A stretch of 64,000 nt of DNA. Origin: Streptomyces sp. NBC_00459. GTDB lineage: Bacteria > Actinomycetota > Actinomycetes > Streptomycetales > Streptomycetaceae. The stretch spans positions 9,672,001 to 9,736,000 of the forward strand of contig NZ_CP107903.1 in assembly GCF_036013955.1 (NCBI RefSeq), read 5' to 3'. A model generated the notes under the pieces. It ran no database searches. It was not told where the DNA came from and was given only the letters and a program-made list of their open reading frames with translations. Position 1 is the stretch's first letter. The number at the start of each line of letters is the position of its first letter. Positions 1 through 64,000 of the stretch are shown here, in pieces. The translations under genes and the position numbers were made by a program.

Positions 1-237
1 GGCCGCCCGACTGCGGCCTTCTCCCGGTGTTCCTGTCGGCGGCCCGGTCGTGGCGCACCCTCCGACCGCCGGTGACGTCCGGCTGCTGGAGCGCGCGCCG
101 GACCCGGCGCCACTCTTCTCCCGCCGTCCCGAGAACGGCAGCCCGCCCGAGCAGCGGGCATGGCACACCTTCGCGGACGGCTCTGCCACCGACACACCTT
201 TGATAACCACCCGCACCCCCACCGAGGGAGAGTGGCC
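1..237. other. Upstream region of the molybdenum oxidase operon
   Basis: No gene is supported here; the open frames lack a start with a ribosome binding site and show no recognisable domain. The last 30 bases carry the ribosome binding site GAGGGAGAG directly before the ATG at 238. The stretch TTTGATAACC near 198-207 could contribute to a promoter but has no matching -35 box that I trust. Confidence 0.4.
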
Positions 238-885
238 ATGTCCACCGAGCATCCCGCTGAAGCAGAGACTTTCCCCGGCGAGTCCCCCACGCCACCACCC
301 ACCCGGCGTACTTTCATCGCCACGACCACCGTTGTCGGAGGAGTCGCCGTGGCAGGCGGCCTGATCGCGGCGTCGCCCGCGCTCGCCGCCGAGGAAACGG
401 TGGCCGCCGAGGTGGTGCCCGGCAGCCGGGTCTCCTTGACCGTCAACGGCGTCCGGCGCACCGTCACGATCGACAACCGCACCTCGCTGCTCGACCTCCT
501 GCGCGAGCGACTCGACCTGACCGGCTCGAAGAAGGGCTGCAACGCCGGTGCCTGCGGCGCCTGTACGGTCCTGGTCGACGGACGCCGGGTCAATTCCTGT
601 CTGACGCTGGCGGTGCGCCTGGAGGGCGCCGAGGTCACCACGATCGAGGGCCTGGCGAAGGGCGACCGGCTCCACCCGATGCAGCAGGCGTTCATCGACC
701 AGGACGCCTTCCAGTGCGGTTTCTGCACATCGGGCCAGATCATGTCCGGCGTCGGGTGCATCCAGGAGGGTCACACGGGCTCCGCGGAGGAGATCCGGGA
801 GTGGATGAGTGGCAACCTCTGCCGCTGCGGCTGCTACGTGAAGATCGAGCGCGCGGTCGAGCAGGCCGCCGCCGGCCGGAAGTGA
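238..885 (+). CDS. paoA: Tat-exported [2Fe-2S] subunit of a PaoABC-type aldehyde oxidoreductase
   Basis: Small iron-sulfur subunit of a xanthine-oxidase-family enzyme, carrying electrons from the molybdenum site to FAD. The 215-residue protein starts at ATG 238 after a GAGGGAGAG site. Residues 22-51 form a Tat signal (TRRTFIA, hydrophobic stretch, ASPALAA). A plant-type ferredoxin domain follows with C101, C106, C109 and C121. The C-terminal all-helical [2Fe-2S] domain has CGFC near 160 and CRCGC near 197. A Tat leader on this subunit is the arrangement of E. coli periplasmic PaoA; the FAD and molybdenum subunits lack leaders and would be co-exported as a folded complex. The FAD-subunit gene follows after 12 bases. 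The leader closely resembles that of the amidohydrolase at 12354. Confidence 0.93.
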   Translation: MSTEHPAEAETFPGESPTPPPTRRTFIATTTVVGGVAVAGGLIAASPALAAEETVAAEVVPGSRVSLTVNGVRRTVTIDNRTSLLDLLRERLDLTGSKKGCNAGACGACTVLVDGRRVNSCLTLAVRLEGAEVTTIEGLAKGDRLHPMQQAFIDQDAFQCGFCTSGQIMSGVGCIQEGHTGSAEEIREWMSGNLCRCGCYVKIERAVEQAAAGRK

Positions 886-897
886 GGATCGATCCCC

Positions 898-1878
898 GTG
901 CATCCCTTCAGCTACACCAAGGCCGCGGACATGCGTGAGGCTCTCAGCGCCGGTTGGCGCGGCGGGCGTTACATCGCCGGCGGCACCACGCTCGTCGACC
1001 TGATGCGGGAGACCGTCGAACGCCCCGGCTCACTGGTCGACATCAGCACCCTGCCACTGCGCGAAGTCGCCGTCACCGCGCGCGGGGGACTGCGCATCGG
1101 CGCCCTGGTCCGCATGGCCGAGGCCGCCGCCCACCCCAAGGTGCGTGTCCTGTACCCCGTCGTCTCCGAGGCGCTGGAGCTGAGCGCCTCGGCCCAGCTG
1201 CGGAACATGGCCACCATCGGTGGCAACATCATGCAGCGCACCCGCTGCGCCTACTTCCGTGACGTGAGCGCCGCCTGCAACAAGCGTGAGCCCGGCTCCG
1301 GGTGCGCCGCGCTGCAGGGCTACAACCGCAGCCACGCGATCCTCGGCACCTCCGACCACTGCGTGGCCACGCATCCCTCCGACGTCGCCGTGGCCTTCGC
1401 GGCACTGGAGGCGACCGTGCACCTGTTGGGCCCGGACGGGGAGCGCCGTGTCGCCTTCGCCGACTTCCTGTTGCGGCCCGGCAAGACACCGAACCGTGAA
1501 CAGGCCCTGCGCCAGGGTGAGTTGATCACCGCTGTGGAGATTCCGGCCCACGCGCGCCCACTGAAGTCCGGTTACCTGAAGGTGCGCGACCGGCAGTCCT
1601 ACGAGTTCGCGCTCACCTCGGCCGCAGTGGCCCTGCACATCCGTGGCGGCGTCATCCGCGACGCGAAGGTCGCCGCCGGCGGGGTGGGCACCGTGCCGTG
1701 GAAGCTGCCCGCCGTCGAGCGCCACCTCATCGGCGAACGCCCTTCCGACCGGCTGTGGGCCGAGGCCGCCGAGCACGCGGCCGACGGGGCCCACCCCCTC
1801 AGCCACAACGGCTTCAAGCCCGAGCTGCTCAAACGCACCGTCGAACGCCAGCTGCGCACCGTAGGAGGCACCAAATGA
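898..1878 (+). CDS. paoB: FAD-binding subunit of the PaoABC-type aldehyde oxidoreductase, with 4Fe-4S loop
   Basis: A 326-residue FAD-binding subunit of the molybdopterin dehydrogenase family. It starts at GTG 898, and its N-terminus MHPFSYTKA is typical of the family. FAD-binding signatures are AGGTTLVDLM near residues 23-32 and TIGGNIMQRTRC near 106-117. Directly after this lies a cysteine-rich loop (CAYFRD, ACNKREPGSGC, around 117-138), the position of the extra [4Fe-4S] cluster in E. coli PaoB; ordinary xanthine dehydrogenase FAD subunits lack it. This strengthens the PaoABC assignment over CO or xanthine dehydrogenase. No export signal is present. Its TGA overlaps the ATG of the large subunit (ATGA), indicating translational coupling. 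Confidence 0.92.
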   Translation: MHPFSYTKAADMREALSAGWRGGRYIAGGTTLVDLMRETVERPGSLVDISTLPLREVAVTARGGLRIGALVRMAEAAAHPKVRVLYPVVSEALELSASAQLRNMATIGGNIMQRTRCAYFRDVSAACNKREPGSGCAALQGYNRSHAILGTSDHCVATHPSDVAVAFAALEATVHLLGPDGERRVAFADFLLRPGKTPNREQALRQGELITAVEIPAHARPLKSGYLKVRDRQSYEFALTSAAVALHIRGGVIRDAKVAAGGVGTVPWKLPAVERHLIGERPSDRLWAEAAEHAADGAHPLSHNGFKPELLKRTVERQLRTVGGTK

Positions 1879-4061
1879 GCCAGCCGCAGGCAGCTGTCGG
1901 TGCGGGGCTGCCCAGGGTCGACGCACGGCTGAGGGTGACCGGGGGAGCGAAGTACGCCGCCGACAACAATCCCGACGGGGTTGTGCACGCGGTCATCGTG
2001 GAAAGCAGCATCGGGCGGGGCCGGATCACCGGCATCGACACCCGTGCCGCCGAAGCCGAGCCAGGCGTACTGAAGGTGATCAGCCACCTCAACGCGCCCA
2101 AGCTGCCGCCCGTGGAAGGGCGGTTCCCGCCGGGCAAGCCGCTGCGCGCCTTTCAGGACGACCGGGTCCAGTTCTTCGGACAGCCCGTCGCGGTGGCGGT
2201 GGCGACCACGCTGGAGATCGCACAGCACGCCGCGAGCCTTGTGAAGGTCTCCTACGCCGCCGAGACCTCCTCGACCGACCTGAGCGTCGCCGACGCCGCC
2301 GGAGAAACCCAGACCTATGCACGCGGCGACGCCGACCGGGCCCTGGACTCCGCCCCCGTCCGGCTTGAGAGCGCGTACCGGACGGCCCGCAACCACCACA
2401 ACCCGATGGAACCGGCCGGCATCGTCGCCCACTGGGACGGCGACCGGCTGACCGTCTGGGAGAAGACCCAGTACGTGCAGGGCGCCGTGTTCACCTTGTC
2501 CGGCGAGTTCGGCATCCCTCCGGGCAACATCCGCGTCATCTCGCCGTTCGTCGGCGGAGCCTTCGGCAACGCCGCCCGCACCTGGGTGCACTCCGTCATC
2601 GCGGCCATGGCCGCACGCGAAGTGAAACGTCCCGTGAAACTCGTCCTCACCCGCAGGCAGATGTACTTCACCGTGGGATTCCGGCCCGCATACGAGTACG
2701 GACTGCGACTGGGCGCCGACCGAGGAGGCCGTCTGACCGCGTCGACGCACGAGGTCCGCGCCGAGTCCTCCCGCTACGAGACCTACAGCGAAAGCGTTCT
2801 CGTCCCCGGCCGGATGCTCTACAGCACGCCCAACGTCCGCCAGGCGTACGACCACGTCCCGCTGGACGTGAGCACGCCGTGGTTCATGCGCGGCCCCGGC
2901 TACGCCAGCGGCACCTACCCGGTCGAGTCGGCCATGGACGAACTCGCCCACGAACTGGGCGTGGACCCGATCGAGCTGCGTCTGCGCAACGAACCGGCCG
3001 ACGACGAGTCCAGTGGCCTGCCGTTCTCCACCCGCCGCCTGCGCGAGTGCTACCGCACGGGCGCCCGTGAGTTCGGCTGGCACCGGCGTAACCCCAAGCC
3101 CCGCTCGACGCGTGACGGTGACTGGCTCATCGGCATGGGCATGGCCGCCGGTGTCTACGACACCGCGCGCAGTCAGGCCCAGGCCTCGGTCCGGCTCGAC
3201 GCCGACGGCACCGCCCTGGTGCAGTCCTCGACCAGCGACATGGGCCCCGGCACGGCCACGTCCATGTCCCAGGTCGCTGCCGACGCACTCGGCCTGACCA
3301 TGCGCCAGGTGACCTTCGGGCTCGGGGACTCCCTGATGCCCCCGGCCCCCGTCCACGCAGGCTCGATGACCATGGCCAGTGTCGGATCCGCTGTTCAGGA
3401 CGGTTGCGACAAGCTGCGCAAGCAGGCGATCACGCTCGCGGTCGACGACGAGGGATCACCGCTGTACGGCGCCGATGCGGCCGGCATCGTGGTGCGAGGC
3501 GGTCGGTTGTACGTGAAGGACGATCCCGCGCGCGGGGAGACCTACCAGCGGCTCCTGGCCCGCAACGACCGGACCCATCTCGAAGTGCTCGGTTCGTACG
3601 CCGGGGCACCGGAACCGGAGAGGTTCTCTCTCTACGCCTACTCCGCGATCTTCGCCGAGGTGGCCGTCGACGCCCGTCTCGGCCTGGTACGGGTCCGGCG
3701 CATGCTCGGTGTCTACGACGCCGCCCGCATCGTCAACCCGAGACTCGCCGACAGCCAGGCCATCGGAGCCATGACCGGCGGGATCGGTCAGGCCCTCCTC
3801 GAGCACACGGTCACCGACCACCGCGACGGCCGGATCGTCAACGCGAACTTCGCCGACTACCTCGTGCCGAGCCACGCCGACATCCACGACCTGAAGGCGA
3901 TCTTCATCGACGGGGAGGACTACGAAGCCGACCCCATCGGAGTCAAGGGGCTCGGCGAGGTCGTCATCGTCGGAGTGGCACCCGCCATCGCCAACGCGGT
4001 GTTCAACGCCACCGGTCGCCGCATCCGTGACCTGCCCATCACCGCCGAAGCACTGCTCTGA
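1875..4061 (+). CDS. paoC: Molybdopterin-binding catalytic subunit of the PaoABC-type aldehyde oxidoreductase
   Basis: A 728-residue catalytic subunit, close to the 732 residues of E. coli PaoC. The start is the ATG overlapping the upstream stop, preceded by GTAGGAGG. Motifs include VGGAFGNA (near 230), the MRGPGYASG segment with the arginine-glycine-proline signature of the cofactor site (near 337), DMGPGTATSMSQVAADALG (near 455), and the C-terminal GVKGLGEV, whose Glu is the expected catalytic base. Known PaoABC oxidises a broad range of aromatic and aliphatic aldehydes; the substrate here is inferred from that and from the surrounding aromatic-degradation genes. A strong GC hairpin follows the stop, before the maturation-factor gene. 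Confidence 0.93.
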   Translation: MSQPQAAVGAGLPRVDARLRVTGGAKYAADNNPDGVVHAVIVESSIGRGRITGIDTRAAEAEPGVLKVISHLNAPKLPPVEGRFPPGKPLRAFQDDRVQFFGQPVAVAVATTLEIAQHAASLVKVSYAAETSSTDLSVADAAGETQTYARGDADRALDSAPVRLESAYRTARNHHNPMEPAGIVAHWDGDRLTVWEKTQYVQGAVFTLSGEFGIPPGNIRVISPFVGGAFGNAARTWVHSVIAAMAAREVKRPVKLVLTRRQMYFTVGFRPAYEYGLRLGADRGGRLTASTHEVRAESSRYETYSESVLVPGRMLYSTPNVRQAYDHVPLDVSTPWFMRGPGYASGTYPVESAMDELAHELGVDPIELRLRNEPADDESSGLPFSTRRLRECYRTGAREFGWHRRNPKPRSTRDGDWLIGMGMAAGVYDTARSQAQASVRLDADGTALVQSSTSDMGPGTATSMSQVAADALGLTMRQVTFGLGDSLMPPAPVHAGSMTMASVGSAVQDGCDKLRKQAITLAVDDEGSPLYGADAAGIVVRGGRLYVKDDPARGETYQRLLARNDRTHLEVLGSYAGAPEPERFSLYAYSAIFAEVAVDARLGLVRVRRMLGVYDAARIVNPRLADSQAIGAMTGGIGQALLEHTVTDHRDGRIVNANFADYLVPSHADIHDLKAIFIDGEDYEADPIGVKGLGEVVIVGVAPAIANAVFNATGRRIRDLPITAEALL

Positions 4062-4064
4062 GCC

Positions 4065-4100
4065 CCCGGGTGGCCGGTGTACCCCACCCGGCCACCCGGG
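4065..4100 (+). terminator. Hairpin between the oxidase genes and the xdhC-type gene
   Basis: Perfect 13-bp stem: CCCGGGTGGCCGG at 4065-4077 pairs with CCGGCCACCCGGG at 4088-4100 around a 10-base loop. It begins four bases after the paoC stop. With no T-run it fits the usual Streptomyces terminator form, and it may lower transcription of the downstream maturation gene relative to the structural genes. Confidence 0.7.
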
Positions 4101-4209
4101 CCGTCCGGCGCCCGTGACGTCACACCGCCGGGCGCCAGGGCCGTCGCCGCGGTTTCCTCCCCTAGGGCGCGGCGACGGCCCGTCGACTCCCACCTAACGG
4201 AAAGCCCCC

Positions 4210-5373
4210 ATGCTGAACATCAGGGACACACTGCACGGCTGGTGCCACGAGGACCGGCCGTTCGCCCTCGCCACCGTCATCGGCATCAGAGGCAGCGCCC
4301 CTCTGCCAGTCGGCACCGCACTGGCCGTGGACGCCGACGGCAACGCGGTCGGCGGCATCTCCGGCGGCTGCGTCGAGGCAGCGGTGTACGAACTCGGCCG
4401 CCAGGTGCTGGCCGACCACGCTGCCCCCGTACGCGTTGCTTTCGGGTACTCCGACTCGGACGCCTTCGCCGCCGGCCTGACCTGCGGCGGAGAGATAGAC
4501 GTCCTGGTGCAGCGTGTGGAGCCCGGCGTCCAATCCCATCTCGCCGCCGCCCTCGATGCCGTGACCGCCGGACGTCCGTCGGCCGTGGCCCACATCGTGG
4601 ACGGTCCCGGTGAGCTCGTCGGCCGTACGCTCCATGTCCCCGACGAGGGGGCCCACGAGGGCACGCTCGGCGACGAGAACGAGGACCGGGCGGTCGTGGC
4701 GCATGCGCGTGCACTCCTGCGGGCGGGCCGTACAGCCTTGATCGAGGTCGGTGGCGGTGGGGGAGGAGCAGAGAACTCGGACGACGGCACCTGCCTGCGC
4801 AAGCTCACCGTCCTCGTCCACGTCCACGCGTCCCGCCCACGGATGCTGATCTTCGGCGCCGTCGACTTCACCGCCGCCCTGAGCCGGGCGGGGAGCTTCC
4901 TCGGCTACCGGGTGACCGTCTGCGACGCCCGCCCGGTCTTCGCGACCCCTGCCCGCTTCCCGCACGCCGACGAGGTGGTCAGCGACTGGCCCCACCGCTA
5001 CCTCGTGGCCACCGAGACCGACGCCCGCACCGCCGTCTGCGTCCTCACCCACGACGCCAAGTTCGACATCCCCCTGCTGAGCCTGGCACTGACCCTTCCG
5101 GTCGGCTACATCGGCGCCATGGGCTCGCGACGTACCCACGAGCACCGCGTCGGCCTGCTCCGGGAAGCCGGTGTCTCCCAGGACCAACTGGCGCGTCTGC
5201 ACTCACCGATCGGCCTGGACATCGGCGCCCGTACTCCCGAGGAGACGGCGATCTCCATCACGTCGGAGATCATCGCTCACACCAACCGCGCCACAGGACG
5301 GCCGCTGTCGGACGGTGTCGGCCCCATCCACCCTTCCGCGCAGCCTCTGCCCGGCCTGGCGACGGTGCCGTAA
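4210..5373 (+). CDS. paoD: XdhC/CoxI/PaoD-family molybdenum cofactor maturation factor
   Basis: A 387-residue protein starting at ATG 4210 after the ribosome binding site CGGAAAG. The N-terminal CoxI domain includes VIGIRGSAPLPVG and GGISGGCVEAAVYE; the latter holds the conserved GGCVE cysteine that contacts the cofactor. The C-terminal Rossmann domain has LIFGAVDFTAALSRAGSFLG and YIGAMGSRRTHEHR. Family members bind Moco, help add the terminal sulfido ligand and insert the mature cofactor into the apo-oxidase in the cytoplasm, before Tat export. Position right after the large subunit matches the E. coli paoABCD order. It converges on the two-component genes across a shared hairpin. Confidence 0.9.
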   Translation: MLNIRDTLHGWCHEDRPFALATVIGIRGSAPLPVGTALAVDADGNAVGGISGGCVEAAVYELGRQVLADHAAPVRVAFGYSDSDAFAAGLTCGGEIDVLVQRVEPGVQSHLAAALDAVTAGRPSAVAHIVDGPGELVGRTLHVPDEGAHEGTLGDENEDRAVVAHARALLRAGRTALIEVGGGGGGAENSDDGTCLRKLTVLVHVHASRPRMLIFGAVDFTAALSRAGSFLGYRVTVCDARPVFATPARFPHADEVVSDWPHRYLVATETDARTAVCVLTHDAKFDIPLLSLALTLPVGYIGAMGSRRTHEHRVGLLREAGVSQDQLARLHSPIGLDIGARTPEETAISITSEIIAHTNRATGRPLSDGVGPIHPSAQPLPGLATVP

Positions 5374-5399
5374 CCCCCCGCCCGCACCGGGTGGGGGGT
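5373..5399. terminator. Bidirectional terminator hairpin
   Basis: ACCCCCC at 5373-5379 pairs with GGGGGGT at 5393-5399, and CCCG/CGGG extend the stem inside. It lies between the convergent xdhC-type gene and response regulator gene and can serve both. Confidence 0.6.
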
Positions 5400-5405
5400 G
5401 GACGG

Positions 5406-6071
5406 TCACGCGCCGGGGTGGGCGTGGCCGGTCTGGTAGGCGATCACGACGAGTTGGGCGCGGTCGCGGACGTGGAGCTTGGTCATGATGCGGTTCACGT
5501 GTGTCTTGGCGGTGGAGGGCGAGATGTGGAGCTGCTCGGCGATGGCATCGTTGGAAAGGCCGGCCGCCACGAAATCGAGCACTTGGCGCTCGCGGTCGGT
5601 CAGGGTCGTCAACTCCGGGGCCGGAGCGCTCGTCCTGTCGGGTGTGGTGAGGTAGTGGGCGATGAGTGCCCTGGTCGCCCTGGGTGACAGCAACGCCTCT
5701 CCGAGGGCGACCAGGCGGATGGCGTCGAGGAGGTAGGAGAGCTCCACACTCTTGCCGAGAAATCCGCTGGCCCCGGCACGCAGCGCCTGGAAGACGTGCT
5801 CGTCGGCTTCGAAGGTCGTCAGGATCAGCACTCGTACGCCCGCGAGGTCCTCGTCCGCCGAGATGGCGCGCGTGGCGGCGAGACCGTCCATGTCGGGCAT
5901 CCGGATGTCCATCAGTACGACGTCGGCAAGGGTGCTGCGGGCCAGTTCGACGGCCTCTTCGCCCGTCGCCGCCTCTCCGACGACCGACATGTCCGGCTCC
6001 GACTCGATGAGCATGCGGAAGCTGGTGCGGACGAGGGCCTGGTCGTCGGCGAGCAGAACGCGGATGGTCAT
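5406..6071 (-). CDS. NarL/LuxR-type response regulator
   Basis: A 221-residue regulator. The receiver domain (1-120) has acidic residues D9 and D10, phospho-acceptor D55 in VLMDIRMPD, and the conserved Lys in FLGKSVELS. The C-terminal LuxR helix-turn-helix (about 155-215) reads LTDRERQVLDFVAAGLSN and STAKTHVNRIMTKL. The start is the ATG at 6071, four bases inside the histidine kinase stop (ATGA); an upstream in-frame extension into the kinase gene is spurious. It is the output partner of the adjacent sensor kinase. Target genes are unknown. Confidence 0.92.
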   Translation of the reverse strand: MTIRVLLADDQALVRTSFRMLIESEPDMSVVGEAATGEEAVELARSTLADVVLMDIRMPDMDGLAATRAISADEDLAGVRVLILTTFEADEHVFQALRAGASGFLGKSVELSYLLDAIRLVALGEALLSPRATRALIAHYLTTPDRTSAPAPELTTLTDRERQVLDFVAAGLSNDAIAEQLHISPSTAKTHVNRIMTKLHVRDRAQLVVIAYQTGHAHPGA

Positions 6072-7336
6072 CGCTGCCTCCCCTCGGCGGCTGTGGCGTG
6101 CAGGGCCGTGCCGGACCGATCCGCCGCGCGGTTGTCGGCCGGTGGTCCGTGTGCGGGCAGCGGTAGCTGCACAGCGAGGCGAAAACAACCGTCGTCGACT
6201 GTTTCGGCGTGGAGGCTGCCGCCGACCGCGTGGACGCGCTCGCGCATGCCCGTCAGCCCGTGTCCGGTACCCGTCGCGGCCGACGCCGGGTACGGGCCGG
6301 AGCGCAGGGGGTTGGTGATCCGAACGCCCAGTTCGTCGGGCCCGTAGTCGACGACCAGGTCCGCCTCGGCGGTCGCGCCGTGCTTGTGTGCGTTGGTCAG
6401 CCCCTCCTGGATGACGCGGTAGGCGGCCAGGTCGATGGCGGTCGGCAGGGGGCGCGGGTGGCCTGCCTGCCGATGGCGCACGCTCAGCCCGGCGGCGGTC
6501 AGCGACTCGAGGAGCCCTGCGAGGCGGGACAGGCCGGGCACGGGTTCGGCCGGCTGCACCGCGTCCGTCTCGTCGCCGGACTGCCGTAGTACGTACAGCA
6601 GCGGGCCCAGTTCGTCCAGGACTGTGCGGCCGGCCTCACGGATGTGGGCGAGCGCCACCTCGGCCTGATCCGGTTGGCCCCGAAGGAAGCGGCCGGCGAC
6701 TCCTGCCTGAATGGTGATCAGGGCGATGTGGTGGGCGATCACGTCGTGGAGTTCCCTTGCGATGCGCAGCCGTTCTTCGGCGACCCGGCGGCGGGCCTCT
6801 TCCTCCTTGCTCGCCTCCGCCCGCAGTGCTCGCTCTTCCATGGCGGCGACGTAGTCGTGCCAGGTGCGGACGGTGGCCCCGACGGCGGCGAACATCCCGG
6901 TCCAGGCGAACATGGCGCCGGCCTCCGGGCTGGAGGCCGAATCCACCGCGTAGGCGATGGCGCCGTACAGGGAGAGAGCCGTGCCCGAGACCGCGATCAA
7001 GGCGGTCCGCCGACGGACCGTTCGGGCCACGGTGTAGACCGCGATCAACGCGGCGAGCTTCAGCGGCTGCGACGGATACGACGAGTGGACGGTGAAGGCC
7101 ACCTCCCCGAGCACAGCGAGCGTCAGGACGGGCAGCGGTGCCCGGCGACGGGCCGTCAGAAGCAGGAGCGCGATCGCCACGGCGACGGCGTCGGCGCTCG
7201 ACGGCCGTGCGCCGTCGGGCGATCGTCCGAACAGCAGAGGAAGCAGGCCGACACCACCCACGAGTGTGGCGAGGGCGGCATCCACCAGGCGCGGGTGAGC
7301 GCCGGTCAGCCGTCGCAGCGACGCCGGTGCGATCAC
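6068..7336 (-). CDS. Sensor histidine kinase (HisKA_3 type)
   Basis: About 422 residues. The N-terminal half holds four to five membrane helices (roughly 20-35, 48-62, 70-84, 92-105, 113-131). A dimerisation and phospho-acceptor helix follows with RIARELHDVIAHH (H197), typical of HisKA_3 kinases paired with NarL-type regulators. The ATPase domain has the N box LTNAHKHG and the G box GTGHGLTGMRERV. No sizeable extracellular sensor domain is seen, so the signal may be sensed in the membrane. I prefer GTG 7336, preceded by GAAGGACGG; an in-frame ATG at 7396 would add 20 residues. It overlaps the regulator gene by four bases. Confidence 0.9.
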   Translation of the reverse strand: MIAPASLRRLTGAHPRLVDAALATLVGGVGLLPLLFGRSPDGARPSSADAVAVAIALLLLTARRRAPLPVLTLAVLGEVAFTVHSSYPSQPLKLAALIAVYTVARTVRRRTALIAVSGTALSLYGAIAYAVDSASSPEAGAMFAWTGMFAAVGATVRTWHDYVAAMEERALRAEASKEEEARRRVAEERLRIARELHDVIAHHIALITIQAGVAGRFLRGQPDQAEVALAHIREAGRTVLDELGPLLYVLRQSGDETDAVQPAEPVPGLSRLAGLLESLTAAGLSVRHRQAGHPRPLPTAIDLAAYRVIQEGLTNAHKHGATAEADLVVDYGPDELGVRITNPLRSGPYPASAATGTGHGLTGMRERVHAVGGSLHAETVDDGCFRLAVQLPLPAHGPPADNRAADRSGTALHATAAEGRQR

Positions 7337-7444
7337 GACTTCACCGTCCTTCGGTACGGATCCCCGGTTGGGGAGGATGCGGCCGCCCGGCCTCACGATC
7401 GAAGGCGGAGGTGCGGATCGGCCGTGTGCCCGCAGCTACCGGGG

Positions 7445-7645
7445 TCACGCGTCACGTTGTTCGAGCAGCACGGCCGCGCCGACCAGGACCACGACGATGC
7501 GGCAGGCGAACATGGCGAGCCCGGACCCGTGCCACAGCGAGTCGCCGGTCGTCCGCACCGTCATGACCTCGTTCGCCGTGTTCGACGGCAGGTACGGACC
7601 GACGGCGTCGTTGCCACTGCTCGGCAGCAGCTGGATCAGGCTCAC
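7445..7645 (-). pseudogene. 3' remnant of an ABC-2-type transporter permease
   Basis: A 66-codon frame starting at GTG 7645, five bases after the MarR gene stop and preceded by GGGAGG. Its sequence (LPSSGNDAVGPYLPS, then FACRIVVVLVGAAVLLEQRDA at the end) resembles the extreme C-terminus of drug-efflux ABC permeases: a final helix ending in a charged RRDA-like tail. There is room for only one membrane helix, so no transporter can be made. It is most simply the end of a permease once co-transcribed with the MarR regulator, the rest deleted. A genuine small membrane protein cannot be excluded. Confidence 0.5.
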
Positions 7646-7649
7646 CGGC

Positions 7650-8105
7650 TCATGCCTCCCGGACCACGCAGGCCACCTCGTCGAGCAGAGTCCTCAGTTG
7701 TGCGGCCTTCTTGGGGCCCAGCTTCTCGGCGATCTGCTCTTCGATCCCCACGATCACGGCATCGGCATCGCGCAGGGAGTCACGGCCCGCGTCAGTGAGG
7801 TGCAGCTCCTGCACATGGCGGTGGCGCGGATGCGGTCGGCGTTCCAGTTGGCCCCGCTCCTCCAGACGGGCCACCTGCGAGGCCACCGCCTGCGGGGTGA
7901 CGTTCAGGCGGCGGGCCAGTTCCGCACCGGTCAGGCCGGGATCGCCGTGGACGGAGATCAGTAGCGTGTACTGCGCGGCCGCGATTCCCAGCGGTCGTAG
8001 CCGTTGGTCCTTCCGGGCCTGAACTGCCCACTCCGTCCGCCGTAGAGCCCAGGTCACCCGGTCCTGCGCGTTGGCGGCGATCGTCCGCTCGTCATCATGT
8101 GTCAC
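7650..8105 (-). CDS. MarR-family transcriptional regulator (copy 1)
   Basis: A 151-residue winged-helix regulator starting at GTG 8105. The DNA-binding core is LTGAELARRLNVTPQAVAS followed by the wing RRPHPRHRHVQELHLTDAG. It is very similar along its whole length to the MarR gene at 8290-8745 and equal in length, so the two look like a recent tandem duplication; the N-terminal 13 residues and the C-terminal helix differ most, as expected if ligand or dimer specificity has diverged. MarR proteins usually repress genes for handling aromatic acids or drugs. Likely targets are the neighbouring SDR and aldehyde dehydrogenase genes. Confidence 0.9.
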   Translation of the reverse strand: MTHDDERTIAANAQDRVTWALRRTEWAVQARKDQRLRPLGIAAAQYTLLISVHGDPGLTGAELARRLNVTPQAVASQVARLEERGQLERRPHPRHRHVQELHLTDAGRDSLRDADAVIVGIEEQIAEKLGPKKAAQLRTLLDEVACVVREA

Positions 8106-8289
8106 GCCGCGAGAATACGACACCTGGGCTTGCATAAAACAGCTGATATCAATCAACCGGCTGGAGGCATGGAGCTTGCGTGTGGCGGCAGGCATGTGTG
8201 GTCAGGGGAGGGGATGGCCTCCGGCTCTCCGGTTGGGGCGCCAGGGGCCACCCCTCGCAGGGCGGCCGTCGGTCGACGGGGCCTTGGGG

Positions 8290-8745
8290 TCAGTCCTCGC
8301 GAATCGTCTCGGTCACCCGGTTGAGCAGCGCCCGCAGCTGCGCGGTCTCCTTCGTGCCGAGACCGTCGGTGACCTGCAGCTCGATGTCGGCTATCACCTT
8401 GTCGGCGGCGCTCAGTGACTCCCGCCCGGCGTCGGTGAGATGCAGTTCCTGTACATGCCGGTGACGCGGATGCTCGCGCCTCTCCAGCTGGCCGCGGCTT
8501 TCCAGGCGTGCCACCAGTGAGGCGATGGCCTGGGGGGTCACGTTGAGGCGGCGGGCCAACTCGGCTCCGGTCAGCCCGGGTTCGTCGTGCACCGAGATCA
8601 GGAGCGTGTAGTGCGCCGCCACCAAGCCCAGTGGGCGCAGCCGCTGTTCCTTCAGCGCCTGCACTGCCAGCTCCGCGCGGCGCAAGGCCCAGGTCACCCG
8701 GTCGAGCGCGTTGAGACCGACGGGCTCCTCGTTGTTTCGTATCAC
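8290..8745 (-). CDS. MarR-family transcriptional regulator (copy 2)
   Basis: A 151-residue paralogue of the preceding regulator. The winged helix is LTGAELARRLNVTPQAIAS with wing RREHPRHRHVQELHLTDAG. The start is GTG 8745; there is no convincing ribosome binding site before it, so the message may be leaderless. A long in-frame extension upstream crosses the SDR gene and is spurious. The gene is divergent from the SDR gene, with a TCAA-N4-TTGA dyad at 8774-8785 between them, which is the natural place for autorepression and control of the SDR gene. Confidence 0.9.
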   Translation of the reverse strand: MIRNNEEPVGLNALDRVTWALRRAELAVQALKEQRLRPLGLVAAHYTLLISVHDEPGLTGAELARRLNVTPQAIASLVARLESRGQLERREHPRHRHVQELHLTDAGRESLSAADKVIADIELQVTDGLGTKETAQLRALLNRVTETIRED

Positions 8746-8773
8746 AGGAGCAGGATACGGCACTTCATGTCCA

Positions 8774-8787
8774 TCAAGCGTTTGACA
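8774..8787 (+). promoter_or_regulatory. MarR-type operator overlapping the SDR -35 box
   Basis: The imperfect dyad TCAAGCGTTTGA (8774-8785) overlaps a TTGACA hexamer at 8782-8787 in the MarR/SDR intergenic gap. The same layout, TCAA-N4-TTGA with TTGACA starting eight bases into the dyad, recurs at 10367-10380 before the aldehyde dehydrogenase gene. This suggests one repressor controls both genes. Binding is inferred. Confidence 0.55.
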
Positions 8788-8817
8788 TAACAACAGCGTT
8801 TGAAGAACACTAACCTC

Positions 8818-9633
8818 ATGATTCGCACCAATGCTCTGATTACTGGCGCCTCCTCCGGCATCGGCGCCGCCTACGCCCGCCTCCTGGCGGACGACCACAA
8901 CCTCATCCTGGTCGCGCGACGTGCCGACCGGCTCGCCGAGCTCGCCGAGGAACTCCGCGCCCGTGGAGCGGCCGTCGAGGTGTTGCCCGCCGACCTCGCG
9001 ACCCAGGACGGCATCGCCGCAGTCGCCACCCGGCTGGCCGTCGGCGATGTACGCATGCTGATCAGCAACGCCGGTGCCGGCGGATACGCTCCGCTGACCG
9101 ATGTCGACCCGGCCGAAATCCAGGGCCTTCTCACCCTCAACGCGGTCGCCCCCGTCCTGCTGGTCCGCGCCGCGCTTCCCGGAATGCTCGCGGCCGGGGA
9201 AGGAAGCGTCGTCACTGTCGCCTCGCTGCTCGCCTTCAGTGCGGGCAGTACTTTCGCCGTTCGAGCGGACGGCACACCCCCGCAGGCACCCCGGCGTACC
9301 CTCTACGTCGCTGCGAAGGCCGCCACTGTGGGATTCACGCGCACGCTCGCGGGCGAACTCGCCGACACCCCGGTCCGTGTCCAGGTGGTGTGCCCCAGCA
9401 TCGTGGCGACGGAGTGGAACGGTGGTGTCTCGCGCGGCAACCCGCAGGCCATGCTGCCTGAGGACGTGGCCTCGGCCAGCCTGGCCGGCCTGCGCCTCGG
9501 TGAGACCGTCTGTGTCCCTGGCCTGGAGGACCAGGACTCCGTGCTGGACGCGCTGCTCGCTGCGGAGGCCGGTGTGATGTCGGGCGGCTTCCGGCCCGCC
9601 CTCGCGACTCGCTACACGGATCGGCCAGCCTAG
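8818..9633 (+). CDS. Short-chain dehydrogenase/reductase
   Basis: A 271-residue classical SDR starting at ATG 8818. The cofactor site is ITGASSGIG (residues 9-17), the structural motif is SNAGAGG, and the catalytic residues are a Ser in TVASLLAFS and YVAAK. ARRADR after strand 2 suggests NADP preference. The strand order and length match cytoplasmic SDRs of the KR/DltE type that act on small aliphatic or aromatic alcohols and ketones; the exact substrate cannot be read from sequence. It lies divergent from MarR copy 2 with an operator-like dyad in the gap, so induction by an aromatic or aldehyde ligand is plausible. Confidence 0.88.
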   Translation: MIRTNALITGASSGIGAAYARLLADDHNLILVARRADRLAELAEELRARGAAVEVLPADLATQDGIAAVATRLAVGDVRMLISNAGAGGYAPLTDVDPAEIQGLLTLNAVAPVLLVRAALPGMLAAGEGSVVTVASLLAFSAGSTFAVRADGTPPQAPRRTLYVAAKAATVGFTRTLAGELADTPVRVQVVCPSIVATEWNGGVSRGNPQAMLPEDVASASLAGLRLGETVCVPGLEDQDSVLDALLAAEAGVMSGGFRPALATRYTDRPA

Positions 9634-10366
9634 GCGGCGATGGCCGGCCGGCGGGCGGGTGGTGGATCTCCTGTCGTCCGCCCGTCTTCCGGATCCGGCT
9701 GTCGGCCTGTGTCCGATGGGGTGCCAGGTCGAGTGACCGTGAGGGTCGGCCACTCTGGACTTCGAGTCAAGATGAGCCGGAAGCCTGTGCTCGTCTATTT
9801 CCCTCTGTCTGTTGACCGGTTGCTGGTCCACAACTACCTTGGCTCTCGTTCAAGAGCGACGAGGTGGGTGGGCCTACAGCGCTCAAGGGTGGACCGGGCC
9901 GGCGGCGGCTCTTTGCTGCGCCGGCGTGGTGATCAATCCTCTCGGAGTCGAGAAGGTCGACTCGGCTGCCGCGGCATCTTCCGAGACTGCGTGAGTTCGG
10001 AGGCCCTCAGGGCCACCCGGGTCAGTCCAAGGATCCGGACCCCGTCGACTGCGCGACTGGGCCTGTCGGTATACGCGCTGCCACTCCGGGGCTGATCGGC
10101 GGCGCGGGTCGGCGCACCGGCGAGTGGGGTGGGTGATGTCAGCCCGAACCTCCTGTGCGGGAGTGGTGCGCGCCAGGTAGGGCCATGAACAGGCCGAGTT
10201 CTCTGTGCTGGATCAGGCTTCCGGTCAAGCGCACCAGGCTCCTGGGTGCCGTCCTCGGTAGCCGTCCGCGCGCCTTGGCCTCCTTGGCCGCTGTCGACCG
10301 TGTGCCCGTTTCGTTCCTCGGCGTGGATCGATCCGAACGACAGAAGCACAAGTGTATTGGTATCTA
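9634..10366. other. Long spacer without a supported gene
   Basis: About 730 bases separate the SDR gene from the aldehyde dehydrogenase promoter. Open frames here on both strands have arginine- and serine-rich compositions without domains or good starts. G/C bias is weaker than in the flanking genes, suggesting decayed or non-coding DNA. I see no tRNA or clear repeat. Confidence 0.4.
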
Positions 10367-10402
10367 TCAAATGCTTGACACTCGCCCAGTGGTTGATAAT
10401 CT
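10367..10402 (+). promoter_or_regulatory. Promoter and MarR-type operator before the aldehyde dehydrogenase gene
   Basis: TTGACA at 10375-10380 and TAATCT at 10397-10402 are 16 bases apart and resemble a housekeeping sigma promoter. The dyad TCAAATGCTTGA at 10367-10378 overlaps the -35 box as in the SDR promoter at 8774. The start codon is about 160 bases downstream, leaving a long leader. Confidence 0.5.
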
Positions 10403-10563
10403 GGCACTTGCGACGGCCTTCGGGTCATCGCTGAAGTTCATTCACGTCGGCGCGCCCGCTCTCACACAGCGCCTCTTCGCCGCGCCGAACACCGCGTCCG
10501 CCACCCCGGCGCCCTCAAGGTGCAGCCCGGGTACTGGAGGGCGTAACAAAGTGGGAGAAAACC

Positions 10564-12099
10564 GTGAGCAACAACAATCCGACGAGCACGCGTGATGGAG
10601 TCATCGGACAGGACGGCAGTGAGGTCATCACCGTCGACCAGGCCACCGGAGCCGAGTTCGCGCGATACCCCGTGGCGGGGAAGAAGGAGGCGGCCGAGGC
10701 CGTCGCTGACGCCCGCTCGGTCGCCGCGGCCTGGTGGGACCTCGGATTCGAGGGCCGCGCGGAGCGGCTGCGTGCCTGGCGACGGGAGATAGCCGTCAGT
10801 GGCGAGGAGGGCGCCGCACTCATTCACGCCGAGAACGGCAAGCCCCTCGATGAGGCCCGCGTGGAAGTGCTCGGGATTCTGGAACACGTGCAGTACGCCA
10901 TCGAGAACGCCGAGCGTGTGCTGGGACGCCGGGATCTCCCCGGCAGCCACACCGTGCCCAATCAGCGCGCGTGGCTCGAATACCAGCCCTACGGCGTCGT
11001 CGGTGTCATCGGTCCGTGGAACTTCCCCCTGCTCACCCCCGGGGCCATCCTGATCGAGGCGATCGCGGCCGGCAACGCCGCCATCCTCAAGCCCAGCCAG
11101 ATCACGCCCGGCGTCGGGGAGTGGCTCGTCCGGACCTGGCAGCGGGCCGTTCCCGACCTTCCCTCCGTCCTGCAGAGCCTGAACGGGTTCGGGGCCACGG
11201 GCGGGGCGCTCATCGAGGCAGGTCTGAACAAGCTCGCCTTCACCGGCAGCGTCACCACGGGCAAGACCGTGGCCGCCCAGTGCGCACAGTCCCTGACCCC
11301 CGTTCTGCTGGAACTGGGAGGAAAGGACGGCGTCGTCGTGGCCGAGGACGCCGACCTGGACGAAGCCGCCAGGCACGTCGTGTGGGGCGCCATGCAGAAC
11401 ACCGGACACGGCTGCATCAGTCTCGAAGTGGCCTACGTCGTCGAGTCGGTCCACGACGAGTTCGTCGAGAAGGTCAGCGAGCTCGCCAAGCAGGTTCGCG
11501 TCGGCAGTGGCGAGGACGCGGAGATCGGGCCGGTTCCCCTGCCCACCCAGATCCCGATCATCCGGGAGCACATCCGGGACGCTCTCGAACGCGGTGCGAC
11601 AGCCACCGTAGGCGGCCTCGACGCGGTGGGCGACCGCTATGTCACACCCACCGTCCTCGTCGGCGTGACCCCCGACTCCCTCGCGGCGACGGAGGAGACG
11701 TTCGGTCCGACACTGGCCGTCGTCAAGGTCGCCGACACCGAAGAGGCCATCGCTCACATCAACGCCGGCCGGTACGGACTGGGCAGTGCCGTCTTCAGCC
11801 GCGACCGCGGCGAAGCCATCGCCCGTCAGCTCCGCGTCGGAATGACCAGCGTCAACGACGCACTGGTGTTCTCCATGAACCCCGCGGTGCCCTTCGGCGG
11901 TCGCGGCGACAGCGGCTACGGGCGCAAGCAGGGCGAAGAAGGACTCCGGGAGTTCGCCTACCCGCACTCCTTCACCGCCAGGACCGGCCCCGCCCAGTTC
12001 TCGGCCAGCACCTTCGGCAGGCCCGCGGGCGCCATTGAGGGAGCTCTCGCCGGTGTGCGCGACAGGATCCTGGCCGAGAGCGACAAGAAGACCGCCTGA
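10564..12099 (+). CDS. Aldehyde dehydrogenase (NAD(P)-dependent)
   Basis: A 511-residue member of the ALDH superfamily starting at GTG 10564 after GTGGGAGAAAA. The cofactor region has GVIGPWNFPLLTP and LKPSQITPGVGEW; FTGSVTTGK is the NAD-binding glycine motif; LLELGGKDGVVV carries the general-base Glu, and GHGCIS the nucleophilic Cys. The C-terminal PFGGRGDSGYGRKQGEEGL is typical. It would oxidise an aldehyde to its acid in the cytoplasm. Substrate is unknown; the neighbouring decarboxylase-like enzyme and salicylate operon make an aromatic or hydroxylated aldehyde the best guess. The operator-like dyad upstream suggests control by the MarR proteins. Confidence 0.92.
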   Translation: MSNNNPTSTRDGVIGQDGSEVITVDQATGAEFARYPVAGKKEAAEAVADARSVAAAWWDLGFEGRAERLRAWRREIAVSGEEGAALIHAENGKPLDEARVEVLGILEHVQYAIENAERVLGRRDLPGSHTVPNQRAWLEYQPYGVVGVIGPWNFPLLTPGAILIEAIAAGNAAILKPSQITPGVGEWLVRTWQRAVPDLPSVLQSLNGFGATGGALIEAGLNKLAFTGSVTTGKTVAAQCAQSLTPVLLELGGKDGVVVAEDADLDEAARHVVWGAMQNTGHGCISLEVAYVVESVHDEFVEKVSELAKQVRVGSGEDAEIGPVPLPTQIPIIREHIRDALERGATATVGGLDAVGDRYVTPTVLVGVTPDSLAATEETFGPTLAVVKVADTEEAIAHINAGRYGLGSAVFSRDRGEAIARQLRVGMTSVNDALVFSMNPAVPFGGRGDSGYGRKQGEEGLREFAYPHSFTARTGPAQFSASTFGRPAGAIEGALAGVRDRILAESDKKTA

Positions 12100-12353
12100 C
12101 CGACCGGCGACCGGAAGCCCACGGTCCGGGCCGACATCCACCCCGCCGCCAGACCGGTCACCGACTGACTGACGGCACCGGATCCGGGAGGGCTGTGCAC
12201 GCCTCGGACCCGGTCGCCGGACACGGTCCGTCGCCCAGTGCGAGCCGACCACAACAGCCGATGTCCCACTGGGGAACGACGCGCACCTCCGCGGAGCACG
12301 ATTGCGATGGGACGTCCCGACAACCACCGCGCCACCATCGAGGGAGAGCGGAC

Positions 12354-13547
12354 ATGTCCGACGAACGTCCTTTCCGAGCCGTGACTCCACCCGCCGAGCC
12401 CCTGACCGCAGCCACCCGGCGAGGATTCCTCGCCGCGACCGCCGCTGCCGGAGGAGCCGCCGTAGCCGGCGGTCTGGTCGCGGGACAACCCGCGCTCGCC
12501 GCGGAGGCAGTGCCTGGCAGCCCTGCCTCCATGAAAGTCGGCGGCTCGAAAGACCATCGGAACGCCAAGAAGGAGAAGAAGATGCGCATCGTAGCTGTGG
12601 AGGAGGCGTTCTCCATTCCCGGAGCCATCCGGCAGGAGGCGGCGATCCGTCAGCGCTTGGAGGCAACGGAGGAGACCAAGCGGGAGTGGTTCCGGCGCCT
12701 GGACGACGTGACCGAACTGCGGCTGGCCGACATGGACGCCAACGGCGTCGACATGCAGGTCCTCTCTTACTCCACGCCGGGCCTGGAAGTGATCGAGGAT
12801 CCGGCGGAGGCGGTGGCCGTGGCGCGACGGGTCAACGACTATCTGGCCAAGGCGGTCGCCAGTCATCCGAAGCGGTTCGCGGGCTTCGCGGTCCTTCCGC
12901 TGCAGGACCCGAAGGCCGCCGTCGTGGAGCTGCGCCGGGCGGTGAACGAGCTCGGGCTCAAGGGTGTGCTGTACAACGACCATGTACGGGGGCACTACCT
13001 GGACGAGCCGCAGTTCAGGCCCGTATGGGCCGAGCTGGAGCGCCTCGGCGTGACGCTGTATCTGCATCCGGCTGTCATTCCGGCCGACAAGTGGCGTGTC
13101 TTCGACGGGCATCCCGTGCTGGTCGGGCCGTCCTGGGGCTGGACCGCGACGGTGGGCGCCCATGCACTCCGGCTGATCTACGGCGGCGTGTTCGACGAGT
13201 TCCCGGGCGCATCAGTGATGTTGGGTCACATGGGCGAGCTGCTGCCGTTCCAGATGGCCCGGCTCGACAGCCGCTACCCCGCCCAAGTTCCGGTTGAGCG
13301 GAGGGTGCAGCACCTGCCCTCGTACTACCTGCGCAACAACGTGTACGTCACCACCAGCGGAGTCATGTCCCATGCCGCGCTGCTGGGAGCCGTCCATGCT
13401 GTCGGTGTCGACCGGGTGCTGTTCTCCATCGACTACCCGTTCGAGTCCAGCGCCGATGCGGTGGCGTTCCTGCGTTCCGCACCGTACGCGCGGGCCGACC
13501 TCGCCCGCATCGCGCACGGCAATGCCGAACGCGTTCTGGGGCTGTGA
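12354..13547 (+). CDS. Amidohydrolase-2 family protein (dihydroxybenzoate decarboxylase-like) with fused Tat leader
   Basis: The 397-residue frame starts at ATG 12354 after GAGGGAGAG. Residues 1-50 form a Tat leader (TRRGFLA ... QPALAA). The amidohydrolase begins at an internal Met (12582) that has its own AAGGAGAAGAAG site; from there the protein is 321 residues, the usual size for gamma-resorcylate and 2,3-dihydroxybenzoate decarboxylases. Metal-site motifs are VEEAFSIP (E-x-A rather than E-x-H), YLHPA, LGHMGE and SIDYPFES. Family members are Zn- or Mn-dependent nonoxidative decarboxylases of hydroxybenzoates or related hydrolases. Two products, exported and cytoplasmic, are possible. The leader resembles that of the oxidase Fe-S subunit at 238 even past the cleavage site. 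Confidence 0.85.
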   Translation: MSDERPFRAVTPPAEPLTAATRRGFLAATAAAGGAAVAGGLVAGQPALAAEAVPGSPASMKVGGSKDHRNAKKEKKMRIVAVEEAFSIPGAIRQEAAIRQRLEATEETKREWFRRLDDVTELRLADMDANGVDMQVLSYSTPGLEVIEDPAEAVAVARRVNDYLAKAVASHPKRFAGFAVLPLQDPKAAVVELRRAVNELGLKGVLYNDHVRGHYLDEPQFRPVWAELERLGVTLYLHPAVIPADKWRVFDGHPVLVGPSWGWTATVGAHALRLIYGGVFDEFPGASVMLGHMGELLPFQMARLDSRYPAQVPVERRVQHLPSYYLRNNVYVTTSGVMSHAALLGAVHAVGVDRVLFSIDYPFESSADAVAFLRSAPYARADLARIAHGNAERVLGL

Positions 13548-13609
13548 ACGGCTGACAGTCCGCGTGGGCCCGCATTCCCTTCACCCGCGGTGCGACCTGA
13601 GGAGCCACG

Positions 13610-14530
13610 ATGCCCAAAGCAGTGCGATTCACCGAGTACGGCGGCATCGGCGTACTGAACGTGGTCGATGTCGAACGGACCGTGCCCGGTGAACGCCAGG
13701 TCCTCGTCAAGGTGGTGGCGGCCGGGATCAACCCGGGCGAGGCCGCGATCCGGCGGGGGTTCCTGCACGACAGGTTTCCGGCGACGTTTCCGTCGGGGCA
13801 GGGCAGCGACCTCGCCGGGATTGTCGAGGAACTCGGCACGGGAGCCACCGGATTCGCCGTCGGTGACGAAGTGATCGGCTTCACCCACAAGCGGGCCAGC
13901 CACGCCGAGTACGTGATCGTCGACGACGACCACCTCACCCCCCGACCTGCGGCGGTCCCGTGGGAGCAGGCAGGCGCGCTCTTCGTCGCCGGGACCACGG
14001 CGTACGCGGCCGTGCACGCCGTCAGGGTCAAGCGTGGCGAGACCGTCGTCGTCTCCGGGGCCGCAGGCGGAGTGGGCTCTCTCGTCGTGCAACTCGCCCG
14101 GCACGCCGGAGCCACCGTCATCGGCCTGGCCAGTGAGCCCCACCACGCATGGCTCGCCCGGCACGGAGCGATCCCACTCACCTATGGCGAGGATGTCGGC
14201 GAGCGCATCCGCGCGGTGGCCGGCGGCACGATCGACGCCTTCATCGACACCTTCGGCGCTCCCTACGTCGAACTGGCACTGGAACTCGGTGTACCCGGTG
14301 AACGGATCAACACGATCATCGACTTCCCCGGCGCGGCCAAGCACGGCACCAAGGCGGAGGGCAGCGCGGCGGCGGCAAGCGCCGACGTTCTGCGGGAACT
14401 CGCCACGCTGATCGCCGATGGGGATCTGGAGATCCCCGTAGCAGGCGTCTACCAGCTCGACGAAGTCCGAGAGGCCTTCCGAGAGCTGGAACGCCGACAC
14501 ACGAACGGCAAGATCGTTCTCAGGCCCTGA
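13610..14530 (+). CDS. NADP-dependent quinone-oxidoreductase-like MDR protein
   Basis: A 306-residue zinc-free medium-chain reductase starting at ATG 13610 after GAGGAGCC. The N-terminal GroES-like half has AAGINPGEAAIRRG, and the nucleotide-binding half has VSGAAGGVGSLVVQLARHAGATVIG. It ends in the typical NGKIVLRP. Structural-zinc cysteines are absent, which places it with quinone reductases and enoyl reductases rather than alcohol dehydrogenases. It sits between the decarboxylase-like gene and the second aldehyde dehydrogenase and is probably co-transcribed with them. The substrate is unknown. Confidence 0.88.
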   Translation: MPKAVRFTEYGGIGVLNVVDVERTVPGERQVLVKVVAAGINPGEAAIRRGFLHDRFPATFPSGQGSDLAGIVEELGTGATGFAVGDEVIGFTHKRASHAEYVIVDDDHLTPRPAAVPWEQAGALFVAGTTAYAAVHAVRVKRGETVVVSGAAGGVGSLVVQLARHAGATVIGLASEPHHAWLARHGAIPLTYGEDVGERIRAVAGGTIDAFIDTFGAPYVELALELGVPGERINTIIDFPGAAKHGTKAEGSAAAASADVLRELATLIADGDLEIPVAGVYQLDEVREAFRELERRHTNGKIVLRP

Positions 14531-14609
14531 CGGGCCGTCATCGACCGGCTGCCACCGCATCTTGCGAGCGAGCCGTCAAACCAAGCACACCCCTGAACGG
14601 AGCAAGGCC

Positions 14610-16100
14610 GTGGCCAAGCCGTCACAACCCGAGATCCGCACCCGGTGGTCGTCCCAGGACGCCGCCGATCAGTTCACCGTCGACAACCCCGCGACCGGCG
14701 CGCCACTGGCCGTCGTCCAGGGCGCCGGCGACAAGGAAGTCGACCAGGCCGTACAGGCGGCCTACGACGCGCACTTCTCCTGGAAGGCCCGCACCGCCCG
14801 CGAGCGTGGCAGCTGGCTGCGGAAGATCGCTCAGGCGATCCGCGAGCACGCCGACGAGATCGCGACCCTGGAGTGCAGCGACAACGGCAAACCCCTGACC
14901 CAGGCGCGCAACGGGGACGTGAACGCGGCGATCGGGCTCTTCGAGTATTTCGCGAGCCTGTGCGACTCCATGCCCGGTCAGGTCAACGACGGCGGAAGCC
15001 TGCTGGACATCACGGTGCTCGAACCCTACGGCGTCATCGCCGCGATCGTGCCGTTCAACTGGCCGCCGATCCACACCGCCAGCAAGCTGGCCCCGGCGCT
15101 GGCCGTCGGCAACGCGGTGGTGATCAAGCCGCCGGAGCAGGCCCCGCTCTCAGCCATGCGCATGGTGGAGATCATCCAGTCCGTCCTGCCCGACGACGTG
15201 GTCCACATCCTTCCCGGCACCGGCTCGATCGGGTCCCGGCTCGCCGGCCACCCGCTCGTCGGCAAGATCTCGTTCACCGGGTCGCCCACCACCGGCGTCT
15301 CGGTCATCAAGACCGCTGCCGACAACCTGACGCCGACCCTGATGGAGCTCGGTGGCAAGGACCCGTTCATCATCTTCGAGGACGCGGACCTCGACCTGGC
15401 GGTGCCGTGGGCGATCGAGGGCGGCCTCTACAACCAGGGCGAGGCCTGCACCTCGGCGTCGCGTGTCCTGGTACACGCCGACGTCTACGACGAGGTCGCG
15501 CGCCGCTACGGCAACGCGGTGAAGCGGCTGCGCGTCGGCAACGGCATCGATCCCGGCACGCACATCGGACCGATGGTGTCCGCCGCCCAGCGCAAGCGGG
15601 TGCTGGACTACATCGACATAGGTGTCCAGGAGGGTGCCACGATCGCGGCGCAGGCGCCGCTCCCCGATGATCCGGAGCTGGCGGGCGGCTACTACGTCGC
15701 GCCGACACTGTTCACCGGCGTCCGCCCGGACATGCGCATCGCGCAGGAGGAGATCTTCGGCCCGGTCATCTCGATGATCCCGTTCCACGACGAGGACGAG
15801 GCCGTCAGGATCGCCAACGGCACCGAATTCGGCCTGGTCGCCGCGGTGTTCACGCCGGACTCGGAGCGCGCACTGCGGGTCAGCCGCGCCCTGCACACCG
15901 GGTTCGTCTTCGTGAACAACTACAACCGGAACTTCACGGGCACGCCGTTCGGCGGTGTCGGCGCGAGCGGCTACGGCCGGGAAACCTCGGCAGAAACCCT
16001 TCGCGAGTACGGCTACAGCAAGAACATCCGCCTGGTCTCCGGGAGGGGCGAGATGCCGCGCTGGGCGCCGTCCCTGGAGGTGACCGGACACGACAAGTGA
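14610..16100 (+). CDS. Aldehyde dehydrogenase (betaine/aromatic aldehyde dehydrogenase type)
   Basis: A 496-residue ALDH. GTG 14610 with CGGAGC upstream fits the conserved N-terminus better than the in-frame ATG at 14562. Motifs are VPFNWPPIHTASKLAPAL, VIKPPEQAPLSAM, FTGSPTTG, LMELGGKDPFI with the general-base Glu, and GEACTSA with the nucleophilic Cys. It ends with PFGGVGASGYGRETSAETL. It differs clearly from the ALDH at 10564, so this is not a local duplication. With the molybdenum oxidase and the other ALDH it gives the region three aldehyde-oxidising systems. A 15-bp-stem terminator follows. Confidence 0.91.
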   Translation: MAKPSQPEIRTRWSSQDAADQFTVDNPATGAPLAVVQGAGDKEVDQAVQAAYDAHFSWKARTARERGSWLRKIAQAIREHADEIATLECSDNGKPLTQARNGDVNAAIGLFEYFASLCDSMPGQVNDGGSLLDITVLEPYGVIAAIVPFNWPPIHTASKLAPALAVGNAVVIKPPEQAPLSAMRMVEIIQSVLPDDVVHILPGTGSIGSRLAGHPLVGKISFTGSPTTGVSVIKTAADNLTPTLMELGGKDPFIIFEDADLDLAVPWAIEGGLYNQGEACTSASRVLVHADVYDEVARRYGNAVKRLRVGNGIDPGTHIGPMVSAAQRKRVLDYIDIGVQEGATIAAQAPLPDDPELAGGYYVAPTLFTGVRPDMRIAQEEIFGPVISMIPFHDEDEAVRIANGTEFGLVAAVFTPDSERALRVSRALHTGFVFVNNYNRNFTGTPFGGVGASGYGRETSAETLREYGYSKNIRLVSGRGEMPRWAPSLEVTGHDK

Positions 16101-16148
16101 GCAACCCGGTCATCAAGGCGACGTAACCCGCCACGAAGACACGAAGAG

Positions 16149-16190
16149 ACGGCGTGCGGCACCCTTGAGACGGACGGTGCCGCACGCCGT
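16149..16190. terminator. Strong bidirectional terminator
   Basis: Perfect 15-bp stem: ACGGCGTGCGGCACC at 16149-16163 pairs with GGTGCCGCACGCCGT at 16176-16190 around a 12-base loop. It lies between the convergent ALDH and IclR genes. Confidence 0.85.
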
Positions 16191-16198
16191 CGCGCCGT

Positions 16199-16972
16199 TC
16201 ACAGTCCCTGACCGATGTCCTGCACGGCTGCCAGCAGGGGACGGGACAACGCTGCCAGGCTCGCGCGGGTGCACCGGACCGACGGAGCCGCGACCGCCAC
16301 GGCGGCCACGGCGGTGCCTGTGCGGTCACGCACACACGCACCGACGGCGTGCACTCCGCGCTCGCTCTCCTGCAGGTTGATCGCGTAGCCGTCCCGTCGT
16401 ACCGCCACCAGCTCGTTGAACAGGCGCTCCACGTCGCCGGAAGCGTCGGACCCCTCCCCGGGGAGCCCGTTGGGGTAGAGGGCCCGGAGCCGGTCGGCCG
16501 GCAGTGCCGCGAGCATGGCCTTTCCGCCCGAGGTCACATGGGCGGGCAGGAGCGTGCCGGTGCGATAGCTGACCCGCAGCGCCTGTGGGCCCTCCACGCC
16601 GTCCAGGAAGCGGGCTCCGTTGCCATCGAGCACCATCAGGTGGGTCGTCTCACGGACGGCGTCCGCCAGCCGTTGAAGGTGGGGGTGGGCGATGGTGATC
16701 AGGTCCGGGGGAGGGGTCGACCGGCTTCCCCTGATCGCCTGCAGAGCCGGCCCGGGCCGGTACACCTTGTGGCTGTCCTGCACCGCGAATCCCTCGAAGA
16801 CGAGCATCGCCAGGATCCGGTGCGCGGTCGAGCGTGCGACGCCCAGCCGGTCCGCGACGTCCATCACCCGCAGTTCGTCGAGCTCGTGCAGCAGCCGGAC
16901 CACGCGCAGGGCGTTGCCCGCGGCGCTCACCGGATACGAAGGGCCGGGCGAAGGACGAACTGAATTCTCCAT
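16199..16972 (-). CDS. IclR-family regulator, likely controls the salicylate operon
   Basis: A 257-residue IclR protein starting at ATG 16972. The winged helix-turn-helix (about 17-75) includes LRVMDVADRLGVARSTAHRIL and a wing at HKVYRPGPAL. The effector domain follows, with GNGARFLDGVEG, VTSGGKAMLAAL and the C-terminal AVGACVRDRTG. IclR proteins commonly govern aromatic catabolism (PcaR, PobR, GenR). It is transcribed divergently from the gentisate/salicylate operon 120 bases away, which makes it the probable local regulator; the salicylate cluster of Streptomyces strain WA46 also contains a regulator gene (sdgR). Its start overlaps an inverted GAATTC pair. Confidence 0.92.
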   Translation of the reverse strand: MENSVRPSPGPSYPVSAAGNALRVVRLLHELDELRVMDVADRLGVARSTAHRILAMLVFEGFAVQDSHKVYRPGPALQAIRGSRSTPPPDLITIAHPHLQRLADAVRETTHLMVLDGNGARFLDGVEGPQALRVSYRTGTLLPAHVTSGGKAMLAALPADRLRALYPNGLPGEGSDASGDVERLFNELVAVRRDGYAINLQESERGVHAVGACVRDRTGTAVAAVAVAAPSVRCTRASLAALSRPLLAAVQDIGQGL

Positions 16973-16983
16973 AGCGGAATTCT
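16961..16983. promoter_or_regulatory. Probable IclR operator
   Basis: Two GAATTC boxes (16962-16967 and 16977-16982) flank TCCATAGCG, giving an imperfect dyad that spans the iclR start codon. IclR proteins bind short imperfect palindromes of this size near their own promoters. A second ATTCCGC half-site lies at about 16997. Binding is inferred. Confidence 0.45.
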
Positions 16984-17091
16984 ACACTTCATGGATTCCG
17001 CTGAGGGGAAACAGTGGCCTAGCGTCAGGACCAGCGCCGAACGATGTGCGCTTCTTCCGACGGTCGCCGAACACAAGACCTGGAGGTCTCC

Positions 17092-18168
17092 GTGACCGAT
17101 ACCACCAGTGAACAGACCGAGCGCAAGCTGCTCGACGAGCTGTACGCGGACTTCGAGGACGCGGGTCTGATCCCGCTGTGGACGCAGGTGGACGGCCTCA
17201 TGCCGATGTCGCCGCAGCCCGCCGCGGTACCGCACCTGTGGCGGTGGACGGAGCTGCTGCCCATCGCGCAGCGCTCCGGAGAGCTCGTACCGGTGGGGCG
17301 TGGCGGCGAGCGCCGTGCCATGGCACTGTCCAACCCCGGTCTCCCGGGCCTTCCCTTCGCCACCCCGACCCTGTGGACCGCGATCCAGTACCTGGGGCCG
17401 CGCGAGATAGCCCCCTCGCACCGGCACAGCCAGGGAGCCTTCCGGTTCGTTCTCGAAGGCGAGGGCGTGTGGACCAACGTCGACGGCGACGCGGTCGCGA
17501 TGGGGCGGGGTGACCTGCTGCTCACGCCGAGCTGGGCCTTCCACGAGCACCAGAACGTCACCGACAAGCCGATGGCCTGGCTCGACGGACTCGACATCCC
17601 CCTCGTCTCCAAACTGGACGCGGGGTTCTTCGAGTTCGGCCCCGACGAACTCTCCACCCGCGAAACCCCCGAACACTCGCGCGGTGAGCGACTGTGGGGT
17701 CACCCTGGGCTGCGCCCGATCAGCCGGCCCGACCAGCCCAACTCCCCGCTGGGCGCCTACCGCTGGGAGCACACCGACGCCGCCCTGACCGCCCAGCTGG
17801 AGCTGGAGGACGAAGGCGTAGCCGGAGTGATCGAGCCCGGGCACGCCGGAGTCCGCTTCTCCAACCCGACCACCGGCCGGGACGCCCTGGTCACGATGCG
17901 CACCGAGATGCGCCGACTGCGGGCCGGAGCACAGACCGCCTCCGTGCGTTCGGTCGGCTCCGCGGTCTGGCAGGTGTTCGAGGGCGAGGCGGTCGCCCGA
18001 GTCGGCGACAAGGTCTTCGAGATCGCCACGGGCGACCTGTTCGTCGTCCCGTCCTGGTGCGAGGTCTCGCTGTCCGCCCGCACCCAGGTCGACCTGTTCC
18101 GTTTCAGCGACGAGCCCGTCTACGAAGCCCTGGGACTCGCCCGTACCTCCCGAGGAGAACACAAGTGA
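17092..18168 (+). CDS. sdgD: Gentisate 1,2-dioxygenase
   Basis: A 358-residue double-cupin ring-cleavage enzyme: gentisate plus O2 gives maleylpyruvate, with Fe(II). GTG 17092 follows a good CTGGAGG site; in-frame upstream residues are not conserved in character. The N-terminal cupin has the expected iron ligands H110 and H112 (APSHRHSQGAF) and H151 (PSWAFHEHQ). The second cupin (about 250-345) lacks the histidines, as in known gentisate dioxygenases. It is the first gene of the operon. Its TGA overlaps the GTG of the hydrolase gene. It corresponds to SdgD of the described salicylate pathway in Streptomyces sp. WA46. Confidence 0.93.
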   Translation: MTDTTSEQTERKLLDELYADFEDAGLIPLWTQVDGLMPMSPQPAAVPHLWRWTELLPIAQRSGELVPVGRGGERRAMALSNPGLPGLPFATPTLWTAIQYLGPREIAPSHRHSQGAFRFVLEGEGVWTNVDGDAVAMGRGDLLLTPSWAFHEHQNVTDKPMAWLDGLDIPLVSKLDAGFFEFGPDELSTRETPEHSRGERLWGHPGLRPISRPDQPNSPLGAYRWEHTDAALTAQLELEDEGVAGVIEPGHAGVRFSNPTTGRDALVTMRTEMRRLRAGAQTASVRSVGSAVWQVFEGEAVARVGDKVFEIATGDLFVVPSWCEVSLSARTQVDLFRFSDEPVYEALGLARTSRGEHK

Positions 18169-18995
18169 AGCTCGCCACCATCCGGGTCAACGGCACCACG
18201 CGCGCCGTCCGTGTCGACGAGGCCAAGGCCGTGGACCTCGGGGAGAGCGACCTGGTGGCCTTCCTGCGCCACGGCGACTGGGCGGCACGTGCCGCGGACG
18301 CAGACGGCGAAACGTACGAAGGCACCCTGGACTACGCCCCCGTCGTCGTCGCGCCCGAGAAGGTCGTGTGTGTCGGCCTCAACTACCGCACCCACATTCT
18401 GGAGATGGGCCGCGAACTCCCCTCGCACCCCACACTGTTCTCCAAGTTCGCGCGAGCGCTGGTCGGTGCGTACGACGACGTGACCCTGCCCGCCGCGTCC
18501 ACACAGATGGACTGGGAGGCCGAACTCGGCGTCGTCATCGGGGCCGAGGTCCGGCACGCCGACACGGAGCAGGCGCGGGCCGCGATCGCCGGGTACACCG
18601 TGCTGAACGACGTCACCGCCCGGGACTGGCAGTACCGCACCACCCAGTGGGACCAGGGCAAGACGTTCGAGGCCACCACCCCCATCGGACCGTGGCTGGT
18701 GACCGCCGACGACCCGGCGGTGTCCGCCCAGGGACTGAGCCTGACCTGTGAGGTCGACGGCGACACGGTCCAGAAGGCCGACACCGGTGACCTCGTCTTC
18801 GACCCGGCAACGCTGGTCGCGTACCTGTCCGAGATCATCACGCTGGTGCCCGGCGACGTGATCGCCACGGGCACTCCGGGCGGAGTCGGCCACGCCCGCA
18901 AGCCCGCCCGCTATCTGCACGACGGTACGGCCCTCGTCACCCGGATCGAGGGGATCGGCGAGTGCCGCAACACCTGCCGCCGCGAGACACGGTGA
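18165..18995 (+). CDS. Fumarylacetoacetate-hydrolase-family fumarylpyruvate hydrolase
   Basis: A 276-residue FAH-fold enzyme starting at the GTG that overlaps the dioxygenase stop (GTGA). The metal-binding residues are E118 and E120 in DWEAELGVVIG and D149 in LNDVTARDW, with the usual GKTFEATTPIGPW and VIATGTPGGVG. In the gentisate pathway this step hydrolyses fumarylpyruvate to fumarate and pyruvate. Placing it between dioxygenase and isomerase genes supports that role over an acylpyruvase role in general metabolism. The last four bases overlap the isomerase start. Confidence 0.9.
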   Translation: MKLATIRVNGTTRAVRVDEAKAVDLGESDLVAFLRHGDWAARAADADGETYEGTLDYAPVVVAPEKVVCVGLNYRTHILEMGRELPSHPTLFSKFARALVGAYDDVTLPAASTQMDWEAELGVVIGAEVRHADTEQARAAIAGYTVLNDVTARDWQYRTTQWDQGKTFEATTPIGPWLVTADDPAVSAQGLSLTCEVDGDTVQKADTGDLVFDPATLVAYLSEIITLVPGDVIATGTPGGVGHARKPARYLHDGTALVTRIEGIGECRNTCRRETR

Positions 18996-19714
18996 GCGCC
19001 CGCCCGGCCGCGACGCTGGAGTGGGCGGCCAAGGGCACGGCGGCTTTCGAAGCCGCCGTGCACTGGCTGACCGACTCGGGGCTCACCGGGCCCTCGTACC
19101 TGCCGGGCTGGAGCAGGGCCCACGTCGTCGCCCATGTCGCCCGCAACGCCGACGCCCTCGTCAACCTGGTGACCTGGGCGCGGACAGGCGTCGAGACGCC
19201 CATGTACGCCAGCGGCGACCAGCGTGCGCGCGAGATCGAGGAAGGTGCCCGGCGCCCGGCCGAGGAGCTGCGTGCCGACCTGCTCACGGCCGACGGCCGT
19301 CTCGCCGGGGAACTCGCCGCACTGCCGGACGAGTGCTGGGAAGCGACCGTCCGCACCGCGCGAGGCCGTGAGGTACCCGTCTCCCAGGTGCCCTGGATGC
19401 GAGTGCGCGAGGTGTGGGTCCACACCGTCGACCTGAACATCACCACCTTCGACGATGTCCCGCACGACGTGTGCGCGGCGCTCGTCGACGACGTCGCCGC
19501 CGCTTTCCGGACCCGCCCGGACTGTCCCCCCGTCGAGCTCCGGATCAAGGGCGACGTCCGCACCTGGACCCTGGGCGCGCTCGGCGGCGCGGAGCCGGTC
19601 GTGGTCAGCGGCGACCTGCCGAGCCTGGCCGCCTACGCCACCGGACGCCCTGTGCCCGGCCCTCTGAATCCCGTCGGCGGCCAATCCCCGCCGAAGCTGC
19701 CCGCGTGGCTGTGA
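18992..19714 (+). CDS. Mycothiol-dependent maleylpyruvate isomerase
   Basis: A 240-residue protein of the DinB-like MDMPI family. GTG 18992 overlaps the hydrolase stop as GTGA; an upstream GTG at 18962 is less likely. The helical-bundle metal site is seen in GWSRAHVVAHVARNADAL (H48 likely ligand) and VREVWVHTVDLN (Glu and His). Characterised relatives in Corynebacterium use mycothiol, not glutathione, to isomerise maleylpyruvate to fumarylpyruvate. This fits an actinomycete host and completes the lower gentisate pathway with the neighbouring dioxygenase and hydrolase. Confidence 0.91.
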   Translation: MSARPAATLEWAAKGTAAFEAAVHWLTDSGLTGPSYLPGWSRAHVVAHVARNADALVNLVTWARTGVETPMYASGDQRAREIEEGARRPAEELRADLLTADGRLAGELAALPDECWEATVRTARGREVPVSQVPWMRVREVWVHTVDLNITTFDDVPHDVCAALVDDVAAAFRTRPDCPPVELRIKGDVRTWTLGALGGAEPVVVSGDLPSLAAYATGRPVPGPLNPVGGQSPPKLPAWL

Positions 19715-19727
19715 GCGCGAAGGAAAG

Positions 19728-21284
19728 ATGATGAAAGTTGCCTGCATCGGCGCAGGTCCCGGAGGACTGTTCTTCGCGACCCTGCTCAAGCGGAGCCGAC
19801 CCGGCGCGGAGGTCGTGGTCTTCGAACGCAACGGCCCCGACGACACGTTCGGCTTCGGAGTGGTCTTCTCCGACGCCACCCTCGACGCCATCGACGCCGC
19901 CGACCCCGTCCTCAGTGAGGCGCTGGAGAAGCACGGCCGGCACTGGGACGACATCGAGGTCCGCGTGCACGGCGCACGGGAACGCGTCGGCGGCATGGGC
20001 ATGGCCGCTGTCGTACGCAAGACGCTGCTGAGCCTGTTGCAGGAGAGGGCCCGCGCCCAGGGCGTTCGGATGCGCTTCCAGCACGAGATCCGTGATCCCG
20101 CCGAATTGGACGACTTCGACCTGGTCGTGGTGTGCGACGGCGCCAACAGCCGCTTCCGCACGGTGTTCGCCGACGACTTCGGACCGACGGCGGACGTGGC
20201 GAGCGCGAAGTTCGTCTGGTTCGGCACCTCGTACATGTTCGACGGGCTCACCTTCGTCCACCAGGACGGCCCGCACGGTGTCTTCGCCGCCCACGCCTAT
20301 CCGATCGGCGACTCGCTGAGCACCTTCATCGTCGAGACCGACGCCGACTCCTGGGCCAGGGCCGGACTCGACACCTTCGATCCCTCGACCCCGCCGGGCC
20401 CGAGCGACGAGAAGACCAAGGCCTACCTGGAGGACCTCTTCCGCGAGCAGATCGACGGGCACCCGCTGGTCGGCAACAACTCCCGCTGGGCCAACTTCGC
20501 CACGCGCAGGGCCAGTTCGTGGCGGCGTGGGAAGTGGGTGCTGCTGGGCGACGCGGCGCACACCGCGCACTTCTCCGTCGGATCCGGCACCAAGATGGCC
20601 ATGGAGGACGCCGTCGCGCTGGCCGAGGCCCTGGGGGAGTCACCGCACAGCGTGCCCGAGGCACTCGACGCCTACGAGTCGCGCCGCCGCCCCAAGGTCG
20701 AGAAGATCCAGAACTCGGCGCGGCCCAGCCTGTCGTGGTGGGAGCACTTCGGCCGCTACGTCCGCTCGTTCGACGATCCGACGCAGTTCGCCTTCCACTT
20801 CCTCACCCGCAGCATCCCGCGCGGCAAACTCGCCGTGCGTGACGCGGCGTACGTGGACCGCGTCGACGGATGGTGGCGCGAACACCACGGGGCACCGCCC
20901 CTGGAGACACCTTTCCGCAGTGGGACGTTCAGGCTTCCCTCACGCCGCGTGGCAGTCGGCGACGACCTCCTGACCGGGACGGACGGCACCGCCATCCCGA
21001 TGGTCCCCTTCGGCGGTCAGCCGTCCGAGGCGGGTGTGTGGATCGACGCCCCGGACACCGAGGAGGGTCTGCCTCTCGCCCTCGATCAGGTGCGTGAGAC
21101 GGCGGAATCGGGCGCCCCGCTCGTCGGCGTACGCGGTGGTACGACGCTGACCCGCGTACTGGTCGCCGAGGAAGCCCGACTCGCGCACAGCCTGCCGGCG
21201 GCGGTCATCGGCGCGTACGACGACGACACCGCGACCACCCTCCTGCTGTCCGGCCGGGCCGACCTCGTCGGAGGCGTCAAGTGA
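19728..21284 (+). CDS. sdgC: Salicylyl-CoA 5-hydroxylase (FAD monooxygenase)
   Basis: A 518-residue flavin monooxygenase starting at ATG 19728 after GAAGGAAAG. The FAD motif GAGPGG is at 8-13, the second-half GDAAH at 274-278, and FGFGVVFSDATLD near 43-55 is typical of CoA-thioester aromatic hydroxylases related to benzoyl-CoA-type monooxygenases. The reaction in WA46 is salicylyl-CoA plus NADH plus O2 to gentisyl-CoA, which then yields gentisate and CoA. The C-terminal 110 residues form an extra domain ending in a flavodoxin-like tail found in this subfamily. Its TGA overlaps the GTG of the acyl-CoA synthetase gene. Confidence 0.9.
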   Translation: MMKVACIGAGPGGLFFATLLKRSRPGAEVVVFERNGPDDTFGFGVVFSDATLDAIDAADPVLSEALEKHGRHWDDIEVRVHGARERVGGMGMAAVVRKTLLSLLQERARAQGVRMRFQHEIRDPAELDDFDLVVVCDGANSRFRTVFADDFGPTADVASAKFVWFGTSYMFDGLTFVHQDGPHGVFAAHAYPIGDSLSTFIVETDADSWARAGLDTFDPSTPPGPSDEKTKAYLEDLFREQIDGHPLVGNNSRWANFATRRASSWRRGKWVLLGDAAHTAHFSVGSGTKMAMEDAVALAEALGESPHSVPEALDAYESRRRPKVEKIQNSARPSLSWWEHFGRYVRSFDDPTQFAFHFLTRSIPRGKLAVRDAAYVDRVDGWWREHHGAPPLETPFRSGTFRLPSRRVAVGDDLLTGTDGTAIPMVPFGGQPSEAGVWIDAPDTEEGLPLALDQVRETAESGAPLVGVRGGTTLTRVLVAEEARLAHSLPAAVIGAYDDDTATTLLLSGRADLVGGVK

Positions 21285-23341
21285 CCGCCCTCGACCCGCT
21301 GTTCGCACCCCGAGCCATCGCCGTACTCGGTGCTTCCGCCACACCCGGAAAACTCGGTGCGGCGATGACCGACTCGCTCGCCTCGTTCCCCGGACCGGTG
21401 CTGAAGGTCAACGCCGGCCGGCCGGATCCCGACCGGGGCTTCTTCCCGACCGTTGCCGAGGCCGCCGCGAGCCACGGCATCGCACCCGACCTGGTGGTGT
21501 CCTGTATCCCGGCCGCCGCCACTGCCGGGGCCATTCGCGACGCGGCGAACGCGGGAGCCCACGCCGCCCTCGTGTGCGCCGGCGGTTTCGCCGAATCCGG
21601 CGACGACGGCGCGCTGCACCAACAGGCCCTGGCCGAAGTGGTGCGGGACACCGGAATCCGGGTTCTCGGGCCGAACACGTCGGGCTTCCTCGCCCCGCAC
21701 CGACGGCTGACGGCCAGTTTCGTCCCGGGCGTGGCCGGTCTGGAACCGGGTCCGGTGGCGGTGGTGGCCGCCAGTGGCGGAGTGAACCACGCGCTGGCCT
21801 TCGCCCTTGCCGAGGCCGGCGTCGGTCTGCGCCTGGGGGTCGGGCTGGGCAACAGCCTGGACGTCACCCAGGCCGACGTCCTGCTCCACCTCGCCGAGGA
21901 CGAGGACGTACGGGCCGTCGCCCTGCACGTGGAGACCGCCGCGGAAGGGCGCCGTCTCACCGAGGCCGTACGCCGCCTGACCGACCGGATCCCCGTCGTG
22001 GCCCTGGTCGTCGGACGCAGCGACATCGGCGACTTCGCCCGCTCCCACACCGGCGCCCTGGCCACCTCCTGGCGCGTCACCAGGGCAGCGTTGCGGCAGG
22101 CCGGAGCCGTCCTCGTCGACGACGAACGCGACCTCGTCGACGCCGTCACCGCGCTCAGCCGCGTACGGCTCCCCGCCCACCCACGTCCGGGCATCGGCCT
22201 GGTCACCGCACAGGCCGGACCCGGACTGCTGCTCACCGACGACCTGCGCTCCCACGGCCTGCAGGTCCCGCCCCTGGTCGAACGGACGGTGAAGGAACTG
22301 CGCGAGCTGCTCCCCGCACTCACCTACCTGAACAACCCCGTGGACACCGGCCGCCCGTCGCCCGCGCTCACGCAGATCGTGGAGCGGGTCTCCCAGGACC
22401 CGGGCATCGACGTCACCGCCGTGTACGGACTACTGGAGCCCACAGCCGTGGACCTTTCGGGCGCTCTGGCCACCGCCCGCACCGCCACCCCGCTCGTCGC
22501 CGTCGTCGGCGGGCCCGTGGAGCAGGCGCGACAGGCCCGCCGGGAACTCGGCGCGGCCGGCATTCCCTGTGCGGCCACACCGGCCTCGGGATCGGTCATG
22601 ATCCGCGCGCTCGTCGAGGACGCGGCCTCCCGAGCCCGTCGGAAGGCCGCCGACGTCATCGTGTCCGGTGCACCCACCCTGCCGCTGCCGGGTCCGGTCG
22701 ACGAGCACACCGCCAAGAGTGTCCTCGGGGACCTGGGTATCCGCACGCCTCTGAGGCGCGTGTGCGCCGATCCCGCGGCGGCGCACGCCGCTCTCGACGA
22801 GCTCGGCGGACCGGTCGTCGTGAAGATCCTCGACGCGGAGATCCTGCACAAGACGGAAGTCGGCGGGGTCCAGGTCGGCATCCGCAGCCACGAAGAGCTC
22901 GACGACGCCCTCGCCCGCATGCCCGCGAGCCCCGCACTGCTGGTGGAACAGATGGCCCCCGCCGGCCCCGAACTCATCGTCGGAGTACGCCGCGACCCGG
23001 TGTTCGGCCCCGTGCTGGCTCTGGGCGCCGGGGGAACCGCCGCCGAAATCCTCGGCGACGTCTCCCTGCGCCTCGCGCCCCTGTCCGCACACGAGGCCGA
23101 CGCCATGCTCGACGAGCTCGCCACCCGCGAGATGTTCCTCGGCGCACGCGGCACCACCCCGGTCGACCGCGCGCGGCTCACCCACGTACTGCTCGCCCTG
23201 GCCTCCCTCGCCACCGAAAGCGCCGTGGCCGAGTGTGAGATCAACCCTTTGCGCGTCCTGCCCGACGGCGACGTCGTCGCACTGGACGCCGTGCTGCTCC
23301 TGCGTGACCCATGGGATCAAGGAGGATCCGACGATGCGTGA
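21281..23341 (+). CDS. ADP-forming acyl-CoA synthetase
   Basis: A 686-residue single-chain acyl-CoA synthetase of the NDP-forming type. The N-terminal CoA-binding Rossmann domain (about 5-130) has VLGASATPGKLG and CAGGFAESG; a succinyl-CoA-ligase-like middle domain follows; the C-terminal ATP-grasp domain (about 465-686) has VVVKILDAEILHKTEVGGVQ and GAGGTAAEILGDVSLRLAPL. The GTG start overlaps the hydroxylase stop. It could form or recycle an aryl-CoA thioester, a second route beside the AMP ligase encoded next, or act on another acid. Its exact substrate is not known to me. Confidence 0.86.
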   Translation: MTALDPLFAPRAIAVLGASATPGKLGAAMTDSLASFPGPVLKVNAGRPDPDRGFFPTVAEAAASHGIAPDLVVSCIPAAATAGAIRDAANAGAHAALVCAGGFAESGDDGALHQQALAEVVRDTGIRVLGPNTSGFLAPHRRLTASFVPGVAGLEPGPVAVVAASGGVNHALAFALAEAGVGLRLGVGLGNSLDVTQADVLLHLAEDEDVRAVALHVETAAEGRRLTEAVRRLTDRIPVVALVVGRSDIGDFARSHTGALATSWRVTRAALRQAGAVLVDDERDLVDAVTALSRVRLPAHPRPGIGLVTAQAGPGLLLTDDLRSHGLQVPPLVERTVKELRELLPALTYLNNPVDTGRPSPALTQIVERVSQDPGIDVTAVYGLLEPTAVDLSGALATARTATPLVAVVGGPVEQARQARRELGAAGIPCAATPASGSVMIRALVEDAASRARRKAADVIVSGAPTLPLPGPVDEHTAKSVLGDLGIRTPLRRVCADPAAAHAALDELGGPVVVKILDAEILHKTEVGGVQVGIRSHEELDDALARMPASPALLVEQMAPAGPELIVGVRRDPVFGPVLALGAGGTAAEILGDVSLRLAPLSAHEADAMLDELATREMFLGARGTTPVDRARLTHVLLALASLATESAVAECEINPLRVLPDGDVVALDAVLLLRDPWDQGGSDDA

Positions 23342-24992
23342 GGGATTCGTCCCCTGGCCCGAGGAAACGGCCGACCGCTACCGCGAATCGGGATACTGGC
23401 GAGGCAGGCCCCTGGGTGCCTACCTCCACGAATGGGCCGAGACCTACGGCGACGCGGTGGCCGTCGTGGACGGCGCCACCCGACTGACCTACCGTCAACT
23501 CGTCGACCGTACGGACGGACTGGCGTGCCGACTGCTGGACTCGGGCCTCAGCCCCGGTGACGCGATGCTCGTCCAGCTGCCCAACGGCTGGGAGTTCGTC
23601 ACGCTCACCCTGGCCTGTCTGCGGGCCGGGATCGCCCCTGTGATGGCACTGCCCGCACACCGGGGCCATGAACTGCGATACCTGGCCGCACACGCCGAGG
23701 TCGCCTCGATCGCCGTACCCGACCGGCTGGGCGACTTCGACCATCAGGCACTGGGGCGGGAGGTCGCCGAAGCCACGCCGAGCGTAAGGCTGTTGCTCGT
23801 CGCGGGTGGCACGGCAGGCAACGACGCCACGGATCTGCGTGCCCTGGCCGAGCCGGCCGCCGACCCGGCCGCCGCAAGGGCCCGGCTCGACCGGATCGCC
23901 CCGGACAGCGGCGACATCGCTGTCTTCCTGCTCTCAGGCGGTACGACAGGACTGCCGAAGCTCATCACCCGCACCCACGACGACTACGAGTACAACGCGC
24001 GCCGCAGCGCGGAAGTGTGCGGCCTCGACTCCGACACCGTCTACCTGGTGTCACTGCCCGCCGGGCACAACTTCCCCCTGGCCTGCCCCGGCATCCTGGG
24101 CACCCTCATGAACGGTGGCCGGGTGGTCCTTGCCCGTACCCCCGACCCCGACAAGGCGCTGCCCCTCATGGCAGCCGAAGGCGTGACGGCCACCGCCGCC
24201 GTACCGGCCGTCGTCCAGCGCTGGATCGACGCCGTGGCCTCCGGCCGTCACACCGCCCCACCCGCGCTGCGGCTGTTGCAGGTAGGTGGCGCCCGCCTCG
24301 CGCCGGAGGTCGCCCGCCGTGTCGAACCCGTACTCGGCGGCACGCTCCAGCAGGTGTTCGGCATGGCGGAGGGGCTGCTGAACTACACGCGCCCCGACGA
24401 CCCCGACGACATCAGGATCGAGACGCAGGGGCGCCCCATGTGCCCGGACGACGAGATCCTCGTCGTCGACGCCTCCGACAACCCGGTCCCGCCAGGAGGG
24501 ATGGGCTCGCTGCTCACCCGCGGCCCGTACACCCCACGCGGCTACTACCGGGCGGACGAGCACAACGCCCGCGCGTTCACCCCTGACGGCTGGTACCGCA
24601 CCGGCGACATCGTCCGGGTGCACCCCTCGGGCAACCTCGTCGTCGAGGGACGCGACAAGGACATGATCAACCGGGGCGGCGAGAAGATCTCCGCGGAGGA
24701 GGTGGAGAACTTGGTCTACCGCCTGCCCGGTGTCGCCCGCGTCGCCGCCGTCGCGAAGGCCGACCCCGACCTGGGGGAGCGGGTGTGCGCGGTCGTGGTC
24801 GTCGAACCGGGAACCCACCTGACCCTCGAATCAGTACGCGCCGCTCTCACCGCCATGCAGGTGGCCCGCTACAAACTCCCCGAAGACCTGCTGGTCGTGG
24901 ACGAGTTGCCGCTGACGAAGGTCGGCAAGATCGACAAGAAACGTCTGCGGGATGTCGTCCGTGACAGGGCAGACCCCGTCGAGGCGGTGTGA
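23334..24992 (+). CDS. sdgA: Salicylate-activating AMP ligase / salicylyl-CoA ligase
   Basis: A 552-residue adenylating enzyme of the EntE/DhbE branch. ATG 23334 follows AAGGAGG and overlaps the synthetase gene by eight bases. Core motifs are LSGGTTGLPKLITRTHDDY (A3), QVFGMAEG (A5), YRTGDIV with EGRDKDMINRGGEKIS (A7-A8), and LTKVGKIDKKRL with the catalytic lysine (A10). VSLPAGHNFPLACPG is shared with 2,3-dihydroxybenzoate and salicylate AMP ligases. In Streptomyces WA46 the equivalent SdgA makes salicylyl-CoA despite looking like an AMP ligase, and that is the role inferred here: the first step of the pathway, encoded last in the operon. Confidence 0.9.
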   Translation: MREGFVPWPEETADRYRESGYWRGRPLGAYLHEWAETYGDAVAVVDGATRLTYRQLVDRTDGLACRLLDSGLSPGDAMLVQLPNGWEFVTLTLACLRAGIAPVMALPAHRGHELRYLAAHAEVASIAVPDRLGDFDHQALGREVAEATPSVRLLLVAGGTAGNDATDLRALAEPAADPAAARARLDRIAPDSGDIAVFLLSGGTTGLPKLITRTHDDYEYNARRSAEVCGLDSDTVYLVSLPAGHNFPLACPGILGTLMNGGRVVLARTPDPDKALPLMAAEGVTATAAVPAVVQRWIDAVASGRHTAPPALRLLQVGGARLAPEVARRVEPVLGGTLQQVFGMAEGLLNYTRPDDPDDIRIETQGRPMCPDDEILVVDASDNPVPPGGMGSLLTRGPYTPRGYYRADEHNARAFTPDGWYRTGDIVRVHPSGNLVVEGRDKDMINRGGEKISAEEVENLVYRLPGVARVAAVAKADPDLGERVCAVVVVEPGTHLTLESVRAALTAMQVARYKLPEDLLVVDELPLTKVGKIDKKRLRDVVRDRADPVEAV

Positions 24993-25081
24993 CAGGGTTC
25001 GCCGCCGCGGAGGGCGGGCCGATGACTTTGCGGTGATGCTCCCGCCTCCCCGGGGGGAGTCAAGCTGCTCTGCCCGCCTTC

Positions 25082-25116
25082 TGGCGGTACCTGGGAAACA
25101 GCTCCAGGTACCGCCA
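25082..25116 (+). terminator. Terminator of the salicylate operon
   Basis: Perfect 13-bp stem: TGGCGGTACCTGG at 25082-25094 pairs with CCAGGTACCGCCA at 25104-25116 around the loop GAAACAGCT. It lies 90 bases after the last operon gene. The remaining sequence to 25371 shows no gene. Confidence 0.8.
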
Positions 25117-25371
25117 TCACCGTCACCCTGTCCCGACCGTCGGACCAGCAACGGGAAGTGCCCCTTCTGGTGACCGGCCTCATGCGTCCTCGGGTACGTC
25201 CTGCCGCTGAGTCTTTCTCTGGGCGGACCAGGTCGAGCAGGTAGAGCACCGGCCGGGCGGTCAGAGGAAACAGATCGGCGTCATCGGCGCGAGCCGCCGG
25301 CTGACCAGGGACTGCACGTCGCCACCCGTCGTGCGCGTGGCGAACGGCAGCCCGGAATCTGGAAGCGGTCG

Positions 25372-25743
25372 TCATTCCCCTTCGCAGATGCCCTCGACAG
25401 CGACCTTCTGGTACAGGTGCGGGTAGGCGACGGTGCCGGCCGGGTAGCCCGCCAGGTGCGAGGCGAACTCCGGCGTGCCGAGCGCCGCACGGAGGTGTTC
25501 GGTGGATTTCCAGACCGCGACGTTGGTGAACAGCCGGCTGCCGCCGATTCCGCGGTACAGCTGCACCGCGAGGAGGCTCCCCGACTTCTTCATGTACTCC
25601 GCGTCGTCCGTCCAGGCGGCCACCACCTCGTCCTCCTTGCCCTCCGGAGCGACAAACGTGTTGATGATGGTGACCGGGCCGACCTTCTCCTTCTGCTGGT
25701 CGTGGAAGTTGGTGGACTCGTCGAGCTGTCCGAAATTGAGCAT
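25372..25743 (-). CDS. ABM-fold (antibiotic biosynthesis monooxygenase) protein
   Basis: A 123-residue protein starting at ATG 25743 after a strong GGAGGAATC site. The central dimeric ferredoxin-like segment (about 20-110) has GPVTIINTFVAPEGKEDEVV, then ADDAEYMK-like and FTNVAVWKSTEHLRAAL segments, and the family's hydrophobic core. ABM proteins include small cofactor-free monooxygenases and haem- or quinone-handling enzymes; which applies cannot be told from sequence. It faces the salicylate operon convergently and is followed upstream by the hydrolase on the same strand 168 bases away. Confidence 0.8.
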   Translation of the reverse strand: MLNFGQLDESTNFHDQQKEKVGPVTIINTFVAPEGKEDEVVAAWTDDAEYMKKSGSLLAVQLYRGIGGSRLFTNVAVWKSTEHLRAALGTPEFASHLAGYPAGTVAYPHLYQKVAVEGICEGE

Positions 25744-25911
25744 GATTCCTCCATGGAATCGAGGGGGAAGCGGGTCTGCCGACCCACAGGGATTCAAGTG
25801 ATCCGGGACCGGGAGGCGGCCCAACCGCGTGTTGGTGAGGCGTGATCAATGGGCAGTGCGCGGGAGGGGATACGCCGATGACCGCCGCGAGGCCCCGCCC
25901 GTGGTGTGCGT

Positions 25912-26712
25912 TCAGGCGTGGTGCTTGCCGAGGAAGTCGGTGGTGAGCTGCAGCCACTCCTCGGTCCGCTCCAGCATCGGCAGGTGGCCGGTGGCGATTT
26001 CGGCGAGCTGGGCGCCGGGGATGGTCTCGGCGAGCTGACGGTGCAGGGCGGGGGAGGTGAGCCGGTCGTCGGTGGTCGAAACGACCAGGGTGGGGACCTT
26101 GATGCCGGCGAGGTCGTGCCGTACGTCGACCTGGCCGACGAGGTCGGTCTGCTCGGAGCTGCCGTCGGCCGAGCCGGCGGCGACATAGCCGAGGGTCTGC
26201 CGCAACTGCTCGGCCGGCATCGACTCCAGCGCCTGGGTGCCGAGGGCCATCATGAGCTGGAACTCGGCGAGCAGTTCGCGGTCGCCGGACGCGGCGATCT
26301 TGCTCCAGACCGAGGAGGCGAGAGCGAGCCGGTTGTCGCGGTGCGGGAACGCGGCGGTCAGGACGAGCGCGGTGACGCGCTCGGGGTGGCGGGTGGCGGC
26401 GCGGATGGCGACCGGGCCGCCGAGCGAGTATCCGGACACGGCGAAGCGGTCGAGGCCCTCCGCGTCGGCGGCGGCGATGAGCTGGTCGGCGAGGTCGTCG
26501 ACGGACAGCGGGGTCGTGGAGCGGGGGGTGTCGCCGCTGCCGGGGTAGTCGATGCCGACGACGGTGTGGCGGGCGGCGAGCCCTTCCAGGACGGGTCCGT
26601 AGGTGCCGGCCAGGCTGCTGCCGGCGCCGTGGGCGAGGAGCAGGCCGGGGCCGGAGCCGAGGCGAGTACGGGCGAACACGGGCTCGAGCAGGTTGCGGGA
26701 TGACATGGCCAT
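25912..26712 (-). CDS. Alpha/beta-fold hydrolase
   Basis: A 266-residue hydrolase starting at ATG 26712 (AAGG five bases upstream; a second Met lies two codons on). LLLAHGAGSSLAGTYGP is the oxyanion-hole region, GYSLGG the nucleophile elbow, TTDDRLTSP the acidic loop and IATGHLPMLERTEEW the catalytic His. The absence of a signal peptide indicates a cytoplasmic enzyme, possibly an ester or lactone hydrolase or C-C hydrolase of a ring-cleavage pathway. It diverges from a TetR gene and shares with it a region carrying a large nested dyad, so TetR control is likely. Confidence 0.88.
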   Translation of the reverse strand: MAMSSRNLLEPVFARTRLGSGPGLLLAHGAGSSLAGTYGPVLEGLAARHTVVGIDYPGSGDTPRSTTPLSVDDLADQLIAAADAEGLDRFAVSGYSLGGPVAIRAATRHPERVTALVLTAAFPHRDNRLALASSVWSKIAASGDRELLAEFQLMMALGTQALESMPAEQLRQTLGYVAAGSADGSSEQTDLVGQVDVRHDLAGIKVPTLVVSTTDDRLTSPALHRQLAETIPGAQLAEIATGHLPMLERTEEWLQLTTDFLGKHHA

Positions 26713-26739
26713 CTACCTTTCACAGTCACCGACACGCAA

Positions 26740-26797
26740 TGAATCATCCAGTGCGTGTGATTGCTCTTCATTTGTATCACACGCTCTGTATGATTCA
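26740..26797. promoter_or_regulatory. Nested TetR operator between hydrolase and tetR genes
   Basis: Two inverted repeats share one centre (26768.5): inner GCGTGTGAT (26753-26761) with ATCACACGC (26776-26784), and outer TGAATCAT (26740-26747) with ATGATTCA (26790-26797). A further ATCACGC half-site lies at about 26811. This AT-rich block stands out from its GC-rich surroundings and fills the divergent promoter region. Confidence 0.75.
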
Positions 26798-26848
26798 AGC
26801 TGTGACGTCAATCACGCTCGCCGTATGATTTGCCGCTAGGGTGGTGGC

Positions 26849-27451
26849 ATGAACGAGCCTCCCCACCGCCGTCAGCCGACTCCGGGCAACCCGCGCGTGC
26901 AGCGCACCCGCAACCGCGTGCTGGCCGTCGCGCGAGAACTGCTGCCTCAGGTCGGACCGGCCGGGCTGACCTATGCGCTGCTGGCCGAGCGGGCAGATGT
27001 CACCCGTCAGACCCTCTACCGGCACTGGCCCAACCGGGCCGCACTGCTCTTCGACCTCGTCCTGGAAGGCCCCGACCTCGGCAACTATCCGGAACCGGGC
27101 AGCGACGTGGGCGCCGTGGCCACCGCCTGGCTGAAGAGCCTGCGTGCCGGGGTCAGCGTGCCGTCCGTGCGAACCGCGGCTCTGGCCGTCACCGCCCAGG
27201 CCGACCACGACCCGGACAGTGCCCGGGCACTCGTCCGCATCGGCGAAGACCGCTACGTCGGCTTCAACAGACTGCTGGAACCTGCAGGCATCCAGATCAG
27301 CGAAGACGAGTTCACCCTGCTGTACGGGCCCGTCCTCGCCCGGCTCTTCCTCGACCGTGGCCAGGTCACCGACGCCTTCATCGAGGCGGTCGTGGCCCAG
27401 TGGCTCACCATGCTGCGGCCTGTCGGCGCACCGCAGGACGCGGAGCGGTAG
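26849..27451 (+). CDS. TetR-family transcriptional regulator
   Basis: A 200-residue regulator starting at ATG 26849 after GGGTGGTG. The N-terminal helix-turn-helix (about 20-65) reads RVLAVARELLPQVGPAGLTYALLAERADVTRQTLYRHWPNRAALL in segments typical of the family. The C-terminal domain is all-helical and should bind a small ligand. It is divergent from the alpha/beta hydrolase gene; the dyad between them is the probable operator, so the regulator would repress both itself and the hydrolase. Ligand unknown. Confidence 0.9.
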   Translation: MNEPPHRRQPTPGNPRVQRTRNRVLAVARELLPQVGPAGLTYALLAERADVTRQTLYRHWPNRAALLFDLVLEGPDLGNYPEPGSDVGAVATAWLKSLRAGVSVPSVRTAALAVTAQADHDPDSARALVRIGEDRYVGFNRLLEPAGIQISEDEFTLLYGPVLARLFLDRGQVTDAFIEAVVAQWLTMLRPVGAPQDAER

Positions 27452-27523
27452 TCACCGAGGCTTTCGGCGGAGGCCGACCGGAACAACCGCCGATCGTGCC
27501 GGTGCGGTCGCCTGCTGACTTGA

Positions 27524-27555
27524 GTGAGGGCCCTGCTCCGGCACGAGGCCCTCAC
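27524..27555 (+). terminator. Hairpin after the tetR gene
   Basis: GTGAGGGCC at 27524-27532 pairs with GGCCCTCAC at 27547-27555 around a 14-base loop, 70 bases past the tetR stop. Confidence 0.6.
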
Positions 27556-27750
27556 ACGCACCGGGCATTGAGCGGGCGCCGGACCTTGAGAACAGCAGGA
27601 CAACCTCGACACCGTTGGACCGTGGCTTCACCTGCACCCGGCACGGCGGACGCACCCAAGAGCTGACCAGGGTGGCGACTGAGTGAGGCCCCCTGCCGCT
27701 GTGAGAAGCCGGAGACCGCTGCAGGACGTGGGGCCGGTCCGGCGGTTGGC

Positions 27751-27791
27751 TTCATGGAAGCTTCATTTGCCGAGTGGTACGTGCCTTATGA
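27751..27791 (+). promoter_or_regulatory. Promoter with two phased TTCAT boxes (copy 1)
   Basis: TTCAT at 27751-27755 and again at 27762-27766 are spaced 11 bases apart, the phasing used by OmpR/PhoB-type regulators, and are followed 19 bases later by a TTATGA -10-like box (27786-27791). The same element precedes the related gene at 32347. The nearby OmpR-type regulator at 30075 is the obvious candidate to bind it. Confidence 0.5.
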
Positions 27792-27812
27792 GGCGCCTGT
27801 TGTCTGACGGTC

Positions 27813-28115
27813 ATGCACGCACTCCTCGTCCCACCGGTGGGCACTGTTGAGCACCATGCCGTGGGGCACCTGACTATGGCGATTCACACAGCGCTGTCCG
27901 GTTCCGTCGTGCTCGGCGCGTTCCCTCGTCTTGAGTCGGCCAGGCATGTGGACCACGTCGGACAGACGGTCGGCGATCGCGCGCTGCATGAACGAACCGG
28001 CGGTCAGTCCACGACCTGTGCAGGGGGAGTGGCGGCGGTGTTGCCGACGGGGCCACTCCACAGCCGACCACCGGGTGGCGCGGCTGCATCGGCGTCATGG
28101 GGTTCCCGCGCATGA
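27813..28115 (+). pseudogene. DUF998-like gene remnant (copy 1)
   Basis: A 100-codon frame from ATG 27813 that is related, promoter included, to the frame at 32347. Matching segments are M(H/Q)ALLVPP, VEHHAV, LSG(S/A)VVLGA and HVD-VGQT. After about codon 65 the frame loses resemblance and becomes Gly/Ala-rich, so this copy looks frame-damaged. The DPVGQTLSEY-like motif after one hydrophobic helix is reminiscent of DUF998 membrane proteins, but the further helices of that family are missing. Treat it as a degraded duplicate rather than a functional gene. Confidence 0.4.
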
Positions 28116-28343
28116 GTGCCGAATCCGACCGGCCGGCGGTGACCGGCCCAGCCGAGGAGCGACCCACCCGTCGCACTCTCAGATCGGCCTGGACCGCACA
28201 CAGGTCCGTGGCGACAGCGCTCGTGGCGGGGACCATCGCCGTCCTGCACAGGACCTGCCCTGCCCGGCCCGGGCCTGGCGACGGGGCTTTGACGCACGCA
28301 CATATGACCTGACTCTCACACAGAAGCAAGAGGGAAACCCGAA

Positions 28344-29531
28344 ATGAACCTGCGACGGAACATCTCGCGTCGAAGGATGATCGAAGGAGCATCGGCCGCG
28401 GCGCTTGTCACGGCTGCGGCGGCGGCCACGGTGCCGACCGCCATGGCCAGTCCGGAGACGGCTTCGTCCGGCTCGGGGCTGCCGAAGGGCAACTGGCGTA
28501 TCGACACCCACGCCCACTACTCGCCCGACGTGTACAACGACTACCTGCAGCGCTACGGCCTCCTCGGCGCCATCACCGGGGCGTACGGCCCGTGGTCGGT
28601 CGAGCGGCACGTGGCCTTCATGGACCAGTACCGGATCCAGGCCAGCGTCCTGTCGTTCGGCGACCTCCAGGTCACCGTCGGCCCGGTCGACGACCGGCGC
28701 GCCACCGCCCGTGCGGTCAACGACTACGCCCACAACCTCGTGCAGACCCGGGGTGACCGGTTCGGCATCTTCGCGGTCACCCCGATGCCCGACATCGACG
28801 GCTCGGTCGCCGAGGTGGACCGCGCGCTCGGTGAACTGGATCTCGACGGCATCTGCCTGCTAACCAACTACAAGGGCACCTACCTCGGGGATCCCTCGTT
28901 CGCGCCTCTGTACGAGATCCTCAACGACCGCCATGCCTACGTCTACGTCCACCCGACGGGTCCGGAGAACAACCCGGCTCCCAAGCTCTGCTTCGGTCCC
29001 GACATCCCGGCCGGGAACAACGTCTTCGAGTACAACTTCGACGCGACCCGCGCGATGACGAGCCTGATCTACAACGGTGTCCTGCGGGACTACCCGAACA
29101 TCCGCTGGCACTTCACGCACTCCGGCGGGGCACTGCCGTTCCTGGCCTTCCGGCTCGCGACCCGGCACTCGGCCTTCCCGCCGTTCAACGAGGTGCTGCC
29201 CGAAGGGCCCCTCAAGTACATGAAGCGGATGTTCTTCGACAACGCGCAGGCGTTCACCGCCGCGCAGTTGCAGCCGCTGTCGTCGCTGGTGCCCGACAGC
29301 CACATCATGTTCGGCAGCGACTGGCCGGCGACCCGCCATCTCTACGCGGCCGACAACGTCGAGACGATGCCCTTCCTCAAGGGCAGCCTGCCCAACCTCA
29401 AGGCAGGCGACCCCGAACCGACCGTCGACGAGATCTACAGCCGGCGCGAGCGAATCGCTCTCGAGCGGGACAACGCCCTCCACCAGTTCCCGAAGCTGAA
29501 GGCGCGTATACGCCGCGCCGGCTCGCGCTGA
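28344..29531 (+). CDS. Tat-exported amidohydrolase-2 family protein
   Basis: A 395-residue protein starting at ATG 28344 after GAGGGAAACC. The Tat signal has SRRRMIEG followed by an Ala-rich hydrophobic stretch and TAMAS. The amidohydrolase barrel carries DTHAHYSP (metal-binding His pair), YVHPTG, FTHSGGALPF and MFGSDWP (catalytic Asp). Relatives include aminocarboxymuconate-semialdehyde decarboxylase and hydroxybenzoate decarboxylases. It is distant from the decarboxylase-like protein at 12354 and has a canonical DTHAHYS site, so the two probably act on different substrates. Export of the folded, metal-loaded enzyme through Tat makes sense. A GC hairpin follows. Confidence 0.87.
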   Translation: MNLRRNISRRRMIEGASAAALVTAAAAATVPTAMASPETASSGSGLPKGNWRIDTHAHYSPDVYNDYLQRYGLLGAITGAYGPWSVERHVAFMDQYRIQASVLSFGDLQVTVGPVDDRRATARAVNDYAHNLVQTRGDRFGIFAVTPMPDIDGSVAEVDRALGELDLDGICLLTNYKGTYLGDPSFAPLYEILNDRHAYVYVHPTGPENNPAPKLCFGPDIPAGNNVFEYNFDATRAMTSLIYNGVLRDYPNIRWHFTHSGGALPFLAFRLATRHSAFPPFNEVLPEGPLKYMKRMFFDNAQAFTAAQLQPLSSLVPDSHIMFGSDWPATRHLYAADNVETMPFLKGSLPNLKAGDPEPTVDEIYSRRERIALERDNALHQFPKLKARIRRAGSR

Positions 29532-29551
29532 GCCGCGACCGCACGCCAAGC

Positions 29552-29583
29552 CCGCCGCCCGCTGCCCCGCCGACGGGCGGCGG
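29552..29583 (+). terminator. Terminator after the Tat amidohydrolase gene
   Basis: CCGCCGCCCG at 29552-29561 pairs with CGGGCGGCGG at 29574-29583 around a 12-base loop; additional GGGCGGC repeats follow. No gene is apparent from here to 30074. Confidence 0.65.
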
Positions 29584-30074
29584 GCGGCGGGCGGCGCTCT
29601 GCGCAAAGATCAGCGCCGGCCGACGGAGGGGCCACCGACGGACATCGACGTCGCCGGGCCGGGTGAACACGGCCCGCAGGATGGGGAAGGCGGTTCCTGA
29701 TCTGCCCGGCGGGGGTGCCGGTACCGGGACCAGCGTGGAGAAGGGGATCACGGTGCACCGGCCGGCTTGCCGCCGCACCCCGTTCCGCCTCCGCCTTCCG
29801 CGTCTGCCTGCCCTGACAGGTCGCCCGGCTGCTGAAGGCGATCGGTTCGGACGTCGGCACATCCCGTCCGACTTCGCCGTCCGTGGACCGCCTCATGGAG
29901 TTGCCCGGCGGCCCGGCGCCGGATGGGCGAGGCCGGCCCACAGGTCGTCGCCGGCCACGACAAACCCCGTACGCTGGCCGCATTCGAGGCGTTTGCCTCC
30001 ACGCCGCCCGTCACCCCGCGGCCATGACGACCCTCCGCCTCCCTCTTCCCGACCGACGATGGAAAGCGAGCACG

Positions 30075-30779
30075 ATGAGTACGCAGCGCGTTCTGGTCGT
30101 CGACGACGAGCCCAAGATCCGTATGACCGTGCGCGGTTATCTGGAGGCGGACGGGTTCCATGTCGTCGAAGCCGCGGACGGACCGTCCGCCCTGCGGGCG
30201 GTCACCCGTGACCGGCCGGACCTCGTGGTGCTCGATGTGATGCTTCCGGGGCTGGACGGATTCCAGGTCCTGCGCCGCATCCGGGAGGCGAGTCAGATCC
30301 CGGTGATCATGCTCACCGCCCGCGACGAGGAGGTCGACCGGCTGATCGGCTTCACCACCGGCAGCGACGACTACGTCACCAAGCCGTTCAGTCCCCGCGA
30401 ACTGGCCTTACGGGTGCGGGCCATCCTGCGGCGCATCGACAGCCGGTCCGAGGAGGCCGAAGAGGACGGCGTCCTGCGGTTCGACGGACTGACCGTCGAT
30501 CACGTGACCCGGACTGTGCTGGTCGATGCCGACCGGACGGTGGAGCTGTCCGCTCTTGACTTCGATCTGCTGTTCGCGATGGCCCAGGCCCCTGGGCGGG
30601 TCTTCACCCGGCGCGGCCTGCTGGCCCAGGTGTGGGGCGATGACTTTTTCGGCGACGAGCGTGTCGTGGACGTGCACATCCGCACTCTGCGTCGCGCGCT
30701 GGGCGACGACGCGGGCGCACCCCGGTTCGTAGGCACCGTCCGCACCATCGGCTACCGGTTCGTCGGGCGCCCCGCCTAG
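30075..30779 (+). CDS. OmpR/PhoB-type response regulator
   Basis: A 234-residue regulator starting at ATG 30075 after GGAAAGCGAG. The receiver domain has DDEPK, phospho-acceptor D54 in VVLDVMLPGLDG, MLTARDEE and the conserved Lys in DDYVTKPFSP. The winged-helix output domain (about 130-230) has ALDFDLLFAMAQAPGRVFTR, ERVVDVHIRTLRRAL and the C-terminal RTIGYRFVG. The in-frame upstream extension has no ribosome binding site. It is followed 21 bases later by its kinase. Proteins of this type bind direct repeats with 11-bp phasing, as seen at 27751 and 32285. Confidence 0.94.
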   Translation: MSTQRVLVVDDEPKIRMTVRGYLEADGFHVVEAADGPSALRAVTRDRPDLVVLDVMLPGLDGFQVLRRIREASQIPVIMLTARDEEVDRLIGFTTGSDDYVTKPFSPRELALRVRAILRRIDSRSEEAEEDGVLRFDGLTVDHVTRTVLVDADRTVELSALDFDLLFAMAQAPGRVFTRRGLLAQVWGDDFFGDERVVDVHIRTLRRALGDDAGAPRFVGTVRTIGYRFVGRPA

Positions 30780-30800
30780 CGGCCAGGAAGGACACCACCC

Positions 30801-31931
30801 ATGTCGCCCGCCCGCGTCCCGGCCTACCAGAGATGTCGTGCGCGGCTGCGCCAAATTCAGGAGCGGATGTCGCTTCGCAACCGGCTGGTGCTCTCGCACG
30901 TCATGGTCCTCCTCCTGGCGCTGCTGGCCATGGCGGCGATCAGCGCACTGATCGAGGTCTGGCTCGGTTTTGCCGACATCGAAGGTGACGTGGTCTTGCA
31001 GGTCGGCCTCTTGTTCGGATTGGCCGCGGCTTTCCCGGTGTCCGTCGCTCTGTCCCGGTTTCTGCTGAGGCCGCTCGACAGAGTGCGCGCCGCCACGCGC
31101 CGGCTCGCCGAGGGACACTACGACGATGTCCTCGAACTCCCCAGCGAGCCGGGCCTGGCAGCTCTGGTCCAAGACGTCAACACCCTGGCGGCAGCCCTCG
31201 CCGACACCGAACGCCGCCGCGCCCGGCTGATCTCCGAGGTCGCCCACGAGATGCGAACCCCGATCACCCTGCTACGCGCCCAGATCGAGGGCGTGGCCGA
31301 CGGAATCTTCGTCCCCGACGAGGCCATGTTCGCCTCCCTCGCCGACGACCTTCACCGGTTGCAGCGCTTGGCGGGCGACCTCTCCAGCCTGTCCCGGTCG
31401 GAAGAGGGCGCCTTCGTTCTTCACGGCACGCCCACCGACGTGGCCACGTTGGCCCGGACGACAGGCGAGAGACTGCGCCCCCAGTACGACGACCAGACGG
31501 TGACCCTCGTCGTGGACGCGAGCACCCCCGTCGTCGCTTTCTGCGACCCGGACCGGATCACCCAGATCCTGGTGAACCTGCTCGGCAACGCACTGGCCGC
31601 ATCCGATCGGCACGGGCACGTGACGCTGTCCGTGCACACCGAACCGTCTCCCGCGGCCCGGGTGATCGTCCGTATCGTGGATGACGGCATCGGCATCGCC
31701 GCCCACAACCTGGAGCGCATCTTCCACCGCTTCGAACGCCTTGAGCGTCCCGGCCGACCCGCTACCGCAGGCGGCAGCGGTATCGGCCTGGCCATCGCCC
31801 GGGGCATCGCCCGAGCCCATGGCGGAGACATCACCGCGGAATCCGCCGGCCTGGGCAAAGGAGCCACGTTCACCTTGCACCTACCGCAGGACCCCGCCCC
31901 TGGGAGCGGTATGCCACCGGCTTCTCACTGA
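30801..31931 (+). CDS. Sensor histidine kinase (HisKA/HAMP type)
   Basis: A 376-residue kinase starting at ATG 30801 after AGGAAGG. Two membrane helices (about 29-52 and 64-86) enclose only about a dozen residues, so there is almost no external sensor domain. HAMP (about 87-140) is followed by the phospho-acceptor H149 in SEVAHEMRTPITLLR, then the ATPase domain with LVNLLGNALAASD, IVDDGIGIAAHNLERIFHRF and GGSGIGLAIARGIARAHGG. Such intramembrane-sensing kinases often respond to envelope stress or antimicrobials. It is paired with the preceding OmpR-type regulator. Confidence 0.93.
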   Translation: MSPARVPAYQRCRARLRQIQERMSLRNRLVLSHVMVLLLALLAMAAISALIEVWLGFADIEGDVVLQVGLLFGLAAAFPVSVALSRFLLRPLDRVRAATRRLAEGHYDDVLELPSEPGLAALVQDVNTLAAALADTERRRARLISEVAHEMRTPITLLRAQIEGVADGIFVPDEAMFASLADDLHRLQRLAGDLSSLSRSEEGAFVLHGTPTDVATLARTTGERLRPQYDDQTVTLVVDASTPVVAFCDPDRITQILVNLLGNALAASDRHGHVTLSVHTEPSPAARVIVRIVDDGIGIAAHNLERIFHRFERLERPGRPATAGGSGIGLAIARGIARAHGGDITAESAGLGKGATFTLHLPQDPAPGSGMPPASH

Positions 31932-32284
31932 CTCCATCTACCCCCGACACCGGGGTGAAGGCGATGGGCAGATCGAGGTCGTGAAGGACGTCGAGGAAGT
32001 GCGCTCAGCGCGCGTCGCCGGGTTCGGAGACGGCGAGAGCGCGTGCGGCGGCCCGCGGCGCGTGACTCGGTCAGTGTTCCGGTGATCGCTCGGTCCGCAG
32101 GCATTCTCGGCGCCCGGTCGGTAGGACCCACAGTGGGTGAGCGGGCGTCGGACGCCCCTCGGGCAGCTCGTACGAGGACCAGCAGAGCACGGGGCTCGGT
32201 GTGAGGCCGCCGGCCAAAGCCGGCACCCGCACGTCGGCCCTGCCGACTCCCTCCCGCGTTACGCATCCGAGGCAGGAGCCCGGC

Positions 32285-32324
32285 TTCATGGAACCTTCAT
32301 ACGCCGAGTGGTAGGTGCTTTATC
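32285..32324 (+). promoter_or_regulatory. Promoter with two phased TTCAT boxes (copy 2)
   Basis: TTCAT at 32285-32289 and 32296-32300 (11-base period) are followed by a TTTATC -10-like box at 32319-32324. Surrounding bases match copy 1 at 27751 closely, including GGCTTCATGGAA and CCGAGTGGTA. It lies 350 bases downstream of the OmpR-type two-component genes. Confidence 0.55.
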
Positions 32325-32346
32325 AGGCGGCTGTTGCCTGGCGGTC

Positions 32347-32757
32347 ATGCAGGCATTGCTCGTCCCGCCATCGACCGGCGTTGAACACCATGCGGTGCGG
32401 CACCCGCCCAAGGCGGTTCACGCCGTCCTGTCCGGAGCCGTCGTGCTCGGCGCGCTCCTTCACGGGGCGTGGGCGGAGCACGTGGATCCCGTGGGGCAGA
32501 CGCTGAGCGAGTACACGCTGCGTGAAGCAACCGCCGGCCTGGTCACGGCCGTTGTGGCGGCATCGGTGGGGTCGCCCGTGGGGCTGCTCCGCATCCGACA
32601 GCCAGCCGCTGATGTGGCCGACCCGGCTGCGTCGAGCATCGGGTGCGCCGGACTCGTGCTCAGCCGGGACCTGCTCGCGAACCCGGCGCTGTCGTCCGAC
32701 CCGGACACGGCCGAGCGGATCCTCGACCTGATACGAACCCGCCCCGAGATCAAGTGA
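32347..32757 (+). CDS. Small DUF998-like protein, possibly degenerate (copy 2)
   Basis: A 136-residue frame starting at ATG 32347 without a clear ribosome binding site. It has a hydrophobic stretch around AVLSGAVVLGALLHGAWAE followed by HVDPVGQTLSEYTLREAT, a combination reminiscent of the first helix and loop of DUF998 membrane proteins. The usual later helices are not seen; a weak one may lie near AGLVTAVVAASVGSPVGLL. The remainder (SSDPDTAERILDLIRTRPEIK) is hydrophilic. A related, more damaged copy sits at 27813 behind the same promoter element. It could be a real small membrane protein controlled by the adjacent OmpR-type system, or a relic. Confidence 0.45.
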   Translation: MQALLVPPSTGVEHHAVRHPPKAVHAVLSGAVVLGALLHGAWAEHVDPVGQTLSEYTLREATAGLVTAVVAASVGSPVGLLRIRQPAADVADPAASSIGCAGLVLSRDLLANPALSSDPDTAERILDLIRTRPEIK

Positions 32758-32900
32758 CCGATCGTCAGGCCGATCAGCTTTCTGCTCCACCCCTGGCAAG
32801 CCGCCTGGTCGAAGTCCGCTCGCACTCGGTCTCGCCCGGCGGGTGAGGTGCGGGCGGCTGTATACAGCCCCCGACGAACCGCGTAACGATCTGAAGGAAC

Positions 32901-33971
32901 GTGAAAGTGGAACAGACCATGATGGCGGTCCGCCTGTTCGAACACGGCGGGCCCGAGGTGCTCAAGTACATCGAGGCACCGATTCCCGAGGTCGGCCCCG
33001 ACGACATCTTGATGCGCGTGCACGCCACGGCCGTCAACAGCTGGGACCTCCGGTACCGCGCGGGCAACTTGCCGCAGCCACTCCCGGGACGGCCCGCGTG
33101 GCCTCTGCCGTTCCAACTCGGCCGGGACGCGGCCGGTGAAATCGTCGCCACCGGCGAGAACGTCACCAGGTGGAGCCCCGGCGACAGAGCGGTGCAGCTT
33201 CCGCACCCGCCGTGCCGCAACTGCGCCCTGTGCGTACGCGGGCTCGAAAACCTGTGCATCGACACCGCCTACCCCGGACACCAGGTCTTCGGCGGATACG
33301 CCCAGTACGTCGTGCGTCGCCAGGACGCGATCCTGCCCATCCCCGACGGCGTCGACTTCGAGACCGCCGCAGCCACCATGTGGTCCTACACCACCCCGCT
33401 CAACTGTGCCCGGCAAGCCCCTGTCGGCCCCGGCGACACGGTGGTCATCACCGGCGCCAGCGGGGGGATGGCGATCGCCTGCGCACAACTGGCGAAGCTG
33501 AGCGGAGCCACCGTCATCGGCACCACCACCAAGCCGGACCACGACGAAGCGCTCAGGAAGCTCGGCTACGACCACATCGTGCGCTCCACGGATCCCCGAC
33601 TGCCGGCACAGGTCAGGGAGCTGACGCACGGTCTGGGCGCGGACGCCGTCTGGGACTGTGTCGGCGGCAACGACTTCTTCCAACTCTCCCTTGCCTGCAT
33701 ACGGCTGGGAGGTACGGTCATCGTCCTGGGCACACCGACCGACCAGGGATCCCGCCTTGAGCTGGACGCACTGGCGCTCATCGGTGGGCAGGTGAAGATC
33801 GCCAGCGTGCGTGGCGCGACCCTGCGGGACCAGCAACTGTGCCTGGAACTGCTGGCAGAAGGAAAGATCGAGCCGATCATCGACCGGGCCTATCCCCTGG
33901 CAGAGGCGGCTGAGGCCCACGCGTACCTGGAAAGCCATCGGCAGACCGGCAAAGTGCTCCTCCTGCCATGA
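32901..33971 (+). CDS. Zinc-type alcohol dehydrogenase (MDR)
   Basis: A 356-residue medium-chain dehydrogenase starting at GTG 32901 after GAAGGAAC. The GroES-like domain has AVNSWDLRYRAGN and the structural-zinc loop PPCRNCALCVRGLENLC with four cysteines. The Rossmann domain has VVITGASGGMAIACAQLAKLSGATVIG and VWDCVGG. The catalytic-zinc cysteine usual around residue 40 is replaced in AVNSWD, so catalysis may follow the quinone-reductase or zinc-independent pattern despite the structural zinc loop. Substrate unknown. It stands alone between two relic-rich gaps. Confidence 0.86.
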   Translation: MKVEQTMMAVRLFEHGGPEVLKYIEAPIPEVGPDDILMRVHATAVNSWDLRYRAGNLPQPLPGRPAWPLPFQLGRDAAGEIVATGENVTRWSPGDRAVQLPHPPCRNCALCVRGLENLCIDTAYPGHQVFGGYAQYVVRRQDAILPIPDGVDFETAAATMWSYTTPLNCARQAPVGPGDTVVITGASGGMAIACAQLAKLSGATVIGTTTKPDHDEALRKLGYDHIVRSTDPRLPAQVRELTHGLGADAVWDCVGGNDFFQLSLACIRLGGTVIVLGTPTDQGSRLELDALALIGGQVKIASVRGATLRDQQLCLELLAEGKIEPIIDRAYPLAEAAEAHAYLESHRQTGKVLLLP

Positions 33972-34590
33972 ACCCGGGGCGATGACTGACGCCCGCGGAA
34001 GGCACGGCCGGACGCGCCATCGAGACGATGCGGCGGAGAACATGCCGTCGGCCCGCCGGTCAGGTCCACGCCGTCGGCTCCGCCTCCGGCACGCTCATCG
34101 AGGTCGAACAGCGCGAACTGGGCTCCTATGAGCCTCTGTTCACCGTCACTGCCGCAATCAGGCGATTGCTGAAGTGGGCCAGCCGGCCCTGTGACCAGCT
34201 ACTGGTGACGCAACGGCCACCGACGAACAGCAGCTGCTCGATCGCGGCGGCGGGCACCGAGGTGACGGTCGCGGTGGTGACGTTCTTCATGCCCGGTCAA
34301 GTCCCAGTCCCGCCTGGGAGATGCGGGCCGCAGCGTCGAAAGGCTGCGGCGGACGGACTTCCGGGTGCGTTCAAAAGAGCCCCGAGCCCGGGGGCGGGTC
34401 AGCGGCGATCCCGGCTTCACTCGCTCCACCTGCTTTCCAGCGGGTGGAGACGAGGGCGGCCTGGATGTCACGCCTGCCTTCGGTGCGCTTGCGTTCGTAA
34501 CCGGCGGGACTCATAGCAGTGTCCGTTGCTGGACAAGGCGGAGATGCAGAAGGCGCGTTGGAGTCGGCGGTTGTAGTGCCGCGGCCGGTG
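33972..34590. other. Spacer without a supported gene
   Basis: About 600 bases. Frames on both strands are low-complexity and lack starts with ribosome binding sites; no operator or terminator stood out. Given the ilvE relic directly after it, this is probably decayed DNA. Confidence 0.35.
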
Positions 34591-34776
34591 AAGACTGCCG
34601 GGGTCTTCGCCTGAGGCACCGCCGCGGTGGTCACCCCGATCGGCCACGTCAAGACCGGGACGGACGCCTGGACCCACGGCGACGGCACCCCCGGCGAGGT
34701 CACCCTGAACCTCCGTGATGCCCTGCTCGGCATCCGGCGGGGTGTCCGGGACGACAAGCACGGCTGGATGCCCTGA
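34591..34776 (+). pseudogene. ilvE: 3' relic of a branched-chain amino acid aminotransferase gene (ilvE)
   Basis: Translation from 34615 gives GTAAVVTPIGHVKTG, then GTPGEVTLNLRDALLGIRRG and DDKHGWMP before the stop at 34774-34776. This matches the C-terminus of IlvE (family pattern CGTAAV-TP-G, PGEVT-ALRD-L-GIQRG, HGWM). Just before it the expected Phe-Ala-Cys-Gly reads Phe-Ala-stop-Gly, a TGA in place of a Cys codon. The N-terminal 80 percent, including the PLP lysine, is absent. It is therefore a dead fragment; a full ilvE presumably exists elsewhere. Confidence 0.75.
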
Positions 34777-34879
34777 CTGGGCTGAGCCCCGCGGGCCACT
34801 CGGCACGCAGTCCTTCCAGGGCCCGTCCGGACGAGTTCCGGGCGGGCCCGCTCTGCGTACTCCCTTCTGTTCCCTCCCG

Positions 34880-35215
34880 TCCACACGGCCACCCGAACCG
34901 GCCAGGCTGCCGTACGGATCCTGCTCGACCGGGCACTGGACGACTCCGCGTTCGACGCCCTGCGCGACCTGGATCTGACCGGATTCGGCAGCGTAACCCC
35001 GCGCTACGACACCACCGAGGCCTGCTGGGTACCGGTCCCCGCCGACGACAGCCCGGAAGCCGACTGGCCGAGCCGGTCCGACGGCTCGACGAGATGCCCG
35101 CGTACCCCGGGTGGGGGAGGGGTTGCGGACGATTCTCGGCCACGTACGGGCGTTCCTGGACGAGCCTCTCCTCGCGGACGCGTGACCTTCCGTCCGGGTT
35201 GTACGCAACAAGGCC
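34880..35215 (+). pseudogene. Unidentified coding relic
   Basis: One frame reads RILLDRALDDSAFDALRDLD, then LTGFGSVTPRYDTTEACW and VPVPADDSPEADW, with good G/C third-position bias but no start codon, and composition collapses after about 35090. I do not recognise the family. It looks like the middle of a gene that has lost both ends, beside the ilvE relic. Confidence 0.3.
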
Positions 35216-35308
35216 TATTGACCCTGTGGTAGTTGGTGCGTTTGCCTCGGAGGGAGCCCTCGGCGCGGGGCCGGGGGTCATGCGTCAACGGGGAACACAA
35301 GGGGGAAC

Positions 35309-36382
35309 ATGTCCAAGGCTTCAGCCGTGTCCGGCAGAGCCGTGACCGTGTCCGGCATTTCCTTATCGACGGCGCTGCTGCTCGCGTTCACCGGAACGAC
35401 CGCCGGTGCCGCGCAGCACGCGCCCCGGACGGAGCGGGTCAGCACCGCCGCCGACGGCACCCAGGGCGACGGCGCCTCCAGCGTGGCCGTCACCACGCCG
35501 AACGGACGCTACATCGCGTTCCGTTCGTCGGCCACCAACCTCGTGCCCGAGGGGGTCAGCCGCCCGGGCACCTACTCCTACATCCGTGACCTGACAACCG
35601 GCGAGGTCACCAAGATCGAGAGGGCACTGAGCACGCCCCGGCTCAGCGCCGACGGACGCTGGGCCACGTACACCGACTGGGGCAGCCGCAACATCAACGT
35701 CTTTCTGTCCGACCTGAGCACGGGCACCAGAATCCGGGTCGGGGCCCCCGACGGCCGGGACACCGCGTCCTCGCCGACCATCAGCGAGGACGGTCGCCAC
35801 ATCGCCTACCGGTGGCTCGGGCACCCTGATTTCCCGACCCGCATCGACCTCTACGACCGTCTGACCGGCACCCGTGAGACCGTCAGCGCGGGCCCGCAGG
35901 ACTCCAACCGGGACATGGACAGACCGTCGATCAGCGGCGACGGTCGCCGGATCGCCTACCAGGACAACGGCACCGGTGACGTGTGGGTCGCCGACCGTGT
36001 CACCGGCGCGCAGACCGAGGCCGACGACGGCACGCCCTCGACCGTGGTCCAGCTGAGCGCCAACGGCCGTTTCCTGGCGATGGATTCGGCCGGCGGCTCC
36101 TATGTACGGGACCTGCGCACGGGCCGCGTCCGGCACTTCCCCGGCGTCCGCGTCCTGGCCGTCAGCCCGGACGGGCAGCGGCTGCTGACGCGGGACACGG
36201 ACGCGAACCTGACCCTGCGCGGCCTGCGCGGCGGACGCGAGATCCCCGTCGGACACGGCAGCGCCACCGCGGGCTCGGTCTCCGCCCACGGCCGCTCCGT
36301 CGTCTACTCCACGGAGGACGCGGACGTCGTTCCCGATGACACCAACGGTCTGTACGACGTCTTCCAGTGGAGGTCACGCTGA
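35309..36382 (+). CDS. Exported beta-propeller (TolB/PD40-like) protein 1
   Basis: A 357-residue protein starting at ATG 35309 after GGGGGAAC. A Sec signal peptide (about 1-34, ending TTAGA) precedes repeated blades of about 45 residues with the motif S-DGR-(I/V)AY, for example LSADGRWATY, ISEDGRHIAY, ISGDGRRIAY and LSANGRFLAM. Such PD40/TolB-type propellers bind peptides, proteins or sugars outside the cell. No catalytic residues are evident. It overlaps the next, longer propeller gene by one base, and the two are paralogous; both begin the mature part with RVSTAADGTQ-DG. Confidence 0.82.
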   Translation: MSKASAVSGRAVTVSGISLSTALLLAFTGTTAGAAQHAPRTERVSTAADGTQGDGASSVAVTTPNGRYIAFRSSATNLVPEGVSRPGTYSYIRDLTTGEVTKIERALSTPRLSADGRWATYTDWGSRNINVFLSDLSTGTRIRVGAPDGRDTASSPTISEDGRHIAYRWLGHPDFPTRIDLYDRLTGTRETVSAGPQDSNRDMDRPSISGDGRRIAYQDNGTGDVWVADRVTGAQTEADDGTPSTVVQLSANGRFLAMDSAGGSYVRDLRTGRVRHFPGVRVLAVSPDGQRLLTRDTDANLTLRGLRGGREIPVGHGSATAGSVSAHGRSVVYSTEDADVVPDDTNGLYDVFQWRSR

Positions 36383-38433
36383 TGTTCCGCGCCTCAAGAG
36401 CCGTGCTCGGCACGGCAGTCACGATCGCGCTCGCCTGGACGCCGGCGGCCGCCGCACAGGACCGGGGTCACCAGGGGCCCGACCAGCCCCGTACCGTGCG
36501 CGTGAGCACGGCCGCCGACGGCACTCAGGCCGACGGACCGTCGAGCGGGGCCTCGATCAGCGCCGACGGCCGCCAGGTCGCGTTCACGTCCACCGCGCCG
36601 AGCCTCGGCTGCGAGCGCCTCTCGCCGTGCCTGTTCCTGAAGGACCTGACCGACGGCGGCCTGACCAGGATCGACCTCGGCAGCGGCCACACCTACGACG
36701 CGCCGCTGTCCAGCGCCGACGGGAGCCGTGTCGCCTTCTCCGCCGGCACCCGCTTCCAGGCTCCTTACCTGTACGACAGCGCCACCGGCCGTTCGGAGCG
36801 GCTGTGGCCCGAAGACCCGCCCGGATCGGCCGAGTTGGGCCGCGCCCAGTCGATCAGCCCCGACGGCACGCACGTCGCGTACACCGTCGGCGGCCGCAAC
36901 GGAGGGCAGACCGCGCGGCTGCTGTACGTCCGGGACACGGAGACCGGCACCGAGGAGCTGATCTCGACCGCCGAGGAGGGCGACAAGAGCAAGGCCTCGG
37001 TGAGCGGTGACGGCAATCGGGTCGCCTACTCGGTCCAGGGGGACGTCGGGGGCGACGACCCGAACGACGTCTTCGTCAAGGACCGGGCGACAGGCCGGCG
37101 CATCCACGTCGACGCGGACCTCGGTGTCGCCCATCTGATCCGGATCACGGCGGACGGCCGCCGGGTCCTCCTCAACGCCAACACCGGGGTGTACGTCCAC
37201 GACCTGAGCACGGGCACATCGCGACGGGTGGCCGACGGAACCGCCTCCTCGGCCACGGCGGACGGCCGGTACGCCGTCGTATCGGGTACGGACGGAGTGC
37301 GGGTGCGTGACCTGCGGACGGGGCTGCGAGGGGCCGCCCTGTCGTGGACCGCCACGGTGATGGGCGACTCGCTGGCCGCCAAGGGACGTGTGGTGGCGTT
37401 CAGTTCGACGGAGTCCCACCTGGTGTCGGGCGACACCAACCGGCAGTCGGACGTGTTCGCCTTCTCGGGGGGCCTCGGGAAGAACCCGGCCCCGATGCCG
37501 TCCGTCACTGAACGGCTCGGCGGACCGGCCGGAGCGTCGCACGACCCGGTGATGGGGGAGAACAAGCTCGTCACCTTCACCTCGGAGGAAGACGTCTTCA
37601 TCAACGCGGCTGTCCGCGTCGTCCAGGTCAACTCCGCCACGGAGAAGCCGTCGTCGGAGGGCACCCCCTGCTACAGCGGACGCATGGTGAGCTATGTGAT
37701 CCCGTCCGCCGCCGACGGCGCCCCGGAGATCCACATCCGCAACCGCTCCGTCGGCAAGGTCACCACCCTGGACTCCTACCAGGGCGTCCGCTTCACCTGG
37801 ATGGGGCAGTCCCGGATCAGCCCCACCTGCCAGTGGATCACCTACGCGGCGACCCTGCCCGCCACCGACGCCGACCCGGACCCGCAACCCCGCGTCTACC
37901 GCTTCAAGTTCGACGGCGGCACCACGGACGTGGTCAGCGCGCCCTCGGGCGGTCCGGCGGGCAACCCGTCCATCGACTACGACGGCCGGTACATCGCCTT
38001 CGAGCAGGGCGACGACGTCTACGTCCGTGACCTGGACACCGGCGACCTGTCGAAGGTCGCGGACGGCGCCTCGGCCCCCTCCCTCAACGCGATCGGCCGC
38101 ACGATCGCCTTCCAGCAGGGCCGGTACGTCTACGTCCGGGACCTCGACACCGGCACCACCACGGCCCGGGTCAGGGGCACCGAGCCCTCGATCTCAGGGC
38201 ACGGCACAGAGTTCGCGTACACCTCGGGCAGTTCCGTGTACCTGCTCGAAATCGGCACGGGGAAGAGGCAGTTGGTCAGCGTCGATCGCTGGGGCGGCCG
38301 CAACGACCTCCCGGCCGGGCACCCCTCGGTCAACGCCGACGGCACGGTCGTCGCGTTCGAGTCGGCCTCACCGGATCTGGTTGAAGGGGACACGAACGGG
38401 GTGACGGACATCTTCCTGCGGACAGTGCGGTAG
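36382..38433 (+). CDS. Exported beta-propeller (TolB/PD40-like) protein 2
   Basis: A 683-residue paralogue of the preceding protein. ATG 36382 shares its A with the upstream TGA and follows GGAGG. The signal peptide (about 1-27, ending PAAAAQ) precedes two sets of blades, with repeats such as ISADGRQVAF, ISPDGTHVAY, VSGDGNRVAY, IDYDGRYIAF and VNADGTVVAF, enough for two propellers. Recurrent D-NGV-DIF and VYVRDLDTGT segments are typical of extracellular WD40-like repeat proteins of actinomycetes. The function is unknown; binding of a polymer or partner protein is the reasonable inference. Confidence 0.82.
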   Translation: MFRASRAVLGTAVTIALAWTPAAAAQDRGHQGPDQPRTVRVSTAADGTQADGPSSGASISADGRQVAFTSTAPSLGCERLSPCLFLKDLTDGGLTRIDLGSGHTYDAPLSSADGSRVAFSAGTRFQAPYLYDSATGRSERLWPEDPPGSAELGRAQSISPDGTHVAYTVGGRNGGQTARLLYVRDTETGTEELISTAEEGDKSKASVSGDGNRVAYSVQGDVGGDDPNDVFVKDRATGRRIHVDADLGVAHLIRITADGRRVLLNANTGVYVHDLSTGTSRRVADGTASSATADGRYAVVSGTDGVRVRDLRTGLRGAALSWTATVMGDSLAAKGRVVAFSSTESHLVSGDTNRQSDVFAFSGGLGKNPAPMPSVTERLGGPAGASHDPVMGENKLVTFTSEEDVFINAAVRVVQVNSATEKPSSEGTPCYSGRMVSYVIPSAADGAPEIHIRNRSVGKVTTLDSYQGVRFTWMGQSRISPTCQWITYAATLPATDADPDPQPRVYRFKFDGGTTDVVSAPSGGPAGNPSIDYDGRYIAFEQGDDVYVRDLDTGDLSKVADGASAPSLNAIGRTIAFQQGRYVYVRDLDTGTTTARVRGTEPSISGHGTEFAYTSGSSVYLLEIGTGKRQLVSVDRWGGRNDLPAGHPSVNADGTVVAFESASPDLVEGDTNGVTDIFLRTVR

Positions 38434-38483
38434 CAGGCGACAACCACCACGAACAACAGGCAACACCACAACGGGGGACCACC

Positions 38484-38910
38484 GTGCACAACACCAAGCG
38501 AGTCTTCGCGCTCGCGCGCACGCCAGTGGTGTTCCTCGGCGATTACCCGCCGACAGCTGAAGCGTACGACCGGCACACCGCTGCGGGCCCAGCCAGTAGG
38601 GGCCCCGGTAACGGTGGTACGGCCTTCCAGACGGATCTGGTCGAGGGGGGAGGCCCCAGAGAACAGGCAGTCGGTCAGGTTGGCGTCAGTCGGTGCCGGG
38701 TGCGCAGCATCCACGCCCTGTACCGAGACGCCCGGTTGCGGGCTTGAGTCGGCCGGCGGGTCCTGACTCATGGCCGTGCCGTTGTGGGTGAAGGTGGTGG
38801 GGTGGGTGCTGACCGACGCAGGGGCGGTCAGCACCGCCTGGCTGAGGTCAGCACCGAGCGCGTCCGCTTGCACGTCACTTCCCGCGCTGCTGTCGGGTGG
38901 CACGAGTTTG
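38484..38910 (-). pseudogene. Relic of a pentapeptide-repeat-type protein gene
   Basis: On the minus strand the frame reads GVDAAHPAPTDANLTDCLFS, then LDQIRLEGRTTV and RVIAEEHHWRARERED. This matches the end of a Streptomyces pentapeptide-repeat family (ANL-DC-FSGA, LDQ-RLEG, LAEEHHWRA). The frame has no start codon or ribosome binding site, and no preceding repeats remain. The short plus-strand frame at 38484-38747 is a shadow of it. Confidence 0.5.
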
Positions 38911-39003
38911 TGGGTCCGTCCGTCGCGGAGGGGCCCAGGACGTTGACACGGCGGCGGGGCAGGGCGAGGACGGCCTGGATGTGATGACCGTTCCAACCGG
39001 TCG

Positions 39004-39290
39004 TTGAACAAGGTGCGGGTGGATGTCGCCACCACCCGTAACACGGTCAACCTCCACGGCTGGACGCTGGAGGAAGCCTCCGGCCACACCGTCTGGCCGG
39101 CCGTGCCACGGCCCGTATCCACACCGGTGAGGGCCGCGACACCCGCACCGACCTCTACCAGGACCGCCGCAGCTACGTGTGGAACAACGACCACGACACC
39201 GCCACCCCGCGCAACGACCACGGCCGCTTCATCGACGACGAGCCCAGGAGCCGTGACCGTGACCGCGACCACGGCGACGCCCGCCGCTGA
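39004..39290 (+). pseudogene. Frameshifted lamin-tail-domain gene relic
   Basis: The first frame reads VNLHGWTLEEASGHT (39004 onward). From about 39111 the match continues in another frame: ARIHTGEGRDTRTDLYQDRR, then SYVWNNDHDTATPRNDHGRF and DDE before the stop at 39288-39290. Together these cover most of an actinobacterial lamin tail domain (L-GWTL-D-SGH, IHTG-G-DT, VWNN--DTATLRN--G). About 25 residues between the halves are missing and the frame is broken, so it is not functional. Confidence 0.65.
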
Positions 39291-39564
39291 ATCCACCCAC
39301 CACGCGGACGGCTGAGCACGCCACCCGCCCCCGCACCTGAGATGACGGCGTGCCCGGCCCACAACGGACCGGGCGTGCCGCCGGCATGAGGGGCGGGGAC
39401 GCTCGCGCACCCAACCACAGGCCCGACCATGGCCTGGGGACCACCAGGTCTGGCGATGACCTCGTGCGCCGCGAGCGCTGCCGAGCGGGCCAACTCCCGT
39501 TCCCGGACCACGAAGTCGTCGACGCCCCGCGGAAGCGCCATAACGCCCACCGGGCTGTAGCCCC

Positions 39565-39796
39565 GGTGCGCCCGGCCCGGGCCGCGTCAGCAGTCGCTGC
39601 CGCAGTGCCTCGTCCAGGCCCAGTCCGTCCGCGAGCGCGGCGACGGTCCGCCGCTGCGGAGCCGCCCGCCGCCCCGCTCCAGATCCCCCGATGCCCCGTG
39701 CACGTCCGACGCCTTCGCCAGGCCCTCGATGGTCTGCGACGCGGACAGCCGCAACTCCCGCAGCAGCGCCCCGAACGCCGCCTGCTCCCCGCTCAA
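39565..39796 (-). pseudogene. Frameshifted XRE-type helix-turn-helix gene relic
   Basis: Starting at 39796 on the minus strand, MSGEQAAFGALLRELRLSAS and TIEGLAKASDVHGASGDLERG match the N-terminal helix-turn-helix of Streptomyces XRE/AfsR-like regulators. After DLERG the match continues in another frame as RRTVAALADGLGLDEALRQR. The frameshift and a shortened recognition-helix region indicate a dead gene. Confidence 0.6.
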
Positions 39797-39997
39797 CCCC
39801 GCCCCCGAGCATGATCATTCGAATTCTGGAAGAGCCGGCGACGCGCGTCGGTCGTCGGCGCTGCTCAGTGGTCGGCAAGGGCGTTGTCAGTGGTCGCCGG
39901 TAAGTTCGTCAGTGTCGCGCCGATCGGTCGCGACACTCCCCCTGGGCTGCGCCGATTCGGCGTGCGCAAAAGCCTTGTGCCGTAAAGGAGATGGTGC

Positions 39998-41932
39998 GTG
40001 TCGGATTGGGAGAAGTCGAGTACGGCCCGGGTGGTGCCGCCCGCGAGGCCGCGCAAGCTCGCCAAGGTCCCCTTCGTCGAACTGGCCGACGGACGCCTGC
40101 AGGGAGTGGTCTCCAGCGGCTCGGACATCGAGCGGGTGTACGTCTCGTCGGTCGCCGCCAGTACCTACGCCTTCGCGTGCAGCACGAACAACAACCGCCC
40201 CTGCGGCGGCGCGCGGGGCTCGTTCTGCAACCACATCCGCGCCCTGGTCACCGAGGCCGTCCTCCAGTACGGCGCCGACCGCGTCGCCCGCTATCTGCGC
40301 GTCGAGCCCGGGGCCGCGCAGACGGACGCCGCCGCTCTCACCGCCGCGATGACCGGCGCCCGGCCCCCGCAGGCGGACGGCAAGGCCGCCGCGGCGTCCG
40401 TCTTCAGCCGGTTCCTGCGCCACCTGGCCTACCTGGAACTCGCCCCGGTCACCGCCCCGTTGCCGGAACTGCAATGGTTCCCGCCGACCAGGGCGGCGGC
40501 CGCCACGGGCACACCCGCCGACGAGTCCGATCCGGCCGGGGAGGGGGAAACCGGCCGGCTCACCGCGCCGGTGGCGGGGCTGGACGAAGCGCTGGCGGCC
40601 GCCGACGCCTTCGACCGGACCCTCGTGGCAGGCCTGCTGCGCCCCCGCCCCGACCGGGTGCAGGATCTCGCCGAACTGGCCCGCGCCGTCGCCGGCACCC
40701 CGCTCGCCACGCGGGTCGCCGAAGCGGCCGAGAAGGCCGCGGCCGGAGCGGCGAGGGAGGAGCACTTTGTCGCCCTGGCCGCCGCCCGCACCGCCCTGTT
40801 CGGCGCCGTGCACGACGCGCTGACGCTGGGCGCCGACGAGCTGACCGGCCGTACGAGGGAGGAGCGAGGGCCGACTGCCGCCGACGCGGGGCCCGAGGCC
40901 AACCTGCTCGCTGCGGCCCGCAGTTGGCTGTCGGACCTCGCGCGCACCGGCTGGCAGGGCATCGACCACGAACTGGTCAGCGGGGCCGCACCGATCGTCT
41001 CCGCGATGCTGCCCGACCCAGGGCTGCGCCGCCTGGCCACACTGCTCGACGGTTTCGCCGCCGAACTCGCCGCCTCCTGCCCCGGCGCGGCCCTGGACCG
41101 GATCCCGGCGCGCCGCTGGGGCGATCTGTGGGCGCGCGCCCTGCTGCTGACCCGGCCCGGAGCCGCCGATGTGCCCGCGGTCGAGGCCGTCACCGGCCGG
41201 CTGCTGCCGCTCGGCGTGGACCTGCACGAACACGTCACCGCCGCGCAGGCCCAGGTCCACGCGGTGTTCGAACCCGCCGACGGCGCCGCACCCCGGCTGG
41301 TCCGCGCGAGCGTCTCGGTGCCGAAGCCGGACACCGTCGTCGAGGCGGGCGTCTGGCAGTTGCTGCGTCCGCATCTGTCGCTGCTCACGGCCCTCGGCGA
41401 AGGCCGGACGATGGACCTCGACGCGATGCCCCTCACCGGCGAGGGCGATCTCCTGTGGGACGACGCCCGGGCCCGCCTAGGCGATCCCGCAGACGCCCTC
41501 GCGACCGCGCGGGTCGTCCTGCCGACCGCCACCGCCCTGGCGACCGCGCCCTTGGACCGCCACCCGGCGCGCATCGCCGAGCCGGTGTTCCTGGAGGGCT
41601 ACGACAGGAGCCAGGACGGCGACACCCTCACCTTCACCGTCGCTGGCCAGGCCCTCCCCGTCGACACCGACCGCATTCCGACCGCGAGCCCTCTGACCCC
41701 CGAGGCCGTCGCCGCCTCCGGCGCGTGCATCGCCCTGCTCCGTTGGGATGCCGGCGGGTTCCGGCTCCAGCCTCTCGCCGTCGAGACCACCGTCCGAAGG
41801 AAGGCCGTCGCCCTCCACGCGGGCGCGTGGGCCGGCGGCACCACCGACAAGGCAGGCGCCCGGGCCGAGAAGGCCGCCACCGAAGCCGTGACCGTCCTGC
41901 GGGAACGGGCGGGAAGGCTGCTGCGGAAATGA
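39998..41932 (+). CDS. SWIM-type zinc-finger protein of a MoxR-VWA system
   Basis: A 644-residue protein starting at GTG 39998 after AAAGGAG. Near the N-terminus YAFACSTNNNRPCGGARGSF leads into CNH; C61, C69, C77 and H79 form a zinc site of SWIM type. The rest is a long Ala/Leu-rich helical region without catalytic motifs. SWIM proteins of this type (compare E. coli YehQ) are encoded with MoxR ATPases and VWA proteins and are thought to recognise nucleic acid or protein targets. The next gene starts inside its stop codon (ATGA), so production is coupled. Confidence 0.85.
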   Translation: MSDWEKSSTARVVPPARPRKLAKVPFVELADGRLQGVVSSGSDIERVYVSSVAASTYAFACSTNNNRPCGGARGSFCNHIRALVTEAVLQYGADRVARYLRVEPGAAQTDAAALTAAMTGARPPQADGKAAAASVFSRFLRHLAYLELAPVTAPLPELQWFPPTRAAAATGTPADESDPAGEGETGRLTAPVAGLDEALAAADAFDRTLVAGLLRPRPDRVQDLAELARAVAGTPLATRVAEAAEKAAAGAAREEHFVALAAARTALFGAVHDALTLGADELTGRTREERGPTAADAGPEANLLAAARSWLSDLARTGWQGIDHELVSGAAPIVSAMLPDPGLRRLATLLDGFAAELAASCPGAALDRIPARRWGDLWARALLLTRPGAADVPAVEAVTGRLLPLGVDLHEHVTAAQAQVHAVFEPADGAAPRLVRASVSVPKPDTVVEAGVWQLLRPHLSLLTALGEGRTMDLDAMPLTGEGDLLWDDARARLGDPADALATARVVLPTATALATAPLDRHPARIAEPVFLEGYDRSQDGDTLTFTVAGQALPVDTDRIPTASPLTPEAVAASGACIALLRWDAGGFRLQPLAVETTVRRKAVALHAGAWAGGTTDKAGARAEKAATEAVTVLRERAGRLLRK

Positions 41933-43359
41933 GCGACGACATGGAATACGCGGCCGACGTGCTGGAAGCGGCTCCCGACGACAACCGTCGGCAGGTCCTC
42001 TACTGGCGTCTGCTCGCCCGTCTCTTCGACCCCGAGGAGCAGGCCGGCCTGGAGGCCGCGAGCCTCGCCGTCGTCGAGGACATCGGTCTGCCGCCCGCGC
42101 TGCTGGACCCGCAGGCCTCCGTCGACTCGATCGTGCAGCGCCACCCGGAACTGGCGGCGGAGTTCGACGGGTTGATGGTCCCCGAGACCGACACCGAGGA
42201 TGCGGCTGACCGAGACACTCGCGACCGTGCTGCCGAAGTCCGGCGCGCGGCCCTGGTGTCCAAGGTGCTGCTGAACGTCTTCGCCACAGGCTCTGGAGCC
42301 GTCGGCGCCGGACAGTTGTCCCGTTGGCAGAGCGACGCCGGCTGGCTGGAGCGTGCGCTCGGCTGCGCACCGGGCGAGCTGCGCGGCGGCCGTGCGCCGG
42401 GAGGCCCCGGCGTCAGCCCGACCGGCTCCGGAGGCGGCGGCCGGACGCCCGACCTGAGCAACCTGATCCCTGCGATCGGTCCCGAACTCGGCGCCCTCGA
42501 AGCCGACCTCGTCCGGCGCATGCATCTGCGCGAGGTGCTCGCCGACCCGCAGCTCGCCGCGCGGCTCACCCCGAGCATGTCGCTCATCGAGCAGCTGCTG
42601 CGCGACAAGAACAACCTCTCCGGCGTCGCCCTGGCCAACGCGAAGGCGCTGATCCGGCGCTTCGTCGACGAGGTCGCCGAGGTGCTGCGCACTCAGGTGG
42701 AGAAGTCCTCGGTCGGCGCGATCGACCGCTCGGTCCCGCCCAAGCGCGTGTTCCGCAACCTCGACCTCGACCGCACCATCTGGAAGAACCTCACCAACTA
42801 CAGCCCCGAAGAGGAACGCCTCTACGTCGACCGCCTCTACTACCGGCACACCGCCCGCAAGACGACGCCGCAGCGGCTCATCGTGGTGGTGGACCAGTCG
42901 GGCTCGATGGTCGACTCCATGGTCAACTGCACCATCCTGGCCTCGATCTTCGCCGGCCTGCCGAAGGTGGACGTCCACCTCATCGCCTATGACACCCGGG
43001 CGCTCGACCTCACCCCGTGGGTGCACGACCCCTTCGAGAGCCTGCTGCGCACCCAGCTCGGCGGCGGCACGGACGGGACGGTCGCGATGGCCCTGGCCCA
43101 GCCCAAGGTCGCCGAGCCCCGCAACACCGTCGTGGTCTGGATCTCCGACTTCTACGAGTGGCAGAGCCAGCCCCTGTTCGACAGCATGGCCGCCCTGCAC
43201 CGCTCGGGGGTCAAGTTCATCCCCGTCGGCTCGGTGACCAGCTCCGGGCGCGGCAGCGTCAACCCGTGGTTCCGGGAGCGCTTCAAGGACCAGGGCACCC
43301 CGGTGATCTCCGGCCACATCCGCAAGCTCGTCCACGAACTCAAGACGTTCCTCACCTGA
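41929..43359 (+). CDS. VWA-domain protein (MIDAS) of a MoxR-VWA system
   Basis: A 476-residue protein starting at ATG 41929 within the SWIM gene stop. The N-terminal 290 residues are helical, with a Gly-rich linker near 155-170. The C-terminal von Willebrand A domain begins RLIVVVDQSGSMVDSMVNC; D322-x-S-x-S is a complete metal-ion-dependent adhesion site, supported by GGGTDGT and VVWISDFYEW. It resembles E. coli YehP. VWA partners of MoxR ATPases deliver or recognise substrates for ATP-driven remodelling. A 66-base gap with GAGAAAGGCCT leads to the ATPase gene. Confidence 0.9.
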   Translation: MSDDMEYAADVLEAAPDDNRRQVLYWRLLARLFDPEEQAGLEAASLAVVEDIGLPPALLDPQASVDSIVQRHPELAAEFDGLMVPETDTEDAADRDTRDRAAEVRRAALVSKVLLNVFATGSGAVGAGQLSRWQSDAGWLERALGCAPGELRGGRAPGGPGVSPTGSGGGGRTPDLSNLIPAIGPELGALEADLVRRMHLREVLADPQLAARLTPSMSLIEQLLRDKNNLSGVALANAKALIRRFVDEVAEVLRTQVEKSSVGAIDRSVPPKRVFRNLDLDRTIWKNLTNYSPEEERLYVDRLYYRHTARKTTPQRLIVVVDQSGSMVDSMVNCTILASIFAGLPKVDVHLIAYDTRALDLTPWVHDPFESLLRTQLGGGTDGTVAMALAQPKVAEPRNTVVVWISDFYEWQSQPLFDSMAALHRSGVKFIPVGSVTSSGRGSVNPWFRERFKDQGTPVISGHIRKLVHELKTFLT

Positions 43360-43425
43360 GCTCCTGGGTCTCCTGAGATTCCTGGGACTTCTCCCGCCTC
43401 ACGAACTTTCGAGAAAGGCCTCTCC

Positions 43426-44550
43426 ATGTCCGACCTGCTGCGCGCCCCCGCCGAGCTCAAGTACGCCGAGGAACTCGACTGGCTGGAGTCCGTCGACGAC
43501 GGCCCCAAGCCGTTCTCCTGGCGGCTGTCCCCGAAGATGGTCCGGCTGTTCATCCTGGGCTCCGAGCGCGCCGACGGCCTCGACCGGGAGATCTCCCAGA
43601 AGTGGTTCGGCGACCGCAGCTTCGTCGAGCGCTCGATCGTCACCCTCGCCTCCGACCGCGGCCTGCTGCTCATCGGCGACCCCGGCACCGGCAAGAGCTG
43701 GCTGGCCGAGCTGCTGTCGGCCGCGATCTCCCGCAACTCCACCCTGGTGGTGCAGGGCACGGCGGGCACCACCGAGGACCACATCAAGTACTCGTGGAAC
43801 GTGTCGATGGTCATCGCCAAGGGCCAGTCGCGGGAGTCGATGATCCCCTCGCCGATCATGACGGCCATGGAGGCCGGCTCGATCGGCCGCTTCGAGGAGC
43901 TCACCCGCTCCACCAGCGACGTGCAGGACGCGCTGATCTCGATCCTGTCCGAGAAGTACATCTCGGTCCCGGAGCTGGGCAGCGACCAGGACAGCGACAA
44001 CATCGTGTTCGCCAAGCCCGGATTCTCGGTCATCGCCACCGCCAACAGCCGCGACCGGGGCGTCAACGACCTCTCCTCCGCGCTCAAGCGCCGCTTCAAC
44101 TTCGTCCGTATCCCGGTGGTGACGAACAAGAAGAGCGAGGCGGAGATCGTCCGCTTCCGCACCGAGGAACTGCTGCGCCGCCACCAGATCGAGCTGGACG
44201 TCCCGCCGACCCTGCTGGACGTGCTGCTGCAGAGCTTCGCCGATCTGCGGGCCTCCTCGGCCGCCGCCGGCAGCGACGACGAGAAGCTGGAGTCCGCCCT
44301 TTCCACGGCCGAGCAGATCGGGGTTCTGGAGGACGCCATCCTGCACAGCAACTTCTTCGGCGAGCGCGCCCTCACCGCGCACGCCCTCGCCGCCTCGCTC
44401 GTCGGATCCCTGGCCCGGCGCGAGCCCGAGGACCTCGCCATCCTCAACAAGTACCTGCACGGCGTGGTCGAGCCGCGCAGCAAGGAAGAGGGCGGCTCCT
44501 GGCCGGAGTTCCTCCAGGGCGGCCGCGACGCGATCGCGAACCTGTCATGA
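43426..44550 (+). CDS. MoxR-type AAA+ ATPase
   Basis: A 374-residue ATPase starting at ATG 43426 after CGAGAAAGG. Walker A is GDPGTGKS at 84-91. The Walker B position reads IGRFEELTRS, unusual in having Arg-Phe before the paired acids. Sensor 1 and arginine finger are in VIATANSRDRGVNDLSSALKRRFNF, handled as ATANSRD and LKRRF. The C-terminal lid follows. It resembles E. coli YehL and probably forms a ring that remodels a target together with the VWA and SWIM proteins. ATGA overlap couples it to the DUF5682 gene. Confidence 0.92.
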   Translation: MSDLLRAPAELKYAEELDWLESVDDGPKPFSWRLSPKMVRLFILGSERADGLDREISQKWFGDRSFVERSIVTLASDRGLLLIGDPGTGKSWLAELLSAAISRNSTLVVQGTAGTTEDHIKYSWNVSMVIAKGQSRESMIPSPIMTAMEAGSIGRFEELTRSTSDVQDALISILSEKYISVPELGSDQDSDNIVFAKPGFSVIATANSRDRGVNDLSSALKRRFNFVRIPVVTNKKSEAEIVRFRTEELLRRHQIELDVPPTLLDVLLQSFADLRASSAAAGSDDEKLESALSTAEQIGVLEDAILHSNFFGERALTAHALAASLVGSLARREPEDLAILNKYLHGVVEPRSKEEGGSWPEFLQGGRDAIANLS

Positions 44551-47360
44551 GCGGCGGCCCCTTCGAGGCGCTGCGCGGTCAACTACACGAGGCGGCGACG
44601 GAGTTCGCCGATGGTCCCGGAGCCCTGGAGGGCATCCTGCGGGGCATCGTCGACGACGTCGAACGTGCGGTGCGCGAACCGCTGGAGATCTTCCCGGTCT
44701 GCCACCACTCACCGGCCTCGGCGATCGCCATGTCCCGCCGGCTGCGCGAGAAGCAGCCGAAGGTGGTCTACCTGGAGCTGTGCGAGGACATGGCGCCGCT
44801 GCTCACGGAGCTGCGCAACTGCCGTCTCCCGGTGGCGGTCCAGGCCTTCGCGAGCGAGATCGAGGGCTTCCCCCTCGACTGGGCGCCGCTCTCCGTGGTC
44901 GCCCCGGTCACCGAGGCTTCCGCCGAATACCAGGCGATCGCCTACGCACTCGACACCCCGGGCGTCGAACTGGTCCTCGTCGACCGCTCCTCGGACCATG
45001 TCTTCCAGTGGGAGACCGAGCACCTCACCGAACCAGACGCAGCTGCGGACTCCGACCCCGACGCTCCCGAGACGCCGCAGCAGGCCGCCCTGCACGGCGA
45101 CGCCGTCGGCGTGGAGATCGGCGACCTGCGCCCGCGCTTCGCCGAACTGGAGGAGCACCTCCTGCGCCACGGCCGGGTCCGGCACTGGTCGGAGTGGTGG
45201 CACCAGTACGTCGAACTGCCCCTCGGCGACAGCGACCACGACACCTACCGCCAGGTGATGCTGCTCATCGGCAGCCTCTTCCGGCGCCTCGCCCCCGGCG
45301 ACCCCGGGAAGGTCCGCGTCGACGAGGACCGCGAGCGGTACATGTGGACGCGGATGCGCGAGCACCTCGCCGCCACCGGCGCCGACCCCGCCGACTGCCT
45401 CTACGTCTGCGGCGCCTTCCACGCGGCCAGCAGGGTCGAGGAGTTCGGCGTGCACGGCAGCGACACCTTCACCATCAGCCCGCCGAGCCCCACCAAGTGG
45501 CGGCACGGTCTGATCCCGTCCAGCCACGCGGCGATCGAGGCGCAGTTCGGCCTCGCCGCGGGCTCGGTGTCCATCGCCGCGACACAGTGGGCGAAGAACG
45601 TCAAGCGCACCGGCGTCCGCCCGTTCCGCCTGGAAGGCCAGGCGGGCACGAGGAAGAGCACGAAGAAGCCCACGGCGAGGAAGGCCCTCCCCGCGCCGAC
45701 ACCGGCCCAGGCCGCCCCGCCCGCCGACCGGCTCACCTGCTTCCTCCGGCGCCCGCCCACGCTCGACCCCCTCGACGAGGCCGAACTGCTCGGCTGGTCG
45801 GTGGACATCGTGCGCGCGGCCCGCCGGGGCGGCTACCTCGCCTCCACCGCCGACGCCATCGCCGTCTTCGAGACGTCGATCCTGCTGGCCGGGATGCGTG
45901 AGCGCGCCAAGCCGACACCGTACGACTTCCAGGACGCGGCCGTCACCTGCATCGAGAAGGACGCCGTCCCGGGCCGGCGCGACGTCGCCCGACTGGTCGA
46001 GATCATGATGGGCGGCGACCGCGTCGGCCAGGTCGGGTACGACGCGCTGCCGCCGCTGGCCCGCGACGTGCACGACCGGCTCGCCCCGCTGAACCTGAAG
46101 CTCCAGCAGCGCGGAGTGCAGCGCGCCCTCCTGGACATCGCCTCGCGGCCGGAACTGGAGCACTGCTCCGACCTGCTGTGGATGCTGCGCCGTCTGCTGC
46201 CCGACGGCGCCGCCCGGCCCATCATGGGCGAACGGCGGCTCGGCGAGCGCCCCATCCAGGAGTCCTGGGACCTGGCCCTGGGCACCCACCAGCGCGCCCT
46301 CATCGAGCTCGGCTACGAGGGCGTCAGCATCGAGCAGGTCCTCGAACAGCGGCTGCGGCGCGCCGCATACGCCCCGCAGGCCACGGCGGCCCAGGTCCTG
46401 GAGGCCGTCGAGGACGCCATCCTGCATCTGCGCAGCCGCCGGCTCGCCGACGAGCTCGGCACCCGTGCCCTGGAGGTGCTGGCGGGCGAACGCAGCGTCG
46501 ACGGCGCGCCGGAGGTGCTGCGCCGGGTGCGCCGGCTGCTGGCCTACTACCGCACCGCCGAACCGGTGCTGCCGCCCTGGATCGAGTCCTTCGTCAAGGC
46601 CGGCTACGCGCACTACTGCACGCTGCTGCCGACGGCGTTCACCGACGACGACGCCACCGTCCGCCAGGTCGCGGCCATGCTGGGCTTCCTGTTCGGCATG
46701 GAGAGCCTGGCCCTGTCCCTCGGCTGCGACCGCACCCAGCTCGAACTCGCCCTCGCCCAGTCCCACCCGACCGAGCCCTCCCGCACCGCACTGCTGTGGG
46801 CGGCGCAGACCCACCTGGGCACGCTGTCGAGGACGGCGCTGCGGGCGCGCTGCGCCGAACTGCTCGGCAACCCGCTGGTCGTCCCCGCCTACCCCCGCTA
46901 CCTCAGCGGGTTCGTGCACGCCCTGGAACCGGTGCCGGGTCTGGCCGACTTCGTCGTCGAGGCAGTGTCCAACGCCTTCGCCCGGCTCCCGGACCCGGTA
47001 CTGCTGCCCTGGCTCCCGACGCTGATCACCGGCCTGCGGGCGGGCGGCAGTGAGTTGGCCCCGCTGCTGATCCGTGAGGCCGGCCGTGTCTTCCCCGCCC
47101 GGCTCGCGGAGCTGGACAGCTGGGTGCCGCCCTGGCGACTCCCGCAGGAACCGCCGCGCGTGCACCTTGAGTCAGCAGCGAGCACCGGGACCGGCCTGGC
47201 GCTCCTGTCCGCCCACCCCGTTACCTGCGATGCGCTCGCGGACCTGCTGGGCTGCGAAAAGACATGGGGGACCGCCGAAGCCCCGCCGGCCGGGGCGGCC
47301 CTGCTCGCCCGCCACCCGGAGACCGCGACGGCGCTGGAAGTGCTACTCGCCGTCGGCTGA
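44547..47360 (+). CDS. DUF5682-family protein of a MoxR-VWA system
   Basis: A 937-residue protein starting at ATG 44547 within the ATPase stop. The N-terminal domain (about 40-360) starts FPVCHHSPASAIAMSRRL and includes VVYLELCEDM, GVELVLVDRSSDH, YVCGAFHAAS and a WRHG-x-IPSSHAA segment. The Cys-His-His and later Glu and His residues recall ChaN/TraB/EreA-type folds, so a metal-dependent hydrolytic role is possible but unproven. A Lys/Pro-rich linker (about 370-392) leads to a long helical repeat region. E. coli YehM is the probable counterpart. It ends convergently with the LRV gene, overlapping it by 18 bases. Confidence 0.85.
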   Translation: MSGGPFEALRGQLHEAATEFADGPGALEGILRGIVDDVERAVREPLEIFPVCHHSPASAIAMSRRLREKQPKVVYLELCEDMAPLLTELRNCRLPVAVQAFASEIEGFPLDWAPLSVVAPVTEASAEYQAIAYALDTPGVELVLVDRSSDHVFQWETEHLTEPDAAADSDPDAPETPQQAALHGDAVGVEIGDLRPRFAELEEHLLRHGRVRHWSEWWHQYVELPLGDSDHDTYRQVMLLIGSLFRRLAPGDPGKVRVDEDRERYMWTRMREHLAATGADPADCLYVCGAFHAASRVEEFGVHGSDTFTISPPSPTKWRHGLIPSSHAAIEAQFGLAAGSVSIAATQWAKNVKRTGVRPFRLEGQAGTRKSTKKPTARKALPAPTPAQAAPPADRLTCFLRRPPTLDPLDEAELLGWSVDIVRAARRGGYLASTADAIAVFETSILLAGMRERAKPTPYDFQDAAVTCIEKDAVPGRRDVARLVEIMMGGDRVGQVGYDALPPLARDVHDRLAPLNLKLQQRGVQRALLDIASRPELEHCSDLLWMLRRLLPDGAARPIMGERRLGERPIQESWDLALGTHQRALIELGYEGVSIEQVLEQRLRRAAYAPQATAAQVLEAVEDAILHLRSRRLADELGTRALEVLAGERSVDGAPEVLRRVRRLLAYYRTAEPVLPPWIESFVKAGYAHYCTLLPTAFTDDDATVRQVAAMLGFLFGMESLALSLGCDRTQLELALAQSHPTEPSRTALLWAAQTHLGTLSRTALRARCAELLGNPLVVPAYPRYLSGFVHALEPVPGLADFVVEAVSNAFARLPDPVLLPWLPTLITGLRAGGSELAPLLIREAGRVFPARLAELDSWVPPWRLPQEPPRVHLESAASTGTGLALLSAHPVTCDALADLLGCEKTWGTAEAPPAGAALLARHPETATALEVLLAVG

Positions 47361-48920
47361 CGCGGCGCAGGTGCTCACCAGAGCGCGGATCGCCGGTGCG
47401 GGCAACGCCGGGTTGGCGGCCGCGTGGTGGACCAGCTCCTCGTCGTCGAGAAGCTCCGCCAGCCGGGACGGCGGAAGGTTCGGGTGGCGTGCGAACGCGG
47501 CCCGGACGGCGGGGTCGGGGTCCCGGGTGAGCCGCTCCACGGCGGCCGGCGGGACCTTGGGGTCGCGGGCGGCCAGCGCCCGGACGGCGGGATCCTCGTC
47601 GTCGGCATGGACGGCCAGTCCGTCGGTGGGGAAGTCCGGGCGGGTGAGGAGGCGGTCGCGCTGATGGCCGGTGTACTCGAGGAAGCTGCGCAGGAGCAGG
47701 GCCGCCGGGGCGTCCGGGTGGTTCTGGGCCAGCAGGACGCGCACGCCCAGGTCGTCGTCGACGGCCAGCCGCGCCACCAGGTCGGCCGGCAGCGTGTGCA
47801 CCCGCGCGGCGTCTCGGCGCAGCATCGGGTGACCGGACAGCGCGTCCCGGCGGACGGCCTCGGGGTCCGGGGGCGTCAACGGCCCTGGACGGAACAGGAA
47901 GAGCCCGTCCAGGGGGACCGCGTAGTCGATTGCGGCCCGCTCCTCCTCGCTCCACGCGGGGTGCACGGAAACCGCCAGCCGCACGCCCGGATCGGGATCC
48001 GTGGCGAGGGCCTGCCGCTGGGCAGGACCGAGGTCCGGGTGACGAGCGACCGCCCTGCGCACGTCCGGCACGGGGTCGGCGGCGAGGGCGCGGCGCTCGG
48101 CGGGCCCGAGGTCGGTGCGGCCGGCGATCTCCGCACGGACCTCCGGGTCCGGATCGGCGGCCAGGAGCCTCACCACGTCGGGCGGCAGGGTGGGATTCCC
48201 GGCGATCATCGCTCGGTCCTGGGGGCCGACCGGCGCGGTGAGGACTCCGTCCACGACCGCCCTGCTGAGGGCGTGGTGCATCAGGGCGTCGGTGCGGCCG
48301 TGACACGGTCTGTCGGGCAGGACGCTCTCTACCCACACCGGGTCCTCGCCGCGCAGATGCCGCTGGGCCCTCGACCGGACCTCGTCGTCGGGGTCCGTCA
48401 GTAGCGCGGCCTGTGTGTCGGCGGGCAGCCACGTCCACTCCATGCCGACGCCCCAGGCGCGGACCTTCGGATCCGGATGCGTGTGCATGGACCGGCGCAG
48501 CCCGGGCGAGAACTGCCGGAAGAAGGAACCGCCGAGGTGTTCCTGGTCGTAGGTGTTGAGCATGTACACGATGGCTTCGTCGGGCAGGGGCGGCCCGTCG
48601 TAGTCCAGCCCGGGTCCCTGGGCGAGGTGGGCGCGGACGAACCAGTGCGGATCCTCCAGGAGCCGTGCCCGCTGGGCCGGATCGACATGGGGGTTGCGGG
48701 CGAAGAAGCTTCGGGTGCGATGGTCGGGGTGCGCGATCACGGCGTCGACGACCGCCGGCGGCAGGACCCGGTCCCGGCACAGCACCATCCGTACGGCGAG
48801 GGGGGCCTCGGCCAGCAGGTGCAGCAGGACCTCCAGCGGAGCGGCGGGATTCAGCGCCAGCCCGGCGAGCCGCCGGGTAGGCAGGTCGGCGTCCTGCCAG
48901 ATGTCGTCAGGTGTCGGCAC
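47343..48920 (-). CDS. Leucine-rich-repeat-variant (LRV) protein 1
   Basis: A 525-residue protein. GTG 48920 (VPTPDDIWQDADLPTRRLAG) is the likely start; an in-frame ATG about 60 bases upstream has a weaker site. It consists of about twenty 22-24-residue LRV repeats with the pattern LA-DPDP-VR-A-A-HP-LP, for example LAADPDPEVRAEIAGRTDLG and LATDPDPGVRLAVSVHP. LRV solenoids are right-handed helical scaffolds for protein binding. The N-terminal Fe-S cysteine cluster of nitrogen-fixation LRV proteins is absent. Its 3' end overlaps the DUF5682 gene by 18 bases. Confidence 0.82.
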   Translation of the reverse strand: MPTPDDIWQDADLPTRRLAGLALNPAAPLEVLLHLLAEAPLAVRMVLCRDRVLPPAVVDAVIAHPDHRTRSFFARNPHVDPAQRARLLEDPHWFVRAHLAQGPGLDYDGPPLPDEAIVYMLNTYDQEHLGGSFFRQFSPGLRRSMHTHPDPKVRAWGVGMEWTWLPADTQAALLTDPDDEVRSRAQRHLRGEDPVWVESVLPDRPCHGRTDALMHHALSRAVVDGVLTAPVGPQDRAMIAGNPTLPPDVVRLLAADPDPEVRAEIAGRTDLGPAERRALAADPVPDVRRAVARHPDLGPAQRQALATDPDPGVRLAVSVHPAWSEEERAAIDYAVPLDGLFLFRPGPLTPPDPEAVRRDALSGHPMLRRDAARVHTLPADLVARLAVDDDLGVRVLLAQNHPDAPAALLLRSFLEYTGHQRDRLLTRPDFPTDGLAVHADDEDPAVRALAARDPKVPPAAVERLTRDPDPAVRAAFARHPNLPPSRLAELLDDEELVHHAAANPALPAPAIRALVSTCAASADGE

Positions 48921-49199
48921 GCCTCGAACCCCCAAGAAAAGACCACGCAACGGACCCCTGCCACAGGACAGGGGGTCCATGACCCTAACCGCTCCCTGCT
49001 GCCCTGCCGGTCTCGGACTCCGATCGTGACGATGCCGCAGACCATCGTCGCGGCACTGTTGTCGCGGATCGCGGATCACCTGTCCGCCGGACGTCTTCCA
49101 GATCTTGATGCGGAAGGTGTCCGGTCTGGCCGTCGCTGTGATCCGGAAGCTGTCGCGGCCTCTCAGGCCGTCGTTGATGCGCCCGACGGGATGGGCACC
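48921..49199. other. Spacer between LRV protein 1 and the replication-relaxation relic
   Basis: No supported gene. It would hold the promoter of the LRV gene on the minus strand. Weak coding resemblance on the plus strand may be the eroded N-terminus of the following relic. Confidence 0.3.
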
Positions 49200-50044
49200 G
49201 TCACCTCCTACGCCACCGAGGTCGCCCTGCCGTCGACGGGCACGTGGAAGAACCCCGGCGTGGGGGCGCGTGGGCCGACATCGTCCGCATCGCCCCGGAG
49301 GCCGGGCTGCCACTGCTGTTCATCGAGGCCGACAACTGCACCGAGGAAGCCCCCATCAGCGCGGCCAAGTTCGACAAGTACCTGCGCCACTTCCACCGCA
49401 AGGCGAAGGACACCGACGGCCACGAGAGGCCGATGTGGCGAACCTGTTGGTCCGCGCCCGATCCCCGGTGGAGCGACGCGCGCACCCGCCGGTCCTGATC
49501 GTCTTCCACCAGGTCGGCAAGCGGTCTGCGCTGAAGCAGATGGAGCGGGTCGCCGACCCCACCCGCGAGTACTGGCAGGCCCAGTGGGGAGAGGGCGGTT
49601 CCGCATCTACAACGGGAAGATGCCGGTCGTGGCGACCATGCTGGAGCTGCTGCGCGTGCACGGCCCGGCCGGGCCCGCGTTCTGGCGGTTCGGCCGCGAG
49701 GGCCGCCAGAACCTCTGGGACGCGATCGGCGATCCCCGCCCGGATGCCTTCCTCGCTCGCCGCGCCGGAGACGCGCGGCGCCACCAGGTGCGGGAAGCCG
49801 TTGAACGTGAGGCGCAGCGCCCGGCGTGCGGAGACTGCGGGCAGAAGTTCACCGACGACCGGTGGAAGGACAGCACCGCCGTCGAATGGGATCACGGGGA
49901 CAGCCCCTGCATCTGTGCGACGACTGCAAGTGCCGGACACTCGAAGGAGAGCAGCAGGCACGAGTGGACGAGCGCGAGCGCCGGCAGGATCGCCAGGGGA
50001 CGGAGGCGGCGGCCGCCGACCAGAAGGTCGGCGGCTGGTTCTGA
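49200..50044 (+). pseudogene. Multiply frameshifted replication-relaxation family gene
   Basis: Segments of one protein occur in successive frames: ADIVRIAPEAGLPLLFIEAD and FDKYLRHFHRKAKDTDG; then PVLIVFHQVGKRSALKQMER; then IYNGKMPVVATMLELLRVHG and GPAFWRFGREGRQNLWDAIG with PACGDCGQKFTDDRW; then LHLCDDCKCRTLEGEQQ to VGGWF and a stop. The order matches the C-terminal two-thirds of replication-relaxation proteins, which Streptomyces carries on integrative elements and plasmids. At least three frame changes show that the gene is dead. The N-terminal helix-turn-helix is not recognisable. Confidence 0.7.
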
Positions 50045-50202
50045 TGAGGATCTCTGAAATCGGCCAGGGACGCTCTTCCCTCCACTTCGTTGCGTCTTGA
50101 AGCGTGTGGGAATGTGAGGAGTGAAGAGCGCGTGTGAGGGCCCAGCGACCGAAGCCGCCGACGCCGGCCTGGCGGCCGCCCAGACCGGCGGACGAGGCAA
50201 CG

Positions 50203-50808
50203 TCACGCAGAGACGCCGAGCGGCGGGTGCTCGAGCACACGGGGCTTGTACTCGACCAGCTGGATACGGCCATCGAAGGTGCGGTGCTCGATCATCTCGA
50301 GGGCAACGTCCGGATAGCCGTCGTAGATACGTTCTTCGCCCGTGGCCCCGGTGATCACCGGGAACATCACGACCCGGAAGCGGTCGACGAGTCCGGCTCG
50401 TAGCAGGGACCGGCACAGGGTGAGGCTGCCGATCGTGCTGAGGAGCCCCGAGCCGCTCGACTTCATGGCGCGGACCGCCTCGACGGCGTCGTCGCGGACA
50501 AGCGTGGAGTTGGCCCACGTCAGTGGCTCCTCGAGTGAGGAGGAGAACACCACCTTGGACGCTTGCGTGAGCTCGTCGACGGACGCCTCTTCTTCGGGCC
50601 TGAACTCGTCTTGGCCATTCGGGACCTCGCCTGCGGCGAAGCCCGACATCAGGCGGTAGGTGTTCGCTCCCATCAGGTAGGTGGCCTCGGGCTGCTCGCC
50701 GAGCCATGCGAGGTACTCCGGGCCCTCGAGGCCCCAGAACCCGGGCCATCCCTCTCCCGATGCGTGGCCGTCGAGGGAGGTGATGAAGTCGACGAGAAGC
50801 TCCGACAT
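50203..50808 (-). CDS. Dihydrofolate-reductase-like (RibD C-terminal domain) protein
   Basis: A 201-residue protein starting at ATG 50808 after AAGGTAGG. It has the DHFR fold of RibD C-terminal-domain proteins: LLVDFITSLDGHASGEGWPG, YLMGANTYRLMSGF, KVVFSSSLEEPLTWANS, GLLSTIGSLTLCRSLLRAGLV and FPVITGATGEERIY. These small NADPH-dependent reductases are common in Streptomyces and mostly uncharacterised. Its upstream region may be shortened by the IS110-family insertion that follows within about 200 bases. Confidence 0.88.
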   Translation of the reverse strand: MSELLVDFITSLDGHASGEGWPGFWGLEGPEYLAWLGEQPEATYLMGANTYRLMSGFAAGEVPNGQDEFRPEEEASVDELTQASKVVFSSSLEEPLTWANSTLVRDDAVEAVRAMKSSGSGLLSTIGSLTLCRSLLRAGLVDRFRVVMFPVITGATGEERIYDGYPDVALEMIEHRTFDGRIQLVEYKPRVLEHPPLGVSA

Positions 50809-50839
50809 GGCGGTGTCCTACCTTTCAAGGGTGGTTGCT

Positions 50840-52272
50840 CTGGTCGTTCGTAGGATCGGAGGGCCCAGGGGTTCTGGGTATGGCTGTCATGGCGGCGCCG
50901 TTGGCAAGGCTCAAAGGACTTGGCCGCCCGGGACCCCGCGACGACTCGACCGCCAATTGGGAGACGCGACCCGATCGCTGCTGTAGGACAACGTCGGCGA
51001 GGTCGTCTGCGGGTGACAGGTGAGACGGCGAGGTGGCGGAGGTGACCGTGCCCGAGATCTGGGCCGGAGTGGACATCGGCAAGGAACATCACCACTGCGT
51101 GGTGATCAATACGGACGGTGAACGGCTGTTGTCGCGCCGGGTACTCAACGACGAGAGCGAGCTGTTCCAGCTGATCGGTGACGTCCTGGCGATATCCACG
51201 GACGTGCTGTGGGCCGTCGACCTCAACCACGGTGGCGCCGCCCTGCTGATCGGCCTGCTCCTCAGCCACGACCAGCCCATGGCCTATCTGACCGGCCTGG
51301 CGGTCCACCGCGCCTCGGCCACCTACAAGGGCGAGGGCAAGACCGACGCGAAGGATGCCTTCGTCATCGCCGACCAGGCCCGGGTCCGCCGGGACCTCGG
51401 CCTGCTGCGGCCCGGCGACGAGATCGCCGTCGACCTGCGCACGCTGACCAACCGGCGCCTGGACGTGGTCTTCGACCGCACCCGGCAGATCAACCGTCTG
51501 CGGGCCCAACTCCTTGAGATATTCCCCGCGTTGGAGCGATCCCTGGACCTGGTCAACAAGGGGCCGGTCATGCTGCTGACCGGCTACCAGACCCCGGCCG
51601 CGATCCGTCGCGCCGGTGCCAAGCGCATTGAGACCTGGCTGAAGAACCGCAAGGTCCGCAGCGCCGCCGTCCTCGCGAGGACGGCCGTGGAGGCCGCCCA
51701 GGCCCAGCAGACCGCGCTGCCCGGTGAGAAGCTGGCTGCCGCCATGGTGGCCCGCCTCGCGAAGGGGGTGATGGCCCTCGATGAGGAGATCGCCGAGCTC
51801 GACGCCCTGATCGAGGCCCGGTTTCGCGAGCATCCGCACGCCGAGGTGATCCGCAGCCTGCCCGGCATGGGCCCGAAGCTCGGTGCCGAGTTCATCGCCG
51901 CGACCGGTGGCGACATGGATGCCTTCGGCAGCGCCGACCGCCTGGCCGGCTTCGCCGGCCTCGCTCCCAGACCCCGTGACTCCGGCCGCGTCAGCGGCAA
52001 CCTCCGCAGGCCCAGGCGATACCACCGCGGCCTGCTGCGGTCGATGTATCTCTCGGCGATGGTCAGCACCACGACGTGCCCCGCGTCCAAGGCGTACTAC
52101 CAGCGCAAGCGGAGCGAGGGGAAGGGCCACAAGCAGGCCCTGCTCGCGCTCGCCCGCCGCAGGCTCAACGTCCTGTGGGCCATGATCCGTGACGGACAGT
52201 GCTATCAAGGTTCACCCCCCGTCACGGGAGCGGCTTGACATCACGATTGGGAAGTCCTTTCCTGGGATGTCA
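50840..52272 (+). mobile_element. IS110-family insertion sequence (approximate limits)
   Basis: The element contains the intact transposase at 51033-52238. IS110 elements lack terminal inverted repeats, so limits are approximate. About 190 bases of noncoding sequence precede the transposase and include a CCCAG/CTGGG hairpin near 50872-50886. A TGACATC/GATGTCA inverted repeat (52236-52242 and 52266-52272) spans the 3' end. In IS110 elements the long 5' noncoding end is where the bridge RNA is encoded. Confidence 0.6.
51033..52238 (+). CDS. IS110-family transposase/recombinase (DEDD)
   Basis: A 401-residue recombinase starting at GTG 51033 after GGCGAGG (GTG 51042 is an alternative). The N-terminal RuvC-like domain has WAGVDIGKEHHHCVV, LWAVDLNHGG and KTDAKDAFVIADQAR, giving the D-E/D-D-D acidic set. 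The C-terminal Tnp domain has VIRSLPGMGPKLGAEFIAA, RLAGFAGLAPRPRDSG and a Ser-containing tail (RSMYLSAMVSTTT) that includes the catalytic serine region. The frame is complete, so the element may be active. It inserts near the promoter of the DHFR-like gene. Confidence 0.92.
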   Translation: MAEVTVPEIWAGVDIGKEHHHCVVINTDGERLLSRRVLNDESELFQLIGDVLAISTDVLWAVDLNHGGAALLIGLLLSHDQPMAYLTGLAVHRASATYKGEGKTDAKDAFVIADQARVRRDLGLLRPGDEIAVDLRTLTNRRLDVVFDRTRQINRLRAQLLEIFPALERSLDLVNKGPVMLLTGYQTPAAIRRAGAKRIETWLKNRKVRSAAVLARTAVEAAQAQQTALPGEKLAAAMVARLAKGVMALDEEIAELDALIEARFREHPHAEVIRSLPGMGPKLGAEFIAATGGDMDAFGSADRLAGFAGLAPRPRDSGRVSGNLRRPRRYHRGLLRSMYLSAMVSTTTCPASKAYYQRKRSEGKGHKQALLALARRRLNVLWAMIRDGQCYQGSPPVTGAA

Positions 52273-52607
52273 CGTGCTTGGACTGGCCGGGAGCCACAAA
52301 CTCATCGGCCGCGCTGTGGAGTATCGAGAACCCATGACGCTGCCGCCGATCAGGTCGGCGGAGCGGCACTGCTTCGGAGGGCCCGAGTCGTAAGGACAAA
52401 CGGACCCCTGCCCCAGGCAGGTCATTCCACAACTGGGGAATCGCGAGCAGGTGTGGGGACACCCCTGAGCAGCGGGTGGCCAATTTCAAAGAGCGTCATC
52501 AGTCTCCCGCTTCCGGACCTGACCCGAGCCACACCGGTAGCGTCGGGGTTGCCCAGGACCGCCTGGGCAACCCCGCGTTGTCAGTGGCGGCTGCAAGGCT
52601 GGACCGC
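52273..52607. other. Spacer without a supported gene
   Basis: About 330 bases after the IS110 element. No domain, repeat or regulatory dyad was recognised. It would contain the promoter of the small gene at 52608. Confidence 0.35.
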
Positions 52608-52886
52608 ATGGACAGCGATGACGAGCAGCTGCTGCGAGGCCGGGTCTACGGTCACGACGCGGACGACCCTCACCCAGGTCCCCGCCCCGGCCGCGTCTAC
52701 GCCGAACTGGTCGGCGGGCCGCTGGACGGCCTGCTGCTCGACATCACCGGCTGGAGGCAGGACGAGATCGACACCGGTGTTTCCCTCCAGACCGAGCTGG
52801 GGCACTTCGGCCCCGGTGGGAGAGCACTGTACGACCCGCGCCCCGGCGACCCGGCCCGCTGGGACTGGGGTGGCGACAGTCCCTGA
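52608..52886 (+). CDS. Small acidic hypothetical protein
   Basis: A 92-residue frame starting at ATG 52608 (GGCTGGACCGC upstream, a weak site). It is acidic and Gly/Pro-rich, with RVYAELVGGPLDGLLLDITG near the middle and ending in RWDWGGDSP. Codon use fits a Streptomyces gene. The LVGGPLDG motif occurs in short Streptomyces proteins of unknown function. No signal peptide or membrane segment is seen. Confidence 0.55.
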   Translation: MDSDDEQLLRGRVYGHDADDPHPGPRPGRVYAELVGGPLDGLLLDITGWRQDEIDTGVSLQTELGHFGPGGRALYDPRPGDPARWDWGGDSP

Positions 52887-53127
52887 CAGGCGCGGACCGG
52901 CTACGGCCTGCCACGTTGGTGGGCGGGCTGGTGGCAGAGCAGCCAGACGGTCACACTGCGACCTGCCGGCAGAAGACTTGCGCGCGTCTCGGGGGGATCC
53001 TGGCTGAACAGGCGGACCGGCACGGGCATACCGTCCCCTTTGATCTTCGGGACATCCCCGATGAAGTGCGCGCCATCGCGGGGGAGCGTGAACGACTGTG
53101 GGAGCGGGCCTTGCACAGTGCGCACCA

Positions 53128-53420
53128 TCAGTTCGCAGCTTCCATGATCTGGCGCAGGGGAGGAGCCCCCGAGCGGGGCCGGCGACGGGTCAAGCGTCGG
53201 GTCAAGCGTCGGGTCATGAGGGTGATGCAGGACCCGGTGATGAGTGCTTCGCTCATCTCGGGGAGCCGTTCGTGGTTTCGGCGGTGTCGACGGGCTCGCA
53301 TGATCCACGACCAGGACCGTTCCACTGCCCAGCGGCGTGGTAAGGCGATGAAGCCTCTGGTGTTCGGCGGGCGCCGTACCGTTTTGACAGCGATGCCGAG
53401 GTACTTCTTCGCCCACGGCA
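53128..53420 (-). pseudogene. IS5-family transposase 3' remnant
   Basis: The minus-strand frame reads PWAKKYLGIAVKTVRRPPNT, RGFIALPRRWAVERSWSWIM, RARRHRRNHERLPEMSEAL and ITLMTRRLTRRLTRR, matching the end of IS5-type DDE transposases (final catalytic Glu in WAVERS). The first two-thirds of the gene is gone. Near its end GGTCAAGCGTC is repeated in tandem (about 53190-53215), duplicating a Leu-Thr-Arg-Arg unit. Confidence 0.75.
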
Positions 53421-53632
53421 AGGAAATGATCAACTGGAGCTGTGGCTCCGGGTCCCCAAGCAGTTGTCGGCTCAGCACGTACATTGCCACCAGCCGATGC
53501 TGACTCCACGGCGGCGCCCAGGATCTGGGAGCCGTGGATCTGTGAGCGGAGACGGGCGAGTTGAGTGGTGGGGTAGGGCTGTTCAGAGTGGGGACCGGCT
53601 TTTGCCGGGTTCGTGGGCTCATGCGGTGGCGA

Positions 53633-53655
53633 CGTCTATTACGACGTAATAGACG
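53633..53655. promoter_or_regulatory. Perfect 23-bp palindrome (orphan operator)
   Basis: CGTCTATTACG at 53633-53643, a central A, and CGTAATAGACG at 53645-53655 form a perfect dyad. It is AT-rich within GC-rich DNA and has the size of a homodimeric regulator site. It lies between the IS5 remnant and the end of the lipoprotein gene, not at an obvious promoter of an intact gene. Confidence 0.6.
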
Positions 53656-53792
53656 CTGGGGGAGTGGCGGGGCGGGGATGATCCGGCTCGGCAGGAGCGG
53701 CCGCAGCGGATTGTCCTCAGCGCCAGGCTCACTCTTACTCTCACAAGACTCGGATCCTGCTCCAGTGACCAAGCAGCCGCAGGCTCTGGAGA

Positions 53793-54596
53793 TCAGCCGC
53801 GGTCGAGCCGCGGCAGCGACGTACAGAGGTGCTCGGGCAATTCCGGCAGGACTTTGTGGATCCCGGCGCACCCCGCATCGCCGTTCGTGGCGACCGGCCG
53901 CCAGCCCGATGGCTCGGCCCGGTAGAACCAGCGCTGGGAGACACCAGAGGAGGAGCATCCGTCGCTGGCGTCATCGCACGCCGCCCCCATCCGGGTCGAC
54001 AGGTCCAGCACCAGCCACGTGTCGTCGCAGCCGCGTTCCTCCCAGCTCGTGTGCTTGGGGATGTCCGTGTCGTTGACCGCCTGCCCGTACGAGGACGAAG
54101 TGCAACGCGGTGGCGTGGGGTCGCAGCCGTTCTCACCGCACTGCCGCAGAGCGGGTGGCGTGGCACCGACGGGGGTGTACACGTCCATGCTGTTCACCAT
54201 GACCCTGCGGGAGCCCAGGGGCTCGCCCAGCTTCACCGTCGCTCTGACCTGCCGCGTGCCGGTGCAGCCGGAGTCCTGGTCCAGGGAACGGGTCTCGAAC
54301 GTGACCTTCGCGTATACCGTGCCGTGCTCGACGGTGTCGAGCTCACCGCGCAGGCTGCGCACGCAGTCGCGTGCCCCGTCGGGCACTTCGGCATCGACCA
54401 CCAGAGAGCGGCCGCCGTCGGCGGTACGGACGCCGTCGATGCGCATCGGAGCGGCGAGCGTCCAGGCGGAGGCCGTGGCCGCGTCTGTCGCCTCCTCACC
54501 GGTCTGGGCGCTCTGGATACCGCAGCCGGCGAGGACCATCAGGGCCGCGCCGAGCACGACCACCCATTTCCCCCGCTGCCACATGTCATGCCCCAT
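53793..54596 (-). CDS. Cysteine-containing lipoprotein of unknown function
   Basis: About 267 residues from ATG 54596 (an in-frame ATG at 54584 and GTG 54608 are alternatives). The signal VVVLGAALMVLAGCG has a clear lipobox (LAGC), so the protein should be anchored to the outer face of the membrane. The mature part contains about ten cysteines, including CGENGCDPTPPRC, GCDDTW and ACDDASDGC, consistent with several disulfides in an extracytoplasmic protein. No known domain is recognised. It lies downstream of the second LRV gene on the same strand, separated by about 300 bases. Confidence 0.78.
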   Translation of the reverse strand: MGHDMWQRGKWVVVLGAALMVLAGCGIQSAQTGEEATDAATASAWTLAAPMRIDGVRTADGGRSLVVDAEVPDGARDCVRSLRGELDTVEHGTVYAKVTFETRSLDQDSGCTGTRQVRATVKLGEPLGSRRVMVNSMDVYTPVGATPPALRQCGENGCDPTPPRCTSSSYGQAVNDTDIPKHTSWEERGCDDTWLVLDLSTRMGAACDDASDGCSSSGVSQRWFYRAEPSGWRPVATNGDAGCAGIHKVLPELPEHLCTSLPRLDRG

Positions 54597-54911
54597 CCGC
54601 CGAAGCACTGCAGCCTAGCGTGCCCCCAGGTGTCCCTGACCGTCTCCTCCCGGTCCGCCTGCAGGGCAGATCCAGGCCGAACACGTCGTCCAGGCCTGGA
54701 CGATGCTGCATCAGCGATCCGCCGTGATGGCTCTCCAGGATCTGTGCCGACGCCAGCCCAGCGATGTCGCCGCCAACCCCGCAGGTGTGCTGGCGGCGCA
54801 TGTAGGAACAGCGGGCCCCGCGGGTGTTCGCAAGGTTGGCGTAAGGGTGACCGGCTAAGGGCACCGGAGTTCAGCGTCAGGCCGCCATGGCCGGCATGTG
54901 GGGTGTCGTGT

Positions 54912-56831
54912 TCAGCGCCGGGCTGCCACGGCCGCTGCGGCCGCGGCCAGGATGCGGTACAGGACGGGGACGGGGATCGCCGGATTGGTGACCGCCGCGC
55001 ATGCCGTGTCGCGGTCGTGCAGCAGCGCGGCCAGGACACGGGCCGGCAGCCGCGGATTGCGCACTGCGGTGCTGCGGACGTAACCCTCCGGGTCGTTCAG
55101 CAGCCGCACCGCGCCAGCCGGTGACAGCCGGGGGTCCTGGGCCGCGCGGCGGCGCACCTCGGCTTCGGGATCCCGGGCCAGGCGGGCGACGTCGGCCGGA
55201 GTCGACTCCGGATCGTCCAGGGCCAGGCGGCGCATCCGCCCGCTGGGGTCGGCGGCGTAGCGCAGCAGGCCCGTACGGGGGAAGTTGGGGTGGCTGCGGG
55301 GCCGGTCGGGGTGGCTGAAGCTGCCGTCCCACCAGCGCCAGACCTCCAGCAGCATCTCGGCCGGCGCGTCCTCGCACGATTCGGCGAGGAACAGGCGGAC
55401 GGTCCGGTCTTCGTCCCGCGCCAGACGCTCCACGACGTCAGGTGGGAGATGCCGGGCACGGGCCACACTGCGGCGGATGAGCGGATGGGACGACACGGCG
55501 AGACGGCGCATCGCGTCGGTGTCGCCGTGCAGGTCCTCGACCCAGCGAAGGGTGTGCGACATCGACGTCGGGTCGAAGTCGTGGCGCACTGCGGCACGTT
55601 GCTCCTCGGTGAGGTCGGGGCGCAGTGCCACCGCGGAGCGGATGTCGTCGTGCGGGTCCTCCGCCAGGACGGCGACGCCGTGCGCGCCCAAGCCCGGGTT
55701 GGCGGCCAGTGCCAGGCGTACCTCCGCGTCCCCGTCCCGGACCAGCTCCGCCTCCAACTCGGGCTCGAGGCGGCACCGTTCGAGCGCCTTCCGCGGGTCG
55801 GGCAGCGCGGCGAAGACCTCGCGGGGCATGGGGACGTCGGTGTGGTGGGCGAGCAGCGCCGCCGTGCGCACCGCACTGTCGGTGTCGGCCAGTAGCCGCG
55901 TCCGCAGCGGCGCGGCGAGGTCTTCCCACCGGCCGCAGCCCGCCGTCCGCACTCGGGGGTCAGCGTCGGTGGTGAGGCTGGGGAGGTGGTGTGCGGGGAG
56001 CCCCGGGAGCTCGGCGGCCAAGGCGCGGGACGGGCCGGTGAGGAGGTCGTCGTATACGTCCTCGGGGAGTTCGGTGCCGCAGATGCAGGCGCGCTCCGCC
56101 CAGAGCACGCGCCGGCTCGGCGACGGTTCGGCACGGATCAGGCGTACCCACTGATCGGACGTGAGCTTGGGCCGGAAGGTGTCCGCGGGCCTTGAGCGCA
56201 CCCCCGGATCGGGGTGCGCCACGGCGGCGTCGAGGACGGCGGGCCGGTCGCAGTCATGCAGGAAGCCCTCCTCCACATCCAGCAGCCGGATCAGGAGTTT
56301 GTCCGGCGCGGCCGGATTGGACCCGATCCCCTCAGCCCAGTGCAGAGGCCACGCTTGTCGGTCGGGCACCGCCGCCCACACCTCGGCGCGCTCGACCTCC
56401 GTCTCGCGCCCGGAGGCCGCGGCGGCCTCCTCCAGCCGCTCGGGCAGCCGGTCGAGGGCCGTCACCCGAGGCCCGTCCGCGCCGGGCACCTCCGCCAGCA
56501 GCACCTGCCCGTCGAGGGAGAGCGCCACGAACCCGGGGGCGCCGGTCAATTCCGGCACGCCGTTCCCGGCGTACCGAACCCGGGTCCACCAGGAGTCGTT
56601 GCCGCCGATCCGATGTCCGAGGACGGCCACCAGGAACTCGCCGTCGGCATCGGAAAGGCGGCGCCACCACGCGGCATCGAGCGCTTCTCGGGCCGCACCG
56701 TCCGGCGCCGCGATCCCTCGCGCGATCCGCCAGCCGGCCTCCGGAGGGAACAGGCTGCCCGGCCGCACGTCCTCGACGACTGTGAGTCCGGCGCGTACGA
56801 GCAGTTCGTGGAGTTTCCCTGGGTACGGCAC
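54912..56831 (-). CDS. Leucine-rich-repeat-variant (LRV) protein 2
   Basis: A 639-residue protein starting at GTG 56831. The first 170 residues form a separate non-repeat domain (VPYPGKLHELLVRAGLTVVE; Trp-rich WWRRLSDADGEFLVAVLGHR). From about 180 onward it is a solenoid of LRV repeats with the pattern LA-DP-A-VR--AA--P-LP, for example LARDPEAEVRRRAAQDPRLS and LNDPEGYVRSTAVRNPRLP. It shares the repeat type with the protein at 47343, but that one lacks the N-terminal domain. A role as a scaffold for protein contacts is inferred. An Ala-rich tail ends the protein. Confidence 0.8.
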   Translation of the reverse strand: MPYPGKLHELLVRAGLTVVEDVRPGSLFPPEAGWRIARGIAAPDGAAREALDAAWWRRLSDADGEFLVAVLGHRIGGNDSWWTRVRYAGNGVPELTGAPGFVALSLDGQVLLAEVPGADGPRVTALDRLPERLEEAAAASGRETEVERAEVWAAVPDRQAWPLHWAEGIGSNPAAPDKLLIRLLDVEEGFLHDCDRPAVLDAAVAHPDPGVRSRPADTFRPKLTSDQWVRLIRAEPSPSRRVLWAERACICGTELPEDVYDDLLTGPSRALAAELPGLPAHHLPSLTTDADPRVRTAGCGRWEDLAAPLRTRLLADTDSAVRTAALLAHHTDVPMPREVFAALPDPRKALERCRLEPELEAELVRDGDAEVRLALAANPGLGAHGVAVLAEDPHDDIRSAVALRPDLTEEQRAAVRHDFDPTSMSHTLRWVEDLHGDTDAMRRLAVSSHPLIRRSVARARHLPPDVVERLARDEDRTVRLFLAESCEDAPAEMLLEVWRWWDGSFSHPDRPRSHPNFPRTGLLRYAADPSGRMRRLALDDPESTPADVARLARDPEAEVRRRAAQDPRLSPAGAVRLLNDPEGYVRSTAVRNPRLPARVLAALLHDRDTACAAVTNPAIPVPVLYRILAAAAAAVAARR

Positions 56832-57110
56832 CCGGTCATGATCCCCGTCAGCTGGCGCCGGAACAAGGCCCTCACCTCAGGCGCAGCCGACCCTCACCCG
56901 CGTAACACGTCATTGGCTACGACAATCGTTCGGTTGCCCCACCCTGGCGACTTGAGTCGGCCCCACCTGAGCAGTCGCGGTCTTCGCTGGCTCCGACAAG
57001 ACGGGATGCCGGCACGAGCTCTCGAGGAACTCCTTCGCTTTCCCGATGGCAAGGTCAGGCTCCGGTTCGACCGCGCCTTCCATTCATTCCACTCGCCCTT
57101 GGCGAACTGC

Positions 57111-57130
57111 ATGTTGTACGCGTACAACAT
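57111..57130. promoter_or_regulatory. Perfect 20-bp palindrome of GntR type
   Basis: ATGTTGTACG at 57111-57120 and CGTACAACAT at 57121-57130 form a perfect dyad. TTGTAC-GTACAA cores are typical of GntR-family repressors, including Kor-type regulators of Streptomyces conjugative elements. Fifteen bases downstream a GGGGAGG ribosome binding site leads to GTG 57145. Confidence 0.65.
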
Positions 57131-57144
57131 TGGGGAGGTCCAAC

Positions 57145-57288
57145 GTGAGCAGGGTCTGGGCAGTCTCAGTCGAGTCAACCTACTCCGCCTTTCTTGAGCG
57201 AGAGGCTGGCCGCCGTCCACCGTGCCGTTACGGCAACTCCGGAGCTGGCTGGAGTCGATGTCGGCTGACAGTCAGGGGCAAGGGTTAG
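57145..57288 (+). CDS. Short frame behind a strong ribosome binding site and operator
   Basis: A 47-codon frame from GTG 57145, preceded by GGGGAGGTCCAAC and the perfect palindrome at 57111. It begins VSRVWAVSVESTYSAFLERE and then turns Arg/Cys-rich. The expression signals are better than the protein: I do not recognise it, and its second half looks non-coding. It may be the 5' end of a repressed transfer or regulatory gene truncated by rearrangement. Confidence 0.35.
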   Translation: MSRVWAVSVESTYSAFLEREAGRRPPCRYGNSGAGWSRCRLTVRGKG

Positions 57289-57542
57289 ATCTTCTGACCT
57301 CCCGTCGGGGTCCTAAGCCAGATTTTTCCCGTCCCATCGCCGCCGAGTCGGTCTCCGTCGATCTGGGGCTTCAGCTCCCGGTGCTTGCCAGGAAGGCACT
57401 CGTGGTTTCGTCGGTGGAAGCGGGCAACGTTTGTCGACGGTTTCGGGTAACAGTTGGCGATCAGACAGCTCGAAAATATCGATGAGAACTGACAACGCTG
57501 CGAGCTCTTCCCGGTGTCAGCGGGAAGCGCATACTGTGCGGT
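57289..57542. other. Spacer with a short IS5-like fragment
   Basis: On the minus strand near 57385-57430 the peptide RFHRRNHECLPGKHRE resembles RRHRRNHERLPEMSEA of the IS5 remnant at 53128, suggesting a further sliver of the same transposase family. Nothing else is recognised. Confidence 0.3.
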
Positions 57543-58283
57543 GTGGCGACTTACAACAGCATCGGTGCGACCTACGCTGACACCCGGCGACCGGACCTCC
57601 GAATCGCCGCCAGGATCCATCAAGCCCTCGATGGTGCCACCAGTGTGATCAACGTAGGAGCCGGCACCGGCTCCTACGAACCGTCACACACGGTGCTGGC
57701 TGTTGAACCCAGCTCAGTGATGATCGCCCAGCGCCCAGCCGGGTCCGCACCGGCCCTGGAAGCATCCGCGGAGTCGATCCCTCTCGCCGACGACTCGGCC
57801 GATGCGGCGATGGCCCTCCTGACCGTGCACCACTGGAGCGACCTGGAAGCCGGCATCGGCGAACTCCTCCGCATCGCCCGGCAGCGGATCGTCGTCCTCA
57901 CCTTCGACCCCGACATCAACCACAGGTTCTGGCTGCTGGAGGAGTACCTGCCCGAAGCAGCCGCTTTCGATAACACACGTGCCGTCGCGGTCGACCGCTT
58001 GGCCACGCTGCTGGGAGGCGCCCGCATCGAAACCGTCCCCATCCCGCACGACTGCACCGACGGATTCCTCGCCGCCTTCTGGCGCCGACCCGAGGCATAC
58101 CTCGACCCGGAAGTGCGGGCCGGTATCTCGCTGTTCGCCCAGACCAGTGACGAAGTCCTCCAGCCGGGCTTGGCCCGGCTTTCAGACGACCTGTCCTCCG
58201 GCCGGTGGCACCAACGCCATGCCGACCTGCTCGACCGCGAAGCCCTCGATGCCGGCTACCGGCTGCTCGTGGCCGACCTGTAG
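57543..58283 (+). CDS. Class I SAM-dependent methyltransferase
   Basis: A 246-residue protein starting at GTG 57543 with no visible ribosome binding site, so possibly leaderless. The SAM-binding motif I is VINVGAGTGSYE (35-46), followed by motif II VLAVEPSSVM and motif III-like ALLTVHHWSDLEAGI. It begins with TYNSIGATYADTRRPD, usual in ubiquinone/menaquinone-type (UbiE-like) methyltransferases. Substrate is unknown. It stands alone between relics, next to the IS21 remnant. Confidence 0.85.
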   Translation: MATYNSIGATYADTRRPDLRIAARIHQALDGATSVINVGAGTGSYEPSHTVLAVEPSSVMIAQRPAGSAPALEASAESIPLADDSADAAMALLTVHHWSDLEAGIGELLRIARQRIVVLTFDPDINHRFWLLEEYLPEAAAFDNTRAVAVDRLATLLGGARIETVPIPHDCTDGFLAAFWRRPEAYLDPEVRAGISLFAQTSDEVLQPGLARLSDDLSSGRWHQRHADLLDREALDAGYRLLVADL

Positions 58284-58358
58284 GACCAGGCGCGAGCCGT
58301 CTGACTGCACACTCAAGCCTGCGAGAAAGGGCCGGTCACGGCGGTGCGCCAGAAGTGA

Positions 58359-59156
58359 TCAGTTCGCGGCGATGTCCTGTCCTCGGGCCGCCCTGGTGCT
58401 GGCGAGGCGGTAGGAGTCGGTGCCGGTCTCGATGATGTTCCCGCCGAAGGTGAGGCGGTCGACGATGGCCGCGCAGAGTCGCGGATCGGTGAACGTTTTG
58501 GTCCAGCCGCCGAAAGATTCGTTGGAGGCGATGGCGACGCTGTTCTTCTCCTCGCGTTCGGTGAGCACCTGGAACAGCAGCTCAGCGCCGCGGCGGTCCA
58601 GCTCCATGTAGCCGAGCTCGTCTATGCAGAGGAGATCGACGCGTCTGTAGCGGGCGATTGTCTTGGTCAGGACCTTCTCGTCCGCCGCCTCGACCAACTC
58701 GTTGACCAGCTTGGTGGCAAGTGTGTAGCGGACCCGGAAGCCAGCCATGGCGGCCTCGGTGCCGAGCGCGATCAACAGGTGGGACTTGCCTGTGCCCGAG
58801 TCGCCGATCAGGCAGAGCGGCAGGCCCTTCTTGACCCATTCGCAGGTCGCCAGGGTGTGAATGACGGCTGCGTCGACGTTCCCGTTGGCCTCGAAGTCGA
58901 AGGCCCGCAGCGACTTCTCCCGCGGGAACTGCGCCGCCTTGATGCGTCGTTCGGAGCGGCGGCGGGCCCGGTCGTCGCACTCGGCCATCAGCAGTTCGGC
59001 GAGGAAGCCGCGATAGGACATCTGGTCGCGGGCGGCGGCTTCGGCCAGTTCGGGGAACTGGGCCCGGATAGTGGGCAGCCTGAGCATGCGGCATGCCTGG
59101 TCGACGGCGGCGGTCGCGGCCTGTTCGGTCAGCCCGCGGTGTCGTTTGAGTGTCAC
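58359..59156 (-). CDS. istB: IS21-family helper ATPase IstB
   Basis: A 265-residue AAA+ protein starting at GTG 59156, which overlaps the istA stop (GTGA). The N-terminal helical domain has LPTIRAQFPELAEAAARDQM and FLAELLMAECDDR. Walker A is GDSGTGKSH, Walker B LLCIDELGYM, and sensor 1 SVAIASNESFGGW. IstB assists IstA in target choice during IS21 transposition. The frame is complete, but its partner is broken, so the element should be immobile unless IstA is supplied in trans. Confidence 0.93.
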   Translation of the reverse strand: MTLKRHRGLTEQAATAAVDQACRMLRLPTIRAQFPELAEAAARDQMSYRGFLAELLMAECDDRARRRSERRIKAAQFPREKSLRAFDFEANGNVDAAVIHTLATCEWVKKGLPLCLIGDSGTGKSHLLIALGTEAAMAGFRVRYTLATKLVNELVEAADEKVLTKTIARYRRVDLLCIDELGYMELDRRGAELLFQVLTEREEKNSVAIASNESFGGWTKTFTDPRLCAAIVDRLTFGGNIIETGTDSYRLASTRAARGQDIAAN

Positions 59157-60285
59157 GGCATCTCTCCATGGACGGCGGGGCGGTCGGCTGGCTGCCGGGC
59201 TCGCAGCAGCTGGTCGTAGGCCGCGACCGAGGGCAGCGGCCGGGTGTCGGGCGGCAGCTGGGCCAGCCGCCGTTCGGTCAGCGAGGTCACGTTCGTCCGT
59301 TCCGGCTCCGCAGGGACAACCGGAGCTGCGACCTCGTCGGCTTCGGCAGCCTTCCGGGCCTCCAGGGCGACGGCGTCCGCGGTCAGGGCGCCGGCCCTGA
59401 GCGCGGAGGCAAGCCCGGCGACCAGGTGCTCGTGGGGGACGTGGCGGCCCATCAGTAGGACCTCGATCAGGGCCCGGGTGCCGTCCCGCTCGCCGTGGGC
59501 GGCCTTCGCCGCCTCCCACCAGGCGTCATGGACGGGCGTGAACTTCCCTGCGGAACGCGCCTGTTCGAGGGCGGTGGCCCCGGGAAACGCGCCAGGCTTG
59601 CGGACCAGGGCTTCCAGGTAGTGGTCCAGATCCAGCCGGGCCTTCCCCTTGGCGATCAGCCGTTCATGACGGGCGACCTCCCGCTGGCCGTCGTAGACCA
59701 CCAGCTCGGACGCGTGCAGTATGGCTCTCACCGTCCGCCCGATCAGCCGCACCGGCACCGAGTAGCGATTGGTGCGGACACTGATCTGGCTGAAGCGGTC
59801 CACCCGCAGGCTGAACAGCCGTCCCGTCTCGAAGGGTTCGGCCGGTAACGGCTGCAGCAGCGGCCGTTCAACGGCGAAGTACTCGCTCACCGGCCGTGGC
59901 CGGGACTCGATCCGGCGCCGTTCGTCCTCCTCGTCCCACTGCTCGATCATCACGCTGAGCTCGGCGAGGGAGGCGACCTCGGGGACGGGGACCATGTGAT
60001 TGCGGCGGAACCAGCCGATCTGCCCTTCCACCCCACCCTTCTCATGGGCGCCCTCGATGCCGGCAGGCAATACGCAGCATCGATGCCGAAGTGCGACCGG
60101 AACGCGGTCCACCGCTCGTTCTCCACGCGGGAACGCGAGCTCAGCACCCGGGAGACCGCAGAGCGGAGGTTGTCGTAGCGGACCTTGCCGGTTGGGACAC
60201 CGCCCAGCACGCTGAGAGCGTGGACGTGGCCTTCGAGGAACGCCTCCTGGCCGCAGGAGGCGAAGACGCTTCTCTGCACTACCGA
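59153..60285 (-). pseudogene. istA: Truncated and frameshifted istA transposase
   Basis: The C-terminal part reads in one frame (IEGAHEKGGVEGQIGWFRRN to the stop at 59153, with FSLRVDRFSQISVRTNRYSV). Upstream of about 60070 the match continues in another frame (FASCGQEAFLEGHVHALSVL, GGVPTGKVRYDNLRSAVSRV, WTAFRSHFGIDAAYCLPA). The first 150-200 residues, with the helix-turn-helix and first catalytic Asp, are absent. Thus the gene has both a frameshift and a 5' deletion. Confidence 0.85.
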
Positions 60286-60311
60286 GGATGAACGCGCGGC
60301 GTCGTGAAGGG

Positions 60312-60908
60312 CTAACGTTCCTGGCCGAGTTCAGTGACGAAGGCTTTAGCGGCTCGTTCGATCTTTGCGCGCTGGGCTTCCAGAAAAGCCGCGTCGTGCC
60401 GCGGAGTCGCGTACTGGGCTGACGTCCCCGTCGAGCCGTCGACCTGTTCGCGCAGGATGTCGGCGTGTCCTGCGTGCCGGCTGGTCTCGGTGAGCATGTG
60501 GACCAGGATGTTGAACAGCTTCACGTTGGGCTGGGGCCACCAGGGCACGTGGCCAGGGGAGTCGATGGCGAGGGCGGTGATCGTCGCGTCTGAGTGTTCC
60601 CAGACGCGACGGTAGCGGTCGGTGATCTCCTCGCGCGTCTCGTGCTCGGTCGCCCACAGGTCGGCGCCGCGCTCCCCGGCGTCGTCCCACCGGGGCAGAA
60701 GCTCGGGGAACGGTCGGTTGAAGACCTCGCCGAAGTACCTGGCCTCCCAGATCGACAGGTGCTTGACCAGACCGAGAAGGTTGGTACCCGTCGAGGTCAG
60801 AGGCCGGCGGATGTCGTACTCGCCGAGCCCGTCGAGCTTCCAGAGCATCGTCTTGCGCATCTCTCGTAGATCGCTGTGCAGGTACTCTTTCGCGAAATCA
60901 TCGATCAT
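60312..60908 (-). CDS. DinB-family (DUF664) protein
   Basis: A 198-residue protein. ATG 60908 (MIDDFAKEYLHSDLREM) fits the family start; an ATG at 60926 adds six residues. The four-helix DinB fold is indicated by LLGLVKHLSIWEARYFGEVF (metal-ligand His), then NILVHMLTETSRHAGHADIL with the HAGHAD His pair. These are metal-binding proteins, some of them thiol (mycothiol or bacillithiol) transferases. The isomerase at 18992 belongs to the same broad fold. The gene is an intact unit between IS21 and recombinase relics. Confidence 0.87.
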   Translation of the reverse strand: MIDDFAKEYLHSDLREMRKTMLWKLDGLGEYDIRRPLTSTGTNLLGLVKHLSIWEARYFGEVFNRPFPELLPRWDDAGERGADLWATEHETREEITDRYRRVWEHSDATITALAIDSPGHVPWWPQPNVKLFNILVHMLTETSRHAGHADILREQVDGSTGTSAQYATPRHDAAFLEAQRAKIERAAKAFVTELGQER

Positions 60909-60989
60909 GGCGTACGAGCCTGTCATGCGCTGCCGGTGGGCTCAACGTGCGACCGGCACTCCCTGGGTGGCACGTCCTGATAGCGGTCG

Positions 60990-61231
60990 TCAGCTGAGAG
61001 CACCGGTTCCTCCCTCTCCGTGTTCGGCATGCCGGCGCAGGCGGTCGGCCTGCTTCTTCTTCTCGGCGATGTGCCGCAGGCTCTCCTGCAGGCCGGCGAC
61101 CTCGCCCAGCCACTGCATCCGCTGGGCCTCTCCCAGGCGCTGGTGGGTGTTGGTCTCGATCTCCAGCAGCCGGGGCTCCTGGGCCAGGTCCAGCCGGAGC
61201 ATGGGGCACCTGACACAGGCTTCTCTGAACT
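60990..61231 (-). pseudogene. C-terminal tail of a large site-specific recombinase (relic A)
   Basis: The frame reads ACVRCPMLRLDLAQEPRLLE, IETNTHQRLGEAQRMQWLGE and VAGLQESLRHIAEKK before the stop at 60990. A Cys-x-x-Cys box followed by this coiled helix (LGEVAGLQ-SL) is the usual end of large Streptomyces integrase/recombinase proteins. A stop codon lies just upstream, so only the tail remains. Confidence 0.6.
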
Positions 61232-61284
61232 AGCTCAACGAGTGGCCGGGGGCGGTGTCAGTGGCTCCTGTTAGGGTCCGCGCC

Positions 61285-61869
61285 GTGACCTCAACCGATC
61301 ATTTGCTCGCATTGATCCGGGACACCCCCGGCATCGCTGACCTGCTGCATTCGTCTTTCGAGTTCGGAATCTTCCGCAACGATCACGGTGAGGCGGTCCG
61401 AGCAGCCTCGGGTGCCGCGCTGGACGCCATCGCCGGTGACTGGGCCGGCGGAACCTTCTTTCTGTGCCATGACGAGGACGGGCGGCGGCCCGTGGTGTTC
61501 GCAAGTTCTGAGGGACAGGGCGGTGTGATCGCTGGCGACTTGAAGGCAGCGTTGGAGATCATCACCGGCTTGGCTGTCTGGCAGGACTGTCTGAAGTTCT
61601 CCGGTGGCGGGAGTTTGGAGGCCATGGAGGACGCCGCTGTGCTCCTTGAGCAGGACCGGGTGCGTGATGAACCCGAGATCACCGAACACCGGGCCCGTGT
61701 TGCTGCGGCTCTGTCGTTGCGCCAGGTTCCCGTGCCTGAACTCGTCGTCCGGCTGCGGGAGGCAGTGGCCAGCACCGAACCGGGCCACGTAGTGGTAACC
61801 GAGTCGGGCGACGAGTACGAATCTCTCTTCGGGACGTTCCTGCCCACCGACAACCCGGGCTGGCGATGA
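61285..61869 (+). CDS. Hypothetical protein between recombinase relics
   Basis: A 194-residue frame; GTG 61285 (VTSTDHLLALIRDTPGIADL) with TAGGGTCC upstream is preferred to GTG 61255. The protein is acidic and appears globular: SSFEFGIFRNDHGEAVRAAS, GGTFFLCHDEDGRRPVVFAS and VVTESGDEYESLFGTFLP. No signal peptide or membrane helix is present. I do not recognise the family. The general composition recalls SMI1/SUKH-type immunity proteins, but no diagnostic motif supports that. Confidence 0.65.
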   Translation: MTSTDHLLALIRDTPGIADLLHSSFEFGIFRNDHGEAVRAASGAALDAIAGDWAGGTFFLCHDEDGRRPVVFASSEGQGGVIAGDLKAALEIITGLAVWQDCLKFSGGGSLEAMEDAAVLLEQDRVRDEPEITEHRARVAAALSLRQVPVPELVVRLREAVASTEPGHVVVTESGDEYESLFGTFLPTDNPGWR

Positions 61870-61888
61870 TTGATGACTGGTCGTGGTG

Positions 61889-62150
61889 TCAGGCATCATC
61901 TTCTGATGATCTCGGGTCCGTGACGGTTGGCTCGACGATGCGGCTGATGTCGGGCATACCGAGGTGGACGGTGGGGTGGCGGTCGAGCTGGGTGAGTTTC
62001 TCCTCTGCTCCGGCGAGGCTGACCTGGAGTCCTTCGACTTCGCCGAACCAGCCTTCCCGTTGGGCTTCGGAGATGCGGGCGATGAGGTTGTCGCGGATGT
62101 CGACGAGCCGTGCCCGCTGAGCGGGGTCTGGTCTCAGACGCCATCCGCTT
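61889..62150 (-). pseudogene. C-terminal tail of a large site-specific recombinase (relic B)
   Basis: The minus-strand frame reads WRLRPDPAQRARLVDIRDNL, IARISEAQREGWFGEVEGLQ and VSLAGAEEKLTQLDR, ending at 61889. It belongs to the same family as relic A but is clearly a different member. A stop lies just upstream near 62155. Both tails point the same way and bracket the hypothetical gene at 61285. Confidence 0.7.
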
Positions 62151-62222
62151 ATCGATCACGGGGCTGGTCTGGTCGAACAGGATTCCTGATCGGGTGGTCG
62201 CGCGGGGGCACGCGCATAAGAG

Positions 62223-62277
62223 CAGGGCCTCTTGGTAGTTCGGGGGTGCGAACCAAACCGAGTACCAGGAGGCCCTG
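62223..62277. repeat. Inverted repeat at the left side of the IS5 element
   Basis: CAGGGCCTCTTGGTA at 62223-62237 pairs with TACCAGGAGGCCCTG at 62263-62277 with one mismatch, around a 25-base loop. It could be a transcription barrier near the element's left end or a composite of two insertion-sequence ends. Confidence 0.55.
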
Positions 62278-62403
62278 TTGCCGCAGTCTTTCGCGCTCGC
62301 GTGCGTGGAGTCCAACTCGCTGCCACCGTCGTGTGACTGCCTCGCGCACAGGTTCGGCAACGCGGCGGACGGGCCGGAGCGCACTCCGAGTTATGGCTCC
62401 GAC

Positions 62404-63224
62404 ATGACGGAGGCGGAGTGGAGGGTCGTCCGGCCGTTGCTTCCGGTTCCGGCCTGGCTGGAGGGGCGGGGCGGGGCGGGCGGCCGGAGGGCTATTGCCA
62501 CCGCGTGATGCTCGACGCGGTCCGCTATGTCGTGGACAACGGCGTGAAGTGGGTCAATCTGCCCGCAGACTTCCCTCCGTATCGGCGCGTGCATGCCTTC
62601 GCCCGCCGCTGGCAGGTCACGGGTCTGCTCGCCGAACTCCACGATCGGCTGCGCGACCGCGTCCGGGAGAAGGATGGCCGCTTGCCGGACCCGACGGCCG
62701 CGATCGTGGACTCGCAGTCGGTGCGGGCGGCGGCGAACATCCCGCGATCGACGTCCGGGTGGGACGGCGGGAAGAAGGTGGGCGGCCGAAAGCGGCATCT
62801 GGTGGTGGACTGCCTCGGCCTGGTCCTGGCCGTCGCGGTGACCGCGGCAAGCATCCAGGACCGCGACGCCGCCGTCCCTCTGCTCGAGCGGCTGCGACGG
62901 CAGTACTTCTCCATCCGACTGGTGTGGGCGGACGGCGGCTATGCAGGCCGGCTCGTCGACTGGGCGGCCGAGGAGCTCCGGCTCACCCTTCAGATCGTCA
63001 AACGCACTGACGACACCACGGGGTTCGTGGTGCTGCCACGCAGGTGGGTGGTGGAAAGAACCCTCAGCTGGCTGATGCGCTCGCGCCGCCTGGCGCGCGA
63101 CTACGAGACACTGCCCGCCATGCACGAAGCCATGGTGCTGTGGTCGATGGCCATGCTCATGAGCAGCCGCCTGGCCGGACACCGTCCAGCCGGCTTCAGC
63201 CGGCCGGCACCGCGAGCGTGGTGA
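62404..63224 (+). pseudogene. IS5-family transposase split by a GGGGC repeat frameshift
   Basis: Translation from ATG 62404 gives MTEAEWRVVRPLLPVPAWLE and then enters three tandem GGGGC units (about 62465-62479). Downstream the transposase continues in the -1 frame: EGYCHRVMLDAVRYVVDNGV, DSQSVRAA, GGKKVGGRKRHLVVDCLGL, LVWADGGYAG and LPRRWVVERTLSWLMRSRR, covering the DDE residues. Removing one GGGGC unit restores a continuous frame reading WLEGRGGRPEGYC. The transposase is thus off by one repeat unit, through mutation or, less likely, programmed slippage. Confidence 0.85.
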
Positions 63225-63666
63225 ACACCCCCGGTCGCACCTGCAGGGCCCACCCCCGCTCCACCAGGCGTTTCGCCTTCGACCTCAGCCCCTCCACCTT
63301 CGCCGGGACCGCCTCCAACCCCAACGCGACGGCCAATTGCTGGCAGCGCATGCCCTCCCGGCCCGCTTCCGACCCCAGCACCGACACAATCCGCTGGTAG
63401 TCCGGCGCGAGGACCGACGCCGCCATGCCGTCGGTCCGGTGCGGCACCGGCGATCCCGCCACCGAACCCCGCTGCGGCTCGGCGACCGCGGAAGGCGGCT
63501 GGGCCAGCACCTCGGCCACCGTCCCCCGGGCATCCACCAGCCGCTCAAGCGCGCGTTCCGCCGCCCCGAGCGCAGCCTGCACCCGCTCGGCCTCCTCCCG
63601 CAACCGCGCAATCTCCTCCCGGACCTTCTTCTCCCGGGCCTCCAGCAGACCAAGCACCGACGCCAC
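63196..63666 (-). CDS. Coiled-coil plus winged-helix protein next to the IS5 element
   Basis: A 156-residue protein from GTG 63666, preceded by GGAGGTGGCTG; residues encoded further upstream look non-native. The N-terminal coiled coil (about 5-50) reads LEAREKKVREEIARLREEAE and RVQAALGAAERALERLVDAR. A Pro-rich linker follows, then a C-terminal helix-turn-helix-like domain (YQRIVSVL, MRCQQLAVALGLEAVPAKVE, KRLVERGWAL). It ends 29 bases inside the IS5 transposase 3' end on the opposite strand. The layout suggests a DNA-binding accessory protein of mobile elements; function unknown. Confidence 0.65.
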   Translation of the reverse strand: MASVLGLLEAREKKVREEIARLREEAERVQAALGAAERALERLVDARGTVAEVLAQPPSAVAEPQRGSVAGSPVPHRTDGMAASVLAPDYQRIVSVLGSEAGREGMRCQQLAVALGLEAVPAKVEGLRSKAKRLVERGWALQVRPGVFTTLAVPAG

Positions 63667-63821
63667 CAGCCACCTCCACGAGCCAGACGAGCGGACGAAC
63701 CACGCCCATCTCTCCCGCCTCCGGCCGGAGATCATGCCCACCCACCCCGAGCCAACCGATCACGTTCGGAAAGCGGATGGCTTCTGAGCCACGGACGCCC
63801 AAACAGTCGCCCATTCACGCT

Positions 63822-64000
63822 TCATTTGCGGAGTCGTTTTGCTCCGGTGGTGGCGTTGGTGACTGCCGTGATCAGTTGATCGACTGTCTGGATCTGGAGG
63901 CCGATGCGCTCGGCGAGATGGGCGAGGCGCATCGGTTCGGGGACGTCGGCGAGGGCGGCTGAAGCGATGAGCACGCTCTCGACAGTGTCGAGTTCCACGG
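63822..64000 (-). CDS. 3' end of a hypothetical gene running off the window
   Basis: The last 58 codons of a minus-strand gene: VELDTVESVLIASAALADVP, then MRLAHLAERIGLQIQTVDQL and TTGAKRLRK before the stop at 63822-63824. It is helical and charged, with no motif I can assign. The 5' part lies beyond the window edge. Confidence 0.5.
   Translation of the reverse strand, partial: VELDTVESVLIASAALADVPEPMRLAHLAERIGLQIQTVDQLITAVTNATTGAKRLRK

Follow-up and report, generated by a model that had tools for sequence, protein, structure and literature searches.

The gene at 12354-13547 of the window (the whole stretch analysed, 64,000 nucleotides of the Streptomyces sp. NBC_00459 contig NZ_CP107903.1) is probably a graft, in which the export leader of a PaoA-like gene was joined to a decarboxylase-like gene that kept its own start, with both starts held by selection. 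The basis of this reading lies in sequence comparison and covers the homology of the leaders, the direction of the transfer, the copies of the 5′UTR in relatives and the conservation of both starts. The features concerned are collected in Table 1.

Table 1. Features of the amidohydrolase gene and of the PaoA-like gene, in window coordinates.
Feature	Position	Strand	Basis or remark
Donor segment in the PaoA-like gene: 5′UTR from ~-78, RBS GAGGGAGAG, Tat leader, first mature codons	160..455	+	MAFFT; boundaries approximate
PaoA-like [2Fe-2S] subunit of molybdenum aldehyde oxidoreductase	238..885	+	Pfam Fer2/Fer2_2; NCBIfam PaoA model
FAD subunit	898-1878		3′ of the PaoA-like gene
Mo subunit	about 1878-4061		3′ of the FAD subunit
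R1, eroded upstream copy of the amidohydrolase 5′UTR; meets PaoA-derived DNA at ~12278-12286	12240..12286	+	placed by eye against relatives' R1
Captured PaoA cassette: 5′UTR, RBS, Tat leader	12281..12539	+	leader alignments, own-genome search, leader tree
Long-form RBS, GAGGGAGAG, inherited from PaoA	12340..12348	+	
N-terminal extension, 76 codons; twin arginines 12417-12422; ALA at residues 47-49	12354..12581	+	
R2, downstream 5′UTR copy, read as linker before the core Met	12540..12581	+	aligns with leaderless 5′UTR of L049 and L012
Short-form Shine-Dalgarno (SD) GGAG	12572..12575	+	21 of 21 distinct loci; duplex -9.7 kcal/mol
Amidohydrolase_2 core, 321 aa, gamma-resorcylate/2,3-dihydroxybenzoate decarboxylase-like; own ATG	12582..13547	+	PF04909, 2dvt

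The leaders of the amidohydrolase and of the PaoA-like Fe-S subunit at 238 are homologous at the DNA level. A preliminary description of this DNA had drawn the parallel, and it is borne out by a local DNA alignment of 202-395 with 12319-12508, which scored 132, whereas the best of 500 dinucleotide-shuffled pairs reached 37. When the leader was searched against its own genome, a single strong second match was returned (9672211-9672394, window 211-394; E 5e-23, 73% identity) and the third match had E = 0.0017; together, the shuffle test and this search exclude a chance likeness of the two leaders. The description had let the parallel run from the ribosome binding site to past the cleavage site. 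The common DNA begins further upstream: softer scoring stretches the match to 163-477 versus 12281-12578, so that homology starts at ~12281, facing ~163 in PaoA and ~75 bases 5′ of each start codon, and alignment with other PaoA genes puts its end at ~12539, facing ~450. AVPGS, which had been taken for the cleavage site, lies in the mature part, since by the AxA rule for signal-peptide cleavage we take the leader to be likely cut after the ALA of residues 47-49. The start of a normal-length enzyme, placed after about 75 codons, is there, with the ATG at 12582 opening 321 codons. The boundaries of donor segment and cassette come from a MAFFT alignment of 12 window-type PaoA genes and 13 amidohydrolase cassettes, where window-type denotes 13 genes at least 84% identical to the window's, a set defined by identity and not by proven linkage. 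We name the gene at 238 PaoA-like only, because its match to the NCBIfam PaoA model NF008514 (E 1.7e-65), at 220.5 bits, falls below the curated cut-off of 322.

The core matches PF04909 over its full length (E 1.4e-36, 127.2 bits, cut-off 26.4) and gamma-resorcylate decarboxylase (PDB 2dvt) over residues 4-319 of 321 (E 1.8e-70), with further matches to 2,3-dihydroxybenzoate decarboxylase (6m53) and salicylate decarboxylase (6jqw); an NCBIfam search of the core at E 0.001 matched no family. We take the metal ligands of the 2dvt family to be Glu8, His164 and Asp287, with His10 variable. Glu 7 of the core and the His/Asp of LYLHPA, LGHMGE and FSIDYP align to 2dvt, so the E, H, H and D of that alignment are kept, and Ala stands at the place of His10, as it presumably does in 2,3-dihydroxybenzoate and salicylate decarboxylases too. 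The gene is thus like the gamma-resorcylate and 2,3-dihydroxybenzoate decarboxylases (2dvt, 6m53) in sequence family and in these residues, but unlike them it adds a leader. Genes resembling gentisate 1,2-dioxygenase and salicylyl-CoA 5-hydroxylase lie at window 17044-18168 and 19728-21284 (NCBIfam matches below cut-offs). These genes point to an aromatic acid catabolic cluster, and the decarboxylase-like gene likely has a role in aromatic acid turnover. Two similar adjoining MarR-like regulator genes were also seen by eye on the minus strand, at 7650-8195 and 8290-about 8700.

An amidohydrolase of at least 82% identity occurs in 9 of 392 genomes of the genus. Our clade sample comprised 22 loci, one of them with a duplicate core, giving 21 distinct loci in 20 genomes; L050, whose core is identical to that of L010, and L048, with the same reading as L014, were dropped before counting, and the window's locus is L009 in this numbering. 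A search of 296 relatives yielded no further member of the clade. The 21 distinct loci across 20 genomes exclude a private oddity or an assembly artefact. Leader-bearing loci number 19, the leader being intact and in frame in 17 and broken in two: in L046 by a frameshift in the linker, which may be a draft-assembly error, and in L016 by a nonsense codon upstream of the twin arginines. The remaining two, L012 and L049, have no leader. Among individual loci, the hydrophobic region (h-region) of the Tat leader of L014 has grown by a 27-nt in-frame tandem expansion, and one assembly (S. violaceoruber NRRL S-981) contains two leader-bearing copies, L056 and L059, the former with a leader from one lineage and a core from another.

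In the nearest other clade (~72% identity, including Micromonospora KC606), the Tat leader looks different by eye and is damaged or cut in some rows; L177, basal in this sister clade, is leaderless with a strong SD. A long leader in all orthologues across genera, which the preliminary description had set against its own reading, is therefore not what we find. In L019, L051, L018, L020, L052 and other sister rows, the apparently unrelated Tat leader is preceded by a conserved TTAGGTAGCCTA-type repeat and followed by the core, an arrangement that looks to have come from a second leader gain, independent of the first; L177 has the TTAGGTAGCCTA-type repeat and the SD, with the leader absent. In the sister leaders of L022, L053 and L058/L021, the twin arginines are deleted or the frame is altered. 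Tat-like leaders are also seen by eye in distant relatives from Enterobacterales and Acidobacteria. Since such leaders are common in the wider family, export is not peculiar to the window's gene; it seems to have been repeatedly gained, swapped or lost across this enzyme family.

The surroundings of the cassette were read against the leaderless L049, in which only 90 bases separate the stop of the aldehyde dehydrogenase gene from the core ATG. A 5′UTR of this type, with GGAGG, occurs twice in leader-bearing relatives, on either side of the PaoA piece (R1 and R2). Because the relatives' cassette stands between these two copies, the linker would be mostly former 5′UTR, that is, once non-coding DNA; it is the least conserved part of the gene (pN 0.21, versus 0.12 in the leader and 0.05 in the core). 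The R1 of L040 aligns with the 5′UTR of L049 over 102 nt, gapless, with a score of 52 (null maximum 18), and R1 scores above every shuffle in 10 of 19 loci against L049 and in 8 of 19 against L012. Within the same genome, R1 matches R2 at an uncorrected p<0.05 in 13 of 18 loci (L043, in which no anchor was found, enters the former comparison, n=19, and is left out of this one and of the R1 GGAG count, n=18). The window's own R1 is not significant against the empty sites, scoring 12 against L049 (null maximum 19) and 18.5 against L012 (null maximum 20.5), and the comparison with R2 fails in L009 (the window, p 0.99), L039, L041, L042 and L015, so that the duplication in the window is read from its relatives. 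A DNA search of seven genomes with the L049 UTR recovered R2 or the empty site in G402, G292 and G253, with an additional weak 30-base match in G402 (E 0.0024), and no match in G000, G393, G397 and G399; diverged copies were for this reason read by in-place alignment. Where R1 passes into PaoA-like DNA, a short common GCRCA is seen by eye. Derivation of the UTR copy from the upstream region of PaoA was rejected: none of 13 PaoA genes scored above the shuffle maximum, and L131 alone exceeded the 95th percentile.

The preliminary description had the enzyme keep its own start, and several controls agree with it. GGAG occupies -10 to -7 of the core ATG in every distinct locus, and persists although the linker residues vary (KKEKK or TSEEK) and, in L046, the frame is shifted; the ATG itself is kept in 20 of the 21, L044 having CTG with its leader intact. 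In the start-less R1, GGAG remains in 5 of 18 loci, while the R2 of these loci has it in all 18 (Fisher 7e-6, a value inflated by kinship of the rows). Among sister rows carrying a Tat leader of their own it is never seen (0/12), while the leaderless L177 has it. Of the 142 in-frame internal ATGs in 26 other long ORFs of the window, two equal the SD duplex at 12582 and none is equally free of structure. Median SD duplexes are -9.5 kcal/mol in the clade (21 loci) versus -5.0 in the sister clade (12 rows), and median MFEs are -10.1 versus -26.1 kcal/mol; L177, counted among those 12 rows, has -10.3 and -6.5 kcal/mol, respectively. All four loci with a broken or absent leader keep the SD, the ATG and a full stop-free core, whose median omega is 0.17-0.22 versus 0.13-0.26 in 15 intact rows (crude pairwise sums, computed without L056 and L059, which are cut by contig ends, and mixing time before and after the loss in the leader-lacking loci). 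The gene has what we took to mark a dual start, namely an internal start that is in frame and whose initiation signals are conserved, and from these signals the start at 12582 looks to be in use. The Glu/Lys codons of the linker could, however, hold GGAG for protein reasons. It is unlikely, in our judgement, that the same graft makes the exported form only, its internal SD and ATG being relics of the old 5′UTR. The CTG of L044 would suit such relics, which could also persist in a young graft; but R1, presumably equally old, has largely lost its GGAG, the four loci depend on the internal start, and the sister rows with a leader of their own combine absence of GGAG with strong structure at the ATG.

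By its substitution pattern, the leader is under constraint too. Features of a Tat substrate can be read from it, namely the RRxF[IL] motif, a mild hydrophobic stretch and an AxA site, and TRRxF[IL]A is present in all 17 intact leaders. Signal peptides are usually loosely constrained. From RR onward, omega is 0.46 for the amidohydrolase leader (without the broken L046 and L016), 0.55 for PaoA's own leader and 0.18 for the enzyme core; a value so close to that of PaoA indicates that the leader is not dead. That the short cytoplasmic form alone matters, with the leader as a decaying passenger of the same graft, could be argued from the 4 of 21 loci in which it is broken or absent and from the omega of 0.76 in its n-region. 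We consider this rather improbable, as 17 of 21 loci hold the frame across leader and linker despite several length differences, every one of them with the twin-arginine motif, and omega past RR is akin to PaoA's own.

In a tree of leaders, the cassettes of the 19 loci form one clade (100/100) inside a group (99/97) with the 13 window-type PaoA leaders, and the same nesting (97/82) is recovered in a second tree of 18 amidohydrolase and 49 PaoA rows, in which L009, included in the former tree, is missing since the pattern missed it. Mean identity of the cassettes is 72.1% to the 13 window-type PaoA genes versus 60.3% to 10 others. Because the cassettes form one clade nested among PaoA leaders, the move was from PaoA to the amidohydrolase. 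Distant relatives of the enzyme do often bear Tat-like leaders by eye, yet a leader ancestral to the amidohydrolase and copied by PaoA, or taken by both from a third gene, is very hard to credit given this nesting, the unlike sister leaders (by eye), the leaderless basal L177 with its strong SD and the lack of a good third match in the window's own genome. A PaoA gene at least 84% identical is present in 13 of the 20 clade genomes (the other seven have one of at most 82% or none), which leaves some genomes with no visible resident donor. In the genus, PaoA at 87% identity or more is found in 5 of 392 genomes (G000, G108, G222, G226 and G253), all of them within the nine with the amidohydrolase; it lies upstream on the same strand, with 12 to 40 kb between, in G000, G226, G222 and G108, and the two are 1.4 Mb apart in G253. 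L012 and L049 are probably not survivors of the ancestral leaderless state: in the core tree both fall among leader-bearing rows, and a single clade of the leader-bearing rows is rejected by the AU test (p 0.0005), as is a single clade of L012 with L049 (p 0.0006). Their leaderlessness is more likely due to secondary losses. Branching within the clade is poorly supported, and recombination, as in the L056 chimera, may mislead the AU tests.

We propose the following course for the graft with two live starts. The ancestor would have been a cytoplasmic decarboxylase-type amidohydrolase with its own SD and ATG, located behind an aldehyde dehydrogenase gene. A piece of a paoA-like gene of the same cluster (~-78 to codon 72, with 5′UTR, RBS and Tat signal) would then have been placed before it by illegitimate recombination, leaving a copy of the amidohydrolase 5′UTR on each side; the duplicated flanks would follow from insertion of the cassette with duplication of its target. 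Two routes could produce this: a deletion after tandem duplication of the DNA reaching from PaoA as far as the start of the amidohydrolase, or template switching during replication. The downstream UTR copy, by chance open in frame, would have become the linker. Initiation at 12354 would yield a Tat precursor for export and initiation at 12582, with its own SD, the ancestral cytoplasmic enzyme; selection would keep both starts in most descendants for the two forms, and where the leader is broken or lost the internal start would carry the gene. Dual localisation, with exported and cytoplasmic forms both made, is likely. The recombination product proposed in the preliminary description is strongly supported by the single origin nested in PaoA leaders, the duplicated 5′UTR flanks of relatives and the alleles that lack a leader but share SD and start.

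In the accessible text of the report on E. coli PaoABC, that complex is exported by Tat through the PaoA signal (PMC4273604). The window resembles it in a PaoA-type Fe-S subunit with a Tat signal and two more subunits in the operon, and differs in that a PaoA-type leader is found on an unrelated enzyme as well; by analogy, this leader would bring the decarboxylase to the place of the oxidase. Bacterial genes with two in-frame starts, with and without a signal peptide, are already known, as far as the available parts of two reports go (PMC11005335, PMC4899797). PA2699 of Pseudomonas aeruginosa, likewise a Tat candidate of the amidohydrolase superfamily, can start at either of two AUGs that lie in frame and 141 bp apart; unlike the window gene (Amidohydrolase_2), it belongs to Amidohydrolase_3, and the available text treats its leader as a corrected start and does not trace it to another gene (PMC4899797). 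Salmonella PagC and OmpX similarly have in-frame starts giving a long form with a signal peptide and a short form without, but their signals are of the Sec type, whereas the window gene has a Tat-type leader, and the origin of the leader is not dealt with in the accessible portion of that report (PMC11005335). Our literature search, thin on subscription journals, returned no report of this gene or of an oxidase-subunit Tat leader moved to an amidohydrolase, and, with the same coverage, no case in which donor type, duplicated UTR and leaderless alleles are all readable.

The acquisition of signal peptides by bacterial proteins is seldom caught in progress. Here, one genus preserves the donor type, the recipient, approximate junctions and both leaderless and broken alleles. 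Selection on the live ribosome site can be gauged against its copy without a start codon, which serves as an internal control. For annotation, choosing either start alone may misannotate the gene. We regard it as about an even call that export was gained in one event, which captured UTR, RBS and Tat leader from a neighbour in the cluster and duplicated the gene's own UTR, giving a stable two-start unit whose repeats permit loss of the exported form while the enzyme is kept; the oxidase and the decarboxylase could then share the outer compartment, with a cytoplasmic pool persisting.
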